From positions 7,140,001-7,204,000 of the forward strand of contig CP069300.1 of NCBI GenBank assembly GCA_016839165.1: 64,000 bases of DNA. The letters are read 5' to 3'. The notes below the pieces were generated by a model that saw nothing but the letters and a program-made list of their open reading frames with translations, was not told the DNA's origin and searched no databases. The stretch comes from Bradyrhizobium sp. PSBB068 (lineage in GTDB: Bacteria; Pseudomonadota; Alphaproteobacteria; Rhizobiales; Xanthobacteraceae). Position numbers and translations under genes: made by a program. This document shows positions 1 through 64,000 of this stretch, one piece after another (within the stretch, counting starts at the first letter, position 1; each line of letters opens with the position of its first letter).

Positions 1-1
1 C

Positions 2-1108
2 TGCCTGTCGAAATGCCCGTATTGCGACTTCAACAGCCATGTGCGGCATGCGCCGGTCGACGAGGCGCGCTTCGTGCGCGCCTTCGCCCGCGAGATCGAG
101 ACCACGGCGGCGCGGGTGCCGGGGCGCGAGGTCACTTCGATCTTCCTCGGCGGCGGCACGCCGTCGCTGATGCAGCCGCAGACGGTCGGCGCCGTGCTCG
201 ATGCGATCGGCAAGCACTGGCATGTCGCGCGCGACGTCGAGGTCACGCTCGAGGCCAATCCGACCAGCGTCGAGGCGACGCGCTTTCGCGGCTATCGTGC
301 CGCCGGTGTCAACCGCGTCTCGCTCGGCGTGCAGGCGCTGGACGACGCGTCGCTGAAGGCACTGGGCCGCCTGCACACCGCGCGCGAGGCGCTCGATGCG
401 GTTGCGATCGCGCGTTCGGCGTTCGACCGCTACTCGTTCGATCTGATCTACGCCCGCCCCGACCAGACGCCGCGGATGTGGGCCGATGAATTGAAGCAGG
501 CGATCTCGGAAGCGGCCGAGCATCTGTCGCTCTATCAGCTCACGATCGAGGAAGGCACGCCGTTCTTCGGGCTGCACGCCGCCGGCAAATTGCAGACGCC
601 GGATGAAGCGACCTCGCGCGCGCTCTACGACGTGACGCAGGAGGTCTGTGCCCGCGAGGGATTGCCGGCCTACGAGATCTCCAACCACGCGCGCGCCGGC
701 GCCGAGTGCAAGCACAATCTGGTCTATTGGCGCGGCGAGGAATATGCCGGCATCGGCCCCGGTGCACATGGAAGGCTCGACATCGATGGCGTCAGGCATG
801 CGACCGCGACCGAGCGGCGTCCCGAGGCCTGGCTGCTCAATGTCGAGGAGCGCGGTCATGGCGTCGTCACCGATGACAGCCTCAACAGCGAGGAGCGCGC
901 CGACGAATTCCTGCTGATGGGACTGCGGCTCGCCGAGGGCATCGATCCCAAGCGTTATGCGCAGCTCTCCGGCCGAAAGCTCGATCCGCACCGGATCGCG
1001 ATGCTGCGCGAGGAAGGCGCGATCGCCGTCGATGCCGACGGACGGCTGCGCGTGACCAAATCGGGCTTCCCGGTGCTCGACGCCGTCGTCGCGGATCTCG
1101 CGGCTTAG
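2..1108 (+). CDS. hemW: HemW, radical SAM heme chaperone (5' truncated by window edge)
   Basis: The open frame is already running at base 2 and reads CLSKCPYC at once, the CxxxCxxC cysteine triad that binds the 4Fe-4S cluster of radical SAM enzymes. A glycine-rich segment (FLGGGTPS) follows about 45 residues in. The C-terminal part (YEISNHA, GIGPGAH) matches the HemW/HemN-like family. HemW binds heme and delivers it to target proteins; it is distinct from the oxygen-independent coproporphyrinogen oxidase HemN, with which it is often confused. Only a short N-terminal piece is missing, since the triad normally lies near residue 20-30. The first internal ATG (41) falls after the triad, so it is not the true start. 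Confidence 0.9.
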   Translation, partial: CLSKCPYCDFNSHVRHAPVDEARFVRAFAREIETTAARVPGREVTSIFLGGGTPSLMQPQTVGAVLDAIGKHWHVARDVEVTLEANPTSVEATRFRGYRAAGVNRVSLGVQALDDASLKALGRLHTAREALDAVAIARSAFDRYSFDLIYARPDQTPRMWADELKQAISEAAEHLSLYQLTIEEGTPFFGLHAAGKLQTPDEATSRALYDVTQEVCAREGLPAYEISNHARAGAECKHNLVYWRGEEYAGIGPGAHGRLDIDGVRHATATERRPEAWLLNVEERGHGVVTDDSLNSEERADEFLLMGLRLAEGIDPKRYAQLSGRKLDPHRIAMLREEGAIAVDADGRLRVTKSGFPVLDAVVADLAA

Positions 1109-1152
1109 ATCGGCATGAAGTTGGGTTGAATCGGTTTGGCCACGAACACGAT

Positions 1153-1280
1153 TCACCTCTCCCTTGGGAGAGGTCGATTTGCGCAGCAAATCGGGTGAGG
1201 GTTTACGGTCTATCGAGAGAGCAAGAGCCCTCACCCGGATTGCTTCGCAATCCGACCTCTCCCCGGCGGGGAGAGGTGAA
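1153..1280. repeat. Paired inverted intergenic repeat (CACCTCTCCC family)
   Basis: The gap after hemW (1109-1417) holds no convincing gene. It contains a long imperfect inverted repeat. The left arm starts TCACCTCTCCCTTGGGAG and carries an inner hairpin around GATTTGCGCAGCAAATC. The right arm ends CCCCGGCGGGGAGAGGTGA and carries the matching inner hairpin GGATTGCTTCGCAATCC. GGGTGAGGG and CCCTCACCC pair across the middle. Multi-hairpin elements of this kind are common between genes in Bradyrhizobium. It lies between hemW and the convergent lipoprotein gene, where it could end transcription from both sides (inference). Confidence 0.75.
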
Positions 1281-1417
1281 CCAAGACCGGGCTAAGCCGA
1301 TTCCACCGAAACTCATCCCGCTTTAGGCATCCGCTGCCAAAATATCGAAAACAACCCCATGCAAAGCAGCCGGCGGGCACCGACGCTCGACAAGACGGTT
1401 CGACCGGCTGACGAAAA

Positions 1418-2623
1418 TTAAGCCCCAAAACTCTTCGGCGAACCCGCAACCGGCGTGCTGCCGCCGGATGCCACCTTCATGACCGCGAGGCCGCGCTCGT
1501 TGGTGCCGTCGGAGCGGAAACGGAACAGGCCGTCGATGCCGGCAAAGCCGGACGGATTGGTCAGCGTCTCCGGCGCGAAGCGCTGCGCACCCTGGGTGCG
1601 TGCCAGCGCCGCCATCAGCGCCACGGCGTCATAGGCGAGCGTCGCGGTGCGCACCGGCTCGCCGCCGAATTTGGTGCGATAGCGGCCGGCGAAGCTGCGG
1701 AAGCCGGAGGGATCGGGTGCCGCATAGAGGCCGCCCTGCAAGACCGGGCTCGCGAACACCCGCGGATTGTCCCACAGCCCGGTGCCGAGCAGCTGGATGT
1801 TGCGCAGATTGGCGCCGGCAGCGGTCAGCGCGTCGGCGGTCGCGACAACAGAATCGCCATCGTCGGCAATCAACAGCGCATCGGCCTGGCCGAGCGATTG
1901 CGCCACCGTCCGCGCCGCGGCGGCGCGGTCCGCGCCATATTTCTCGAAGGCGACGACGCGGCCGTTCTTGCGGCCGGCCGCCTGCTTGAACGCGGCCTCG
2001 ACCACGTTGCCATAGGCGTTGTCCGGCACCATCGCGGCGAACGAGCGTTTGCCGATGCCCGCGGAGTAATCGACGATACGGTTGATGTCGGATTCCGGCA
2101 GGAAGCTGAGCAGATAGACACCGCGACCGGCGACGCTCGAATCGGTGGAGAAGGCGATCACCGAGGTGCCGCGCGGCCGCGTCAGTTGCGCGACTGATGG
2201 CACCGAGCCTGCGAACAGCGGCCCCAGGATGATCTCGGCGCCTTCGGACAGCGCCTGCTGGGCACCCTGCGCGGCGCCCTGCGGGCTGCCGCCATCGTCC
2301 TTGATCAGGAGCTGGATATTCGGATTCTGGAATTCCGCCAGCGCCATTTCGGCGGCGTTGCGCATCGACTGCGCGGCGAGCCCGGCATTGCCTGCCGCCG
2401 ACAGCGGCAGGATCAGCCCGATCTTGACCTGTCCGGTCCCGACCGCCTGCGGTTGCTGCTGCGGACCGGCAGGAACGCCTTCCGGGTTACCGCTGGAAAA
2501 CTGGCTTAAACTCTGCTGGATACCGGAACAGGCCGCGAGCAACGGCGCGCTTGCAATCAGACCAAGCGCGGTTCGCCGGGTCGTGCCATCGGGTGGGGAC
2601 TTGCGGTGATGCGGGCCTTCCAT
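1418..2623 (-). CDS. LpoA-like penicillin-binding protein activator (periplasmic-binding-fold lipoprotein)
   Basis: A 401-residue lipoprotein. The start at 2623 is chosen over an in-frame upstream codon at 2698 because it follows an AGAGAAGAGAG purine tract and puts the signal sequence at the N-terminus. RR at residues 16-17 precedes a hydrophobic stretch ending in the lipobox LLAAC with Cys32, followed by a Gln/Pro-rich linker. The rest reads as a type I periplasmic-binding (leucine/amide-binding) fold beginning VKIGLILPLS. In E. coli, LpoA is an outer-membrane lipoprotein that activates PBP1A and is encoded divergently from rsmI and next to yraN. The same neighbours occur here, which supports the LpoA-like assignment over an ABC transporter binding protein. 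No permease gene is nearby. Confidence 0.75.
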   Translation of the reverse strand: MEGPHHRKSPPDGTTRRTALGLIASAPLLAACSGIQQSLSQFSSGNPEGVPAGPQQQPQAVGTGQVKIGLILPLSAAGNAGLAAQSMRNAAEMALAEFQNPNIQLLIKDDGGSPQGAAQGAQQALSEGAEIILGPLFAGSVPSVAQLTRPRGTSVIAFSTDSSVAGRGVYLLSFLPESDINRIVDYSAGIGKRSFAAMVPDNAYGNVVEAAFKQAAGRKNGRVVAFEKYGADRAAAARTVAQSLGQADALLIADDGDSVVATADALTAAGANLRNIQLLGTGLWDNPRVFASPVLQGGLYAAPDPSGFRSFAGRYRTKFGGEPVRTATLAYDAVALMAALARTQGAQRFAPETLTNPSGFAGIDGLFRFRSDGTNERGLAVMKVASGGSTPVAGSPKSFGA

Positions 2624-2841
2624 CGTCTCTCTTCTCTTGGCCGACCATGATCGGCCAGGACTCCACCCAGCCCTGATGAGGCGGGTGGATTCAGGCATAT
2701 TGTCGGCGAATAGTTAACTAAAACAAAAGGATTATGGCCCCGCGGCGCCCTTGCCGCTGCCTTCATTTCCTTCCCTGGCGACGGCCTCTCCGCCGCCGTT
2801 TGCGGATGGCGGAAGCGCCGCCGTCCCTCTAGATTGCCATT

Positions 2842-3795
2842 ATGCGCGCAAAAGCCAGTTCCCTCCACCATTCGGATGCCACGACGGGCGTTGCCGCCAG
2901 AAGCTTTTCGATCGGCGGCCAGCAGCTGGCCGCACCCAAGGCCAGGCCCGGGCTTCATCTGGTGGCGACCCCGATCGGAAACCTCGCCGACATCACCCTG
3001 CGGGCGCTGGAGACGCTGGCGGGGGTCGATGTCATCGCCTGCGAGGACACCAGGATTACGCGCCGGCTGACCGAGCGTTACGCGATCAGCGCGGAGCTCG
3101 CGCTCTATCATGAGCACAATGCCGCGCAGGCCCGTCCCAAGATCCTCGAGCGGCTGGCGCAGGGCGCCGCGATCGCGCTGGTATCCGATGCCGGTACGCC
3201 ACTGATATCGGACCCCGGCTTCAAGCTGGTGCGCGAGGTCTGCGCCGCCGGGCATGCCGTGATCGCGGTGCCCGGGCCGTCATCGGTGCTGACGGCACTG
3301 TCGGTTGCGGCGCTGCCGACCGACCGGTTCTTCTTCGAGGGATTTTTGCCGGCGAAGGAGCATGCGCGCCGCGCGCGGCTCAATGAGCTCGCCCGAATCG
3401 ATGCGACGCTTGTGATGTTCGAATCCGGCAATCGCGTGCAGGACACGCTGCGCGACCTCGCCGCGATCATGGGTGATCGCGATGCTGCGATCTGCCGCGA
3501 GCTGACCAAGCTGCACGAGGAGGTCAAGCGCGCGCCGGTCGCCGAGCTTGCGGCAAACGCGGACGCGCTGGAGACGCGCGGCGAATTCGTGCTCGTGATC
3601 GGGCCGCCGGCGGACGATGCCGGGGTGATGGATGAGAATGCGCTCGACGACCTGCTGCGCGCGCAGCTCGCCCGCGGCAGCGTCAAGGATGCGGTCGCGC
3701 ATGCGGTCGAGCTGTCGGGCCGGCCGCGCCGCGAGGTCTATGCCCGCGCCCTCGAGCTCGCCAAAACCGTCGGGGACGGCGATGGCCAAAACTGA
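2842..3795 (+). CDS. rsmI: RsmI, 16S rRNA (cytidine-1402-2'-O)-methyltransferase
   Basis: A 317-residue protein. The hallmark [17 protein letters not shown] begins near residue 40, followed by ACEDTR and [12 protein letters not shown], all typical of the SAM-dependent tetrapyrrole-methylase-like fold of RsmI. It 2'-O-methylates C1402 in the decoding centre of 16S rRNA. The first 36 residues precede the conserved domain and make the protein somewhat longer than usual, but no later ATG lies before the domain. It is divergent from the LpoA-like gene, and its last 14 bases overlap the start of yraN, indicating translational coupling. Confidence 0.93.
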
Positions 3796-4180
3796 CAGCG
3801 CGAAGACTGACAGCGCCTCGCCCGAGCGCGTCGCCGCTTTCCGCACCGGCCTGTCGGCCGAGAGCCGCGCCGCGGCCCTGCTGATCGCCAAGGGCTATCG
3901 CATCCTGGCAAGGCGCTTCCGCACCCCCTATGGCGAGATCGACCTCGTCGTGCGCCGGCGCAACCTCGTCGCCTTCGTCGAGGTCAAGGCCCGCGCCAGC
4001 CTCGATGAGGCCGCCTATGCGGTGACGCCGCGCCAGCAGCAGCGCATCGTCAATGCCGCCCAGGCCTGGCTGATGGCGCATCCCGAACATGCCGAATTTG
4101 ACCTCAGGTTCGATGCCGTGCTGATTGCGCCGAGGAGCCTGCCGCGCCATCTGTTAGCGGCATTCGACGCCAGCCCTTAA
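3782..4180 (+). CDS. YraN family (UPF0102) nuclease-fold protein
   Basis: A 132-residue protein whose ATG at 3782 overlaps the end of rsmI. An upstream in-frame start at 3632 lies deep inside rsmI and was not used. The segment GEIDLVVRR...VAFVEVKAR carries the spaced acidic residues and the ExK of the PD-(D/E)xK endonuclease/Holliday-junction-resolvase-like fold of the YraN family. The molecular role of this family is not established. The rsmI-yraN pairing is widely conserved. The next gene, gshB, starts 30 bases later on the same strand and may share a transcript. Confidence 0.85.
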
Positions 4181-4210
4181 AGTTACCCTCAGACCTCTCG
4201 GGATACGCCT

Positions 4211-5158
4211 ATGACATTGAAGATCGCCGTCCAGATGGATCCCATCGCGCGCATCAACATCCGCGGCGATTCGACCTTTGCGCTGCTGCTCGAAGCCCAG
4301 AAGCGCGGCCACGGCATCTCCTATTACACGCCCGACAAGTTGTCGCTGCGCGGCGAGGAGCTGGTGGCGCCGGTGCAGCCGCTCACCGTGCGCGACGAGG
4401 TCGGCGATCACTTCACGCTGGGCGAAGCGAAGCGCGAGGCGCTCAACGGTTTCGACGTCGTGCTGCTGCGGCAGGATCCGCCGTTCGACCTCGCCTATAT
4501 CACCTCGACGCACTTTCTGGAGCGCATCCATCCGAACACGCTGGTGGTCAACGATCCGGCCAGCGTGCGCAACGCGCCGGAAAAGCTGTTCGTGATGAAT
4601 TTCCCGCAGCTGATGCCGCCGACCCTGATCTCGCGCGACCTCGACGAGATCAATGCGTTCCGCGACCAGCACGGCGCCGTCGTCATGAAACCGTTGCACG
4701 GCCATGGCGGCGCCGCGGTGTTCCGCGTGATGCCGCAGGACATGAATTTCGGCTCGCTGTTCGACATGTTCTCGGTCACCTTCAAGGAGCCCTGGGTGAT
4801 CCAGCGCTTCCTGCCCGAGGTGAAGCATGGCGACAAGCGCATCATCCTGGTCGACGGCGAATTCGCCGGCGCCGTCAACCGCGTGCCGGCGGCGGATGAT
4901 CTGCGCTCCAACATGGTGCGCGGCGGCGCGGCCAAGGCGACCGAGCTGTCGGATCGCGAGCGCGAAATCTGCGCCACGCTCGGACCGGCGCTGCGCGAGC
5001 GCGGCCTGCTGTTCGTCGGCATCGACGTGATCGACGGCAACCTCACCGAGATCAACGTGACTTCGCCGACCGGTATCCGCGCCATCCAGCGGCTCAATGG
5101 TCCCGATGTCGCGGCGATGATCTGGGATACCATCGAGAAGAAGCGCGCCGCGAAATAA
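4211..5158 (+). CDS. gshB: Glutathione synthetase
   Basis: A 315-residue ATP-grasp ligase, the usual length for GshB. It adds glycine to gamma-glutamylcysteine in the cytoplasm. The N-terminus (KIAVQMDPI, then [15 protein letters not shown]) and the [12 protein letters not shown] segment near residue 90 are typical of proteobacterial GshB. The ATP-grasp loop is visible as [13 protein letters not shown], and the end of the active site as [11 protein letters not shown]. The ATG at 4211 sits about 30 bases after yraN. Confidence 0.95.
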
Positions 5159-5346
5159 TCCTCCTCCCTTGTGCGTTGCACATGCCGGCTGAATTTGAGC
5201 CAGCGCTTTGTCGCGCCTGCGCTCTCCTTATTCTTCTTGCCAGCTTGCGCAGGCGCGGGCAGCATCCTCTTGCCTGTGTCAGGTCAAGCGGCGGGCCAAC
5301 GCGGGCGACAACGCAACAAACTCATAAAAATTTGGAGGAAGACGTT

Positions 5347-6318
5347 ATGACGCTCAATGTCTCACGACGATCCTTGCTCGCGCTCGGCGCCGGTCTCGGC
5401 GCCAGCACACTGCTCGGCGGCACCGCTTCGGCGCGCGCGCCGAAGCTCGGCACCCAGACACCCTATTGGCACCGCTTCGTGCTCGGCGATGCCGAAGTGA
5501 CCGTCGTCTCCGACGGTCCGCTTCCGCTCGGCGATCCCTCCGGCACCTTCACCGGCGTGCCGAAGGAAGAGGTGAAGAAGATGCTCTCCGACAATTTTCT
5601 CTCGCCCGACAATGTCGTGCTCGAGCAGAATTCGCCGATCGTCAACACCGGCGACAAATTGATCCTGTTCGATACCGGCATGGGCACCTCCAAGGCGTTC
5701 GGTCCGACCACCGGCCGGCAGCAGAAGAGCATGCAGGAAGCCGGCATCAAGCCGGAGGACATCGACGCCGTCGTGCTGTCGCACGCCCATATCGATCATA
5801 TCGGCGGCATCGTCGGCGCCGACGACAAGCCGCTGTTCCCGAATGCGCAATACTACATCGCGCAGAGCGATCTCGATTTCTGGACCGACGAAGGCAAGAT
5901 GGGCAGTCCGCTGAAGGACTTCGTCGTGCACGCCCGCAAGAACCTGCTGCCGGTGCGCGACCGCATCGTGTTCTTCAAGGACGGCCAGGAATTCCTGCCC
6001 GGCGTGACCGCGATCGCAGCGCCCGGCCACACCGTGGGCCACACCATCTTCATGGTGAGCTCGGGCGGCAAGTCGTTCGCCTTCCTCGGCGACCTCTCGC
6101 ATCACGCGGTGCTGCTGCTGGAGCGGCCGCGGATGGAATTCTCCTATGACACCGACCCGAAGCAGGCGGCGGCCTCGCGGGTCAAGCTCTTGGAGACGCT
6201 GGCCGCCAACAAGACGCCTGTGATGTCCTATCACTTCGCCTGGCCCGGCTACGGCCACGTCGCCAAGGCCGGCGAGGGTTTTCATTACTATCCAGAGCCG
6301 ATGCAGATGACGCTGTAA
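5347..6318 (+). CDS. Tat-exported metallo-beta-lactamase-fold hydrolase
   Basis: A 323-residue protein starting at an ATG preceded by GGAGGAAGAC. An earlier in-frame codon at 5176 would add an implausible leader and was rejected. The N-terminus SRRSLLALGAGLGASTLL is a twin-arginine signal, so the enzyme is probably folded with its metals before export to the periplasm. The metal-binding HxHxDH motif appears as HAHIDH near residue 146, followed by a further His in PGHTVGHT and an Asp in LGDLSHH. The substrate is unknown; lactonases, quorum-quenching enzymes and other thioesterase-like hydrolases share this fold. A perfect hairpin follows the stop codon. Confidence 0.85.
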   Translation: MTLNVSRRSLLALGAGLGASTLLGGTASARAPKLGTQTPYWHRFVLGDAEVTVVSDGPLPLGDPSGTFTGVPKEEVKKMLSDNFLSPDNVVLEQNSPIVNTGDKLILFDTGMGTSKAFGPTTGRQQKSMQEAGIKPEDIDAVVLSHAHIDHIGGIVGADDKPLFPNAQYYIAQSDLDFWTDEGKMGSPLKDFVVHARKNLLPVRDRIVFFKDGQEFLPGVTAIAAPGHTVGHTIFMVSSGGKSFAFLGDLSHHAVLLLERPRMEFSYDTDPKQAAASRVKLLETLAANKTPVMSYHFAWPGYGHVAKAGEGFHYYPEPMQMTL

Positions 6319-6330
6319 TCGTACGAGGCT

Positions 6331-6361
6331 CCGTGAGGGTGACAGCTTGTCACCCTCACGG
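6331..6361. terminator. Perfect 14 bp hairpin between convergent genes
   Basis: CCGTGAGGGTGACA at 6331-6344 is exactly repeated in inverse at 6348-6361, with a 3-base loop. It lies 12 bases past the stop of the metallo-beta-lactamase-fold gene and about 30 bases past the stop of the convergent orphan gene. There is no clear T-run on either strand, so Rho-independent termination is uncertain. A transcript-end stabilising hairpin is equally possible. Confidence 0.6.
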
Positions 6362-6392
6362 AAAAGCTAACAATATCTCACATCAGGCACCT

Positions 6393-7220
6393 TCAAGGCT
6401 TAGCGCTATTTGCTTGATCCAAGTGAATAAGCCAGCGCAAGAACGCGGTACCATTACTTATCGCCAAAATCGCGAGATCAATGGGCGGCTGAACCGGCTC
6501 TTCACTACCCTGCTCATGGCGATAATTGTGCGAGGAATCTATCCAGTCCCTGAACGATGCCAGCTGTTTGTTAGCTGCTCGCATTGCGGTTGCGTCGTTC
6601 GCGTGCGTCTGCTGAATAGTCGAACCTAGGTGAGTTTCCGCAGCTCCGGCATTTAACTGGGGCGCAGAAGGAAACATCAGACGAAAAAGCCCCTCTACCG
6701 CGCTAAAAATTGCTCGCCAAGCGTCTTTTCCATTAGGAGGCTGCTCCGCCAGTTGGTCGGATATTCGTTCGAATGCCGCTAGGCTGTTCGAATATCGGGC
6801 ATTCTGGAGTCCAGCCAAGGTGGACCGACGGTTCCTCTGAAATTCTTGGTCTACGGCTGGATGGACAACGCAACTTTCATCGATTTCATACGCAAGGCGT
6901 TCTTCAGTAAAGATGCGCCGAACCTCCAGCTGCCAAAGGCGTGCTCCGGCCGATTGGCCTCTCTTTACGAAGAAAGTATTGGCGAGTGTAATGCAATCAA
7001 GAAAGTCGCGAACGTCGCATTTCTCGCAAAATGAGATCCATTCGATATTGTAGGTAGCCTTTACCCGAATTCCCAACTCGCGCTCCAAGAGATCTCGCAG
7101 TTCTGGCGTGGTGTCGTCGGTGGTGACTCTCTCCATCAGCTTTCCGACGCGTCGGCGAGCGCGCGGGCTGTCCGATACCGGTCCTGCTTGATCAATGTAG
7201 AGTTGGCTGTAACGGGACAC
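6393..7220 (-). CDS. Uncharacterised orphan protein with possible HEPN-like C-terminal region
   Basis: A 275-residue protein starting at GTG (7220), with GAGGG four bases upstream. I do not recognise the family. The base composition is visibly more AT-rich and codon use less biased than in the flanking genes, which suggests horizontal acquisition. The N-terminal 60 residues are charged. The middle holds a VHPAVDQEF stretch and an ALAGLQNAR-like helix. The C-terminal ~90 residues are predicted helical, with RDWIDSSH (an Rx6H spacing) followed by YRHEQG and a final hydrophobic helix (AILAISNGTAFLRWL). That layout resembles HEPN-type or abortive-infection C-terminal domains, but this is inference from pattern only. 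The gene stands alone between convergent and divergent neighbours, with no partner toxin or antitoxin. Confidence 0.6.
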   Translation of the reverse strand: MSRYSQLYIDQAGPVSDSPRARRRVGKLMERVTTDDTTPELRDLLERELGIRVKATYNIEWISFCEKCDVRDFLDCITLANTFFVKRGQSAGARLWQLEVRRIFTEERLAYEIDESCVVHPAVDQEFQRNRRSTLAGLQNARYSNSLAAFERISDQLAEQPPNGKDAWRAIFSAVEGLFRLMFPSAPQLNAGAAETHLGSTIQQTHANDATAMRAANKQLASFRDWIDSSHNYRHEQGSEEPVQPPIDLAILAISNGTAFLRWLIHLDQANSAKP

Positions 7221-7359
7221 ATTGCCCTCACTTCAGTTCACAAGAGCTTCGTCGGCAGCATCCTTACCATGAGGAGGTTGCCGCTGAAGTTTGTTCCCGT
7301 AATGTTCTTGCGCTTTCCACCAGTTTCCACTACCCTTAATTGCGGAAGATAGGGGCAGC

Positions 7360-8910
7360 ATGGTCCAGCGGGTTTCCACCGTCGCATTCGAGGGGATTGA
7401 GGCCCGCGCGGTCGACGTGCAGGTCCAGGTCGCGCCGGGACTGCCGGCGTTTACGATCGTCGGCCTGCCTGACAAGGCGGTGTCGGAGGCGCGCGAGCGG
7501 GTGCGCTCGGCACTGATCGCCTCGGGGCTGGCGCTGCCCGCCCGCCGCATCACGGTCAACCTCGCGCCGGCCGACCTGCCCAAGGAGGGCAGCCATTACG
7601 ACCTGCCGATCGCGCTCGGCCTGATGGCGGCGATCGGGGCGATCCCGCCGGATGCGCTGAGCGGCTTCACCGTGCTCGGCGAACTCGGGCTCGACGGCTC
7701 GATCGCAGCCGTGGCGGGCGTGCTGCCCGCCGCGATCGGCGCCAATTCGCGCGACGAGGGGCTGATCTGTCCGGCCGCCTGCGGCTCGGAAGCCGCCTGG
7801 GCAAGCCCGGACATCCAGATCATCGCGGCGCACTCGCTGATCCAGATCGCCAACCACTTCAAGGGCACGCAGCTGCTGTCGCGGCCGCAGCCGAAGGTGC
7901 AAGACCAGAACGAGGCGCGCGAGGAAACGCTGCTCGACCTGCGCGACATCAAGGGCCAGGAGAGCGCCAAGCGCGCGCTCGAGATCGCGGCCGCCGGCGG
8001 GCATCATCTGCTGATGATCGGCTCGCCCGGCGCCGGCAAGTCGATGCTGGCGGCGCGGCTGCCCTCGATCCTGCCGCCGCTGTCGCCGTCCGAATTGCTC
8101 GAGGTCTCGATGATCGCCTCCGTCGCCGGCGAGATCCGCGACGGCGCGTTGACGGCGCGGCGCCCGTTCCGCAGCCCGCATCATTCCGCCAGCATGGCCG
8201 CGCTGACCGGCGGCGGCATGCGCGCCAAGCCGGGCGAGATCTCGCTCGCGCATCAGGGCGTGCTGTTCCTCGACGAATTGCCGGAGTTCGATCCGCGGGT
8301 GCTGGATTCGCTGCGCCAGCCGCTGGAGAACGGCGAGGTCTCGGTGAGCCGGGCCAACCATCGCGTGACCTATCCGGCGCGCTTCATGCTGGTCGCGGCG
8401 ATGAACCCGTGCCGCTGCGGCCACGCCTATGAGCCCGGCTATTCCTGCAAGCGCGCACCTGTCGACCGCTGCACCGCCGACTACCAGATGCGGATCTCGG
8501 GCCCGCTGATGGACCGCATCGATCTGCGGATCGAGGTGCCCGCCGTGACCGCGGCGGACCTGATCCTGCCGCCGCCGGCGGAGGGCTCGGCCGAGGTCGC
8601 CGCGCGTGTTGCGGCGGCGCGCGACATCCAGCTCGCACGCTATGCTGCGGCCGGCATGCCGCAGATCCGCACCAATGCGGAAGCACCGAGCGCGCTGCTC
8701 GAGACCATCGCGCAGCCCGACGCGCACGGTCAGAAGCTGCTCCGCGAGGCGGCCGACACCATGCGCCTCACCGCGCGCGGCTATCACCGCGTGCTGCGGG
8801 TGGCGCGCACGCTCGCCGATCTCGACGGCGCGGAGACGATCGGCCGGCTGCACCTCGCCGAAGCGCTGTCCTATCGTGCATTGGCCGACGATTTGCGCCG
8901 CGCCGCCTGA
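7360..8910 (+). CDS. comM: ComM / YifB family Mg-chelatase-like AAA+ ATPase
   Basis: A 516-residue protein of full family length. The N-terminal Lon-S5-like domain is recognisable (VDVQVQVAPGLPAFTIVGLPDKAVSEARERV, here split only for description). A Walker A loop GSPGAGKS lies near residue 225, a Walker B in LFLDELPEF, and the cysteine cluster MNPCRCGH...CKR in the C-terminal half. ComM homologues are hexameric helicases that promote branch migration during integration of transforming DNA; the role in non-competent bacteria is unclear. It is divergent from the AT-rich orphan gene, with a 139-base gap. Confidence 0.93.
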   Translation: MVQRVSTVAFEGIEARAVDVQVQVAPGLPAFTIVGLPDKAVSEARERVRSALIASGLALPARRITVNLAPADLPKEGSHYDLPIALGLMAAIGAIPPDALSGFTVLGELGLDGSIAAVAGVLPAAIGANSRDEGLICPAACGSEAAWASPDIQIIAAHSLIQIANHFKGTQLLSRPQPKVQDQNEAREETLLDLRDIKGQESAKRALEIAAAGGHHLLMIGSPGAGKSMLAARLPSILPPLSPSELLEVSMIASVAGEIRDGALTARRPFRSPHHSASMAALTGGGMRAKPGEISLAHQGVLFLDELPEFDPRVLDSLRQPLENGEVSVSRANHRVTYPARFMLVAAMNPCRCGHAYEPGYSCKRAPVDRCTADYQMRISGPLMDRIDLRIEVPAVTAADLILPPPAEGSAEVAARVAAARDIQLARYAAAGMPQIRTNAEAPSALLETIAQPDAHGQKLLREAADTMRLTARGYHRVLRVARTLADLDGAETIGRLHLAEALSYRALADDLRRAA

Positions 8911-9040
8911 CCAAGACCCAAGCCTGTTTCAATTCGCGGCGGAATCGCGCGCGTCAACTGCACGGTAACCACTCTCATTTACGCTCCGCAAACCATAAGC
9001 ACCGCGATCCGCGGCACGCTTGGGTCGAGCGAGTTGTGTC

Positions 9041-9559
9041 ATGTTGCGTATGAAGGTTCTGGCCTCGGTGGTCCCGCTTGCCGTGGCCGCGGTATTTGCC
9101 CGCGCTGAATTCCTGCCGGGTCCCCGGCCCTGCATCGAGGCCGGCGGCGCCACGATGCAGATCGCATCGGTGCCCTGGCAGGCGCAGCTTCACGTCAGCT
9201 TCACCGACGACCCCGACCTTGCCACCGTCCGGGTCCGGATCGCCGACAGCGCCGACGCGGCCGACTTCACCGTGATCGACGACATCGACGATGCCGAGGC
9301 CGGCGCCTGCGAAAGCAACGCGGTGCCGCAGCTGATCGGGATTTCGAGCGAGCCGACCGCAACCGGTCCGGTCATCTATCTTTCCCACGACGGTCCGTTC
9401 GATTACCGCGTCTACGTGCAGTCGAAGACGTTCTCCGCGCGCGATGCCGCGGCCCTGATCGTCAGCGCCCGCGGCGGCCATCGCCGCCTCGACGCGGCAT
9501 CGCTCGCACCTCACACGCGCTTCCGCCGCCAGACCATGGCGCAGTTAACCCTCCGCTAA
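9041..9559 (+). CDS. Conserved exported protein of unknown function
   Basis: A 172-residue protein from the ATG at 9041. The first 22 residues form a hydrophobic signal peptide (VLASVVPLAVAAVFARA) with no lipobox, so a soluble periplasmic protein is likely. The body is acidic, with an Asp-rich stretch (DFTVIDDIDDAE) and no known catalytic motif that I can see. It ends in a basic tail. The gene appears to have its own promoter in the 130 bases after comM. No function is assigned. Confidence 0.7.
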   Translation: MLRMKVLASVVPLAVAAVFARAEFLPGPRPCIEAGGATMQIASVPWQAQLHVSFTDDPDLATVRVRIADSADAADFTVIDDIDDAEAGACESNAVPQLIGISSEPTATGPVIYLSHDGPFDYRVYVQSKTFSARDAAALIVSARGGHRRLDAASLAPHTRFRRQTMAQLTLR

Positions 9560-9662
9560 CCCTGTTCCGAGGGCTGCCCGAAAAGGCCACCAACCTCAAG
9601 CACTTTGCAAGATCGCCGACGCATCGTCGGCACCAGAACGGGTACTCTCAGGACCACCATTG

Positions 9663-11915
9663 ATGGGGCGTTTCTTCCGGATCAAGTTGCGCTTTCGCCG
9701 CTTCCTGCGGCGCCATTCCTGGGTCGCGACGATCATCCGCTCCTTCACGATCTTCTCCATCGCGTTCGGCAGCGCGTTCGGCTTCATTTCCGGCGCCCTC
9801 TCGCAACAGAGCGGCTATGACCCCAATACATTCGCGATCGGCGTCAGCTTCCTGTTCGCGCTGGCCTGCCTCTGGATCGTGACGCTCGGCATCCGCCTGC
9901 GGCTGATGCGCACGAGATTGCGCACCATCGCCATGCACAACGAGGCGATGGCCGACCGCAACTGGGAACTGCAGGAAGCCGAGCAGCGCGCCTCCACCCT
10001 GTTCGAGGCGCAGGACGATTTGATCGTGCTGCGCGACCTCGACGGCCGCATCACCTATGCCAACGACTCCTATTGCGAGCTGGCGCAGACTTCCCGCAGC
10101 GAACTGATCGGCAGCACCGACACGCTCAAGGTGCTCGAGCAGGGCGACACCGCGCTCGAATCCAACGGCACGCGGGTCTACGACCAGAAGATCGACGGAC
10201 CGCTCGGACCGCGCTGGATCGCCTGGCGCGAGGGCCTCGTGCGCAACGATGCCGGCGCGCCGGCGGAGATGCAGAGCGTCGGCCGCGACGTCACCGACCG
10301 CACCGAGAGCGAGCGCGCGCTGGCCGAGGCGCGTGATCAGGCCGACGCCGCCAACCGCGCCAAGTCGCGCTTCCTGGCGATGGCGAGCCACGAGATCCGC
10401 ACGCCGCTGAACGGCATCATCGGCATGAGCGGGCTGTTGATGGACACGCAGCTAACGCCGGAGCAGGTGACCTACGTCAAGGCGGTCAAGACCTCCGGCG
10501 ATGCGCTGATGGCGCTGATCGAGGAGCTGCTCGACTATTCCAAGATCGAAGCCGGCAAGATCGATCTCGAACACCGCGCCTTTGCGCTGTCCGGCCTGAT
10601 CGAGGACATCACCGAACTGCTGGCGCCGCGCGCGCAAACCAAAGGCATCGAGATCGCCGCCTATGTCGACGAGCGGCTGCCGATGCAGGTGACCGGCGAC
10701 GCCGCGCGGCTGCGCCAGGTGCTGCTCAATCTCGCCGGCAACGCCATCAAGTTCACCGCGACCGGCGGCGTGGCGCTGATCGTCGAGCCCGGGATCTGGC
10801 CGAACGAGATCAGCTTCCTGGTTCGCGATACCGGCATCGGCATCGCACCGGAGGCGCAGCAGCGCATCTTCCGGGAGTTCGAGCAGGCCGACGACCGCAT
10901 CGCCCGCAGCTATGGCGGCACCGGTCTCGGCCTCTCGATCAGCGACCGCATCGTCAAGCGCATGGGCGGCCGCATCACGCTGGCAAGCACGCCCGGTTCA
11001 GGCTCGACCTTCGAGGTGTCGATCCCGCTCGCCGCCGCCGACACCGGCGAGGCCGACGGCTTCACCGCGCCCGATCTCGCCGGCCAGTCGATCATGCTGG
11101 TCGCGCCGCACAGCATCGAGGCGTCGCTGATCTCGCGGCGGCTGCAGCGCTGGGGCGCGCAGACCTGCATCGTGTCGGATGCCGATGTCGCCGAAGCGCT
11201 GCTGCCGGAGCGAAGCTGGCACACGGTGCTGATCGACCACACGCTCGGCACGCAGGCGATCGAGGCATTCGCCGAAGCGGCCCGCATCCACGCAACGCAT
11301 CGCATCGTGATGGTCACACCGGCGACGCGGCAGGACTTCGCGGCCTTCGAGACAGCGATGTTCACCGGCTATCTGGTCAAGCCATTGCGCGCATCGTCGC
11401 TCGCCGCGCGCCTGACCGCGTCACCGGAAATCGCCGCGCCAAGCCTTGTGATCGAGGCTGTCACCGAGCCCGCGCCGACCGCACCGGCGGCCGCGCCGGC
11501 AGGCAAGGGGCTCTCGATCCTGGTTGCGGAAGACAACGAGATCAACGCGCTCCTGATGCGCTCGCTGCTCGCGCGGCTCGGCCACGACGTGGTCATCACG
11601 ACCAATGGCGAGCAGGCGATGGAATCCTGGCTTTCGGCGACATCGGCCGGCACGCCTTACGATCTCGTGCTGATGGATATCCAGATGCCGCGCCTCAACG
11701 GCATCGAGACCACCAGGCAGATCCGCGCGCAAGAATCCGGCGGGCTGTCCGGACGCCGGACGCCGATCCTGGCGCTGACCGCCAACACGATGGTGGAAGA
11801 TCGCTATGCCTGCTTCGAGGCCGGCATGGACGGCTTCCTGATCAAGCCGCTCGACCGCGAGAAGCTGGAAGAAGCCCTCGCGGGCCTCGCCGCAGGGCGG
11901 CATATCGCGGCGTAG
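9663..11915 (+). CDS. Hybrid sensor histidine kinase with PAS domain and two receiver domains
   Basis: A 750-residue membrane kinase. The start is the ATG at 9663; the TTG immediately before it is in frame but less likely. Two membrane segments lie within residues 20-80, a PAS domain at about 100-220 ([16 protein letters not shown]), a HisKA dimerisation domain with the phosphorylated His near 243 ([12 protein letters not shown]), and an HATPase domain with DTGIGI and GGTGLGLSI. Two receiver modules follow. The first (about 470-590) keeps the Asp-like and Lys (LVKPL) positions but lacks the usual acidic pair, so it looks degenerate. The second (about 615-745) is canonical ([19 protein letters not shown]). 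No cognate regulator gene is adjacent. Confidence 0.9.
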
Positions 11916-11930
11916 GTGCCGCAAATTCCG

Positions 11931-12050
11931 CGTCGTCCCGGCGAAGGCCGGGACCCATAACCACTGAAGCGAGTTTGGCGATCGGTTGCGGCCACAGCCT
12001 GCGAATCGCAAACAGCTGTGGCTATGGGTCCCCGCTTTCGCGGGGACGAC
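11931..12050. repeat. Paired inverted repeat (GTCGTCCCGGCGAAGG family, copy 1)
   Basis: The left arm is CGTCGTCCCGGCGAAGGCC followed by GGGACCCATAACC. The right arm reads as its reverse complement, with CTATGGGTCCCCGCTTTCGC then GGGGACGAC. Each arm is itself a small hairpin. The same element occurs at 19518-19647, 40978-41099 and 46648-46763. Here it separates the hybrid kinase from the convergent coaA gene. Confidence 0.85.
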
Positions 12051-12083
12051 AGCTGTGATGTGGCAAGCTTGAGTGGCTAAGAA

Positions 12084-13040
12084 TTACAGCCGCCGCAGCG
12101 CGACCGACTGCACCACATGATCGGCCCCCTTCTTCAGGATCAGGGTCGCGCGCGGGCGGGTCGGCAGGATATTGTCCTCGAGATTGGCGAGGTTGGTGCG
12201 CTCCCAGATCGCGATCGCGGTCGCGGTGGCTTCCTCGTCCGACAGCAGCGCATAGCGGTGGAAGTAGGACCGGGGATCCGTGAACGCGGTATCGCGCAGC
12301 GCCAGGAAGCGCTTGATGTACCAGTTCCGCAGCACGGCCTCGTCGGCGTCGATATAGACCGAGAAGTCGAAGAAGTCGGACACGAACGGCACCGCCTTGC
12401 CGTCGCGCGGCAGCCGCCCGGTCTGCAGCACGTTGACGCCCTCGACGATCAGGATGTCGGGCTGGTCGATCTCGACCCATTTGTTCGGCACGATGTCGTA
12501 GGTCAGATGCGAATAGACCGGCGCGCGCACCCGGCGCCGTCCGGCCTTGATGTCGCTGAGGAACGACAGCAGCGTCGGCAGGTCGTAGCTTTCCGGAAAG
12601 CCCTTCTTCTGCATGATGCCCTGCCGCTCGAGCACGGCATTGGGAAACAGGAAACCGTCGGTCGTGATCAGATCGACCTTCGGCCGCGGCGACCAGCGCG
12701 CCAAGAGCGCCTGCAGCACGCGCGCGGTGGTGGACTTGCCGACCGCAACTGAACCGGCGACGCCGACGATGTAGGGCATCTTGCGATCGCGGATCGCGAG
12801 GAACTGGCGCTGCGAATAATACAGCCGCTGGGTGGCATCGACATAGATCGAGAGCAGCCGCGACAGCGGCAGGTAGATGTCCTCGACCTCCTGCAGATCG
12901 AGGCGGTCGTGCATCGAGCGCAGGCGGTCGAACTCGCCGGGCTCCAGCGTCATCGGCGTATCGTCGCGCAGATGCGACCATTGCTGGCGCGTGAAGACGC
13001 GGTAGGGGTTGTACTGTTGATCTGGTGCCCGGATGTCCAT
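12084..13040 (-). CDS. coaA: Pantothenate kinase, type I
   Basis: A 318-residue type I CoaA, which phosphorylates pantothenate in the first step of coenzyme A synthesis. A P-loop ([12 protein letters not shown]) lies near residue 95-106, followed by [12 protein letters not shown] and EGVNVLQ, all typical of the family. It begins 15 bases after hisE and is the last gene of the leftward histidine operon, an arrangement common in Hyphomicrobiales. A second CoA pathway gene, coaE, lies elsewhere in this window. Confidence 0.95.
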
Positions 13041-13055
13041 GAGGCCCTCCCGTGA

Positions 13056-13379
13056 TCAATCGCGCTTGCGCGATGCCTTCTCTTCCAGTCCGGACATCGC
13101 GGTGCGCTTCTCCAGCGCAGCCTCGACATCCTCCAGCTTCACGCCGCGTGATTTCAGGAGAACCAGCAGGTGAAACACCAGATCGGCACTTTCCGCGATG
13201 AGATGATCGCGGTCATTCTCGACTGCGGCGATCACGGTCTCGACCGCTTCCTCGCCCAGTTTCTTGGCGCAGTGCTCCGCGCCCTTGTCGAGCAGCTTGC
13301 GGGTATAGGACGCCTCGCCGCCCGATGCAGCGCGGGCGTCGATGGTGGCGGCCAGATCGTGGACCGTGAAACGCGACAT
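13056..13379 (-). CDS. hisE: Phosphoribosyl-ATP pyrophosphohydrolase
   Basis: A 107-residue MazG-like all-alpha NTP pyrophosphatase catalysing the second step of histidine synthesis. The ATG at 13379 is preferred to the TTG codon just before it. The conserved core KKLGEEAVETVIA with downstream ESADLVFHLLVLL supplies the metal-binding Glu and Asp residues. It stands alone here and is not fused to hisI. It is separated from hisF by about 109 bases and from coaA by 15. Confidence 0.95.
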   Translation of the reverse strand: MSRFTVHDLAATIDARAASGGEASYTRKLLDKGAEHCAKKLGEEAVETVIAAVENDRDHLIAESADLVFHLLVLLKSRGVKLEDVEAALEKRTAMSGLEEKASRKRD

Positions 13380-13488
13380 CAACTCAACTCAAGCATGCGC
13401 ATCGGCACCGCCAAGGTGCCATCCCTAACTGGGGACTTAGCATTTTTGTGACAAGGAGTCCCAGATCACTGTGTTTCCGAGCCACGCG

Positions 13489-14265
13489 CTAGGGATCGAG
13501 CCGCATCGGCAGGCCGGCGCGCACCATGTGATCCTTGGCCTGGCGGATGGTGAATTCCCCGAAGTGGAAGATCGACGCGGCCAGCACACCGGTGGCGTGA
13601 CCCTCGCGGACGCCATCGACGAGATGATCGAGATTGCCGACGCCGCCGGACGCGACGACCGGTACGGGGACACTGTCCGCGATCGCCCGGGTCAGCGGCA
13701 GATCAAAGCCCTGTCGCGTGCCGTCGCGGTCCATCGAGGTCAGCAGGATTTCGCCGGCGCCGAGGGCTACGACCTCCTGGGCATATTCGATGGCATCGAT
13801 CCCGGTGGCATTACGCCCACCATGGGTGAAGATCTCCCAGCGGTCGGAGCCGCCGGCGCGCTTGACCCGTTTGGCGTCGATCGCAACCACGATGCATTGC
13901 TCGCCGAACTTCTCGGCGGCTTCCTTGACGAACTCGCGGCGGCTGACCGCCGCCGAATTGATCGAGACCTTGTCGGCGCCATATCGCAGCAGGGTCTTGA
14001 TGTCGTCGACGGTGCGGACGCCGCCGCCGACGGTCAGCGGCATGAAGCAGGCCTCCGCCGTCCGCCGCACCACGTCCAGCATGATGCCGCGGTTTTCATG
14101 GGTGGCGGTGATGTCGAGGAAGGTCAGCTCGTCGGCGCCGGCGGCGTCATAGGCGATCGCGGCCTCGACCGGATCGCCGGCGTCGCGCAGGTCGACGAAG
14201 TTGACGCCCTTGACCACGCGCCCGTCCTTGACGTCGAGGCAGGGGATCACGCGAACCTTGAACAT
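13489..14265 (-). CDS. hisF: Imidazole glycerol phosphate synthase, cyclase subunit
   Basis: A 258-residue TIM-barrel protein of normal length. It partners HisH: ammonia from HisH is channelled through the barrel to form IGP and AICAR. The N-terminus [20 protein letters not shown] carries the catalytic Asp, a second catalytic Asp lies in SMDRDGT, and phosphate-binding loops include VASGGVG. It starts nine bases after hisA. Confidence 0.97.
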
Positions 14266-14274
14266 GGCAGTCTC

Positions 14275-15006
14275 CTAGACCGCGGAACGGATCAGTTGAA
14301 GCGCGGCGGCGGGATCAAGTCGTCCATCATAGAGCGCGCGGCCGACGATGGCGCCGGCGAGTTTTTTGGCACGAGGCTCAAGCAGCGCCTTGACGTCGTC
14401 GATCGAGGCGAAGCCGCCGGAGGCGATCACCGGGATCGAGATGCGGTCGGCGAGCGCAATGGTCGCATCGAGGTTGAGGCCCTTAAGCAGCCCGTCACGC
14501 GCGATGTCGGTGAAGATGATCGCGGCAACGCCGGCATCCTCGAAACGCTGCGCGATCTCGAGCGCGGTGACATGCGAGGTCTCGGCCCAGCCTTCGACCG
14601 CGACCTTGCCGTCGCGCGCGTCGAGGCCCACCGCCACGCGGCCGGGGAATTTTCTCGCTGCGCCCTTCACGAGCTCGGGATCGCGCACCGCGGCCGTGCC
14701 GATGATGACGCGCGTAATGCCCTTGTCGAGCCAGGCCTCGATGGTTGTGAGGTCGCGGATGCCGCCGCCGAGCTGCACCGGCATAGTGACCGCCTTCAGC
14801 ATCGCCTCCACCGCATGGGCATTCATCGGCTTGCCGGCAAACGCGCCGTCGAGATCGACGACATGGAGATATTCGAAGCCCTGCGCGGCGAAGCTTGCAG
14901 CCTGCGCCGCCGGATCGAGATTGAACACGGTGGCGCGCGCCATGTCGCCCTGCTCCAGGCGCACGCACTGGCCGTTCTTCAGATCAACCGCTGGAAAGAG
15001 AATCAC
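14275..15006 (-). CDS. hisA: ProFAR isomerase
   Basis: A 243-residue TIM barrel converting ProFAR to PRFAR, homologous to HisF. The frame stays open far upstream, but the domain starts at [13 protein letters not shown], so the GTG at 15006 is taken as the start. That GTG overlaps the hisH stop codon in a GTGA arrangement, showing translational coupling. The second catalytic Asp is seen in FTDIARDG and the phosphate loop in VIASGGFAS. Confidence 0.95.
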
Positions 15007-15653
15007 GGCTTCCACTTCAAGAAATTGGAGATCAGAGCGAGGCCGAAGCGCTGGCTCTTCTCGGGGTGAAACTGGGTGCCGATCGCGGTGTCCTTGCCGA
15101 CGATCGCGGTCACCGGCCCGCCATAGTCGGCGCGCGCCAGCACGTCCGCCTCGTTGGCGGCGTTGAGGTGGTAGGAGTGCACGAAATAGGCGTGGCGCCC
15201 CTTCGGCCCGAGCGGCAGCCGCTCCAGCACCGGGTGCTCGCGCACCATGTCGAGCGTATTCCAGCCCATGTGCGGGACCTTCAGGTTCTCGTCGCGCGGC
15301 TCGATCTTGACGACATCGCCGCCGATCCAGTTGAAGCCTTCGGTGATCACGTGCTCCTTGCCGCGCGTCGCCATCAGCTGCATGCCGACGCAGATGCCGA
15401 AGAACGGCCGCGCCTTGACCCGCACCGCCTCGGTCAGCGCTTCCAGCATGCCGTCGACCGCGTCGACGCCGCGGCGGCAATCGGCGAACGCGCCGACACC
15501 GGGCAGCACGATCCGATCGGCGCGATACACCGCGTCGGGATCGCGCGTCACCTTGATGGCTTGCGGATCCTCCATGCTGCGCGCGGCGCGCTCGAAGGCC
15601 TTCGCCGCCGAATGCAGATTGCCGGAGCCGTAATCGATGATTGCGACGGTCAT
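15003..15653 (-). CDS. hisH: Imidazole glycerol phosphate synthase, glutamine amidotransferase subunit
   Basis: A 216-residue class I glutaminase. The start at 15653 is fixed by the family N-terminus [14 protein letters not shown]. The nucleophile Cys lies in FGICVGMQL and the His/Glu pair in TQFHPEKSQ. Its ATG overlaps the stop of the upstream membrane-protein gene (ATGA), and its stop overlaps the hisA start. The three genes are therefore tightly coupled. Confidence 0.96.
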
Positions 15654-16180
15654 CGTGATCCTCCTGGCTCTGGAAACAATCCGATGATGCCGCCCTGCGG
15701 CATCGGCGGGGGTTTTGAGAATGATTGACCCGGAACATCCCGGGTCGGCGGCGGGCCGCCGCGATCGACCGCGCGCTGGTCGTTGACGACGCCGCGATGC
15801 CGCGCGGTCCAGCGCTCGAAGAAGCGGCGTTCGGCGGCATCGACATTGTCGGCGAGCACGATGTCGAGCTGGCGCCATTTGCGCCGCGACAGCGTCCAGC
15901 GTTGCAACGTTGCGGCCTCCAGCCCGATCAGCACCATCAACACCAGATCGACGAGCACGATCGCGCCGCGGCCGATCCCGAGCTTGGCCAGCGCATAATC
16001 GATCGCGAAGGTAAGGACGATCCAGCCGATCAGCGCCAGCCAGAGCCTGTTCCAGGCCAGCCAGAGCGCACCCGCGACGGCGGCCCAGACATGGAAGCCG
16101 TCGCGCACGAAGACGAATTTGTCGGTCACCGCGAGATCGGCGCCGTGGGCCACGGGGGCATGCACTGTATAGACCGGCAT
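15650..16180 (-). CDS. DUF2628 family small membrane protein in the his operon
   Basis: A 176-residue protein. The start at 16180 (MPVYTVH) has GGAG upstream; the frame is open further but is overlapped by hisB. After a short N-terminal segment come three or four hydrophobic helices (about residues 30-95), then a basic, Trp-rich region and a Pro/Gly-rich tail. It matches my memory of DUF2628 proteins, which sit between hisB and hisH in many rhizobia. The function is unknown. The ATGA overlap with hisH suggests its expression is tied to histidine biosynthesis, though a direct enzymatic role is unlikely given the membrane character. Confidence 0.8.
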
Positions 16181-16268
16181 CGAACGCTCCGCCGAGGATG
16201 GACTCTTACTTGCCGCATGATCTCCGGGAAAACCGGTGGCACCGTGCCCGGATTCATGCTCCCGCGGA

Positions 16269-16862
16269 TCAGCCGCCGAGCTGACCCTTTGTCGAGGGCA
16301 CTTCGCCCTGGGCGCGCGGATCGATCGCAACCGCGGTCCGGAGCGCCCTCGCCAAACCCTTGAAACAGGACTCGGAGATATGATGGCTGTTCTCGCCATA
16401 TAGGGTCTCGACGTGCAGAGTCACGCCGGCGTTCATCGCGAAGGCGTTGAACCACTCGCGCACCAGCTCGGTGTCGAACTCCCCGATCTTGTCGCGCGGG
16501 AACTCGACCTTGAACACGAGCACCGGGCGGCCGGAAATGTCGATCACGACGCGCGACAGCGTCTCGTCCATCGGCATGTGGATCGAGGCGTAGCGGGTGA
16601 TGCCGGCCATGTTGCCGAGCGCCTGCTTGACGGCCTGGCCGAGCGCGATTCCGACGTCTTCCGTGGTGTGGTGGTAATCGACATGGAGATCGCCATCCGC
16701 CTTCACGGTGATGTCGATGCGCGAATGCCGGGCGAGGAGGTCGAGCATATGGTCGAAGAAGCCGATCCCGGTCGAAACCGTGGATACGCCTGCCCCGTCG
16801 AGGTTGACCGTCACCTCGATGTCGGTCTCCTTGGTCTTGCGCTTGATGGTTGCCGTGCGCAT
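16269..16862 (-). CDS. hisB: Imidazoleglycerol-phosphate dehydratase
   Basis: A 197-residue monofunctional dehydratase, without the HisB phosphatase domain found in enterics. Metal-binding His clusters are clear: [16 protein letters not shown], and [15 protein letters not shown] near the C-terminus. It is the first gene of the leftward operon hisB-DUF2628-hisH-hisA-hisF-hisE-coaA. It is divergent from hslV across a 182-base gap that must hold promoters for both. Confidence 0.97.
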
Positions 16863-17044
16863 GAAGATTGAGCTTTCCCGTGCCGAAAACGCCGGTCTTT
16901 TAACAGGCTGATGTCACCTTCGCTACTGCGGGATGACGCCAAAAGTGCCCAACTTCGGCCTATGGTGACCGAGATTCCGCGCCAAATCGGCCGATTGTAA
17001 CCCTCTTGCAGACCACCTAAATCTGCCCCCGAGAGAGGTAACCT

Positions 17045-17602
17045 ATGCAAGCATCCCAAAACGAGCTGCCGGTCTGGCATGGCACCACGATCTGCACCGT
17101 CCGCAAGGGCGGCAAGGTGGTGATCGGCGGCGACGGGCAGGTCTCGATCGGCCAGACCGTGATCAAGGCCAACGCCAAGAAGGTTCGCCGGATCGGCAAG
17201 GGCGACGTGATCGGCGGCTTTGCCGGCGCCACCGCCGACGCCTTCACCCTGTTCGAGCGGCTGGAAAGCAAGCTGGAGCAATATCCGGGGCAACTGACCC
17301 GGGCAGCCGTCGAGCTCGCCAAGGACTGGCGGACCGACCGCTATCTGCGCCGGCTCGAGGCCATGATGATCGTGGCCGACAAGGACGTCTCCCTGGTGCT
17401 GACCGGCACCGGCGACGTGTTGGAGCCGGAATCCGGCGTCATGGCGATCGGCTCCGGCGGCAATTATGCCCTCGCCGCAGCCCGTGCGCTGGTCGATACC
17501 GAGAAGGACGCCGAGACCATCGTCCGCCGCGCGCTGGATATCGCCGCCGATATCTGCGTCTACACCAACCGCAACGTGACGATCGAGACGATCGGCGGCT
17601 GA
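17045..17602 (+). CDS. hslV: ATP-dependent protease proteolytic subunit HslV
   Basis: A 185-residue N-terminal-nucleophile peptidase. The catalytic Thr is exposed after a short propeptide, at [17 protein letters not shown] and [14 protein letters not shown] are typical. HslV forms a double hexamer capped by HslU to degrade misfolded proteins. GAGAGAGG lies just upstream of the ATG. The upstream gap contains CTTG at 17005 followed about 16 bases later by a C-rich block, which might be a heat-shock (RpoH) promoter, but the match is weak. Confidence 0.97.
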
Positions 17603-17604
17603 GC

Positions 17605-18090
17605 ATGGCCGGCCGCTATCATTTCCGCCCGATGACGACGGCCGACCTGCCACTGATCAAGCTGTGGCTGGCGCATCCGCATGTCCGGGAGTGGTGGGGC
17701 GATCCGGCTGAGCAATACGCGCTGGTCAGCGGCGACCTCGGCGAGCCGGCGATGGACCAGTTCATCGTCGCCGCCGAGGGCAACGATTTTGGTTACCTGC
17801 AGTGCTACGACCTGACGGAATGGAATTGCGGCCTCGGCGTGCAACCTGTGGGCACCCGCGGCATCGATCTCTTCATCGGCGAACCGGATATGATGGCCGG
17901 TGGCCACGGCTCGGCGCTGATCCGCGCCTTTGTCGAGGAACGGCTGGCACGGGGCGCGCCGCGCATCGTCGCCGATCCCAATCCGGTCAATGCCCGCGCC
18001 GTGCGCGCCTATGCGAAGGCCGGCTTCCAGGAAGCCGGCATGGTCGAGACGCCTGACGGGCCGGCGCTATTGATGGTCCGCGACAAATGA
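17605..18090 (+). CDS. GNAT acetyltransferase, AAC(6')-like, inside hslV-hslU
   Basis: A 161-residue GNAT-fold protein starting two bases after hslV. The N-terminus RPMTTADLPLIKLWLAHPHVREWWG and the acetyl-CoA-binding region (GGHGSALIRAFVEE), followed by DPNPVNARAVRAYAKAGF, resemble the aminoglycoside 6'-N-acetyltransferase / siderophore-type GNAT subgroup. The substrate cannot be read from the sequence: antibiotic modification, a small metabolite or a protein N-terminus are all possible. Its position between the two protease genes implies co-expression with them. Confidence 0.8.
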   Translation: MAGRYHFRPMTTADLPLIKLWLAHPHVREWWGDPAEQYALVSGDLGEPAMDQFIVAAEGNDFGYLQCYDLTEWNCGLGVQPVGTRGIDLFIGEPDMMAGGHGSALIRAFVEERLARGAPRIVADPNPVNARAVRAYAKAGFQEAGMVETPDGPALLMVRDK

Positions 18091-18095
18091 ACCAA

Positions 18096-18143
18096 AGCAT
18101 GAGCCGGAAAAGTGCGAAGCGGTTTTCCGAAAAGATCATGCTC
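18096..18143. repeat. Short palindromic intergenic repeat
   Basis: AAGCATGAGCCGGAAAAG is followed by a GCGAAGCGG centre and then GTTTTCCGAAAAGATCATGCT, giving a nested hairpin. I recognise this as a common intergenic repeat in rhizobial genomes. It sits between the GNAT gene and hslU, so transcription into hslU must pass through it or restart after it. Confidence 0.65.
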
Positions 18144-18201
18144 AAACAACAGGCGCGGAACGGCGCTTGCCGAGACAGTTGTTTCAACCTAGCTAGAGCC
18201 A

Positions 18202-19506
<1,305 letters not shown>

Positions 19507-19517
19507 GCGGTTGCAGC

Positions 19518-19647
19518 CTCTCGTCGCCCCGGCGAAGGCCGGGGCCCATAACCCCCGAAGTCAGCAGTGACCAAGACTCGGGCCGACATTCCTTCTAAAA
19601 CTACCATCGGTGGTTATGGGTCCCGGCCTTCGCCGGGACGACGAGAG
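19518..19647. repeat. Paired inverted repeat (GTCGTCCCGGCGAAGG family, copy 2)
   Basis: The arms CTCTCGTCGCCCCGGCGAAG and CTTCGCCGGGACGACGAGAG match the elements at 11931, 40978 and 46648. Inner segments CCCATAACC and GGTTATGGG pair. The right arm lies directly upstream of the next gene, so its first codons read as repeat sequence if an upstream start is used. Confidence 0.85.
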
Positions 19648-19657
19648 TGGGCGATCA

Positions 19658-20782
19658 ATGAATCTGTGGGTGACGCAAAACCCCTGGCGCCTGATGCTGG
19701 CCGTCAACGCGGCCGTGCTGGTCGGGGTGTTCCTGCACAAGATCGCGCTGCCGCCCTTCGTCCCCTACATCCACTTGCTGGTCGACTATCACTACGGCTT
19801 CACCAAGCGCGCGCTGGTCGGGGCGATCGTGTCGCTGTTCACCGACAAGGTGCCGGTGTGGTTGGTGTTCGCGCTGGCCGGCGCGATCTGGCTGTTGACG
19901 CTTGGACTGTTCCTCAAACTCTTTCACCGCACATTTGGCTTCGACGACGCGCATCAGCCGCTGTTCGTGTTCATCGCCGGGTCGCCGTTCTTCCTGAAGA
20001 ACTTCATGCACACGCTCGGCCATTTCGACATCTATGGCTGTGCGCTGACGATCGTGCTGCTGCTGATCCCGGCGCGCTCGGTCCTGTACGTGCTGATTGC
20101 AGCGCTGTTCTCGATCGTGCTGATCCTGGTTCATCACATCTTCGTCCTGATGTATGTGCCAGCGATCGCAGCGATCGTGGTGCTGCGCTTCTATCTGATG
20201 CAGGGCACGACGCCGCGAAACATCGCCGTCGGGCTTGTAGCGCTCGCCGCGGTCGGCATCCTGTTCCTGGTCGCGCAATTCGAAGGCACCGTCGACGTGC
20301 CCTATGACGAATTCCTCCGCCACCTGCAAAGCCGGATGGCCGATCCATCGCGGACCGATCTGCTGCAGTTCGGCTACATCTGGTACCAGCCGCTGTCGAA
20401 GGAGTTCGCCGACACCTGGGCGCGGATGCCCTCGAATATCCTCGGCATTCCGGTGTTCGCGCTGCTGATCTGGCTGCATGCGCCGCTGTGGCGCTATTTC
20501 TCGCGGTTGATCGAAGCGCTAGCCAGCAAACTGCATCGCCGCATCGTGCTCGCCGCGCTCGTCATGATAAGCGCCGGCTATGTCGTGATGTTCGTGACCG
20601 TGTTCGACTATTCGCGCTGGATCTCGAACTGGGCGGTCTGCATGTTCCTGATGCTGCACGCCGTGAAGATGCTGCCGGCGTCGAAGGACGTGCCGATGAT
20701 CGCGGCGGACGATCGCAAGACGACAATTCTCGGCTGGATCATCACGCTGATCCCGCGCGTCGGGATCGTGCGTCCATTCTGA
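19658..20782 (+). CDS. Polytopic membrane protein of unknown function
   Basis: A 374-residue protein with roughly nine hydrophobic helices. The ATG at 19658 is chosen because 16 extra upstream codons would be translated from the right arm of a genomic repeat. No catalytic motif is evident. Conserved-looking polar segments between helices (VDYHYGFTKRALVG; MHTLGHFDIYGCAL) could face the periplasm. The overall look resembles polysaccharide-related polymerases or uncharacterised membrane families, but I do not recognise it. It converges with the Smr gene, with 15 bases between stops. Confidence 0.7.
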   Translation: MNLWVTQNPWRLMLAVNAAVLVGVFLHKIALPPFVPYIHLLVDYHYGFTKRALVGAIVSLFTDKVPVWLVFALAGAIWLLTLGLFLKLFHRTFGFDDAHQPLFVFIAGSPFFLKNFMHTLGHFDIYGCALTIVLLLIPARSVLYVLIAALFSIVLILVHHIFVLMYVPAIAAIVVLRFYLMQGTTPRNIAVGLVALAAVGILFLVAQFEGTVDVPYDEFLRHLQSRMADPSRTDLLQFGYIWYQPLSKEFADTWARMPSNILGIPVFALLIWLHAPLWRYFSRLIEALASKLHRRIVLAALVMISAGYVVMFVTVFDYSRWISNWAVCMFLMLHAVKMLPASKDVPMIAADDRKTTILGWIITLIPRVGIVRPF

Positions 20783-20797
20783 TCTTCCGGATCATGC

Positions 20798-21385
20798 TCA
20801 GCGCGCGCGCCTAACCCGCACATAGAGCGCGCCCTCGCCGCCATGTCCGATATGCGCTTCCTCGAAGCCGACCACCAGCGAGCGGAATTCCGGCAGGCTG
20901 AGCCATTCCGGCACCTGGCGGCGCAGCACGCCGCGTTCGGACTCGAGACCACCGACCTTGCCCTTGCCGGTGATGACGAGCACGAAGGTGAGCCCCTCGG
21001 AGTGCGCGCGCTGCAGGAAGGCGAACAACACGCGATGCGCGCGCATCTGGGTCATGCCATGCAGATCGAGCCGCGCATCGATCTCCTGCCTGCCGCGCGA
21101 CAGTTTCGCGCGATCGCGGCGGCCGATCGGCGCCAGCGGCGGCTGTGGGCGCGGTGTCGACACGGCCTTTGCAGGTGCCGTTGGCTTGACCGGAATCGGC
21201 TTGGCCGCGGCGTGATGGCTGGCGGGATCAGCCGCGACGGCGTGGGCCTTCGGTGCGGCGGGTCGCTTGCGCAGCGGCTTGACCTGTTTCGCGACGCTCT
21301 CCCAGAGCGCACGTTCCTCCTCGCTCAGCGCGCGTTTGCGCCGCGACGGAGCGGACAGGTCGGGGATCGGCGCGGGTCGTTTCAT
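20798..21385 (-). CDS. Smr/MutS2 C-terminal domain protein
   Basis: A 195-residue protein. The N-terminal half is basic and Pro/Ala-rich, probably disordered. The C-terminal Smr domain shows LDLHGMTQ and VITGKGK, the two family signatures of the nicking-endonuclease/RNA-binding Smr fold. In proteobacteria, such proteins are small MutS2-related nucleases; the precise substrate is unknown. Its start overlaps the end of mltA by four bases, so it is translationally coupled to it. Confidence 0.9.
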   Translation of the reverse strand: MKRPAPIPDLSAPSRRKRALSEEERALWESVAKQVKPLRKRPAAPKAHAVAADPASHHAAAKPIPVKPTAPAKAVSTPRPQPPLAPIGRRDRAKLSRGRQEIDARLDLHGMTQMRAHRVLFAFLQRAHSEGLTFVLVITGKGKVGGLESERGVLRRQVPEWLSLPEFRSLVVGFEEAHIGHGGEGALYVRVRRAR

Positions 21386-23001
21386 TGCTCGCGGTGATGG
21401 CGATAGCGCCTGGTGCGCCGCTTCTCCGGTTGCTGCGGAATGTCAGGCCGGGCGACCGGCAACGGCACTGGTTCTGCCACAGGCGCGGCCTGCGCGACAG
21501 GGGTTGTTGTTGGAGCAGCGGCGGGCGCGGCGTCCTTCGCCGCCGGGCTCCTGGCGGCGCTGTTGGCCGCGTCCTTGCTGCCGGCCTTGGCGATGGTCCC
21601 CGTCGGCGCGTCAGCAGGTTTCGCCGCCGGCTTGTCCTTCTGCGGATCGGTCTGCGGAAACAGCTTCGCAATTTTGGCCGACGGCCGCTCGTCGGGGATC
21701 GGCAGCTTGCGGCCGCGCGCGACGGGATCGAGACCTTTCGGGACCAGCATCACGAACTGCATATTGTGCCGCAGCCGGCCCGAGACCTTTCCGGCGTCGG
21801 CGCCGGCGCCGAAATAGAGATCGGCGCGCGCCGGGCCGACGATCGCCGATCCGGTGTCCTGCGCGATCATCAGCCGGTGGAACGGGGTCTTCGACAGCTC
21901 GGATTCGATCGGCAGCTGGCCGGCGATGAAGAACGGCGTGCCGTAGACATGCAGCGCCTTGTCGACCGCGATCGAGCGACCGGGCGTCAGCGGCACGCCC
22001 TGCGCGCCGACCGCTTCGTCCTTGTCCGACAGCGGCACCTCGCGGAAGAACACATAGGCGCGGTTCTGCCGCCGTACCTCGTTGGCACCCTCGGGGTTCT
22101 GCTCCATCCACTCCCGGATCTTCTGCATCGACATCTGCTCCCGCGGGATGATGCCGCGGTCGATCAGGACGCGTCCGACCGGCGTATAGGGGTAGCCATT
22201 ATGCGCGTCGTAATTGATGCGCAGCGTGGTGCCGTCCTCGAACTTGATCCGCGCCGAACCCTGGATCTGGGCGAACAAGAGATCGGTCTGGCTCTTGAGC
22301 CAGGCGATCTCGAGCCCGCGACCGGCGATCGCACCGTCCTCGATCTGGGCGCGGTCGTAATACGGTACGAGCTTGCGCCGGCCGATCTTGCGGTACACCG
22401 GACCGCTGTTGGGCAGGCCGACGGAGGCTTGCGTCTTGCCGCGCACGAACAGGTTGGACGGGCGGCGGTAGACCGGAACGTTGTAGACCTCGGTCTGCGT
22501 CTTCGAGCCGTCGAGCACCGGCTCGTAATAGCCGGTGACGAAGCCGGCCTCCTCCCCGAGCCGCGATATCCGCAGCGGCACGAAGTTCTGCTCGAAGAAT
22601 TCCTTTGCCTTGACGCCGTCGCTGAGCTCGAGCCCCTTGGCGATCCGGCAGGGATCGCGCAGCGAGCTGCCGAGCGCTTTCGATTCCGCCGGCGCGCCCT
22701 GCTGGGCCGCGATCGGCTTGCAGCTCGTGCGGAACGCCTTGTAGGCGGCGAGATGATCGTCGTCGCCCCAGCCGGCGACATTGGTCCAGGCGAGCGGCTC
22801 ATACTGGCTGCCGCTGACCTGCAGCGGCAATTCCAGATCGGGATAGGGGATCGGGTGGGACTGCTCGTGCCGGAGCGGCGGGTGCCGGCTCGACCTGTAG
22901 CGCGCGGCGATCGCCGCGGTGGAGCACACAACCGCGAGCGCGCAACACGCGATCGCGAGGCGCCCGTAGCTGAGATGTCTAGTGAGCGCTTCCAGTGCCA
23001 A
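21382..23001 (-). CDS. mltA: Membrane-bound lytic murein transglycosylase A
   Basis: A 539-residue protein with a single N-terminal hydrophobic segment (about residues 14-34) that is an anchor or signal. The MltA domain spans about 80-330 (VTGYYEPVLDGS). The 3D domain with MIAQDTGSAIVGPARADLYFG carries the catalytic Asp region. The last ~110 residues are Ala/Pro-rich and end in a basic tail, making it longer than E. coli MltA. It cleaves peptidoglycan to anhydromuropeptides during wall growth. The start overlaps the stop of the upstream Tim44-domain gene. Confidence 0.92.
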   Translation of the reverse strand: MALEALTRHLSYGRLAIACCALAVVCSTAAIAARYRSSRHPPLRHEQSHPIPYPDLELPLQVSGSQYEPLAWTNVAGWGDDDHLAAYKAFRTSCKPIAAQQGAPAESKALGSSLRDPCRIAKGLELSDGVKAKEFFEQNFVPLRISRLGEEAGFVTGYYEPVLDGSKTQTEVYNVPVYRRPSNLFVRGKTQASVGLPNSGPVYRKIGRRKLVPYYDRAQIEDGAIAGRGLEIAWLKSQTDLLFAQIQGSARIKFEDGTTLRINYDAHNGYPYTPVGRVLIDRGIIPREQMSMQKIREWMEQNPEGANEVRRQNRAYVFFREVPLSDKDEAVGAQGVPLTPGRSIAVDKALHVYGTPFFIAGQLPIESELSKTPFHRLMIAQDTGSAIVGPARADLYFGAGADAGKVSGRLRHNMQFVMLVPKGLDPVARGRKLPIPDERPSAKIAKLFPQTDPQKDKPAAKPADAPTGTIAKAGSKDAANSAARSPAAKDAAPAAAPTTTPVAQAAPVAEPVPLPVARPDIPQQPEKRRTRRYRHHREQ

Positions 23002-23683
23002 CCAGCTTCCAATTCGGATCGCGGGAAGTCGAGTCGCGGGCGAATGTCCAGATGTCGGTGATGTCGGCGACCTTGTCCGGGCTGCCGTCGACGATGGTTC
23101 CCGCCTTGTCGCGGGTGACCGAGATCATCTGCGACACGAAGCGGACGGTCAGCTGGGTCGAGCGATCGCGCGTCTCCGCGCTGACGATCTCGGCCTTGTC
23201 GATCGAGACGAACCGCGTCTCGGTCTTCTGCTCGTGCTTCTCGCGGTCCTTGATCGCGGCCTCGAAGCTTTCATAGACCTCGGTCGACAGCAGGTCGCGC
23301 AGCGCACGGCGATCGCCATTGGCGAAGGCCAGCACGATCATTTCATAGGCCGAGCGGGCGCCCGAGAGGAAATGCCGCGGATCGAACGAGGAATCCTGGG
23401 CGGCGACCGTATCAAGACCCTGCGCCAGCGCCGTGCCGGGCTCGGCGATACCCTTCCAGCGTTCGGTCGGCTCGACCGGTTCGGCGGGTGCGGCCGGAGC
23501 CGGCTGATCGATCACCGATCCCGGGATCGGCACGACGTTGTTGTCCTGGCCGCGCTGCAGGACGTTGGGTGCTGCACGATCATACGGCGGCCGCTCGCTT
23601 CCGGTGCGCTGTCCGAGAACGCTGCGCAGGCGCAGGAAGATAAATACGGCCAGCGCCAGGAAGATGATGGTGTAGATATCCAC
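22979..23683 (-). CDS. Tim44/TimA domain membrane-associated protein
   Basis: A 234-residue protein with one N-terminal transmembrane helix (residues 3-20, IYTIIFLALAVFIFL), a Pro-rich linker, and a C-terminal Tim44-like domain (about 95-232) recognisable by FLSGARSAYEMIVLAFANGDR. Bacterial TimA is considered related to the mitochondrial import motor component Tim44; its role in alphaproteobacteria is not settled. The gene heads the group with mltA and smr and is divergent from secB across 418 bases, in which I see no other gene. Confidence 0.88.
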   Translation of the reverse strand: MDIYTIIFLALAVFIFLRLRSVLGQRTGSERPPYDRAAPNVLQRGQDNNVVPIPGSVIDQPAPAAPAEPVEPTERWKGIAEPGTALAQGLDTVAAQDSSFDPRHFLSGARSAYEMIVLAFANGDRRALRDLLSTEVYESFEAAIKDREKHEQKTETRFVSIDKAEIVSAETRDRSTQLTVRFVSQMISVTRDKAGTIVDGSPDKVADITDIWTFARDSTSRDPNWKLVGTGSAH

Positions 23684-24101
23684 GTCGAATTCGCTTTCTG
23701 GTCTCTGCCGGCAACGGGCCGGACATCAAAGCGTTCCCGGTCGGGAACGGCAGAGATTAGATCACCGATTAAGTCCGCAGCATGTAGGCACGAAACTATG
23801 CCCGGCCAATGGCGCTTTTTGGCACGGGCAAGTGTAGCGCGTTTTAACCCCGGGGGGAAACCCGTTCCTGCCTGGAAATCGCGCATCTTCAATAATTTAG
23901 GAAGCCGTTAAGAGATTGGGCGGAGCTGTGCTCACAAGCCTTCGCCGGAGATTTGGCCGCAACGCCCCGCGGCGTGCGCGCTCGTCGTCCTTGTGGACCG
24001 AGCCGGGCCTATGATAGCCACTCGCCGGCATCGGCATTTCCAAACCTCAACGCGTGCCGTCGGACATCCTGTCCATCGAGCGCTGCTCCAGGAGACATTT
24101 C

Positions 24102-24590
24102 ATGACCAATGGCAACGGCGCCCCCGTCGAACAGGCCGCTCCCCAGCTCAACGTGCTGGCGCAGTACACCAAGGACCTGTCGTTCGAGAACCCGAACGCG
24201 CCGGCCTCGCTCGGACAGCAGCAGCAGCAGCCGGCGATCAACATCCAGATCAATGTCGGTGCCAACAACCTCTCCGAGAACGAGTACGAGGTGATCCTCT
24301 CGATCGAGGGCAAGGCCGAGACCGGCGGCAAGGTGATGTTCAGCTTCGACCTCGCCTATGCCGGCGTCTTCCGGATCGTGAACGTACCGAAGGAGAACCT
24401 GCACCCGCTGGTCATGATCGAGTGCCCGCGGCTGCTGTTCCCGTTCGCCCGCGAGATCGTCGCGACCTCGGTGCGCGACGGTGGCTTCCCGCCCTTGCTG
24501 CTCGACCCCGTCGACTTCGTCGGTCTCTACCGTCAGAACATGGAACGGCAGGCCGCCGCCCAGGCCGCATCCGGCGCAAAGCCGAGCTGA
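24102..24590 (+). CDS. secB: Export chaperone SecB
   Basis: A 162-residue chaperone that holds preproteins unfolded and delivers them to SecA. The ATG at 24102 follows CCAGGAGAC; an in-frame start 48 bases upstream has no such site. The family core ([14 protein letters not shown]) and [21 protein letters not shown] are both present. In Caulobacter, secB belongs to the same conserved block next to the replication origin as dnaQ, coaE and maf. Confidence 0.97.
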
Positions 24591-24606
24591 TCGGGTACCC
24601 TACCCC

Positions 24607-24690
24607 CGTCATTGCGAGCGCAGCGAAGCAATCCATTGTGCCCAGAAGGGATAGATGGATTGCTTCGTCGCTGCGCTCCTCGCAATGACG
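24607..24690. repeat. Paired inverted repeat (CGTCATTGCGAGC family, copy 1)
   Basis: The left arm is CGTCATTGCGAGCGCAGCG then AAGCAATCCAT. The right arm ATGGATTGCTTCGTCGCTGC then CTCCTCGCAATGACG is its reverse complement. Related copies are at 33748-33865 and 36493-36611, with a half copy at 31720-31750. It lies between the convergent secB and dnaQ genes. Confidence 0.85.
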
Positions 24691-24722
24691 AAGAGTTACA
24701 GCCCACAATGTAACCAGAGATT

Positions 24723-25445
24723 TCAAGCCGCCGGGGCTTCAGCAGCTGCCGGCGGCGGCAAATAATCGTTCCAGATCGGCTTGTCGCCCAGGGTGGCGAC
24801 AAAGGCTCGGTGGGCTTCCCGGTCGACCTCGCTGACCCGCGCGACCAGCGGGATCTCGCGCTGCCGCCGCGGCGCATCACTGTGGCTGCCCGCGCGGGCG
24901 TCCGATGCTTCCGATGCCAGGATGAGCTGCGACTGCCGCGCCCCGATCAGGTCGATATAGACCTCGGCCAGCAGCTCGGCGTCGAGCAAGGCGCCGTGCT
25001 TGGTGCGGCGGGAATTGTCTATCTGATAACGCGAGCAGAGATCGTCGAGCCGGTTCGACACGCCGGGATGCTTGCGCCGCGCCAGCAGCAGCGTATCGAC
25101 CAGCCGGTCCTTCGGAATCGCCTTGCGCTTGATGCGGTCGAGCTCGGCGTTGATGAAGCTGATGTCGAACGAGGCGTTGTGGATCACCAGCGGCGTATCG
25201 CCAATGAAGGCCAGGAACTCGTCGACCACTTCGGTGAACAGCGGCTTGGAGGCCAGGAACTCGGTCGACAGCCCGTGCACAGCGAATGCTTCCGCCGGCA
25301 TGTCGCGTTCGGGATTGATGTAGACGTGGTAGGTCTGCCCCGTCGGCATGCGGTTGAATATCTCGACGCAGCCGATTTCGACCAGCCGGTCGCCGCGCAG
25401 CGGATCGAGGCCAGTGGTTTCGGTATCGAGAACGATTTCGCGCAT
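24723..25445 (-). CDS. dnaQ: DNA polymerase III epsilon subunit (proofreading exonuclease)
   Basis: A 240-residue DEDDh exonuclease. ExoI is seen as VLDTETTGLDP at the N-terminus, ExoII as IHNASFDISFIN, and ExoIII as KHGALLDAELLAEVY with the catalytic His and Asp. It supplies 3'-5' proofreading in the replisome. It follows coaE by 29 bases on the same strand. Confidence 0.97.
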   Translation of the reverse strand: MREIVLDTETTGLDPLRGDRLVEIGCVEIFNRMPTGQTYHVYINPERDMPAEAFAVHGLSTEFLASKPLFTEVVDEFLAFIGDTPLVIHNASFDISFINAELDRIKRKAIPKDRLVDTLLLARRKHPGVSNRLDDLCSRYQIDNSRRTKHGALLDAELLAEVYIDLIGARQSQLILASEASDARAGSHSDAPRRQREIPLVARVSEVDREAHRAFVATLGDKPIWNDYLPPPAAAEAPAA

Positions 25446-25474
25446 GACGTGAGGTAATCCGAAACGCGGGCGAA

Positions 25475-26074
25475 TCAGGCCCGCCGCTGCGGCATCTTAA
25501 CAACCTCGGCCAGAATGTCGCGGATGCGCGCCCGCACCGGATCAAGTCCGTGCGAGGTATCCACGATGAAATCGGCGCGCTTGCGCTTCTCGGCATCGGG
25601 CATCTGCTTTGCGATGATGGCCTCCAGCTTGGCGGCATCCATGGTGCCGCGCGCCAGCACGCGCTCGCGTTGCAGTTCCGGCGAGGTGGTGACGACGACG
25701 ACGGCATCGACCCGTTTCTCGCCGCCGGTCTCGAACAGCAGCGGAATGTCGAGGACGACGATCGGCGCGCCGGCCGCCTCCGCGTCGGCGAAGAATTTCT
25801 GGCGCGATGCGCCGAGCATCGGATGCACGATCTGCTCGAGCTGCTTGATCGCCACCGGGTCTTGCACCACGCGGGCCGAGAGCTTTGCGCGGTCGACCTT
25901 GCCGTTGGCGGTGGTGCCGGGAAACGCGGCCTCGATCACCGGCGCGGCTTCGCCCTCATAGAGCTGATGCACGGCCGCATCGGCGTCGTAGACCGGCACG
26001 CCGGCCTCGATGAACAGTTTGGCCGTGGTGGATTTCCCCATCCCGATCGAGCCGGTCAGTCCCAAAATCAGCAT
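25475..26074 (-). CDS. coaE: Dephospho-CoA kinase
   Basis: A 199-residue P-loop kinase for the last step of CoA synthesis. The N-terminal [15 protein letters not shown] is the phosphate-binding loop. [12 protein letters not shown] and [11 protein letters not shown] are family signatures. In Caulobacter, aroE lies between maf and coaE; here the two are adjacent, with a 37-base gap. Confidence 0.96.
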
Positions 26075-26111
26075 CGGTTCAGCATCTCTCCGTCGCCGGG
26101 CCTCGGCACCT

Positions 26112-26720
26112 TCACACCGCGAGCAGCTTCTCGCGGCGCAGGAATGCGAGCAGCGACAATAGCGGCAGGCCGAGAATGGTGAAATGGTCGCCTTCGATCC
26201 GCTCGAACAGATGCACGCCGAGCCCTTCGAGCTGGTAGGCGCCGACGCTGGTCGTCACCGCCTCCCCGGCCTGGTCGAGATAGGCCTCGATCTCGCCGGC
26301 AGCGAGCTGGCGCATCGTCATCCGGGCGACGCTCACATCGTCGAACAGGATCTTTCCATCGCGCGCCACCGAGACAGCGGAATGCAGTTCATGAGTCCGG
26401 CCTGCCAACTGACCGAGCTGTTCGGCTGCCTGCGCGCGGCCGGCAGGCTTGCTGAACATCCGTTCGCCCAGCGCCAGCGTCTGATCGGCGCCGACGACAT
26501 ATTGACCAGGTTTCTGCCTCGAGACGAACAGCGCCTTCTCGCGCGCCAGCAGCGACGCGACCTCGCCCGGCGCCGAAAGGCCGGAATTCTTCTGCACCGC
26601 GCGTTCGTCCATATCGGCCGGCAACGCCTCGAAGGCGAGACCGGCGTTTTCGAGCAGCATCCGTCGCGCACGGCTCTGCGACGCGAGGATCAGCTCCTGG
26701 GGACCACGCCAGATGCTCAT
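26112..26720 (-). CDS. maf: Maf family nucleoside triphosphate pyrophosphatase
   Basis: A 202-residue Maf-like protein. The signature [18 protein letters not shown] begins at about residue 10, and [11 protein letters not shown] contains the catalytic Asp region. Family members hydrolyse non-canonical or canonical NTPs and have been linked to septum inhibition. It follows ppsR by ten bases in the same direction and probably shares its transcript. Confidence 0.93.
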
Positions 26721-26730
26721 GATTTGGCGA

Positions 26731-27567
26731 TCACTCCGACGGCCGCGCGCGCTGGCGGTCGTTATAGAGCTTCATCACGGCAGCGGCGGTTTCCTCGATC
26801 GAACGCCGCGTCACGTCGAGCAGCGCCCAGTTGAATTTCGCGCTCAGGCGCCGGGCAAAGGCGACCTCGTCCGCCACCGACTGCTTGTCGATATAGGTGT
26901 CGTTGTCGCGGTCGCCCATCGTGAGCAGGCGGTTCTGCCGGACCTGGATCAGGCGCTCGGGCGTCGCGTGCAGGCTGACCACCAGCGGCTTCTTCAGGGT
27001 CTCGAGCTGGTGCGGCAGCGGAATGCCCGGCACCAGCGGCACGTTTGCCGTCCTGATGCCGCGGTTGGCGAGATAGATCGAGGTCGGCGTCTTCGAGGTA
27101 CGCGACACCCCGACCAGCACCACATCGGCCTCCTCGAGGCCTTCGACATGCTGACCGTCGTCATGCATCATCGTGAAGTTCAGCGCATCGATGCGGGCGA
27201 AATATTCCGCGTTGAGCACGTGCTGCGCGCCGACCCGCCCGGTCGTCGCAGCACCCAGATACGCCTCGAACAATTGCATCACCGGCCCGATGATCGACAG
27301 GCTCGGAACGTTGATCTCCCTGCACTTGCCTTCGAGCCGTCCGACCAGGTCCTTCTCCAGCAGCGTGAACAGCACGATGCCGGGCGATTCCTCGATCTCG
27401 TCGAGCACGCGATCAAGCTGCTTCTGGCTACGCACCAGGGGATAGACATGCTCGACCGCGGTGACGTTGGCGTACTGCGCGGCGACCGCGCGCGCCACGG
27501 TGATCAGCGTCTCGCCGGTCGAGTCCGACACCAGATGGAGGTGGAAATAATTGGATGTCGTCGGCAC
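26731..27567 (-). CDS. ppsR: PPDK/PEP synthetase regulatory protein (kinase/pyrophosphorylase)
   Basis: A 278-residue DUF299 family protein. The N-terminus [14 protein letters not shown] and the P-loop-like [18 protein letters not shown] near residue 150 are family signatures. It reversibly phosphorylates pyruvate phosphate dikinase or PEP synthetase. Its start lies at the left border of the proposed replication origin, as its homologue does in Caulobacter. Confidence 0.94.
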
Positions 27568-28028
27568 CAGAGCCCCTGTCTATCCTGTGAATCCCTGTGG
27601 AGGTCGAGGAGAAGATTCCGGGTCCGCCGCCAGGTCCCTGTATATCTCGTCCCCTTCTTCACAGCACCGCCGAAAAGGATAAGTCGACGTCATCGCACAG
27701 ATGATAGTGAACCGGTGTGGATTTGTCTCTTCATAAGCTGGCCACAGAGGTCCGCAACAGATTGAGTTGAGGGATAGATTCCGGATAACGGCCGCCGCCG
27801 GCCTGAATGTTGAGGGATGTGAACAAGCCCGCAAGAACGGCTGGATCGTATTGCATGAGTCAAATTCACCGCCACTAAGACTCAAACCTTAGATTCTAAA
27901 ATTAATTAGGTTTAGGAGAGCCGTGTGTGCGGATATGTATCCGTCCCTCGCTTGCAAAGCTTAGTTCGCAACGCCGAGGCTGTCCGAGCTGTTTCCCGCC
28001 GAGCTGTTCCCTGAAAGGCATCGCTGCG
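27568..28028. other. Candidate chromosomal replication origin (oriC)
   Basis: A 461-base gene-free gap between divergent ppsR and hemJ. It holds an AT-rich block (about 27861-27920) in an otherwise GC-rich region. DnaA-box-like sites within one mismatch of the consensus are at 27655-27663 (TTCTTCACA) and 27818-27826 (TGTGAACAA); weaker ones are at 27586 and 27716. Six GANTC (CcrM) sites occur at 27589, 27614, 27777, 27857, 27879 and 27892. AAACCT at 27884 pairs with AGGTTT at 27908. The surrounding order (secB, dnaQ, coaE, maf, ppsR | hemJ, rho, mnmE, mnmG, rsmG, parA, parB, holA) is that flanking the Caulobacter origin. Genes diverge from the gap. The function is inferred. Confidence 0.75.
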
Positions 28029-28454
28029 ATGTTGTACGACTGGATCAAGGCGCTGCACGTGATTGCCGTCATCTCATGGATGGCCGGAATGCTCTATCTG
28101 CCGCGGCTGTTCGTCTATCATTGCGAGGCCGAGGCCGGCTCGAAGCAGTCCGAGACCTTCAAGGTCATGGAACGGCGGCTTTTGCGGGCGATCATCAACC
28201 CCGCGATGATCGTGACCTGGCTTGCCGGGCTTTATCTGGCCTGGGCCGGACACTGGTACCTATCGGGCTGGTTTCACGTCAAATTTGCGTTGGTGCTCGC
28301 CATGTCGGGTATCCACGGCTTTTTGTCTCGCTGCGTGAAGGACTTCGCCGCGGACCGGAATCAGCGAACCCAGAAATTCTACCGCATTATCAATGAGGTG
28401 CCGACGCTTCTGATGATCCTGATCGTGATCATGGTGGTCGTGAAGCCGTTCTAG
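28029..28454 (+). CDS. hemJ: Protoporphyrinogen oxidase HemJ
   Basis: A 141-residue integral membrane protein with four predicted helices. The ATG at 28029 starts at MLYDWIKALHVIAVISW, the family signature with a conserved His. A second conserved motif is FHVKFALVLAMSGIHG. HemJ oxidises protoporphyrinogen IX in the penultimate step of heme synthesis. In many alphaproteobacteria hemE lies beside it at the origin; here hemE is absent and hemJ borders the gap directly. A palindrome TTAGATTCTAA at 27889 upstream could be an Irr-type iron-control element, as an alternative to an origin motif. Confidence 0.9.
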   Translation: MLYDWIKALHVIAVISWMAGMLYLPRLFVYHCEAEAGSKQSETFKVMERRLLRAIINPAMIVTWLAGLYLAWAGHWYLSGWFHVKFALVLAMSGIHGFLSRCVKDFAADRNQRTQKFYRIINEVPTLLMILIVIMVVVKPF

Positions 28455-28490
28455 ACATTGCGATGCCCAAGAAGCATGCTTCAGTCCTTC

Positions 28491-28519
28491 TTGCGAAGGA
28501 CGGATCGATTTTCTATATA
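28491..28519 (+). promoter_or_regulatory. Sigma-70-type promoter candidate for rho
   Basis: TTGCGA at 28491-28496, a 17-base spacer, and TATATA at 28514-28519. The spacing is optimal and the -10 element stands out in this GC-rich sequence. It would leave a leader of about 180 bases before the rho ATG at 28706. No gene is present in 28455-28705. Confidence 0.6.
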
Positions 28520-28705
28520 GGTTTTATCCCACCCCACGCAGGCGGATGTGGTCGCGTTTCGGTTCTTTTCGGGCCGGCGCCGCATCAGGTTTGAAAGCCC
28601 AAACGGCACTTTCCTGGCTGAGACCTGCGGACCTTCCTTTGGCGTCCGCTTTTTCCAAGCCACCTCGCACCCCTTCCCTACTTACTTCCTCACAGGACGA
28701 CCCCG

Positions 28706-29971
<1,266 letters not shown>

Positions 29972-29991
29972 GGCTGCAGCCGAAGAGAACA

Positions 29992-30021
29992 GGGCGCTCC
30001 GCAAAACGGGGCGCCTTTTTT
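29992..30021 (+). terminator. Rho-independent terminator after rho
   Basis: GGGCGCTCC pairs with GGGGCGCC (one mismatch) across a GCAAAAC loop, followed by six T residues (30016-30021). It lies 20 bases after the rho stop codon. Confidence 0.85.
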
Positions 30022-30034
30022 CATGCTGCGGATT

Positions 30035-30216
30035 TGCTGCACCAAGTTGCAGCATAAATCGAGCTCCGCCGGTACGCCGAATATTCATATAAGCTACTGA
30101 TATTGTTTATATTTAAGATATAGACTTCTGGGGTGGGCCGGATGAGCCGCAGCAAAATTGCTGCGCGGCGGCTGCAACGATTCTCGATCATATTGCATTG
30201 CAGCATTTTGCAATAT
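30035..30216. promoter_or_regulatory. Three stem-loops sharing a TGCAGCA motif upstream of mnmE
   Basis: Three inverted repeats lie in an AT-rich 250-base gap. TGCTGCA/TGCAGCA is at 30035-30041/30048-30054. GCAGCAA/TTGCTGC is at 30149-30155/30158-30164. ATATTGCA/TGCAATAT is at 30190-30197/30209-30216, with TGCAGCA again in its spacer. Between the first and second is a very AT-rich stretch (30073-30125) that could hold the mnmE promoter. The shared heptamer suggests a common binding protein or a structured leader; neither is proven. Confidence 0.55.
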
Positions 30217-30273
30217 TGCGTGCGAAATGAGAGCGGCATTGCCTTTGCCGATTGGCTTGGGAAGAAATAAGCG

Positions 30274-31599
30274 ATGCATCCGCGCGACCAGACGATCTTC
30301 GCTCTATCCTCCGGACGGCCGCCGAGCGCGATCGCCATTGTCAGGCTGTCTGGCCCAATGGGCGCGTCGGTCATTGGGGGATTGGCGGGCAAGAGGCCGG
30401 CGCCGCGGATGGCGACCCGGGCGCTGCTTCGCGATTCGGACGGCCAACCGATCGACGATGCGGTCGTGCTCTGGTTCCCTGGCCCGGCAAGTGCGACCGG
30501 CGAGGACGTCGCCGAATTTCATGTCCATGGCGGACGCGCAGTGCTGTCGGCGATATTCGAAGCCATCGCGGCATTCGACCATGTTCGACCCGCTGAGCCC
30601 GGTGAGTTCACGCGGCGGGCCTTCGAGAACGGCAAGCTTGATCTGACCGAAGCGGAAGGTCTCGACGATCTGATCCATGCCGACACCGACCGCCAGCGGC
30701 GGCAGGCGTTGCGGCAGCTGAAGGGGCTGCTCGGCGATCGCGCGCGCGACTGGCGCGAGCGGATCATCGCGGCGTCGGCGCTGATCGAGGCCGGCATTGA
30801 TTTCTCGGACGAGGGCGATGTCCCCGCGGAACTGATCGCACCGGCGCTTGAGCGGATCCGGGCGCTGCACGATGAGATCATGCAAGTGCTTGCCGGGCAG
30901 GGCCAAAGTGAACGGCTGCGGGACGGCCTGGTGGTTGCAATCGCCGGTCCGCCGAATGTCGGCAAATCGACCCTGATCAATCAGTTGGCCAAGCGTGAGG
31001 TCGCGATCGTTTCACCGCATGCCGGCACAACGCGCGACGTGATCGAGGTGCAGCTTGATCTCGACGGCTATCCCGTCACCGTCATCGATACCGCCGGGAT
31101 CCGAGAAACCAACGACCCGGTCGAGCAGGAGGGTGTCCGCCGCGCCCGGGCCCGCGCTGCGGAAGCCGACCTCGTGCTGTGGCTGGCCGACAATGGCAAC
31201 GCCAAGGCCGGGCATAGCGGCGGGGTGCCAACCTGGCTGGTGCGAAACAAGATCGACTTGGTCAGGACCCCGCCGGGTGAGCGAGGCAGTCAGCCCGAGT
31301 TTAGGATCTCGGCCGCTCGTGGCGATGGGCTGTCCGAGCTGATCGCCGCACTGGTCGGTTTCGCGCACGACTATTTTGGAAGCAGCGAAGGCGGTCTGAT
31401 CAGCCGGACCAGGCAGCGTGGGTTGCTCCAGGAGACTGTCGACTCGCTCCAGCGCAGCATCGACGTGGTCGGGCAGGGCGAGGAGCTCGCAGCGGAGGAA
31501 CTTCGCAGGGCGGCCCATTCGCTCGGTCGGTTGCTCGGCCGGGTCGACGTCGAGGACATCCTGGACGTCATCTTCCGAGAGTTCTGCGTCGGGAAGTAG
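30274..31599 (+). CDS. mnmE: tRNA modification GTPase MnmE
   Basis: A 441-residue G protein. The N-terminal tetrahydrofolate-binding domain starts [21 protein letters not shown]. The G1 loop GPPNVGKST lies near residue 225, followed by DTAGIRET (G3) and NKID (G4). The protein ends FCVGK, the CxGK motif needed for modification. With MnmG it adds a carboxymethylaminomethyl group to wobble uridine 34. mnmG follows after the parS region. Confidence 0.97.
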
Positions 31600-31611
31600 C
31601 TGAGGCCGGTT

Positions 31612-31627
31612 TGTTTCACGTTAAACA
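31612..31627. promoter_or_regulatory. parS-like site 1
   Basis: TGTTTCACGTTAAACA, one mismatch to the ParB consensus TGTTTCACGTGAAACA. It lies 12 bases after mnmE. Confidence 0.75.
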
Positions 31628-31656
31628 TGGTTTCGGATTGGTTAACTCGCCTCCCG

Positions 31657-31672
31657 CGTTTCACGTGAAACA
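31657..31672. promoter_or_regulatory. parS-like site 2
   Basis: CGTTTCACGTGAAACA, one mismatch (first base) to the ParB consensus. A degenerate CACGTG-centred copy follows at about 31676-31691. Confidence 0.85.
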
Positions 31673-31694
31673 TTGGGCTTCACGTGACCGCGCT

Positions 31695-31710
31695 TGTTTC
31701 ACGTGAAACA
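31695..31710. promoter_or_regulatory. parS site 3 (exact consensus)
   Basis: TGTTTCACGTGAAACA, an exact match to the 16-base palindrome bound by ParB. It is about 3.7 kb from the proposed origin and 3.9 kb before parB. Confidence 0.93.
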
Positions 31711-31719
31711 GCTCGAGCT

Positions 31720-31750
31720 CGTCATTGCGAGCGATCCGGATCAATCCATA
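31720..31750. repeat. Half copy of the CGTCATTGCGAGC repeat
   Basis: Only the left arm (CGTCATTGCGAGCGATC then CAATCCAT) is present, directly after parS site 3. The matching right arm is not visible before mnmG. Confidence 0.6.
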
Positions 31751-31833
31751 TTTCGCTCAGATGGTCGGGTCTCAGATAGCCGATCTCAACTTCGTTCTTC
31801 CGGCTTTCATCACTCCGCGATAGAAGTCCCGCC

Positions 31834-33717
31834 ATGACTTCCAGGGCAGACTCATTCGACGTCATCGTCATCGGCGGCGGCCATGCCGGCTGCGAGGCCG
31901 CGAGCGCGGCTGCCCGGATGGGCGCGCAGACGGCCCTGGTGACGCATCGTTTCGCGACCATCGGCGCGATGTCCTGCAATCCCGCTATCGGCGGGCTCGG
32001 CAAGGGTCATCTGGTGCGCGAGGTCGATGCGCTCGATGGTCTGATGGGCCGGGTCGCCGATGCCGGCGGCATCCAGTTCCGGATGCTCAATCGCCGCAAG
32101 GGTCCCGCCGTCCGTGGTCCGCGGGCCCAGGCCGACCGCAAGCTATATGCGGCCGCGATGCAGGCCGCGATCACCGAGACCGCGAACCTCAGTGTCATCG
32201 AGGGCGAGGCGGACGAGCTGATCGTCGTCGAGGGGCGCGTCACCGGCATTCGCCTGGGCGACGGCCGGCAGCTGTCCGCGGGTGCGGTTGTGATCACGAC
32301 CGGCACCTTCCTGCGCGGTCTGATCCATCTCGGCGAGAAGAATTGGCCGGCGGGCCGGGTCGGTGAGGCGCCGGCCATGGGTCTGTCCGCGTCGTTCGAG
32401 CGGGCAGGCTTCGTGCTCGGCCGGCTCAAGACGGGGACTCCGCCGCGCCTCGACGGCACCACGATCGACTGGTCGGCGGTCGAAATGCAGCCCGGAGACG
32501 ATCCGCCGGAGCCGTTTTCGGTCATGACCGACCGGATCACGACCGCGCAGATCCAGTGCGGCATCACCCGGACCACGCCGGCGACCCATGACGTGATCCG
32601 GGCCAATGTGCACCGCTCACCGATGTATTCCGGCCAGATCAAGAGCTCCGGACCGCGCTATTGTCCCTCGATCGAGGACAAGATCGTCCGTTTCGGTGAT
32701 CGCGACGGCCATCAGATCTTCCTGGAGCCGGAAGGACTCGACGACGACACGGTCTATCCCAACGGCATCTCGACCTCGCTGCCGGAAGAGGTCCAGCTCG
32801 CGATCCTCGCCAGCATCCCCGGCCTCGAGCGGGTGAAGATGGTCCGGCCCGGCTATGCGATCGAATACGATCATGTCGATCCGCGGGAGCTCGATCCGAC
32901 CCTGCAGACCAAGCGGCTGCGTGGGCTTTTCCTGGCCGGCCAGATCAACGGCACCACGGGATACGAAGAGGCGGCGGGGCAGGGCATCGTTGCCGGCCTC
33001 AACGCCGCCCTGGCGGCCGGCGGCGCCGACCCGATCGTGTTCGACCGCGCGGACGGCTATCTCGGCGTGATGATCGACGATCTCGTGACCCGGGGGATCA
33101 CCGAGCCCTATCGGATGTTCACCTCGCGCGCCGAATACCGGCTGACGCTGCGGGCTGACAACGCCGACCAGCGGCTGACCGACAAGGGCATCGCGCTCGG
33201 ATGCGTCGGGATGGCGCGCGCGGAGCGTCATAGGACCAAGATGACAGCCCTGGACGCCGCCAAGACACTGGCGAAGTCGCTGGCGATCACACCGAACGAG
33301 GCCGCCAAGCACGGGCTTTCGCTCAATCGCGACGGCCATCGCCGCTCGGCCTTTGAGCTGCTGGCTTATCCGGAGATCGAGTGGCCGGCGGTCCAGGCGA
33401 TCTGGCCGGAGCTGTCGGCCATTGACCCGGCGATCGCGGTCCATCTTGAGATCGACGCCAAATACGATGTCTATCTGAAGCGCCAGACCGCGGACGTCGA
33501 TGCCTTCCGGCGCGACGAGGGCCTGGTGCTGACCGATGTCGATTACGCCGATGTGCCCGGTCTCTCGAACGAAGCGCGCGCCAAGCTGCAGAAAGCGCAG
33601 CCGCGAACAGTCGGGCAGGCGGGCCGGATCGACGGCATGACGCCGGCGGCGTTGGGTATCCTGGCGGCCTATCTGCGACGCGAGGCGCGACGGAAATCGG
33701 CCAAGGTCAGCGCCTGA
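31834..33717 (+). CDS. mnmG: tRNA uridine-5-carboxymethylaminomethyl modification enzyme MnmG
   Basis: A 627-residue FAD enzyme of normal length. The dinucleotide fold begins [21 protein letters not shown]. The MnmG signatures [22 protein letters not shown] and GTPPRLDG with the conserved Cys-containing loop CPSIEDKI are present. It partners MnmE, encoded just upstream. The two are separated by 234 bases that carry parS sites rather than genes. Confidence 0.98.
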
Positions 33718-33733
33718 CGTTTCACGTGAAACA
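33718..33733. promoter_or_regulatory. parS-like site 4
   Basis: CGTTTCACGTGAAACA begins one base after the mnmG stop codon and differs from the ParB consensus only at the first base. Confidence 0.85.
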
Positions 33734-33747
33734 GCGCGGCCTCACGC

Positions 33748-33865
33748 CGTCACTGCGAGGAGCGAAGCGACGAAGCAATCCATGTCTGCGCGAGCTGTGA
33801 GATGGATCGCTTCGTGGAGCCTGTCATCGGGGAGCCTAAGCGCGACCCGTTGGCTCGCAATGACG
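33748..33865. repeat. Paired inverted repeat (CGTCATTGCGAGC family, copy 2)
   Basis: The left arm is CGTCACTGCGAGGAGCGAAG then CAATCCATG. The right arm has GGATCGCTTCGTGGAGCC, an inserted stretch, and CTCGCAATGACG. It separates mnmG/parS from rsmG and supplies the codons upstream of the chosen rsmG start. Confidence 0.75.
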
Positions 33866-33889
33866 AACACCAACCTGGCATTCAAGAGA

Positions 33890-34555
33890 ATGGCTTCAAT
33901 TTCCCGTTCCGCAGACCTCGAAATCTCCGCAGCTGACAAAGCCGCGGCACTCGCGCTGACTCCTGTTTCACGTGAAACGGAAGCCCGGCTCGATCGCTAC
34001 GTCGCTCTCCTGCTGGAGTGGCAGGCCAAGACCAATCTCGTCGCGCCGTCCACGCTGCCGAATCTCTGGACCCGCCACATCTCCGATTCGCTTCAGCTCC
34101 TGAGTCTCGCGCCGACGGCGAAGTCCTGGGTCGATCTCGGCAGCGGCGGCGGCTTCCCCGGCGTCGTGCTTGCCTGTGCATTGGCTGAGACGCCTGGCGC
34201 GTCCATCCACTTGGTTGAGCGAATTGCCAAAAAAGCTGCGTTCCTGCGTGAGGCTGTCCGCGTCACGGCGTCGCCTGGGACGGTGCATCTGGCTGATATC
34301 GGGGATACTGTGGATAGAATCGCGGGGCCCATCGATTGCGTCACCGCACGGGCGCTGGCTCCGTTACATCAACTCATCGGCTTTGCGGAGCCGTGGGTCA
34401 AAAAGGGCGCCAAGGCGCTGTTTTTGAAGGGTCAAGATGTAGAGGCCGAATTGACCGAGGCCACTAAATATTGGACTATTGAGCCAAAGCTACACGCCAG
34501 CCGGACCGGCGGACAGGGCTGGATCGTCGAACTCGGGTCAATCGAGCGGCGCTAG
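33890..34555 (+). CDS. rsmG: RsmG, 16S rRNA (guanine-527-N7)-methyltransferase
   Basis: A 221-residue SAM methyltransferase. The ATG at 33890 is chosen because upstream in-frame codons lie in a genomic repeat. The SAM-binding motif VDLGSGGGFPGVVLA lies near residue 83. The N-terminal residues around LTPVSRETEARL are encoded by a parS sequence, so this segment has both protein and DNA-site functions. Loss of RsmG is known to give low-level streptomycin resistance. The gene precedes parA by 31 bases. Confidence 0.95.
   Translation: MASISRSADLEISAADKAAALALTPVSRETEARLDRYVALLLEWQAKTNLVAPSTLPNLWTRHISDSLQLLSLAPTAKSWVDLGSGGGFPGVVLACALAETPGASIHLVERIAKKAAFLREAVRVTASPGTVHLADIGDTVDRIAGPIDCVTARALAPLHQLIGFAEPWVKKGAKALFLKGQDVEAELTEATKYWTIEPKLHASRTGGQGWIVELGSIERR
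33964..33979. promoter_or_regulatory. parS-like site 5, inside rsmG
   Basis: TGTTTCACGTGAAACG differs from the ParB consensus only at the last base. It is read in frame as the Val-Ser-Arg-Glu-Thr codons of rsmG. Confidence 0.85.
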
Positions 34556-34586
34556 GGGACTCCGCAAGAGCAAATGGTATTTTGGT

Positions 34587-35438
34587 ATGACTGTGATGGA
34601 CGAGGTTTATCAAGGGGATAAGGCGCTCCAAGCGCCGGGCCATCCGCGCATCCTGTCGCTCGCCAACCAGAAGGGGGGCGTCGGCAAGACCACCACAGCG
34701 ATCAATCTTGGGACCGCACTCGCTGCGATTGGCGAGCGCGTCCTGATCGTCGATCTCGATCCGCAGGGCAACGCCTCGACCGGTCTCGGCATCGATCGCC
34801 GCAACCGCAGCTGCTCGACCTACGACGTGCTGATCGGCGAAGCGCCGCTGCGCGATGCCGTAGTCGCGACCGCAGTGCCGCGGCTGCACATTGCGGCATC
34901 CACCATGGATCTCTCCGGTCTCGAGCTCGAGCTCGGCACCACGCCGGGCCGTGCCTTCCGGTTGCGCGACGCGATCGCAGGATTGAACAACAACGTCTCG
35001 CCGGACTCCGATTACACCTACGTGCTGATCGACTGCCCGCCCTCGCTCAATCTGCTTACCGTCAATGCGATGGCCGCGTCGGACGCGATCCTGGTGCCGT
35101 TGCAATGCGAGTTCTTCGCGCTCGAAGGTCTGTCGCAATTGCTGCAGACGGTGGAGCAGGTGCGCTCGACGCTCAATCCGACCCTGTCGATCCACGGCAT
35201 CGTGCTGACCATGTTCGACTCGCGCAACAACCTCTCCAACCAGGTGGTTGCCGACGTGCGCCAGTTCATGGGCAACAAGGTCTATGACACCATGATCCCA
35301 CGCAACGTGCGGATCTCGGAAGCGCCGTCCTACGGCAAGCCGGTGCTGGTTTACGATCTCAAATGCGCCGGCAGCGACGCGTATCTCAAGCTTGCCACCG
35401 AAGTGATCCAGCGCGAGCGCGAGCTGCGCGCGCATTGA
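34587..35438 (+). CDS. parA: Chromosome partitioning ATPase ParA
   Basis: A 283-residue deviant Walker ATPase. The deviant P-loop KGGVGKTT lies near residue 30. DLDPQGNAS and VLIDCPPSLNLLT are the remaining nucleotide motifs, and NVRISEAPSYGKPV is typical of chromosomal ParA/Soj. It forms a gradient that moves ParB-parS complexes. The ATG at 34587 is 31 bases after rsmG; another ATG nine bases later is possible. Confidence 0.97.
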   Translation: MTVMDEVYQGDKALQAPGHPRILSLANQKGGVGKTTTAINLGTALAAIGERVLIVDLDPQGNASTGLGIDRRNRSCSTYDVLIGEAPLRDAVVATAVPRLHIAASTMDLSGLELELGTTPGRAFRLRDAIAGLNNNVSPDSDYTYVLIDCPPSLNLLTVNAMAASDAILVPLQCEFFALEGLSQLLQTVEQVRSTLNPTLSIHGIVLTMFDSRNNLSNQVVADVRQFMGNKVYDTMIPRNVRISEAPSYGKPVLVYDLKCAGSDAYLKLATEVIQRERELRAH

Positions 35439-35446
35439 GGGCGATG

Positions 35447-35528
35447 TGTAGGATGGGTGGAGCGAAGCGATACCCATCGCGGCACTGAACGAGAATGATG
35501 GGTTTCGCTGCGCTCTGCCCATCCTACA
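35447..35528. repeat. Inverted repeat TGTAGGATGGGT family
   Basis: TGTAGGATGGGTGGAGCGAA and TTCGCTGCGCTCTGCCCATC then CTACA form the two arms, with CGATACCCATC and GATGGGTTTCG pairing inside. The element lies between parA and parB, so the two genes are probably transcribed through a strong hairpin. This may set their relative expression. Confidence 0.8.
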
Positions 35529-35582
35529 ATCCAGATATCGAAGTTCGGAGTACTGCGTGTGAATCCAAGGGAGCTCGCAACA

Positions 35583-36473
35583 ATGGCCGATGAAGCGCGT
35601 TCGCGACTGGGGCGCGGGCTGGCAAGCCTGATCGGAGACGTCGGCGGCGAGGCGGCCGCGCATGTCGAGCGGCCGCGCACGCAGCGCAAGGTGCCGATCG
35701 AATTCCTCAAACCCAACCCGCGCAATCCGCGGCGCAGCTTCGCCGATGCCGAGCTCGGCGAACTTGCCGATTCGATCAAGGCGCGCGGCGTGATCCAGCC
35801 GATCGTGGTGCGCGCGATCAAGGGCGCGCAGGACCGTTTCGAGATCATCGCCGGCGAACGGCGCTGGCGTGCCTCGCAGCTTGCCGGTCTGCATGAAGTG
35901 CCGATCGTGCCGGTCGAGGTCTCCGATTCCGACGCGCTCGAGATCATGATCATCGAGAACGTCCAGCGCGAAGACCTCAACGCGATGGAAGAGGCGCTGG
36001 GCTATCACGCGCTCGCCGACGAGTTCAAACGCAGCCAGGAAGAGATCGCCAAGATCGTCGGCAAGAGCCGCAGCCATGTCGCCAACATGATGCGGCTGAC
36101 CAAATTGCCGAGCGAGGTGCAGGCGCTGATCTCCAAGGGCGATCTCTCCGCCGGCCACGCCCGTGCGCTGATCGGCGTGCCGGATCCGCTGGCTGCCGCC
36201 AAGCGCATCGTTGCCGAGGGCCTCAACGTCCGCCAGGCCGAGGCGCTGGCGCATGAGGAGGGCGTGCCGGAGCGCAAGCCGCAGAAGGCGCGTTCTGGCA
36301 GCGCGGCCAAGGTCGACAAGGATGCCGATACGCTGGCGCTGGAGAAGCGCGTCAGCGATGCGCTCGGCCTCGCCGTCACCGTCAGCCATCGTGATCCCGG
36401 CGGCACCGTGCAGATCAACTACCGCAACCTCGAGCAGCTCGACGAAGTGGTGCGGCGGCTCGAGGGCGGTTAG
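35583..36473 (+). CDS. parB: Chromosome partitioning protein ParB
   Basis: A 296-residue CTPase and parS-binding protein. The ATG at 35583 has AAGGGAG at good distance and is preferred to the GTG at 35559. The N-terminus holds LGRGLASLIGD, the ParA-stimulating type of helix. The CTP-binding motif is GERRWRASQ. IENVQREDLNAMEEA and the helix-turn-helix GKSRSHVANMMRL follow. The C-terminal dimerisation domain ends LEQLDEVVRRL. Its target sites are at 31612-33979. Confidence 0.97.
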   Translation: MADEARSRLGRGLASLIGDVGGEAAAHVERPRTQRKVPIEFLKPNPRNPRRSFADAELGELADSIKARGVIQPIVVRAIKGAQDRFEIIAGERRWRASQLAGLHEVPIVPVEVSDSDALEIMIIENVQREDLNAMEEALGYHALADEFKRSQEEIAKIVGKSRSHVANMMRLTKLPSEVQALISKGDLSAGHARALIGVPDPLAAAKRIVAEGLNVRQAEALAHEEGVPERKPQKARSGSAAKVDKDADTLALEKRVSDALGLAVTVSHRDPGGTVQINYRNLEQLDEVVRRLEGG

Positions 36474-36492
36474 CTCATCCGACATCTCTCCA

Positions 36493-36611
36493 CGTCATTG
36501 CGGGCGTAAGCGAAGCAATCCATTTCTCTGCATGTGCGGAGCGATGGATTGCTTCGTCGCTTCAGCGCAAAATTGCTTTCGCAATTTTGTCGCGAGCTCC
36601 TCGCAATGACG
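36493..36611. repeat. Paired inverted repeat (CGTCATTGCGAGC family, copy 3, with nested hairpin)
   Basis: The arms CGTCATTGCGGGCGTAAGCG and CTCCTCGCAATGACG match the other copies. The right arm is interrupted by an extra perfect hairpin, CAAAATTGC/GCAATTTTG, not seen in the copy at 24607. It lies between the convergent parB and holA genes. Confidence 0.8.
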
Positions 36612-36629
36612 GTGGTTGCGACGTCCCGG

Positions 36630-37661
36630 CTATCCCCGCCGCTTCGCGTTCGCCGCGATCGAGAGCAGCGCGCGCTGCCCGATCACCGCGGCGAGCGAAG
36701 CCTGCTTGCGCATGTCGAGCGCCGCGGTCGCGAGCTGATCGATGATGGTCACCAGCCGCGGCGGGGTGAAATTGCGCAGCGCGATCTCGACCATGGGCTT
36801 GCGCGAGAAATGCAGCCGCGGAAATCCGCCTTCGAGCACCGCGGATGCCGGCGTGCCGTCCGCGATCGCCAGCGCCGATTTGTGCAGCCACGCCGCCTGG
36901 CGCTGCGCAGCCGAGATGATCACGCCGGGATAGGTGCCGGCGACCATCGCCTTCGTGAACTCGCTTTCCACCAGCGCGGCATTGCCGGCGAAGGCGCCGT
37001 CGACGATCGGGTCGAGCTTCAGCTCGGAGGCGTCGGAGACCACGGTCATGACGTCGTCGAGCGTGATCTCGCCCTTGCCGTGCGCGAACAGCGCGAGCTT
37101 GCGCAGCTCGTTGCGCGAGGCCATGCGGTCGCCGCCGAGCAGCGACATCAGCACCGCGCGCGCATCGCTCGCCAGCCGCAGGTTGGATACGCGGAGCTCT
37201 TCCTCGATCAACTTGGTCAGGTCGCGTTCGGTGTCGGGATAGCATCCGATCGCGACCGCGTTCTTGGCGCGCTCGCAGATCTTGCGCAGCGGCGATTCCG
37301 GCCGGAGCTCGCCGGCCTCGATCACGATGCGGCAGTCTTTCAGCGCGGCGGTCTCGGTCAGCGTCTCGACGCCGCTTGCGAAATTGCGCGAGCCGGCGCG
37401 GACGCGGATGGCGCGGCGGCCGCCGAACAGCGGTACCGTCATCGCTTCATCGACCAGCCGCGACGGCTCGGCGGCGAGTTCGTCGCCATCGAGCCGCACC
37501 AGCGAGAACGGATCGTTGGGATCGTCGACCGCGGAGGCCATCAACGCGTCGGCGCGCTCGCGTACCAGCCCTAAGTCCGGGCCGTACAGCAGGATGATCG
37601 GTCGTCCGGCGTCCGGCCGGGCGAGGAAGCTGTCGATCTCTTTTCCGCGAAGTGCGACCAA
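36630..37661 (-). CDS. holA: DNA polymerase III delta subunit
   Basis: A 343-residue clamp-loader subunit. The N-terminus VALRGKEIDSFLARP and LLYGPDLGLVRERADALM are typical, with the AAA-like fold lacking a functional P-loop, as expected for delta. It opens the beta clamp during loading. It starts eight bases after lptE ends, so leuS-lptE-holA forms one leftward unit. Confidence 0.93.
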   Translation of the reverse strand: MVALRGKEIDSFLARPDAGRPIILLYGPDLGLVRERADALMASAVDDPNDPFSLVRLDGDELAAEPSRLVDEAMTVPLFGGRRAIRVRAGSRNFASGVETLTETAALKDCRIVIEAGELRPESPLRKICERAKNAVAIGCYPDTERDLTKLIEEELRVSNLRLASDARAVLMSLLGGDRMASRNELRKLALFAHGKGEITLDDVMTVVSDASELKLDPIVDGAFAGNAALVESEFTKAMVAGTYPGVIISAAQRQAAWLHKSALAIADGTPASAVLEGGFPRLHFSRKPMVEIALRNFTPPRLVTIIDQLATAALDMRKQASLAAVIGQRALLSIAANAKRRG

Positions 37662-37669
37662 TGCGTCGA

Positions 37670-38224
37670 TCAGGTCCCGCTGGAGAAGAACGAGGCGAGC
37701 CGGGTCTGGATATTGTCGGCGATCTCGTGCGCGGCGCGGTCCTCTGCGTCGCGCAGGGCGCGGGTGCGAGCGAAGCGCTGGTAGGAGCCCGGCATGTCAT
37801 AGGATACGCGCGAGAACGTGGTACCGGTCATGACCGACTTGTTCGAGGCGATCTCGATCAGGTTGAACTGGGCGTCGACGCCATAGTTCTCGCTGCTCGG
37901 CAGCGCGGTGGCCGGGTCGATCATCAGCGAGGAGCGGCTGGTGGTGAAGCGCAGCACCAGCCGGTGCGTCGGCGGCATGCCAGTGGCGGTGCCGTAGAGC
38001 TTGAAGGCGAGGGCATTGCGGACCTCGACGCCGACCCGGGCCTCGCGGGAGGCATTCGGCTTGTCGACCGGCGGAACCTCGACGCCCATCAGCTTTTCGC
38101 GCAGCGCGGGCGAACCGTCGAGGGTGCGCTCGGCATACATCGGCTGGAAGCATCCGGCCGTCAGCGCGGCCAAGGCGGCCACGGCTACAAACCGGGCGGC
38201 GATCCTGATCCTAGCCGACAACAT
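37670..38224 (-). CDS. lptE: LPS-assembly lipoprotein LptE
   Basis: A 184-residue outer-membrane lipoprotein. The signal sequence ends in a lipobox LTAGC with Cys25, followed by FQPMYAE, a start typical of alphaproteobacterial LptE. It plugs the LptD barrel that inserts LPS into the outer leaflet. Its start overlaps the end of leuS by 14 bases. Identification rests partly on the conserved leuS-lptE-holA order. Confidence 0.9.
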
Positions 38225-40847
38225 TGACGATCCTCATGGGCACCACGATCACCTTGCGGACGGGTTTGCCGTCCAAGGCGGCTTTTACCGCATCGAGCGC
38301 CAAAACGGCAGCCTCTATCTCCGCATTTTGGGCGGTGCGTGGCACGGTGACATCACCTCGTTTTTTACCGTTGACCTGGACGACCAGGGTCACGCTGTCT
38401 TCGACCAGCAAATCGCGCTCGATTTGCGGCCAATCGGCCTCGGAAACCAGCCCGGTTCGGCCCAGAACCACCCAGCACTCCTCGGCCAGATGCGGCATCA
38501 TCGGCGAGAACAGCTGGACCAGGATCGTCGCAGCCTCCTTGACGGCCCAAGCAACGTCCGGAGAGACATCCGGCGCCGGCTTGTCGCCTTTGGCCAGCAC
38601 TTCGGCCAGCGCATTGGCGAATTCGCGGATATGGGCGAGGCAGACGTTGAAATGCAGCCGCTCGATCCCGGACGACACCTTGTCGAGCGCGCCATGGGCC
38701 GCCTTGCGCAGCGCCTGCGCCTCGGGTCCGAACGAAGCCGGCCGGGCCGCCGGCGCCGCCTTGGCGATCTCCGCCGATTCGTTCACCAGCCGCCACAGCC
38801 GCTGCACGAAGCGGGCGGCGCCCTGCACCCGCTCGTCGCTCCAGATCACGTCGCGGTCCGGCGGCGAGTCCGACAGCATGAACCAGCGCGCCACGTCGGC
38901 GCCGTAGCTCGCGATGATGTCGTCGGGGTCGACGGTGTTCTTCTTCGACTTAGACATCTTCTCGATCGGGCCGATCTCGATGTCTTCGCCGGTCGCCAGC
39001 AGCACCGCGCGGCGAGCGTTACCATCAACCTCGATCTTCACCTCGGCCGGGGTGACCCAGCTGCCGTCGGCCTTCTGGTAGGTCTCGTGCACCACCATGC
39101 CCTGGGTGAACATGCCGGCGAACGGCTCCGACATGTCGATGTGGCCGGTGGCCTTCATCGCGCGGGTGAAGAAGCGGCTGTAGAGCAGATGCAGGATCGC
39201 GTGCTCGACGCCGCCGATGTACTGGTCGACCGGCATCATCCGGTTGGCGATCGCCGGCGTGGTCGGCGCGGTCTCGTTCCACGGATCGGTGAAGCGCGCG
39301 AAGTACCAGGACGAGTCCACGAAGGTGTCCATCGTGTCGGTCTCGCGCACCGCCTTGCCGCCGCACTTCGGGCAGTTGACGTGCTTCCAGGTCGGGTGAT
39401 GGTCGAGCGCGTTGCCCGGTCTGTCGAAGGAGACGTCCTCCGGCAGTGTCACCGGCAACTGATCGTCCGGCACCGGCACCACGTCGCATTTGGGGCAATG
39501 GATCACCGGGATCGGGCAGCCCCAATAACGCTGGCGCGAAATGCCCCAGTCGCGCAGGCGGAAATTGACCTGACGCTCGCCGACCGGCGCGTTGCCGCGG
39601 ACTTCGCTCTCCAGCCGTTTCGCAACGTCTTCCTTGGCAGCTTCGATGGTCATGCCGTCGAGGAAGCGCGAATTGATCATGCGGCCGTCGCCGTCATAGG
39701 CGGTGTCGGTGATGACAAAGGTCTTCGGGTCCTGCCCTTCAGGGCAGACCACCGGGACGTTGCCGAGATTGTACTTGTTGACGAAGTCGAGGTCGCGCTG
39801 GTCGTGCGCGGGGCAGCCGAAGATCGCGCCGGTGCCGTATTCCATCAGCACGAAATTCGCGACATAGACCGGCAGCTTCCAGCTCGGATCGAACGGATGC
39901 ACCGCCTTGATGCCGGTGTCGAAGCCCTGCTTCTCGGCGGTGTCGATGATCGACTGCGCGGTGCCGATCTTCTTGATGTCGGCAATGAACGCGGCGAGAT
40001 CAGGATTCTTCGCGGCAGCGGCCTGCGCCAGCGGATGATCCGCCGAGATCGCCATGAATTTTGCGCCGAACAGCGTGTCCGGCCGTGTGGTGAAGATCTT
40101 CAGCTCGCTCTCACCGGCCGGCGTGGTTGCCGGATCCAGCGCGAAGCGGATCAAGAGGCCCTCGGAGCGGCCGATCCAGTTGCGCTGCATCAGCCGCACC
40201 TTGTCGGGCCAGCGGTCGAGACCATCCAGCGCGTCCAGCAGCTCCTGCGCGTACTTCGTGATCTTGAAGACCCACTGGCTCATTTCCCGTTGTTCGACAA
40301 CGGCGCCCGAACGCCAGCCGCGGCCGTCGATCACCTGCTCGTTGGCGAGCACGGTCATGTCGACCGGGTCCCAGTTCAGCTTGCGCTTCTCGCGTTCGGC
40401 GAGGCCGGCAGCCAGCATGTCCAGGAACATCTTCTGCTGATGCTTGTAGTAGCTGGGGTCGCAGGTCGCGAACTCGCGGGACCAGTCGAGCGACAGCCCG
40501 ATCGACCGCAGCTGCTTCTTCATCGCGGCGATGTTGTCGTAGGTCCAGGCCTTCGGCGCCACCTTGCGCTCGATCGCGGCGTTCTCGGCCGGCAGGCCGA
40601 ACGCATCCCAGCCCATCGGGTGCAGCACGTTGAAACCCTTGGCGCGCATGAAGCGGGCCAGCACGTCGCCGAGCGTGTAATTGCGGACATGGCCGATATG
40701 GATGCGCCCCGACGGATAGGGGAACATCTCGAGCACGTAATATTTCGGCCGCTTATCGTCGTTCTTGGAGGCAAAGATCGCCTTTTCGTCCCAGATGGCT
40801 TGCCAGCGGGGTTCGGATTCACGGGCGTTGTAGCGTTCGGCGGTCAT
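38211..40847 (-). CDS. leuS: Leucyl-tRNA synthetase
   Basis: An 878-residue class I synthetase. The start at 40847 ([16 protein letters not shown]) is chosen over an ATG 36 bases upstream because it matches the family N-terminus. The HIGH motif is at [10 protein letters not shown] near residue 45-50, and KMSKSKKN lies near residue 630. The editing domain includes [11 protein letters not shown] zinc-type cysteine cluster ([16 protein letters not shown]) is visible in the insertion. Confidence 0.98.
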
Positions 40848-40977
40848 GAAATCGCAGGGTTTTCGGTGATTTTCGGGTCCCATCCGGGGACGGCGGACTA
40901 GGCCACAAAAACGCCCATGGGGTCAACGGCTTGGGGCCCGGCAAATGCTCATGCCGGGGCGCCGCCAGCAGTCTTCC

Positions 40978-41099
40978 CGTCGTCCTGGCGAAAGCCAGGA
41001 CCCATAACCACAGGCGTTTGTTGGGAAAGGGGTCGCGGCCCCAGCTTCGCGCAATCATCAGCCGCGGGGGTAATGGGTCCTGGCCTTCGCCAGGACGAC
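40978..41099. repeat. Paired inverted repeat (GTCGTCCCGGCGAAGG family, copy 3)
   Basis: CGTCGTCCTGGCGAAAGCCA then GGACCCATAACC at the left, and TAATGGGTCCTGGCCTTCGC then CAGGACGAC at the right. The stem bases differ from copies 1 and 2 (CCTGG in place of CCCGG) but covary, so pairing is kept. It lies upstream of leuS and downstream of the MASE1 kinase gene. Confidence 0.85.
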
Positions 41100-41172
41100 A
41101 CCGAATGTACAGCTTCGCCGGTGGTCAAGGTTCCGCATTTTCGCGACGCGATCCGGTGCTTAGCCGAGGGCG

Positions 41173-43776
41173 TCAATGTCTGCGCAAAGCGTCGGTCGTG
41201 TTTGATGCTAGAGGTACGACGGATGATCGCGCTGATCTCGGGGGCGCAAGATCCTGGATGAAATCCCTGAGTGCCTCGGTGTCGAACGGCTTGCGGAGGA
41301 TCTTCAGGCTCGGCGGTGCTGCATTTGCGGCATCGCTGTAACCGGTTGTCAGGGCGATCGGCAAACCCGGGTAGCGTGACCGCACTTCTCTCGCGAGCCC
41401 GACGCCATCGATGGTTCCTGGCATGACGATATCGCTGAAGACGAGATCGATCCTGGTGCCGGCATCGAGCAGTTTCAACGCCGCTTCGGCCGAATCCCGA
41501 TAGATCGTTTCATAGCCCAGATGCTCGAACAGCGAGGATGTGACGTCAGCCACTTCGGGGCTATCGTCGACAACGAGAACCGTCTGCCGCTGCGGCTGTC
41601 TCGGCCTTGCTCTGGCGGCGGCGAGGTCTTTGCTGGCGGTCTGCTCGTCTGCGCAGGACGGCAAATAGATTGTAATCGTCGTTCCCTGACCAACCTTGCT
41701 GTCCGCCGTCACCGTTCCGCCAGCCTGATGCGCGAAGCCATAGACTTGGGACAGGCCGAGCCCGGTCCCCTTGCCGACCTCCTTGGTCGTGAAGAACGGA
41801 TCGAACATCTTGGACAGAAGATTCGGCGGAATACCGGTGCCGGTATCGCCAAGCGCGATGGCAAAGAAAGCCTTTGCGCGGCGATCGCCGCCGGTCTCCT
41901 GGTTCGCGGTCACCGCATGGACGGACAAGGTGAACGTGCCGCCGCTCGGCATTGCATCGCGCGCATTGACGGCGATGTTGACGATCGCGAGCTCCAGCTC
42001 GGCGAGGTCCACCTTGACCGACGCTATGCCCTCACCGACGTTCTCGTTGTAGACGATGTTTCCGCGCAGTGAGCTCTCGATCATCGTCCGCATGTTCTTG
42101 ATGGACGCGTTCAGATCGACGACCGTCGGGCTGAGATGCTGATGACGAGAGAAGGTCAGCAATTGGCGCGTGAGGCTCTCGCCGCGTTTGGCCGCGGTCT
42201 GGATGGCTTCGATTGCTTTGGGCAGTTTCGGATCAAGCAGGCGCGTGAAGATCTGGGCGCTGCCTCCGATGATCATCAACAGATTGTTGAAGTCGTGCGC
42301 AATCCCGCCGGTCAGTTTGCCGATCGCCTCCATCTTCTGCGACATCGCGAGCTGTTCGCGGGCCTGAACCAGCTTCTCCTCCGCGTCGCGCCGCTCGGTT
42401 GCGTCGCGCAGAATACTGATGAAGCCGATCAGGTTTCCTGCGTCATCATGGCTCGACGACACGGAGCCCGTGATGAAGAACGGCGTGCCATTCTTTCTGA
42501 TCCGCCAACCCTCGACGTCGTACTTGCCTCTTTCGATTGCCGTCTCCAGCGCGTGTGCGGGCGAACCCGCGCGGCGTTCATCCGGCCGATAGAAAATTCC
42601 AAAATGCTTGCCGATGATTTCGTCCGAGCTGTAGCCGATGATCTTTTGAGCGGTGCTGTTCCAACTCGTGACGTGTCCCTCGCGATCGAGCGCGAAAATC
42701 GCATAGTCGACGACGCCTTCGATAAGGGTCTGGAAATGCCGCCTGATGTTGTCGAGCGCCAGGGCTTTCCGTTCAAGTTGATCGTTCAGTTGGTCCCGGA
42801 CAGAAAGGAGATGGGCTTCCGCGGTCTGGCGCGTCGCAATGGCCGCTGCCAGCGCAAGAGGAGCTGCCGATGCGCTGATCGAAAGCACGAGCAAGGATAA
42901 CAGTGCGCCATTCGGATCCGTTTTCGGAAACGGCTCATTCCCGACCGAGAACCCCCATACGGCCATGCCGACGAAAATGAACGCAGCCGTCGACACGGTG
43001 CGTCGATCGCCGCGCAGTCCGGCCCAGATCAAGGGGAGTAGAGCCAGAAAGCCCAGAAGGCTCCGATGCGGCAGCAGCACGTCGAGGTCGGGGCTGATGA
43101 GGTCGCTGCCGATGAGCGGGCTGTAAGCAACGATTCCGACGATGCCGGCGAGAGCGGGGACCGCGATCGATTCCAGCAGCTTCCATTTGGAAGGAATGCG
43201 GAAGGGCATCGTCGCCCAGAGCACGATGAGCGGAGCAATCACCAGCGCTCCGGCAGCGTCCGCAAGCCACCAGGTCACCCCGGCGCCGACGGAATCGGAG
43301 AGGCTCGATTCATTGGCGAGCGCAGAGCCGGCCGAGGCAATGGCTGAGCTGACGATCGTCGTCGGCGCAAAGCAAATGATTGCAAACTTTGCGACACCGA
43401 CAGGCGTGGCAAACGTCTGGCGACCGTTCGACCAACGGTCGATCAGCCATGTCCCGGCACATGCAGCAAGCAGGCTGCCGGTCCCGGCGGTGCCAAGTTC
43501 CAGCAGCGATCGGTCGGCCATGAAGTAGGGAGAGACGGCCCCCATCAGGATCGCCGGCCAGATCCGGTAGCCGCGCAGCAGGACCAGCGCGAGCGCAAGC
43601 CCGGTCGGCGGCCATAGCGGTGTCGCGGTTGGGTTGATCGCGGGAACCAGTCGCGCGGCTTCGGCAAGGCCGCCATAAATCGCGGCGATGATCAGGATTT
43701 CGACCGCGTAGGTCGCAATGCTCCGAGCGTCGCCAAAAGCGAGCACCCTGGCCTGATCGAACGTTGCCCTTTCCAT
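41173..43776 (-). CDS. MASE1-domain hybrid sensor histidine kinase
   Basis: About 867 residues (an earlier ATG at 43803 would add nine). The N-terminal ~300 residues hold eight or more membrane helices with NPTATPLWPPTGLALALVLL, the signature of the MASE1 sensory domain. A PAS domain follows (about 345-460, YAIFALDREGHVTSWN), then a HisKA with the phospho-His in GGIAHDFNNLL near 495, an HATPase with DTGTGIPP and GTGLGLSQVYGF, and a receiver domain (about 730-855) with LVVDDSPEV, FSDIVMPG and RKPF. The ligand is unknown. No partner regulator or output gene is adjacent. The 363-base gap upstream (43777-44139) shows nothing convincing. Confidence 0.9.
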   Translation of the reverse strand: MERATFDQARVLAFGDARSIATYAVEILIIAAIYGGLAEAARLVPAINPTATPLWPPTGLALALVLLRGYRIWPAILMGAVSPYFMADRSLLELGTAGTGSLLAACAGTWLIDRWSNGRQTFATPVGVAKFAIICFAPTTIVSSAIASAGSALANESSLSDSVGAGVTWWLADAAGALVIAPLIVLWATMPFRIPSKWKLLESIAVPALAGIVGIVAYSPLIGSDLISPDLDVLLPHRSLLGFLALLPLIWAGLRGDRRTVSTAAFIFVGMAVWGFSVGNEPFPKTDPNGALLSLLVLSISASAAPLALAAAIATRQTAEAHLLSVRDQLNDQLERKALALDNIRRHFQTLIEGVVDYAIFALDREGHVTSWNSTAQKIIGYSSDEIIGKHFGIFYRPDERRAGSPAHALETAIERGKYDVEGWRIRKNGTPFFITGSVSSSHDDAGNLIGFISILRDATERRDAEEKLVQAREQLAMSQKMEAIGKLTGGIAHDFNNLLMIIGGSAQIFTRLLDPKLPKAIEAIQTAAKRGESLTRQLLTFSRHQHLSPTVVDLNASIKNMRTMIESSLRGNIVYNENVGEGIASVKVDLAELELAIVNIAVNARDAMPSGGTFTLSVHAVTANQETGGDRRAKAFFAIALGDTGTGIPPNLLSKMFDPFFTTKEVGKGTGLGLSQVYGFAHQAGGTVTADSKVGQGTTITIYLPSCADEQTASKDLAAARARPRQPQRQTVLVVDDSPEVADVTSSLFEHLGYETIYRDSAEAALKLLDAGTRIDLVFSDIVMPGTIDGVGLAREVRSRYPGLPIALTTGYSDAANAAPPSLKILRKPFDTEALRDFIQDLAPPRSARSSVVPLASNTTDALRRH

Positions 43777-44139
43777 CGCAAGCCTTTGCCGAGGGCATTT
43801 CAAGAATGCGGTGGCGACCTGTCCCCTGATCCAGTGTCACCAAAAGAGGCGAATCGCATCGTCATGGCGTCGATGTTCCCGCCAAGCACTCAACGCAGTT
43901 TTGACCAAAGCATGGCCGCACGATAGTGAGTAGAGGGGCGCCCGGCAATTTCGGAACGAGGGGGCTATCGGGCAACACCATTGACCTAATAGCGGTGGCG
44001 CACCGGGATCCGAAACAGGTCACGGCGGAATCCGGAATACAAATTGGGTACGATCCGCTGCGTGTCGATGAGAGCACCGGCAGTTATTCTGCCTGTTGGC
44101 GCGAGGGATCAGATGCTCCACCTGCACGGGGCGATGCAG

Positions 44140-45831
44140 CTAGCTCGCCAGCGCCATCCCGGCTTCATCCAGCGTCTGCAGGAAGCCGTGCTCGATCACG
44201 GCATTCCTGCCGCGGCGCTTGGCGGCGTAGAGGGCGGCATCCGCGGCTTCGATCAGGTCGCCGGGGCGCTGGGTCTCGTTCGGCTTTGTGGTTGCGACGC
44301 CGACGCTGACGGTGACGACGCAATGGCTCGAGGGCGCGTGCGGCACGGCGAGCCCGAGCACCGCGGTGCGCACGGTCTCGCCGATCGCGAGCGCATGGGC
44401 GGCGTCGGTGTTCGGCAGCAAGAGGCAGAATTCCTCGCCGCCATAGCGGCCGGCGAAGCCCATCGTGTCGGCGGCGATTCCGGACAGCACCTCACCGATC
44501 CGCGTCAGGCAGGCGTCGCCTTCGGGATGGCCGTAGGTGTCGTTGTAGAGTTTGAAGTGATCGACATCGATCATCATCAGCGACAGTTCGCATTCATACT
44601 GCTGCGCCCGCATCCACTCGAAATCGAGCCGGCTCTGGAAGCCGCGCCGGTTGGCAAGGCCGGACAGTGCGTCGATCGAGGCCATCACGGTGAGGCGGTC
44701 GTTGGACTCGACGAGCTCGCGCTCGCGCTGGCTGAGCTGCGCGGCCATCGCGTTGAAGGCGCGCGCCAGCGGGACGAATTCCGACGGCAGCTTGTGCTTG
44801 GCGACGCGCGCCGACCAGTCGCCCTCGCCGAATCGCCGCGCCATGCCGGTCATCAGCTCGATCGGATGGATGACGAGCCGCTCCGCGCCGACCAGGGCGC
44901 CGAGCAGCACGAACAAGCAGACGAAGCCGAGCTGCAGATAGGCGGTGCGGATCTCGCGGTTGATCGCCGCTGTTACCTTGGCCTCGTCCATGCTGACGAT
45001 CAGGCGGGACTGCGTTCCGACGATGCGGGCGAAACTCAGCGTGCGCTGCGCGCCATCGGCGGCCGTGAACGACACCGTGCCGGACGGCTCGTCGTAGCTC
45101 AGCGCCTTCTCGGCAATCGCCGACATCAGAGGGATGGTGTCGAGCGAGTGGCCGATCAGGCTGGCATGATCCGATGGAGCGGCGATCACCACCCCGGTGC
45201 TGTCCACCAGCACGGCCGACATGCCGGGCTGGCCGCCGAGATTGGCCATGATCTGCGACAGCCAGTCGATGTTGATGCCGGCGACCACGACGGCATCCTG
45301 CTCCGGATTGATCGCCGCCACCGGATAGGCGGCCATCATCATCGGCCGGCCGTTGGTCCTGCCGCGCAGATAGTCGCTGAACACGAAGCCACGGTTGTCC
45401 TGCGCCTTCTTGAAATATTCGCGATCGCCGAGATTGAGCCCGACCTGCATGTTGAGCGTCGAGCATTGCACGACGCCGTCCCGGGAGACGAACATGATGC
45501 TGCGGATCCAGGGCAGCACCGTCGGCAGGCTGGCGCGCAGCACCTCGCAGCTCTGCCCAATGCCGCTGGAGGCGCGGATATAGGCCGCCGATTTCAGCAT
45601 GGTCTCGACCGAGGAGACCACCTCGCGCTGGGTCTCGGCGGCGTGCGCGGTGAGGTTGGCATAGCCGGCGGCGGCCTGCGCGATCTGCTTGCTGCGGGAA
45701 TCTTCCAGGGTGCGGACGCGATCGAGCATCAGCGGCGCGACCAGCATCACCGCAAGCAGGGCGAGCCGGGCACGAATACCCAGAACCTTCTTGAGCCTGA
45801 CCCGGTTGCGGTTGAAAGTAACGCCCGACAT
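44140..45831 (-). CDS. Diguanylate cyclase with Cache sensor and HAMP domains
   Basis: A 563-residue membrane protein. One helix at about residues 20-40 and another near 290-310 bracket a periplasmic double-Cache-type domain with REYFKKAQDNRGFVFSDYL. A HAMP domain follows, then a GGDEF domain (about 395-550) with the active site RYGGEEF, which should make cyclic di-GMP. The RxxD inhibitory site normally five residues before the signature is not present, so product feedback may be lacking. It is divergent from the YggS gene. The signal sensed is unknown. Confidence 0.92.
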   Translation of the reverse strand: MSGVTFNRNRVRLKKVLGIRARLALLAVMLVAPLMLDRVRTLEDSRSKQIAQAAAGYANLTAHAAETQREVVSSVETMLKSAAYIRASSGIGQSCEVLRASLPTVLPWIRSIMFVSRDGVVQCSTLNMQVGLNLGDREYFKKAQDNRGFVFSDYLRGRTNGRPMMMAAYPVAAINPEQDAVVVAGINIDWLSQIMANLGGQPGMSAVLVDSTGVVIAAPSDHASLIGHSLDTIPLMSAIAEKALSYDEPSGTVSFTAADGAQRTLSFARIVGTQSRLIVSMDEAKVTAAINREIRTAYLQLGFVCLFVLLGALVGAERLVIHPIELMTGMARRFGEGDWSARVAKHKLPSEFVPLARAFNAMAAQLSQRERELVESNDRLTVMASIDALSGLANRRGFQSRLDFEWMRAQQYECELSLMMIDVDHFKLYNDTYGHPEGDACLTRIGEVLSGIAADTMGFAGRYGGEEFCLLLPNTDAAHALAIGETVRTAVLGLAVPHAPSSHCVVTVSVGVATTKPNETQRPGDLIEAADAALYAAKRRGRNAVIEHGFLQTLDEAGMALAS

Positions 45832-45940
45832 TCTATTCCCTTGCCCGCGCGCAAGGTAGAATGCAGGGCTTCAAAAAGCCTTTCCCGAATTTGGTAAAAT
45901 TCGAGCCAACCCCCGCATCTTGTCAGAGAACGGCACAAGC

Positions 45941-46645
45941 ATGACGCAAAGCCCGACCACGCCGTTATCGGCTGATTCACCACATGGTCTCGCCGCCGTG
46001 GAGCAGGCGATCACGCATGCCTGCAAGGAAGCGCGGCGCGACCGCGCGTCGGTGACGCTGATCGCGGTGTCGAAGACCTTCGCGGCCGACGCAATTTTGC
46101 CGATTATCGGCGCCGGCCATCGCGTATTTGGCGAAAATCGCGTGCAGGAGGCCAAGGGCAAGTGGCCGGAGCTGATCAAGGCTCATCCGGGCGTGCTGCT
46201 CCATCTGATCGGGCCGTTGCAGTCGAACAAGGCGAAGGAGGCGGTTGCGCTGTTCGATGCGATCCATTCGGTCGACCGCGCCAGCATTTGCGAAGCGTTA
46301 GCCAAGGAAATCAAAAATCAGGGCAAGCGCCCGGAACTGTTCGTCCAGATCAATACCGGTGAGGAGTCGCAGAAGGCCGGCGTCGCGCCGCAGGATGCGG
46401 ATACCTTCATCGCGGCGTGCCGCGAAAAGTATGATTTGCCGATCTCGGGACTGATGTGCATTCCGCCGGTCGACCAGGCGCCGGCTCCGCATTTCGCGCT
46501 CTGCGCCAAGATCGCTGCGCGCAATGGCTTGAAGAATCTCTCGATGGGCATGAGCGCGGATTTCCCCGTGGCAATCGCGATGGGCGCCACCCACGTGCGG
46601 GTGGGTTCGGCGATCTTCGGCACGCGGACGAAGCCGCATAACTAA
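45941..46645 (+). CDS. YggS/PLPBP family pyridoxal-phosphate homeostasis protein
   Basis: A 234-residue single-domain PLP-binding TIM barrel. The ATG at 45941 is preferred to a TTG 21 bases upstream. LIAVSKTFAADAI contains the PLP-binding Lys, and FGENRVQEAKGKW, HLIGPLQSNKAKEAV and LSMGMSADFPVAI are family signatures. It is non-catalytic and keeps vitamin B6 and amino-acid pools balanced. It is sometimes named pipY or PROSC. Confidence 0.93.
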   Translation: MTQSPTTPLSADSPHGLAAVEQAITHACKEARRDRASVTLIAVSKTFAADAILPIIGAGHRVFGENRVQEAKGKWPELIKAHPGVLLHLIGPLQSNKAKEAVALFDAIHSVDRASICEALAKEIKNQGKRPELFVQINTGEESQKAGVAPQDADTFIAACREKYDLPISGLMCIPPVDQAPAPHFALCAKIAARNGLKNLSMGMSADFPVAIAMGATHVRVGSAIFGTRTKPHN

Positions 46646-46647
46646 TT

Positions 46648-46763
46648 GTCGTCCCGGCGAAGGCCGGGACCCATAACCACCGAAGTCAGTTGCAGGCTCC
46701 ATATCTAGCCGCATGCCTCTTCCTGAGGCCGCGGCGTATGGTCCTGGCTTTCGCCAGGACGAC
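46648..46763. repeat. Paired inverted repeat (GTCGTCCCGGCGAAGG family, copy 4)
   Basis: The left arm GTCGTCCCGGCGAAGGCC then GGGACCCATAACC is of the CCCGG type. The right arm GGTCCTGGCTTTCGCCAGGA then CGAC is of the CCTGG type, so the two arms no longer match exactly in their inner stems although each still folds on its own. It lies right after the YggS gene. Confidence 0.8.
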
Positions 46764-46806
46764 GATGCGGATTGTCTGTACGCCGTCAGTAAACCCGTCA
46801 TCCTGA

Positions 46807-48322
46807 CAGCTTGTGAAGCTTTCGGGTTTTGCCTTTTACGTCTGTAGGTCGGGTGGGTTTGGTTTTTTGCGCAGCTGCGGCCGGGTGGCCGATGTGGTGT
46901 TTAAGCGCTGTAGAGCCGATGCCCTTGTAAGACGTTGTTGGTGAGGGCGAACCAGAGCGCGACGGCACGGACCTTTTCAAGGCCGCGTACGGTGAGTTGC
47001 CGCAGGCCCCAGTTGCGCCATCGAGCGTGGATGCACTCGCAGATCGATCGGAGCTTGTACTGGGCCTTGCCCGGCTCGCTTGCCATCCGTGCCCGCCAAG
47101 CCAACACGCCCGGGCCGTCGCCGCGCCGCGGCAGGTAGGGATCGGTACCGTGCTTGGATTGCGTGGGCGGACAATAGACCTCAACCCCTTGATCATGCGC
47201 CCACTCGATGTCCTCGGCACTGCCAAAGCCGCCATCAACGAGATGGCGGCCCGGAAGGCGGCCGGTCCGCGCGCGCAAGCGATCTAGCATTGGCTGCATG
47301 AGGCCGCGATCGGAACCAATATTGGTCACGTCGAGCCCGGCCACGATCTGCTCGCCGGCCGCGCTCGCCACCTGCACATTGTATCCTGGCCGGAAGCCGC
47401 CGTCGGCCATCTTCATGACGCGGGCGTCGGGGTCCGTCGTAGAGGCGCGCGGCTCCTTCGGCGTCTTGCCGTTGTTGCGCTTGTCTTCGCGCGCCTGGCG
47501 CTGCCGCTTGATCTCGGCGAGCGCGGCCTGCGCTGCCTTCAGGCGTTCGGTGCGCTCACGCGCCGCTCGCTCCTTGGCCGCCTTGATGCGCTGGTTGCTG
47601 GCATCGGAGCGCGCCTCGACCTCGCGTTTGAGCTCCGCCACGATCGTCTGCGCGGTCTCCAAATGGTGATCGAGTGTCTGTTCTCGCCGGAACGAGGCGG
47701 CCCCGGCGCTCGCCCGGATCCGCACGCCGTCCTGCGCCAGCTTGCTGAGGTCGACCAGGCCCACCTCCGCCAAGGCCGCAAGATGTTCGGCGAGCAGCCG
47801 ATCGAGCAGATCGGCGCATCCGACCCGGAAGTCCGCCAGCGTATGGTAGTTCACCGAGACCCCGCCACACAGCCAGCGATAGACATCGTGGCTCTCGCAC
47901 AGCCGCTCCAGGGCGCGAGCGCTTCCTACCCCGTCGCTGGTCGCATAGAGCCACAGTGCCAGCAAAAGCCGTGGCGACGTCGCCGGATGACCCGGCCTCT
48001 CGCCCCGCGCCTTGATCCGATCTTCAAGCTCGCGCAGCTCGAGCCCGTCGACATAGCACCAGATCACCCGCGCCGGATGATCTTCCCCGATCAGGCTATC
48101 GATATCCACCGCCCGCAGTTCAATCTGATCGCGCTGCGGCTCGCGCAGACGCGGCAAACCCGCTGGCGCCGCATCAGTTTGCGGCTTCGGCTGCTCCGGC
48201 AGTTCTCCAAACAGCTGGTCTTCAGCCATCTCCCGCTCTCCCGCAATTCAGCGATTGCAGGGAATCACATCCCCCATCCCTCCCGCTACATCTTTCGCCC
48301 AAGCCACAAAAATTCACACGCT
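46807..48322 (-). mobile_element. Insertion sequence of the IS1182 type, about 1.5 kb, complete
   Basis: The element is bounded by imperfect inverted repeats: the left end CAGCTTGTGAAGCTTT matches the reverse complement of the right end AGCGTGTGAATTTTTG in AGC, TGTGAA and TTT. CTGA flanks it on both sides (46803-46806 and 48323-48326), a 4-base target duplication. One base of ambiguity exists at each end. It carries a single intact transposase gene and has landed inside a genomic repeat. Confidence 0.85.
46901..48229 (-). CDS. IS1182 family transposase
   Basis: A 442-residue DDE transposase, uninterrupted. The N-terminal helical domain (ELRAVDIDSLIGEDHPARVIW, then SPRLLLALWLYA) precedes a coiled, Arg/Glu-rich insertion (about residues 185-265). 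Acidic catalytic residues are plausible in LAQDGVRIRA, LVDGGFGSAEDIE and the late Glu near CECIHARW. It mobilises the surrounding element. The intact frame and clean ends suggest a recent insertion. Confidence 0.9.
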   Translation of the reverse strand: MAEDQLFGELPEQPKPQTDAAPAGLPRLREPQRDQIELRAVDIDSLIGEDHPARVIWCYVDGLELRELEDRIKARGERPGHPATSPRLLLALWLYATSDGVGSARALERLCESHDVYRWLCGGVSVNYHTLADFRVGCADLLDRLLAEHLAALAEVGLVDLSKLAQDGVRIRASAGAASFRREQTLDHHLETAQTIVAELKREVEARSDASNQRIKAAKERAARERTERLKAAQAALAEIKRQRQAREDKRNNGKTPKEPRASTTDPDARVMKMADGGFRPGYNVQVASAAGEQIVAGLDVTNIGSDRGLMQPMLDRLRARTGRLPGRHLVDGGFGSAEDIEWAHDQGVEVYCPPTQSKHGTDPYLPRRGDGPGVLAWRARMASEPGKAQYKLRSICECIHARWRNWGLRQLTVRGLEKVRAVALWFALTNNVLQGHRLYSA

Positions 48323-48532
48323 CTGAGGAGCGCGTCTCGAAGGGGCGACGGCCCTGCTGATGGCCGTGCATCCTTCGAGACGCCGCTTCGCGGCTCCTCA
48401 AGATGACGGGTTAGACACGCCGCGCCGCTTCGCTCGACGGCACAGGTGAATTCCATTCATCTCCGTTGAAGACAAACCTTTTGTCGCCGCACCTGCCTCC
48501 CGGCACTCTCCGTCCAAAGCGGAGAGCACGCG

Positions 48533-49573
48533 ATGCGGCAATTGACTTATGTCGGCGGCAACAAGGTCGAATGGTGGGACGTTCCCGAGCCCCATCTGCA
48601 AGATGATCGCGACGCGCTGGTGCAGCCGCTCGCGGTGACGCGCTGCGATCTCGATCTTGCGATCGTCCACGGCCGATCGCGGCTGCCCGGTCCGTTTGCG
48701 CTCGGGCACGAGACCGCCGGCCGCATCACCGCCGTCGGCGATCAGGTGAAGAATTTCGCGCCCGGCGATCTCGTCATCGTTCCGTTCCAGATCAGTTGCG
48801 GCGCCTGCGACCGCTGCCGGCGCGGCCACACCAATGCCTGCGCGGCGGTGCCGTTCCGGTCGTCTTACGGATTGAAGCCGGTCTGCGGCGTCGAATATGG
48901 CGGCGGACTGTCCGACCTGATCCGCGTTCCGTTCGCCGATCACATGCTGGTCCGCCAGCCCGAAGGCCATCCCCTCTCGCAAACCGCCGGGTTGGCCGAC
49001 GGCGCGACCGACGGCTTCAGCGCGGTGACACGCTGGCTCGAGCAGCGGCCCGGCGCGGATGTGCTGGTGATCGGCGGCTTCGCGCAATCGCTCGCGATGT
49101 TCGCGGTGCAGGCGGCGGTGGCGCATGGCGCGGGCCGCGTCGTCTATCTCGACGATCATGCGCCGCGCCTCGCAAAGGCGAAGTCGCTCGGCGCCGACGT
49201 CGTCGAAGCGCCGGCCGGCCTCATGATGGAGCCGCCCGGCCTGTTTCCGATCGTGATCGATGCGGCTGCGACCGACGCCAGCATCCTGCTGGCATTCCGC
49301 GCGACGGAACCGAACGGCGTCTGCCAGCGCATGTATGGCGACTTCGCCGAGACCACGCCGGTGCCGCTCCGGCACATGTACGGCGTCGGCATCACCTTGA
49401 GGGTCTCGCGTGTCAATGTCCGCGCCGATTTGCCCGATTGCGTCGCCCATGTTGCGGCAGGTCATTACCATCCCGAGCATGTGATCACGCGCCGCGTCCG
49501 TTTCGACGACGCGCATGAGGCGATCGGCGACCCGACCATTCGCGTCGCCTTCGTTCGCGATGGCATTGCCTGA
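48533..49573 (+). CDS. Zinc-dependent alcohol dehydrogenase family protein (MDR)
   Basis: A 346-residue medium-chain dehydrogenase. The catalytic zinc ligands are seen in TRCDLD and GHETAGR. The structural zinc loop has four cysteines, CGACDRCRRGHTNAC. The Rossmann fold begins VLVIGGFAQSLAMFAVQ, where GGFAQS replaces the usual GxGxxG, so cofactor binding may be atypical. The substrate is unknown. It lies 47 bases upstream of the enoyl-CoA hydratase gene and may form an operon with it. Confidence 0.85.
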   Translation: MRQLTYVGGNKVEWWDVPEPHLQDDRDALVQPLAVTRCDLDLAIVHGRSRLPGPFALGHETAGRITAVGDQVKNFAPGDLVIVPFQISCGACDRCRRGHTNACAAVPFRSSYGLKPVCGVEYGGGLSDLIRVPFADHMLVRQPEGHPLSQTAGLADGATDGFSAVTRWLEQRPGADVLVIGGFAQSLAMFAVQAAVAHGAGRVVYLDDHAPRLAKAKSLGADVVEAPAGLMMEPPGLFPIVIDAAATDASILLAFRATEPNGVCQRMYGDFAETTPVPLRHMYGVGITLRVSRVNVRADLPDCVAHVAAGHYHPEHVITRRVRFDDAHEAIGDPTIRVAFVRDGIA

Positions 49574-49619
49574 GAGGGACCGTTAGGCTCGCTCCAACCA
49601 ACAAGCCAGGGAGCGACCC

Positions 49620-50426
49620 ATGTCCGATGCAGATACCGTGCTCGTCGAGCGCGATGGTCCCGTCACCATCATCTCAATCAACCGCCCGCACAACCGCAAC
49701 GCGGTCGACGGCGCGACAGCACGCAAGCTGTATGACGCATTCCTCGCCTTCGACGCCGACGCCAGCGCATCGGTCGCGGTGTTCACCGGCACCGGCGGCT
49801 ATTTCTGCGCCGGCGCCGATTTGAAAGCGGTGGCGGCGGGCGATCCCGAGAAGAAGCGCGAGGTCGGCGGCCACAACACGATCGCGCCGATGGGGCCGAG
49901 CCGGCTGCGGCTCTCGAAGCCAGTCATTGCCGCGATCGAGGGCTTTGCGGTCGCCGGCGGCATGGAGCTTGCGCTGTGGGCCGACATGCGCGTGGTCGCG
50001 GAGGACGCGACCTTCGGCGTGTTCTGCCGCCGCTTCGGCGTGCCGCTGATCGATCTCGGCACCATCCGCCTGCCGCGATTGATCGGCCATTCGCAGGCGA
50101 TCGATCTGATCCTCACCGGACGCCCGGTCGGTGGCCCCGAGGCGCATCGCATGGGACTTGCCAACCGGCTGGTGCCGAAGGGCGAGACGCGCGCGCACGC
50201 CGTCGCGCTTGCCAAGGACATCGCGAAATTCCCGCAGACCTGCATGCGGGCCGACCGGCTGTCGGCACTGCGGCAATGGGACCTCGACGAGGAAGAGGCG
50301 ATCAGGAACGAAATGCGCGGCGGGCTCGACGTGATCGCCTCAGGCGAGACGCTGTCGGGGGCGACGCGCTTTGCCTCGGGCATCGGCCGTCACGGCGCGT
50401 TCGGCACCGAGGACGGGAACGGGTAG
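49620..50426 (+). CDS. Enoyl-CoA hydratase/isomerase family protein
   Basis: A 268-residue crotonase-fold protein with CCAGGGAG before the ATG. The oxyanion-hole segments are FCAGADLKAV near residue 63 and AVAGGMELALWADMRV near residue 105. The second catalytic Glu position aligns with FGVPLIDLGTIRLPRLIG, where Asp replaces the usual Glu, so hydratase activity is not certain. The reading frame stops at 50424-50426 and is followed directly by a metX-like remnant. Confidence 0.88.
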   Translation: MSDADTVLVERDGPVTIISINRPHNRNAVDGATARKLYDAFLAFDADASASVAVFTGTGGYFCAGADLKAVAAGDPEKKREVGGHNTIAPMGPSRLRLSKPVIAAIEGFAVAGGMELALWADMRVVAEDATFGVFCRRFGVPLIDLGTIRLPRLIGHSQAIDLILTGRPVGGPEAHRMGLANRLVPKGETRAHAVALAKDIAKFPQTCMRADRLSALRQWDLDEEEAIRNEMRGGLDVIASGETLSGATRFASGIGRHGAFGTEDGNG

Positions 50427-50483
50427 CCCGGCTCGACCAACCCGGCGCGCATCGAGCCGCGGACGGGAAGGCACTGCAGGCCA

Positions 50484-50597
50484 TGCTTCCCTGCCATCAC
50501 CGTCGGCGACATCGTCGCGACCCAGCGTGCGCTGCTCGACGAGCCCGGCATCGAGCAGCGCGTTGCGATCGTCGGCCCACAAGCAGGGCGACGCTGA
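50484..50597 (+). pseudogene. Remnant of a MetX-like (homoserine O-acetyltransferase) gene
   Basis: In frame with the preceding gene, the stretch reads FPAITVGDIVATQRALLDE and then VAIVGPQAGRR before a stop at 50595-50597. This resembles the MetX/alpha-beta hydrolase segment before the nucleophile elbow (FPxxTxxDMVxAQxxLLDxLGI...GxSMGG), but the GPSMGG motif is broken here as GPQAGR and both ends are missing. It is best read as a decayed fragment. Confidence 0.6.
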
Positions 50598-50741
50598 AAA
50601 TGCGCGCATTGAGAAGCGGTTGTCACAAAAATCCTGTTGTCGTCCTGCGCCGGGCTCGTCTACCACTGGCGTCGGAAGTTCAGGACATTTTTCAACGTGA
50701 TTGGTCGATCGCTTTATTTCGGTTCGCGAGCGCGGCGGGCC

Positions 50742-52895
50742 ATGCATGACATTCTCGGCGGCAGCGCGGCCAGTGTGCTCGGCATCACCTTCGGCCTGTC
50801 CTACGCGTTGCTGATCTTCGCCGGACCGTTGGCGCCCTATCTGTCATACGGCATCGCGGCGACATTCATCTCGTCGGCGGTGCTTGCGACCTTGATCGCG
50901 CTCGGCAGCTCGCTGCCGTTCGCAGTCGCCGGCCCTGACAGCTCCACCGCGGCGGTGACCGGCATCCTGATGGCCTCGCTGGTCGAGCGCATCGGCGCCG
51001 CCAACCCGACTGCGCCGCTGCTCACACCAGTGCTGATCACGCTGGGGCTCTCGACCATCGTCACCGGCATCGTGTTGTGCTGCCTCGGGCTGACGCGGTT
51101 CGGCCGCGCCATCCGCTACGTGCCTTACCCCGTGGTCGGCGGATTCCTCGGCGCGACCGGCCTGTTGATCGTGCTCGGCGCAATCAGGGTGATCACCGGT
51201 TACCCCGTGCAGCTCGGCACCCTCATCCACTTCACCAATATCATCACGATCTCCGAGCTCAGCGCCGCCTGCGCGATGGCGCTGGTGCTGTATCTGACCT
51301 GGCATCGATCGCGCACCCCGTTTGGGCTGCCGATCATCCTGGTCGGCGGGGTGATCGTGGCGCATCTGGTGTTCTGGATCATCGGCATCACGCCAGAGGA
51401 AGCTCACCTGACCGGCTGGACCTTCGAGCCGCCGCCGGCATCGACCTTCATGCTGCCGTGGCACGCGGCGGAGATTGCGCATTATCCGTGGTCGGCGGTG
51501 CCGGATCTGCTCGGCAACCTGATCGCCGTGGTCTTCGTCACGGCGGCGAGCACGCTGTTCAACACCACCGGCATCGAGGTCGCGGTGCATCGCGAGGCCA
51601 ATCTCGAGCGCGAGCTCAACATCACCGGCTTCGCCAATATCCTGACCGGCGCGCTGGCCGGCTATGCCGGCTGCATCTCGGTCAGCCGCTCGATCCTCAA
51701 TTTCTCCAGCGGCGGGCGTGGCCCGCTGTCGGGACTGACGGTCGCCGCGATCTCGCTGCTGATGCTGGCGGTGGCGCCGCAGCTGCCCGGCTACATGCCG
51801 AAATTCGTGCTCGGCGGGCTGCTGATCTATCTCGGCGCCGACCAGCTGCACAAATGGATGATCGAATCGCGCAAGCGGCTGTCGAAGACCGAGTATGTCT
51901 CGCTGCTCGCGATCATCGTCATCATCGTGGCCTGGGGCTTCGTGCCCGGCATCCTGATCGGCGTCATCATCGGCTGCGCCACCTTTGCGCTCAGCGCAGC
52001 GCGGGTCGAGGCGATCAAATACGGTTTCGACGGCTCGGAGTACCGCAGCTCGCTGGATCGCTCGCGCGACGACCGGAACGTGCTGCAGGCGCACGGCGGC
52101 AAGATCCAGGGGCTGACCTTGCAGAGCTACCTGTTCTTCGGCTCCGCCAACCGGCTGTACCAGCACGTCAAGGCGCTGCTGCGCGAGCGGGCGGAGTGCC
52201 GCTACCTGCTGTTCGACTTCAAGCTCGTCACCGGCGTCGATTCATCGGCGGCCTACAGCTTTGCGCAGATCAAGCGCAGCGCGCATGAGGTCGGCGTCGA
52301 GCTGGTGCTGGTGCATCTGTCGGCCAAGGCCGAACAGGTGCTGCGCGCCAGCGATTTCATTACCGAGGGCGTCTCCGTGATCGACGAGCTCGATCATGCG
52401 CTGGAATGGTGCGAGAACCAGATCATCGCACAGCACCAGGACCTCGCGCAGGAAGAGGCCGATCTGCGCGGCTGGTTCACCGGGCTGCTCGACAATGAAG
52501 GCGATGCCGATACGTTGATCCGGCGCTGCCAGCGGATCGAGGTCGACGCCGGCGAGGTCATCGTGCACGCCGGCGACGCCGCCGATTCCATGCACTTCAT
52601 CCTCGACGGCCGCGTCGGCATCATGGTGCCCGCCGACGACGGCCGCACCACGCGCGTGCGCAGCCTCGGCCGCTACACCACGATCGGCGAGATGGGCCTC
52701 GTCGCGAACACTCCACGCAGCGCCACAATCCAGGCCGAGATGCCGAGCGTGCTCTATGTGCTGAACACCCGCCAGTTCGCGGCGATCCGCGACGAGGACC
52801 CCGAGCTCAGCCACAAGCTGCTGACCTATTTCGTGTCGGTCATGGCGGAGCGGCTGACTTTCGCGAACCGCACCATCGCGGTGCTGCGGCGCTAA
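50742..52895 (+). CDS. SulP family anion transporter with STAS and cyclic-nucleotide-binding domains
   Basis: A 717-residue membrane protein. The ATG at 50742 (MHDILGGSAAS) is chosen; an upstream in-frame codon would add a basic leader. Residues about 5-420 contain the SulP core with ten or more helices (AVAGPDSSTAAVTGILM; VSRSILNFSSGGRGPLSGLT). The STAS domain spans about 445-560 (LLFDFKLVTGVDSSAAYSF) and a cNMP-binding domain about 590-705 (HAGDAADSMHFILDGRVGIM; IGEMGLVANTPRSATIQAE). The likely cargo is sulfate, bicarbonate or another anion. The fusion suggests gating by a cyclic nucleotide. Its stop overlaps that of the convergent oxidoreductase gene. Confidence 0.9.
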   Translation: MHDILGGSAASVLGITFGLSYALLIFAGPLAPYLSYGIAATFISSAVLATLIALGSSLPFAVAGPDSSTAAVTGILMASLVERIGAANPTAPLLTPVLITLGLSTIVTGIVLCCLGLTRFGRAIRYVPYPVVGGFLGATGLLIVLGAIRVITGYPVQLGTLIHFTNIITISELSAACAMALVLYLTWHRSRTPFGLPIILVGGVIVAHLVFWIIGITPEEAHLTGWTFEPPPASTFMLPWHAAEIAHYPWSAVPDLLGNLIAVVFVTAASTLFNTTGIEVAVHREANLERELNITGFANILTGALAGYAGCISVSRSILNFSSGGRGPLSGLTVAAISLLMLAVAPQLPGYMPKFVLGGLLIYLGADQLHKWMIESRKRLSKTEYVSLLAIIVIIVAWGFVPGILIGVIIGCATFALSAARVEAIKYGFDGSEYRSSLDRSRDDRNVLQAHGGKIQGLTLQSYLFFGSANRLYQHVKALLRERAECRYLLFDFKLVTGVDSSAAYSFAQIKRSAHEVGVELVLVHLSAKAEQVLRASDFITEGVSVIDELDHALEWCENQIIAQHQDLAQEEADLRGWFTGLLDNEGDADTLIRRCQRIEVDAGEVIVHAGDAADSMHFILDGRVGIMVPADDGRTTRVRSLGRYTTIGEMGLVANTPRSATIQAEMPSVLYVLNTRQFAAIRDEDPELSHKLLTYFVSVMAERLTFANRTIAVLRR

Positions 52896-54268
52896 AGTAG
52901 TCCCCGGCTTTCGCTCGCCGCGAGCTGATCCATCAGCGCCTTGTCGTCATAGCGCGCGAGCGAGAGGCTGCGGGCGAAGGCGGGCACCGGCGCGCCGACC
53001 ACGGCACAGGCGCAGAGATCGCCTGTAGCGCAGGCGCCCATTGTGCCGTAGCCGGACAGCGCAGTGGCGAGGAACACGCCTGGCGTCTTCGCGGCGCCGA
53101 TCAGCGGCCAGTTTTCCTTCGTCATCGGATAGTAGCCGCCGTAGTGCACCCGGTCGCGCGGCAACGCAGCGAGATACTGCGCAAGGCGCGGCTGCAGCCG
53201 GCTCGCCGCCCGCAGCACGACTTCGGGGAAATAGGAATTCAGCTCCGGCTCGCGGACCGGCGCGGTGATCTGCTCTTCGTTGAAGGCCCAGCCGAGCTTG
53301 ATCCACTCGCCGTGATCGCCGCCGTCGGGCCGACAATGGATGCTGCCCGGCATCGGCGCCAGCAGGCGCGCGAATTCCGGCGCCGCCGCGAGCTCCGCGC
53401 GCTCGTCGTCGGACCATGCCAACGTCTGGCCGTCGAGATCGATCGCAAACGGCATCTTGCGATCGACCGCGCGGTTACGGTCGGCGAACGCGATCTTCTG
53501 CTGCAGCACATTGACGATCGGAAGCCGCTCGCCATGCATTGCCGCGACCTGCGCGGCGAACGGGCCCGCGGCATTGACGATGATATCGGCCCTGATGGTC
53601 TGTCGCACGCCATCGGCCAGCACCTCGACGGCGAAGCGATCGGCCTTCGCAAGGCCGACCACTTTGGCCTGCTGGAATTGCGCGCCCAACGGCCGCATGG
53701 TTTCCAGCATGTACTGGCCAAGCTGCTGACCGCTGATGTCACCCGCCCTGCGGATATGCAGCGCGGTCGAGACCTCCTTGTCGAAGGTCGGGTAGTGCGG
53801 CTGAATCAGGTCGCGGCCGAGCAGCACGTCGACGCCGTCAGGCGCGGTCTGCCAGTCCGCCGAATGCGGCGGCACATAGCCGCGGCTTGCGCCTTCATGC
53901 AGGCGGATCAGCTTGGCGGCCTGTGCGCCATAGCCGGCGTAGAGCTGCTGCAACAGCTCGTCGGACTTCGTCTCACGCGTGACCAGGAGATAGCCGCGCC
54001 GCGTCATGTGGATGCGGTTGTCGCTGCGGCGCGCGATCTCCTCCATCAGATCGGTGGAGTGATTGGTAAAGTCCGCCATCGTCGGATGCGGCCACCAATT
54101 GCGGTAGTTCTCGCCCGACTGCGCCGAGGTCAGCGCCATCGGCTGTCCCTCATCGACGATCAACAGGCGCGAACGCTTGTGCTGGACGGCGAGGTAGTAG
54201 GCCGTGGCGATGCCGACAATGCCCGCACCGATCACCAGGATTTCGACGTCATTGGTCTTCACACGCAT
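52892..54268 (-). CDS. FAD-dependent oxidoreductase (DAO family)
   Basis: A 458-residue flavoprotein from the ATG at 54268. The dinucleotide fold is EILVIGAGIVGIATAYYLA at residues 9-27. The substrate-binding N-terminal half contains GENYRNWWPHPTM, and the C-terminal half LATALSGYGTMGACATGD. The family oxidises amines such as glycine, sarcosine or D-amino acids; the actual substrate is unknown. The next gene upstream on the same strand is a GntR regulator, which with the solute-binding protein suggests an amine uptake and oxidation unit. Confidence 0.88.
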   Translation of the reverse strand: MRVKTNDVEILVIGAGIVGIATAYYLAVQHKRSRLLIVDEGQPMALTSAQSGENYRNWWPHPTMADFTNHSTDLMEEIARRSDNRIHMTRRGYLLVTRETKSDELLQQLYAGYGAQAAKLIRLHEGASRGYVPPHSADWQTAPDGVDVLLGRDLIQPHYPTFDKEVSTALHIRRAGDISGQQLGQYMLETMRPLGAQFQQAKVVGLAKADRFAVEVLADGVRQTIRADIIVNAAGPFAAQVAAMHGERLPIVNVLQQKIAFADRNRAVDRKMPFAIDLDGQTLAWSDDERAELAAAPEFARLLAPMPGSIHCRPDGGDHGEWIKLGWAFNEEQITAPVREPELNSYFPEVVLRAASRLQPRLAQYLAALPRDRVHYGGYYPMTKENWPLIGAAKTPGVFLATALSGYGTMGACATGDLCACAVVGAPVPAFARSLSLARYDDKALMDQLAASESRGLL

Positions 54269-54322
54269 TCTCCGATCGGCCCGCGGCGGCGCCGGCAATA
54301 GTTCATTGGGTCCTGATGTCGA

Positions 54323-55015
54323 TCAGACCGGAGCAGCATCGCGCAACGCCTGGCGCTGCGCCGAGCGCAACGTCTTCTGCGTCTCCTCGATATGATCGCG
54401 CAGCAGCCGGACGGCCTTCTTGACCTCGCCGTCGCGGCAGAATTCAAGCAGCCTGTAGTGCTCGCGCTGCGGACGCTCCTTGCCGGTCGCCTGCGACACC
54501 AGTGCCCGGGTAAAGCGGCCGACATGACCGTAATTCGCCTCGATCATGGAGAGCAGGCGCGGACGATTGCACGGCGCATAGAGCGTGGCGTGGAATTTCC
54601 AGTTGAAGGCGCCCCATTGCGCGGGATCGGGCTCGGCGTCGTAGGCACGAAGTATCTTCGTTGCCTCCTCGAGATCGATCACGCCCATCGCGGGGATCGC
54701 CAAGCGCAAGGCATGGCACTCGAGCGCGATACGGATCTCAAGCAGCTCGATCACCTCGTCGATCGACAGGTCAGAAACGACAGCGCCGCGATTCGGCAGG
54801 AAGGTGACAAAACCTTCGGCCTCGAGCTGGCGCAACGCCTCGCGCACCGGGATGCGGCTGGTTCCGAACCGCGCGGCGAGCTCGTCCTGGCGCAGCTGCA
54901 ATCCGGGCGCCAGCTCGCCGGAGCTGATCGCAACCCGCAGCGCCTCGCGCACGGTGTCCGGCGCGGAACCGTGGGGCCCGGCTCCTCGATGGCTTGCGGC
55001 GGTTACAGGTTCCAT
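54323..55015 (-). CDS. GntR family transcriptional regulator (FadR/FCD subfamily)
   Basis: A 230-residue repressor-type protein. A winged helix-turn-helix is at about residues 20-85 (DTVREALRVAIS, RFGTSRIPVREALRQLEAEG). The FCD ligand-binding domain (about 95-215) holds the acidic/His positions for metal and carboxylate binding (RIALECHALRLAIP, FHATLYAPCNRPRLL). It is divergent from the substrate-binding protein gene and upstream of the oxidoreductase gene. The repeated sequence in the gap is its likely operator. Confidence 0.92.
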   Translation of the reverse strand: MEPVTAASHRGAGPHGSAPDTVREALRVAISSGELAPGLQLRQDELAARFGTSRIPVREALRQLEAEGFVTFLPNRGAVVSDLSIDEVIELLEIRIALECHALRLAIPAMGVIDLEEATKILRAYDAEPDPAQWGAFNWKFHATLYAPCNRPRLLSMIEANYGHVGRFTRALVSQATGKERPQREHYRLLEFCRDGEVKKAVRLLRDHIEETQKTLRSAQRQALRDAAPV

Positions 55016-55065
55016 GCGGCGTCTCGCTGGTGAGCTCGGACTGAGATATCCGACTGAGCCAGGAT

Positions 55066-55111
55066 TGTATAAAATCTGTTTGGTGATTATGCAATGCTGT
55101 GTATAAAATCT
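55066..55111. promoter_or_regulatory. Direct repeat TGTATAAAATCT, candidate GntR operator
   Basis: TGTATAAAATCT occurs at 55066-55077 and again at 55100-55111, 34 bases apart (about three helical turns), in the divergent gap between the GntR gene and the solute-binding protein gene. A related ATTTATACAGCAT lies further on, at about 55177. FCD-type regulators often bind TTGTATACAA-like sequences. Confidence 0.6.
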
Positions 55112-55153
55112 TGACCGATCGTATCCAGAACTATCGAGATCTGCGAGCGCCTG

Positions 55154-56053
55154 ATGAATCGACCCGTCAAGACATTGATTTATACAGCATTTCTTTCAGC
55201 GGCGGTCTCCGCTCCGGCGCAGGCGCAGTCCCCCAACGGCACGCTGGCCAAGATCCGCGACACCGGAGAAATCCGGCTCGGGCACCGCGACGTCTCGGTA
55301 CCGTTCTCCTATCTCGACGACAACCAGAAGCCGGTTGGCTTCGCGATGGACCTCTGCGCGCGGATCGTCGATGCGGTGAAGGGCGAGCTGAAGCTGCCCG
55401 CGCTGCAGACCAGGCTGCAGCCGATCCAGCTCTCCACCCAGATACCGCTGATCGAGAACGGGACCATCGATATCGTCTGCGGACCCGCGACCAACACGCT
55501 GGAGCGGCAGAAGGTCGTCGCCTTCAGTGACACGATCTTCGTGTCGAGCATCCGCGCTGTCGTGCGGAAGGACGCGCCGATCAGGGCCTTCGAGGACCTC
55601 GGCGGCCGGCCGGTCTCGCTGACCTCGGGCTCGACCTCGATCGGGCTGTTGAGTGCGCGCGCCCAAGCGAACAACTTTCAGACCAAGAACATCCTGACGC
55701 CGGACCATGCCGCGTCGTTCCTCGCGCTGACCACCGGGCGCAGCGAGGCCTTCGTGATGGACGACATTTTGCTGGCGAGCCTGATCGCCGGCAGCCCCAC
55801 CCCGTCGGACTGGCGCATCATCGACGACAGCCTGCGCACCGAGCCCTACGGACTGATCCTTCGCAAGGGCGATCCGGAGTTCAAGGCGCTGGTCGACAAG
55901 ACGCTGGCCGCGATGATGAAGAGCGGCGAATTCCAGGAGCTCTACGCCAAATGGTTCACGCGGCCGATTCCGCCGAAGAACGTGAACCTGAATTTCCCGA
56001 TGACGGCGCCGCTGAAGGACGCGGTGGCCAACCCGAACGACAAGGGCGTGTGA
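55154..56053 (+). CDS. Amino-acid ABC transporter substrate-binding protein (glutamate/aspartate type)
   Basis: A 299-residue periplasmic protein. The signal peptide covers about residues 1-24, ending AQAQ. The type II binding fold starts LAKIRDTGEIRLGHRDVSVPFSY, with NGTIDIVCGPATNTLERQ and the final ELYAKWFTRPIPP. Glutamate/aspartate-binding proteins (GltI type) are the closest family. No permease or ATPase gene follows; the next gene is the convergent TonB receptor. It may therefore work with a transporter encoded elsewhere. Confidence 0.9.
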   Translation: MNRPVKTLIYTAFLSAAVSAPAQAQSPNGTLAKIRDTGEIRLGHRDVSVPFSYLDDNQKPVGFAMDLCARIVDAVKGELKLPALQTRLQPIQLSTQIPLIENGTIDIVCGPATNTLERQKVVAFSDTIFVSSIRAVVRKDAPIRAFEDLGGRPVSLTSGSTSIGLLSARAQANNFQTKNILTPDHAASFLALTTGRSEAFVMDDILLASLIAGSPTPSDWRIIDDSLRTEPYGLILRKGDPEFKALVDKTLAAMMKSGEFQELYAKWFTRPIPPKNVNLNFPMTAPLKDAVANPNDKGV

Positions 56054-56096
56054 CCGGCCATCGCACGGTCGCGTGCGATGGTCACAGGCATTTCTC

Positions 56097-58379
56097 CTAG
56101 AAATCGACCGTCATCGACAGCCACAACGTGCGCGGCATGCCGCTGATCACATAGCCGGTCGGATTGCCGATCCAGTAATGCTTGTCGAACAGGTTGGTCA
56201 GCTGCGCCCTGAACGTGGTCGGACGCCCCGCGAGCGTCGTCGCATAGCGCGCACCGATGTCGAAGGTCGCCCAGTCGGGGACGCTCTGGGTGTTGTCGGC
56301 GCTGACATAGGCCCGTCTGGTGTAGATCGCGCGCGCCGTCGCGGTGAGGCCGGGCACGAAGGGCGTATCCCATTCGACGCCGAGATTGCCCTGCAGGCCG
56401 GGCGCGCCGATCGCATGATTGCCGTCGTAGAGATGGCCTTGGGTCTGGGTCAGCCGGGCATCGAGCCAGGTCACGCCGCCGAGGACGCGCACGCCCGGCG
56501 CGACCTCGCCAAAGGTATTGAGCTCGATGCCGCGATTTCTCTGCTGACCGTCGAGGCTGTAGATCTTGGTGAGCGGGTCGATCACGCCGCTCGGTTGGCT
56601 GATCTGGAACGCCGCAAGGCTCGCACCGAAGCCGCCGAAATCGAGCTTGGTGCCGACCTCGACCTGCCGAGTCTTGAAGGGCGCAAACACCGCGCTGGTG
56701 TTGACCGCGCCGGAGGGCGGCGTCGGCCCGGGCGACAGGCCTTCGATGTAGTTCGCATAAAGCGACAGCTGCTTGACAGGCCTGACCACGAGGGCGATCG
56801 ACGGTGACGTCGCGCTCTGGTCGTAATGCGTTGTCTCCAGCCCGCTGACCGGCGCGTAGCTGTTTGCGATCACCTGCTGCTGGCGTGCGCCGACGATCAG
56901 TTGCAGCATCCCGCCCATCGTCGTGAGCGTATCGGCGACGCCGACGCTGCGCAGCCCGAGGAAGCCGGACTTGCCCTCGGGGAATGTCGATACCGGCGTG
57001 CCCGCGGTCGCCAGCAGGGTCGGACTGTAGATGTTGGTGAGATAGGTCCCGTAGTTGGTCTGGCCAAGCCAATCGGTCCGGTTCTGCGCGCTGCCGCTGA
57101 CCACCACCTCATGGCCGATCGGGCCGGTATCGAAACGCGCGCGCACGCCGGCCTCACCGGAGATCGACTCGGACTTGCCGGTCTGGAAGCGGGATGTGCC
57201 CAACGCATCGCCCGCTGTGTTGAGGATCGTCGCGCCCGGATCTTCCCGCTTGTCGTAGCGGAATTCGTTGCCGCCGATCGCACCGAACACGGTGACATTG
57301 TTGCTCAGATCGTATTCCGCACGGGTCAGTCCGGTCAGGCTGCGCGACCGCGCGTAGTCGAATGGCTGCGCCAGATTGATGCGCGGATCGGGTGCGTTCG
57401 GAAGGGCTATGCCGGACACCGGCGTATAGCCGCGCTGCGCCGCCTTCATCCAGTCGTCCTGGGAGATGATGTCCGCGGACCAGCGGAATCGCTCTCCGTG
57501 ATAGTCTACGCCAAGCGAGCCGAAGCCGTTGCGCGCGGATTGCCGGTCGATGGTGGTGTTGCCGCCGTCGATTCCTCCGTTGAAGCGAACGCCCCACTCC
57601 TTCTGTTCGCCGTAGCGGCGCGCGAGGTCGAGCTCCGTTCCGAATCGTCCATCCGAGATGTAGCCGGCGGTCAGGCGCGTGAGGTCTTCCGCTGCCCGCT
57701 TGGTCACGACATTGACCGTGCCGCCGATGCTCCCCTGCGGGGCCATGCCGTTGAGGAAGGCAGCCGGTCCCTTGAGCAGCTCGATACGCTCGAGCGGCGC
57801 CGGGTTGACGCGATAGGCCGGCACCAGACCGTAGAGCCCGTTCAAGGCGATTTCGCTGTTCTCGATCCGGAAACCGCGGATGGTCAACGCATCGTAGCGG
57901 TTGCTGCTGCCGATCGCTGCGCGCACCGACGGATCGGAATTCGTCAGCACTTCCGCGACGCTGGTCGCCTGCTGATCGCGGATCGTCTTCTCCGTGTAGC
58001 TCGTCTGGCTGTACGGCGTGTCCATATAGTCCTTGTTGCCGAGCAGGCCGAGTTGCCCGCCGCGCGCGACCTGGCCGCCGATATAGGGCACCGGCAACGC
58101 CGCCTGCTGCGCACCGGCGGTCGGTGTGGCCGCTGGTGTCGGCGCGTGCTCACGCCTGCTCGCCTGATGCGATGCCGACGAGCGCGCCGACCGCGACGAT
58201 GACGGCCTGCGAACCGGCGTGCTTCGATGCTGTGGCGCGGCCACGACGACCGGCGGAAGGGACGTGGCACCGCTTGCGGGTGGCTGCTCCAGCGTCTGCG
58301 CGAGCGAAGGAATTGCAGTCAGCAGCAGAGATGCGCATGCCAGTCGGAATGCGCATGGAACGTTTGAGGTGACGAGCAT
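56097..58379 (-). CDS. TonB-dependent siderophore receptor
   Basis: A 760-residue outer-membrane receptor. A signal peptide (about 1-28) is followed by a low-complexity Ser/Arg/Pro-rich region (about 45-90) before the plug. The plug contains SYTEKTIRDQQATSVAEVL and GGTVNVVTKR. The barrel strands continue to a C-terminal Phe (SMTVDF), as expected for Bam-dependent insertion. The family imports ferric siderophores, often hydroxamates such as ferrichrome; the ligand is not known here. No clear Fur or Irr box is seen in the 385-base gap upstream, and no siderophore synthesis genes are near. Confidence 0.92.
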   Translation of the reverse strand: MLVTSNVPCAFRLACASLLLTAIPSLAQTLEQPPASGATSLPPVVVAAPQHRSTPVRRPSSSRSARSSASHQASRREHAPTPAATPTAGAQQAALPVPYIGGQVARGGQLGLLGNKDYMDTPYSQTSYTEKTIRDQQATSVAEVLTNSDPSVRAAIGSSNRYDALTIRGFRIENSEIALNGLYGLVPAYRVNPAPLERIELLKGPAAFLNGMAPQGSIGGTVNVVTKRAAEDLTRLTAGYISDGRFGTELDLARRYGEQKEWGVRFNGGIDGGNTTIDRQSARNGFGSLGVDYHGERFRWSADIISQDDWMKAAQRGYTPVSGIALPNAPDPRINLAQPFDYARSRSLTGLTRAEYDLSNNVTVFGAIGGNEFRYDKREDPGATILNTAGDALGTSRFQTGKSESISGEAGVRARFDTGPIGHEVVVSGSAQNRTDWLGQTNYGTYLTNIYSPTLLATAGTPVSTFPEGKSGFLGLRSVGVADTLTTMGGMLQLIVGARQQQVIANSYAPVSGLETTHYDQSATSPSIALVVRPVKQLSLYANYIEGLSPGPTPPSGAVNTSAVFAPFKTRQVEVGTKLDFGGFGASLAAFQISQPSGVIDPLTKIYSLDGQQRNRGIELNTFGEVAPGVRVLGGVTWLDARLTQTQGHLYDGNHAIGAPGLQGNLGVEWDTPFVPGLTATARAIYTRRAYVSADNTQSVPDWATFDIGARYATTLAGRPTTFRAQLTNLFDKHYWIGNPTGYVISGMPRTLWLSMTVDF

Positions 58380-58700
58380 GAAGTCCCCAGAGTCTTCTTC
58401 TTGGTTTCGCGTCGAACATCGTCAGAGTTCGAGCGCGACCCACCGGGGCATAAACAGCATGCGCTGTGACGCCAACTAGAACGCATCTAAGAGAGGGGAC
58501 GAAGCTTGGCCGCACGCTGCGACATCGATGTGGAAGATTCCACGCTTGGATCATTGTTTCGTTGAAGGCTGCGCGCTTATGCGGCCTTCAGACAACCATT
58601 TCGAGATTAGAGAGATTCTCGATGCGATCGCCGTCGCGGTCGAACGCGGTGAATTGTCGCAGCCTCTGAATGTCGGCAAACGATCGACAAGAGCGTGTGA

Positions 58701-58741
58701 TCAAACAAAAGCCCGGCCCTGATTCAATCAGAGCCGGGCTT
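58701..58741 (-). terminator. Terminator of the succinate-semialdehyde dehydrogenase gene
   Basis: AAGCCCGGCCCTGATT at 58709-58724 pairs with AATCAGAGCCGGGCTT at 58726-58741 (one mismatch). Read on the minus strand it is followed by TTTTGTTTG, as expected for a Rho-independent terminator of the gene that ends at 58765. The rest of 58380-58700 shows no gene that I can support. Confidence 0.85.
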
Positions 58742-58764
58742 GAGCGAGCACACGATGACGGCGA

Positions 58765-60258
58765 TCAGACGCCGGCCATCATCACGTATTTGATCTCGAC
58801 ATATTCATCCATGCCGTGGCGCGAGCCTTCGCGGCCGAGGCCACTTTCCTTGACGCCGCCGAACGGGGCGACCTCGGTCGTGATCAGGCCGGAGTTGACG
58901 CCGACCATGCCCGATTCCAGCGCTTCCGCGACGCGCCAGACCCGGCCGATGTCGCGCGAATAGAAGTAGGAGGCGAGACCGAACGGCGAGGCGTTGCACA
59001 TCGCGATCACGTCGGCCTCGTCCTTGAAGCGGATCACAGGCGCGAGCGGGCCGAAGGTCTCCTCCTGCGCCACCAGCGCGTCGGGCCGCACGTCCGACAG
59101 CACCGTCGGCTCGAAGAAACTGCGGCCGAGCGCGGAGCGCTTGCCGCCGGTCACGATCTTGGCGCCGCCCTTCACGGCGTCGGCAATGTGACGCTCGACC
59201 TTCTCGATCGCCTTCATGTTGATCAGCGGCCCCTGGGTCACGCCGGCCTCCGTGCCGTCGCCGATCTTCATCTCGGCGACCTTCTTCGACAGCTTCGAGA
59301 CGAACTGGTCGTAGATCTTGTCCTGGGCATAGAGACGGTTGGCGCAGACGCAGGTCTGGCCCATGTTGCGGTACTTCGAGACGATGGCGCCTTCGACCGC
59401 GGCGTCGATGTCGGCATCGTCGAACACCACGAACGGCGCGTTGCCGCCGAGCTCGAGGCCGAGCTTCTTCACGCCGACCGCGGCCTGCCGATACAGGATC
59501 TTGCCGACATTGGTCGAGCCGGTGAAGCCGACGAAGCGCACCGCCGGATGCTCACACAGCACCTGCCCGATCGGAGGCGCATCGCCGGTGATGATGTTGA
59601 GCACGCCCTTCGGCACGCCGGCCTTCTCGGCCAGCACCGCGAGCGCGAGCGCCGACAGCGGCGTCTCGTTGGCGGGCTTCAGCACCACCGTGCAGCCGGC
59701 CGCCAGCGCCGGCGACACCTTGCGGGTGATCATCGAGTTCGGAAAGTTCCACGGCGTGATGGCGCCGCAGACACCGATCGGCTGCCGGATCGCAAGCAGG
59801 CGCGCGTCGGCACGCTGGGTCGGAATGGTCTCGCCATAGACGCGGCGCGCCTCCTCGGCGAAGAATTCGACATAGGCGGCGCCGATGTCGACCTCGCCGA
59901 GCGCTTCCGCGAGCGGCTTGCCCTGCTCGGAAGTCAGGATCAGCGCGAGATCCTCGCGGTTGGCGATGATCAGGTCGAACCATTTACGCAGGATGTTGGA
60001 CCGCTGCTTGGCGGTCAGCTTGGCCCAGGCCGGAAACGCGCGCTGCGCAGCCTCGACGGCCTTGGTTGCATCGTCGGCGCCCAGCTGCGCGATCTTGATC
60101 AGTTCGACGCCGGTGGCCGGATTGTTGACGGCGAATTCGGGGGTGCCGACCCAGGCGCCGTCGATATAGCAGCGGTCGCGCAGCAGTGACGGATCCTTCA
60201 GGCGGTCGTGCAGGGAAGCGGCGGATTGCGTGGCGCGTACGGCAGCGGGCGGGGTCAT
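58765..60258 (-). CDS. gabD: NAD(P)-dependent succinate-semialdehyde dehydrogenase
   Basis: A 497-residue aldehyde dehydrogenase. PWNFPNSMITRKVSPALAAG is the nucleotide-binding region. The general-base Glu lies in LELGGNAPFVVFDDAD and the nucleophilic Cys in NMGQTCVCANR. A second Cys two residues on is typical of GabD, as is the C-terminus EYVEIKYVMMAGV. It oxidises succinate semialdehyde to succinate in GABA or related catabolism. It has its own terminator and no gabT neighbour. Confidence 0.92.
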   Translation of the reverse strand: MTPPAAVRATQSAASLHDRLKDPSLLRDRCYIDGAWVGTPEFAVNNPATGVELIKIAQLGADDATKAVEAAQRAFPAWAKLTAKQRSNILRKWFDLIIANREDLALILTSEQGKPLAEALGEVDIGAAYVEFFAEEARRVYGETIPTQRADARLLAIRQPIGVCGAITPWNFPNSMITRKVSPALAAGCTVVLKPANETPLSALALAVLAEKAGVPKGVLNIITGDAPPIGQVLCEHPAVRFVGFTGSTNVGKILYRQAAVGVKKLGLELGGNAPFVVFDDADIDAAVEGAIVSKYRNMGQTCVCANRLYAQDKIYDQFVSKLSKKVAEMKIGDGTEAGVTQGPLINMKAIEKVERHIADAVKGGAKIVTGGKRSALGRSFFEPTVLSDVRPDALVAQEETFGPLAPVIRFKDEADVIAMCNASPFGLASYFYSRDIGRVWRVAEALESGMVGVNSGLITTEVAPFGGVKESGLGREGSRHGMDEYVEIKYVMMAGV

Positions 60259-60442
60259 GGCGTTACTCCTGGAATGTCTTTGGAGGGTATTGGCCGCCTA
60301 TATAGGCGGAAAGCCGCTGCGATGCACTGGCCGCCGGCGCGACCCTGCTTGGACTCAAACGCGACACCGTTGCGAGCTGTTGTTCCCCGGCGATGCAGGG
60401 CATCCAACCGCAGCTGCGCAATTTGCGCACTGGGGAATGTCG

Positions 60443-60766
60443 TCAGATCGCGCCGCCGGACATGTAGGTTTCACGACGGCCGATCATGCGCTCGGCCGCA
60501 GCCTTGGCATCCGCCTTGGTCGAGGTCGCGCAGGTCCGATACTCGAGATCGGCCTCGGCCCGCGCATCGCGACGGCCGAACCACGACCTGGTTCCGGTCT
60601 GCAGCAGCGCCAGCGCCTGTGCGACATTGTCGACTGCCTCGAACGAGTGCAGCGCGCCGGTACCTGCGTAGCGCACCTCATAGAGGCCCGGGCTGATCGG
60701 CGCCTCGATGTTCTCGCCGCGGCCCGGCCGCGGATAGCGCTTCCATTCACTCCATGTCGAAATCAT
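60443..60766 (-). CDS. Small conserved protein of unknown function
   Basis: A 107-residue soluble protein. The ATG at 60766 (MISTWSEWKRYPRPGRG) is preferred over an in-frame start 45 bases upstream because the conserved-looking part begins there. It contains APISPGLYEVRYAGTGAL and a Lys/Ala-rich C-terminal helix with MIGRRETYMSG. I do not recognise a family. It stands alone; the flanking gaps (60259-60442 and 60767-61103) show no other gene. Confidence 0.6.
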   Translation of the reverse strand: MISTWSEWKRYPRPGRGENIEAPISPGLYEVRYAGTGALHSFEAVDNVAQALALLQTGTRSWFGRRDARAEADLEYRTCATSTKADAKAAAERMIGRRETYMSGGAI

Positions 60767-61103
60767 TGCTGCGTCCCCGCAAGGGCCGAAAATGACGAGC
60801 CTTTTCGTCAAATCAGGCCCAATCCGCCGCGCCGTTTGTGCAGCGATCTGAATGCGTTAATGCAAAAAATCAGGTCCGAAAATCAGTCTGCCGATCACGT
60901 TACCGTGGCCACCCCTGCGGGTCACCGGGACTTGCGCGGAGTCCACCGCAAAATCTGCGCTCGTGGTGAACGTCTTCGTTCCCGCGACCCGGGCTTTCAC
61001 GACATCGCGACACAATCGCATCGCTTGCCCGCCTTGCGAGACCCGACGAGCGGGAGGATGATCCGCCCACTTCAAAACAAATAAACCCACCGGAGGAAGC
61101 CCA

Positions 61104-62297
61104 ATGCAGAGCAAGGCTCAGATCGATCAGGTTTTGCGTCAGAAGAGCGAGGCAAAGGAGATTCCCGGCGTGGTCGCGGTCGCGGCCACCGGCAAGGACG
61201 TGATCTACGAGGGCGCTTTCGGCAAGCGCGACCTCTCCAAGAGCGATCCGATGACCGCCGACAGCGTGTTCTGGATCGCATCGATGACCAAGGCGGTGAC
61301 CTCAGCTGGCGCGATGCAGCTGGTCGAGCAGGGCAAGCTGTCGCTCGATGAGCCGATCGGCAAGCTGCTGCCCGATCTCGCCGCACCGCAGGTGCTCGAG
61401 GGCTTCGACGCCAAGGGCGAGCCGAAGCTGCGGCCGGCGAAGGCGCCGATCACGCTGCGCAAGCTCATGACCCACACCGCCGGCTTCTGCTACGACCTGT
61501 GGAACGCCGACATGGGGAAATACATGGAGAAGACCGGCACGCCCGGGATCATCTCCTGCCTGAATGCCGCACTGAAGACGCCGCTCGCGAGCGATCCGGG
61601 CACCCGCTGGGAATACGGCATCAATATCGACTTCGTCGGCAAGGCCGTCGAAGCCGCATCCGGCAAGAAGCTCGATGCCTATCTGCGTGACAACATGTTC
61701 GCGCCGCTCGGCATGAGCGACACGGGCTTCAAGATCTCCGACGACATGCGCAAGCGGCTGGTCGGCATGCACGCGCGGGGCGAGGACGGAGCGCTGGCGG
61801 CGATGCCGTTCGAGCTCGAGCAGAATCCGGAATTCCACATGGGCGGCGGCGGGCTGTATTCGACCGCGGCCGACTACATCAAGTTCTGCCGGATGATCCT
61901 CAACAAGGGCAAAGGCAACGGCAACCAGCTGCTGAGGCCCGAGACCGTCGCGGCGATGGGGCAGAACCAGATGGGCGATCTCAGCGTCAGCAAGATGACG
62001 ACGGCGGCGCCGCCTTACACCAACGATGTCGACCTCTATCCGGACCAGGTGAAGAAGTGGGGGCTGAGCTTCCTTATCAACACCGCCAAGACGCCGGAAG
62101 GCCGCAGCCCCGGCAGCCTCGCCTGGGCTGGCCTTGCCAACACCTATTACTGGATCGATCCGTCGCGCGATGTCTGCGGCGTGATCCTGACCCAGCTGCT
62201 GCCGTTCGCCGACAAGCACAGCCTGGAAGCCTTCGCAGGCTTCGAGAAGGGCATCTATGCCGGGCTCGATGCCGGCAGCGAGCAGCGAGCGGCGTAA
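61104..62297 (+). CDS. Serine hydrolase, beta-lactamase class C / esterase family
   Basis: A 397-residue protein. The catalytic SxxK is SMTK at residues 60-63. A Tyr-containing motif YGIN near residue 172 occupies the YxN position, and GGGGLYSTAADY lies in the C-terminal half. No signal peptide is seen, so it is probably a cytoplasmic esterase rather than a secreted beta-lactamase. GGAGG precedes the ATG (CCGGAGGAAGCCCA). The hairpin at 62318-62347 ends the transcript. Confidence 0.9.
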   Translation: MQSKAQIDQVLRQKSEAKEIPGVVAVAATGKDVIYEGAFGKRDLSKSDPMTADSVFWIASMTKAVTSAGAMQLVEQGKLSLDEPIGKLLPDLAAPQVLEGFDAKGEPKLRPAKAPITLRKLMTHTAGFCYDLWNADMGKYMEKTGTPGIISCLNAALKTPLASDPGTRWEYGINIDFVGKAVEAASGKKLDAYLRDNMFAPLGMSDTGFKISDDMRKRLVGMHARGEDGALAAMPFELEQNPEFHMGGGGLYSTAADYIKFCRMILNKGKGNGNQLLRPETVAAMGQNQMGDLSVSKMTTAAPPYTNDVDLYPDQVKKWGLSFLINTAKTPEGRSPGSLAWAGLANTYYWIDPSRDVCGVILTQLLPFADKHSLEAFAGFEKGIYAGLDAGSEQRAA

Positions 62298-62317
62298 GGT
62301 TCCAGCCAAGCAACGCG

Positions 62318-62347
62318 AAATCCCTCCTCTCGCGGGGAGGGATTTTT
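62318..62347 (+). terminator. Rho-independent terminator after the serine hydrolase gene
   Basis: AAATCCCTCC at 62318-62327 pairs perfectly with GGAGGGATTT at 62336-62345, followed by further T residues. It lies 20 bases past the stop codon. Confidence 0.88.
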
Positions 62348-62444
62348 CATACCCGCCATAGGTCGGGCCTGTCCCGTCGGCGCCAAACGACTAAGATCGC
62401 GCAAAAAGTGCGACGACACGAACATGACCGTGAGGAGGACGAAT

Positions 62445-64000
<1,556 letters not shown>

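Follow-up and report, generated by a model that had tools for sequence, protein, structure and literature searches.

The intergenic region between ppsR and hemJ is very probably the chromosomal replication origin (oriC) of this Bradyrhizobium, a function that we infer from sequence comparisons. It would be an origin of the alphaproteobacterial, Caulobacter type, with hemE removed from one of its edges. The original prediction had placed oriC here, and several observations argue for that reading: the position of the gap is orthologous across the order, its sequence is conserved throughout the genus, it carries DnaA-like boxes, GANTC sites and an AT-rich core while conserved boxes are absent from five neighbouring regions, parS sites and parAB lie nearby, and the GC skew changes sign close to it once a recent inversion is undone.

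Gene order at the edges of the gap

The window, i.e. the whole 64,000-nucleotide stretch of DNA analysed here, corresponds to C1:7140001-7204000 of a complete assembly made up of C1 (7,537,887 bp) and a second contig. As had been proposed, the gap contains no gene and the neighbouring genes diverge from it, four on the minus strand to the left (dnaQ, coaE, maf and ppsR) and seven on the plus strand to the right (hemJ, rho, mnmE, gidA, gidB, parA and parB). The PpsR protein is 97-98% identical to PpsR of named Bradyrhizobium (tropiciagri, embrapense, macuxiense and others). The coordinates of all features are collected in the table.

Table. Features of the putative origin region (window positions unless C1 is given; ".", no strand assigned)
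Feature	Position	Strand	Remarks
Putative oriC, ppsR-hemJ intergenic region	27568..28028	.	461 bp, gene-free
ppsR (DUF299/PEP synthase regulator family)	26731..27567	-	left border gene; NF003742 above cut-off
hemJ	28029..28454	+	right border gene (hemE lost from between); TIGR00701 above cut-off
DnaA-like box TTCTTCACA	27655..27663	+	at most one mismatch to TTATNCACA in 97% of 79 aligned gaps
DnaA-like box TTGTTCACA	27818..27826	-	at most one mismatch to TTATNCACA in 91% of 79 aligned gaps
Weak DnaA-like box GGATTCACA	27586..27594	-	conserved block at ppsR edge; at most two mismatches in 82% of 79 gaps
Weak DnaA-like box AAATCCACA	27716..27724	-	two mismatches to TTATCCACA; block largely conserved; below 80% conservation threshold
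Weak DnaA-like box ATATCCGCA	27928..27936	-	two mismatches; block largely conserved; below 80% conservation threshold
Conserved core	27808..27943	.	one box, AT-rich stretch and three GANTC sites; mean identity to window 75% (78 relatives)
GANTC (CcrM-type) cluster, six sites	27589..27896	.	27589, 27614, 27777, 27857, 27879, 27892; spans 308 bp
Short inverted repeat CTAAG-N8-CTTAG	27875..27892	.	AT-rich core; arms CTAAG 27875-27879, CTTAG 27888-27892
Short inverted repeat AAACCT / AGGTTT	27884-27889 / 27908-27913		AT-rich core
Three parS-like sites between mnmE and gidA	31612..31710	.	one exact, two with one mismatch; where Ori-Finder would place oriC
Two parS-like sites after gidA	33718..33979	.	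one mismatch each
parA and parB	34479..36473	+	Pfam AAA_31; ParB_N/HTH_ParB/ParB_C
IS element (DDE transposase)	46795-48379	-	boundary of the block with the putative origin; inverted copy, 98.9% identical, at C1:7380986-7382579

The Cori of Caulobacter crescentus is the interval between hemE and COG1806/DUF299, and the set of origin sites named in the same paper includes CtrA sites (PMC1914354). The resemblance of gene order noted in the original prediction is real on one side, as the ppsR/DUF299 border is shared while the hemE edge has changed. Like Cori, the gap is AT-rich, has DnaA boxes and is flanked by the DUF299 gene, with a parAB cluster and CcrM-type sites nearby; unlike Cori, it has hemJ in place of hemE, lacks a canonical CtrA or IHF site, and its boxes are fewer and off consensus. 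Two full-score copies of hemE are present in the genome (C1:1243067-1244068 and 1594424-1595428, at 1.24 and 1.59 Mb), neither of them at the origin edge, and aroE, which is indeed missing from the maf-coaE interval, occurs at 5.98 and 0.04 Mb of the contig.

Comparison with other genomes of the order bore out the claim that both edges have been rearranged. A search of 120 order genomes yielded PpsR in 105, and hemJ and hemE were sought in 62 of the PpsR-bearing ones, drawn from many families and including one genome from the window's own family. In 60 of the 62, ppsR and hemE point away from each other across a gap of 383-605 bp, and in 59 hemE and hemJ are neighbours, so that the ppsR-hemJ gap keeps positional orthology with the ppsR-hemE gap. 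The exceptions were contig breaks in G152 and G232, and G161, a genome from outside the window's family in which hemJ lies beside the ppsR gap and hemE is on another contig (contigs C95, C73); in the latter, hemE probably left the origin edge independently. For aroE, 15 of 17 order or family genomes have the gene within 2 kb of ppsR and the remaining two have it on another contig, while it is not near ppsR in three Bradyrhizobium tested. Both hemE and aroE therefore left the edges of the gap in the window's lineage, and the length of the gap was kept. Origins of Wolbachia and Ehrlichia likewise retain the site with one flanking gene exchanged, but there COG1806 was replaced and hemE kept (PMC1914354), whereas here hemE is gone and ppsR kept.

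Conserved sites within the gap

Comparison with other Bradyrhizobium genomes, suggested with the original prediction, showed the gap to be conserved: its DNA finds a match in every one of the 147 genus genomes searched (its own and 146 others), and the weakest of these matches shrink to query positions ~240-336, or ~27807-27903 of the window. Eighty named loci were retrieved from Bradyrhizobium, Tardiphaga, Afipia, Rhodopseudomonas and unnamed relatives; two (L124 and L183) were dropped, and the 78 with enough upstream sequence were aligned to the window, giving 79 sequences in all. Mean identity of the 78 relatives to the window is 75% over the core and 61% over the whole gap. Gap lengths in Bradyrhizobium are mostly 440-480 bp.

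The gap is locally AT-rich, as had been noticed, with 46.4% AT versus 35.3% for the whole window, which places a gap-sized stretch (462 bp) in the top 0.7% of 548 kb of contiguous sequence. Its AT-richest 100 bp, starting at 27841, reach 60% AT (top 0.1% of the same 548 kb) and form a candidate unwinding stretch. The two predicted DnaA boxes within one mismatch are present. Both sites, at 27655 and 27818, were recovered with the looser consensus TTATNCACA, but the count depends on that choice, since the strict consensus TTATCCACA/TGATCCACA gives no box within one mismatch in the gap. It gives six within two mismatches. That the boxes are few and off consensus counts against the oriC reading.

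Boxes within one mismatch of TTATNCACA are nevertheless rare, with a chance rate of 0.05 per 461 bp in the sampled genome, and they are conserved. Among box windows kept in 80% or more of the 79 sequences, two were within one mismatch and four within two. In 300 column shuffles neither number was ever attained, a result that shows enrichment rather than a probability because relatedness is not modelled in the shuffles. The same scan found no conserved box in the hemJ-rho, rho-mnmE, mnmE-gidA, gidA-gidB and parA-parB regions (69-77 sequences each). In 20 distant ppsR-hemE gaps we counted 39 boxes within one mismatch, where letter shuffles led us to expect 6.4 and never gave more than 14 in 100 rounds; four of these gaps are box-free.

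All six predicted GANTC sites were present, while the background of the sampled genome is 0.77 per 462 bp. The sampling covered 2.02 Mb, or 27% of C1, in which only four GANTC clusters were as dense as that of the gap, the gap included. In this sample the gap alone combined two or more boxes (at most one mismatch to TTATNCACA) with five or more GANTC sites in 461 bp; relaxing the search to four GANTC sites added two further places. GANTC density in the 78 relatives' gaps is 4.7 per 460 bp versus 1.2 in the surrounding loci (about fourfold). Individual sites are conserved in the 79 gaps to different extents (27589, 68%; 27857, 71%; 27879, 92%; 27892, 99%). One of the three other dense clusters, eight GANTC sites in and around the gyrB-recF intergenic region (C1:7397590-7397915), is without DnaA-like boxes.

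A short inverted repeat had been described around the AT-rich core, and both CTAAG/CTTAG and AAACCT/AGGTTT are found there. The middle pair of the former varies between T-A and A-T; support from covariation is modest, as 32 of the 78 ungapped pairs at this position mismatch. The CtrA site TTAA-N7-TTAA was detected in none of the 79 gaps versus 7 of 20 distant order gaps, and the strict IHF motif WATCARNNNNTTR in none of the 79 versus 4 of the 20. The CtrA half-site TTAACC is present in 20 of the 79, the window's own gap not being among them. The lack of canonical CtrA and strict IHF sites, which the Caulobacter origin would lead one to expect, also counts against the oriC reading, and control of initiation may differ from that of Caulobacter. 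A search against Rfam gave nothing at gathering score in the 20-40 kb interval of the window, and a single match to a snoRNA, attributable to chance (E 1), in the 27.4-28.8 kb interval.

Such a region could also be a mere conserved divergent promoter for ppsR and hemJ, with transcription under CcrM control, given that it separates two divergent genes and that GANTC clusters occur at promoters too. Length and boxes were kept, however, when the neighbour changed between hemE and hemJ, and boxes are enriched in the distant gaps as well, which makes this explanation extremely unlikely.

The hemJ-rho intergenic region (28455-28705) is itself strongly conserved: over 77 sequences its mean identity is 75%, and 47% of the columns reach a conservation of 90% or more. 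This leader before rho ends in a GC-rich hairpin followed by T's, with compensatory types at 4 of 31 predicted pairs and no Rfam match, and is possibly a rho attenuator.

The parS cluster and the published origin of the family

A cluster of parS-like sites lies 3.6-6.0 kb from the gap, and the sole other site within one mismatch in the genome is at 3.2 Mb. The palindrome TGTTTCACGTGAAACA, a well-known parS sequence that is printed in papers on ParB, has TGTTTCACG as one of its halves. Its core was present in all 73 mnmE-gidA gaps and in 66 of 69 gidA-gidB gaps; none of the 79 ppsR-hemJ gaps contained it when they were searched for the TGTTTCACG motif.

It is in this cluster that the origin of the family has been placed. 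For Bradyrhizobiaceae, Ori-Finder suggested that TGTTTCACG serves as DnaA box and located the origins in ten genomes next to gidA, each with TGTTTCACGTGAAACA (PMC2275245); the genome paper of O. carboxidovorans followed this placement and reported four TGTTTCACG boxes (PMC3091675). This type of prediction (Ori-Finder/DoriC) points to the same few-kb neighbourhood as ours but to a different intergenic region, with parS rather than a DnaA box as its motif (PMC2275245). If oriC were the mnmE-gidA region, the ppsR-hemJ gap would be merely regulatory. Besides its publication record, this placement has in its favour a corrected skew minimum (see below) about equally near the gidA region and the gap. 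However, the "DnaA box" in question is half of parS, conserved at the core in 73 of 73 species, a ParB with DNA-binding domains is encoded next door, and the region, whose identity to the window is 40%, has no conserved DnaA-like box. We therefore rejected mnmE-gidA as the origin, for want of conserved boxes and presence of parS, and consider it very improbable. The site near gidA looks like a chromosome segregation site, not oriC.

In alphaproteobacteria parAB helps to anchor ori (PMC8116508), and origin calls made automatically can be wrong (PMC13342612). The main text of Ori-Finder 2022 mentions neither the motif nor the genus (PMC10225481). Among the papers listed in the literature searches, none was seen to describe an experimental Bradyrhizobium oriC or to identify TGTTTCACG as parS.

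GC skew, rearrangements and proposed initiation

Along the sampled chromosome the skew stays positive between 0 and ~3.55 Mb and is negative after ~3.6 Mb. Counts of the KOPS-like GGGNAGGG put the terminus near 3.5-3.6 Mb and are too sparse near the origin to be read there. At the contiguous end of the contig, the raw skew has its minimum at 7.528 Mb and a lesser one at 7.378 Mb, i.e. 210-360 kb from the gap. The lesser one lies near dnaA (7.400 Mb, minus strand), which is 233 kb from the gap, unlike in Caulobacter, where dnaA and the origin are a few kb apart. An origin at the dnaA-dnaN-recF-gyrB cluster would fit this turn of the raw skew, the GANTC cluster at gyrB-recF and two boxes upstream of dnaA. 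The gyrB-recF gap, however, has no box, and parS lies near the ppsR-hemJ gap, not near dnaA. Moreover, the skew turns at an IS copy (7.381 Mb), and the inverted twin of this copy marks the other end of an inverted segment.

The inversion was revealed by comparison with relatives. After blastn with stretches from five of them, blocks between 7.19 and 7.37 Mb appeared order-swapped and oppositely oriented in the window's genome. Among 49 low-contig relatives, chosen from the genomes with a match to the gap, 41 carry dnaA and the gap in the same orientation, with typical distances of 194-306 kb; the two are opposed in the other 8 and in the window's genome. Both IS copies are the ends of the out-of-place segment of 193 kb. 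As no clear target-site duplications were seen around the two copies, the inversion rests on block order and on the inverted copies. Once this segment was turned back (for counting only), the minimum moved to 7169968, or 29968 of the window, at a distance of 1.9 kb from the gap and 1.6 kb from the first parS. The same position resulted when all blocks were put in the order of the relatives. A skew minimum located elsewhere had been named beforehand as the result that would speak against the gap, and the raw minimum is indeed off the gap, but the corrected one lies within 2 kb of it.

The dip at 7.528 Mb ends at a tRNA-Arg gene (7527465-7527541); a direct repeat of 25 bp or more of this gene lies at 7454525. 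The 73 kb in between (C1:7454525-7527541), strongly negative in skew over its right two-thirds, is a probable integrated island that adds the second dip. The displacement of the skew minimum by 210-360 kb can be explained by an inversion bounded by near-identical inverted IS copies and by this probable island. Skew in the window's genome is weak, and cannot by itself separate the gap from gidA, 3.6 kb away, since the corrected minimum lies in the stretch from the gap to the parS cluster. Third-position and fourfold-site skew, taken per gene in up to 111 records, showed no clear step between gap and gidA either.

We also followed the skew in five relatives with dnaA set first (G002, G005, G007, G008 and G141). 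From dnaA to the gap it averaged -0.0113 (s.e. 0.0027), 13 of 15 stretches being negative, and beyond the gap +0.0033 (s.e. 0.0023), with 10 of 15 positive and 5 negative. An origin at dnaA predicts a positive dnaA-to-gap interval, whereas forks departing from the gap predict the sign observed. Stretches left of dnaA should be negative but are about zero (mean +0.0020, 6 of 10 positive), which may reflect local rearrangement. On the relatives' skew and the IS-bounded inversion, an origin at dnaA was rejected; we regard it as extremely improbable.

With the ppsR-hemJ gap as origin, DnaA would load on TT[CG]TTCACA and on the weaker boxes and open the AT-rich stretch 27841-27940, and forks would depart from the gap in both directions. 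Timing could be influenced by how the two most conserved GANTC sites, within the AT-rich stretch, are methylated, and ParB would gather at parS, 3.6-6.0 kb off, and move new origins apart. A broader proposal, possible but somewhat doubtful as a whole, is that the published origin of the family is misplaced, TGTTTCACG belonging to the ParB centromere, and that the true oriC of Bradyrhizobium would be the ppsR-hemJ gap, devoid of hemE and of canonical CtrA and IHF sites, with a TT[CG]TTCACA dialect of the DnaA box and a CcrM cluster in the AT-rich core that times initiation in these very slow growers.

The origin is of the expected, known alphaproteobacterial kind, with a changed border, and its analysis explains a misleading skew. 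That one IS-bounded inversion and one island can shift the skew minimum by 210-360 kb is a reason for caution when origins are called automatically. The locus used for the family would be corrected, as the earlier prediction appears to name a segregation site instead. This analysis provides a base-level candidate oriC for a major genus of nitrogen-fixing symbionts, in which initiation control without canonical CtrA and IHF sites becomes directly addressable.
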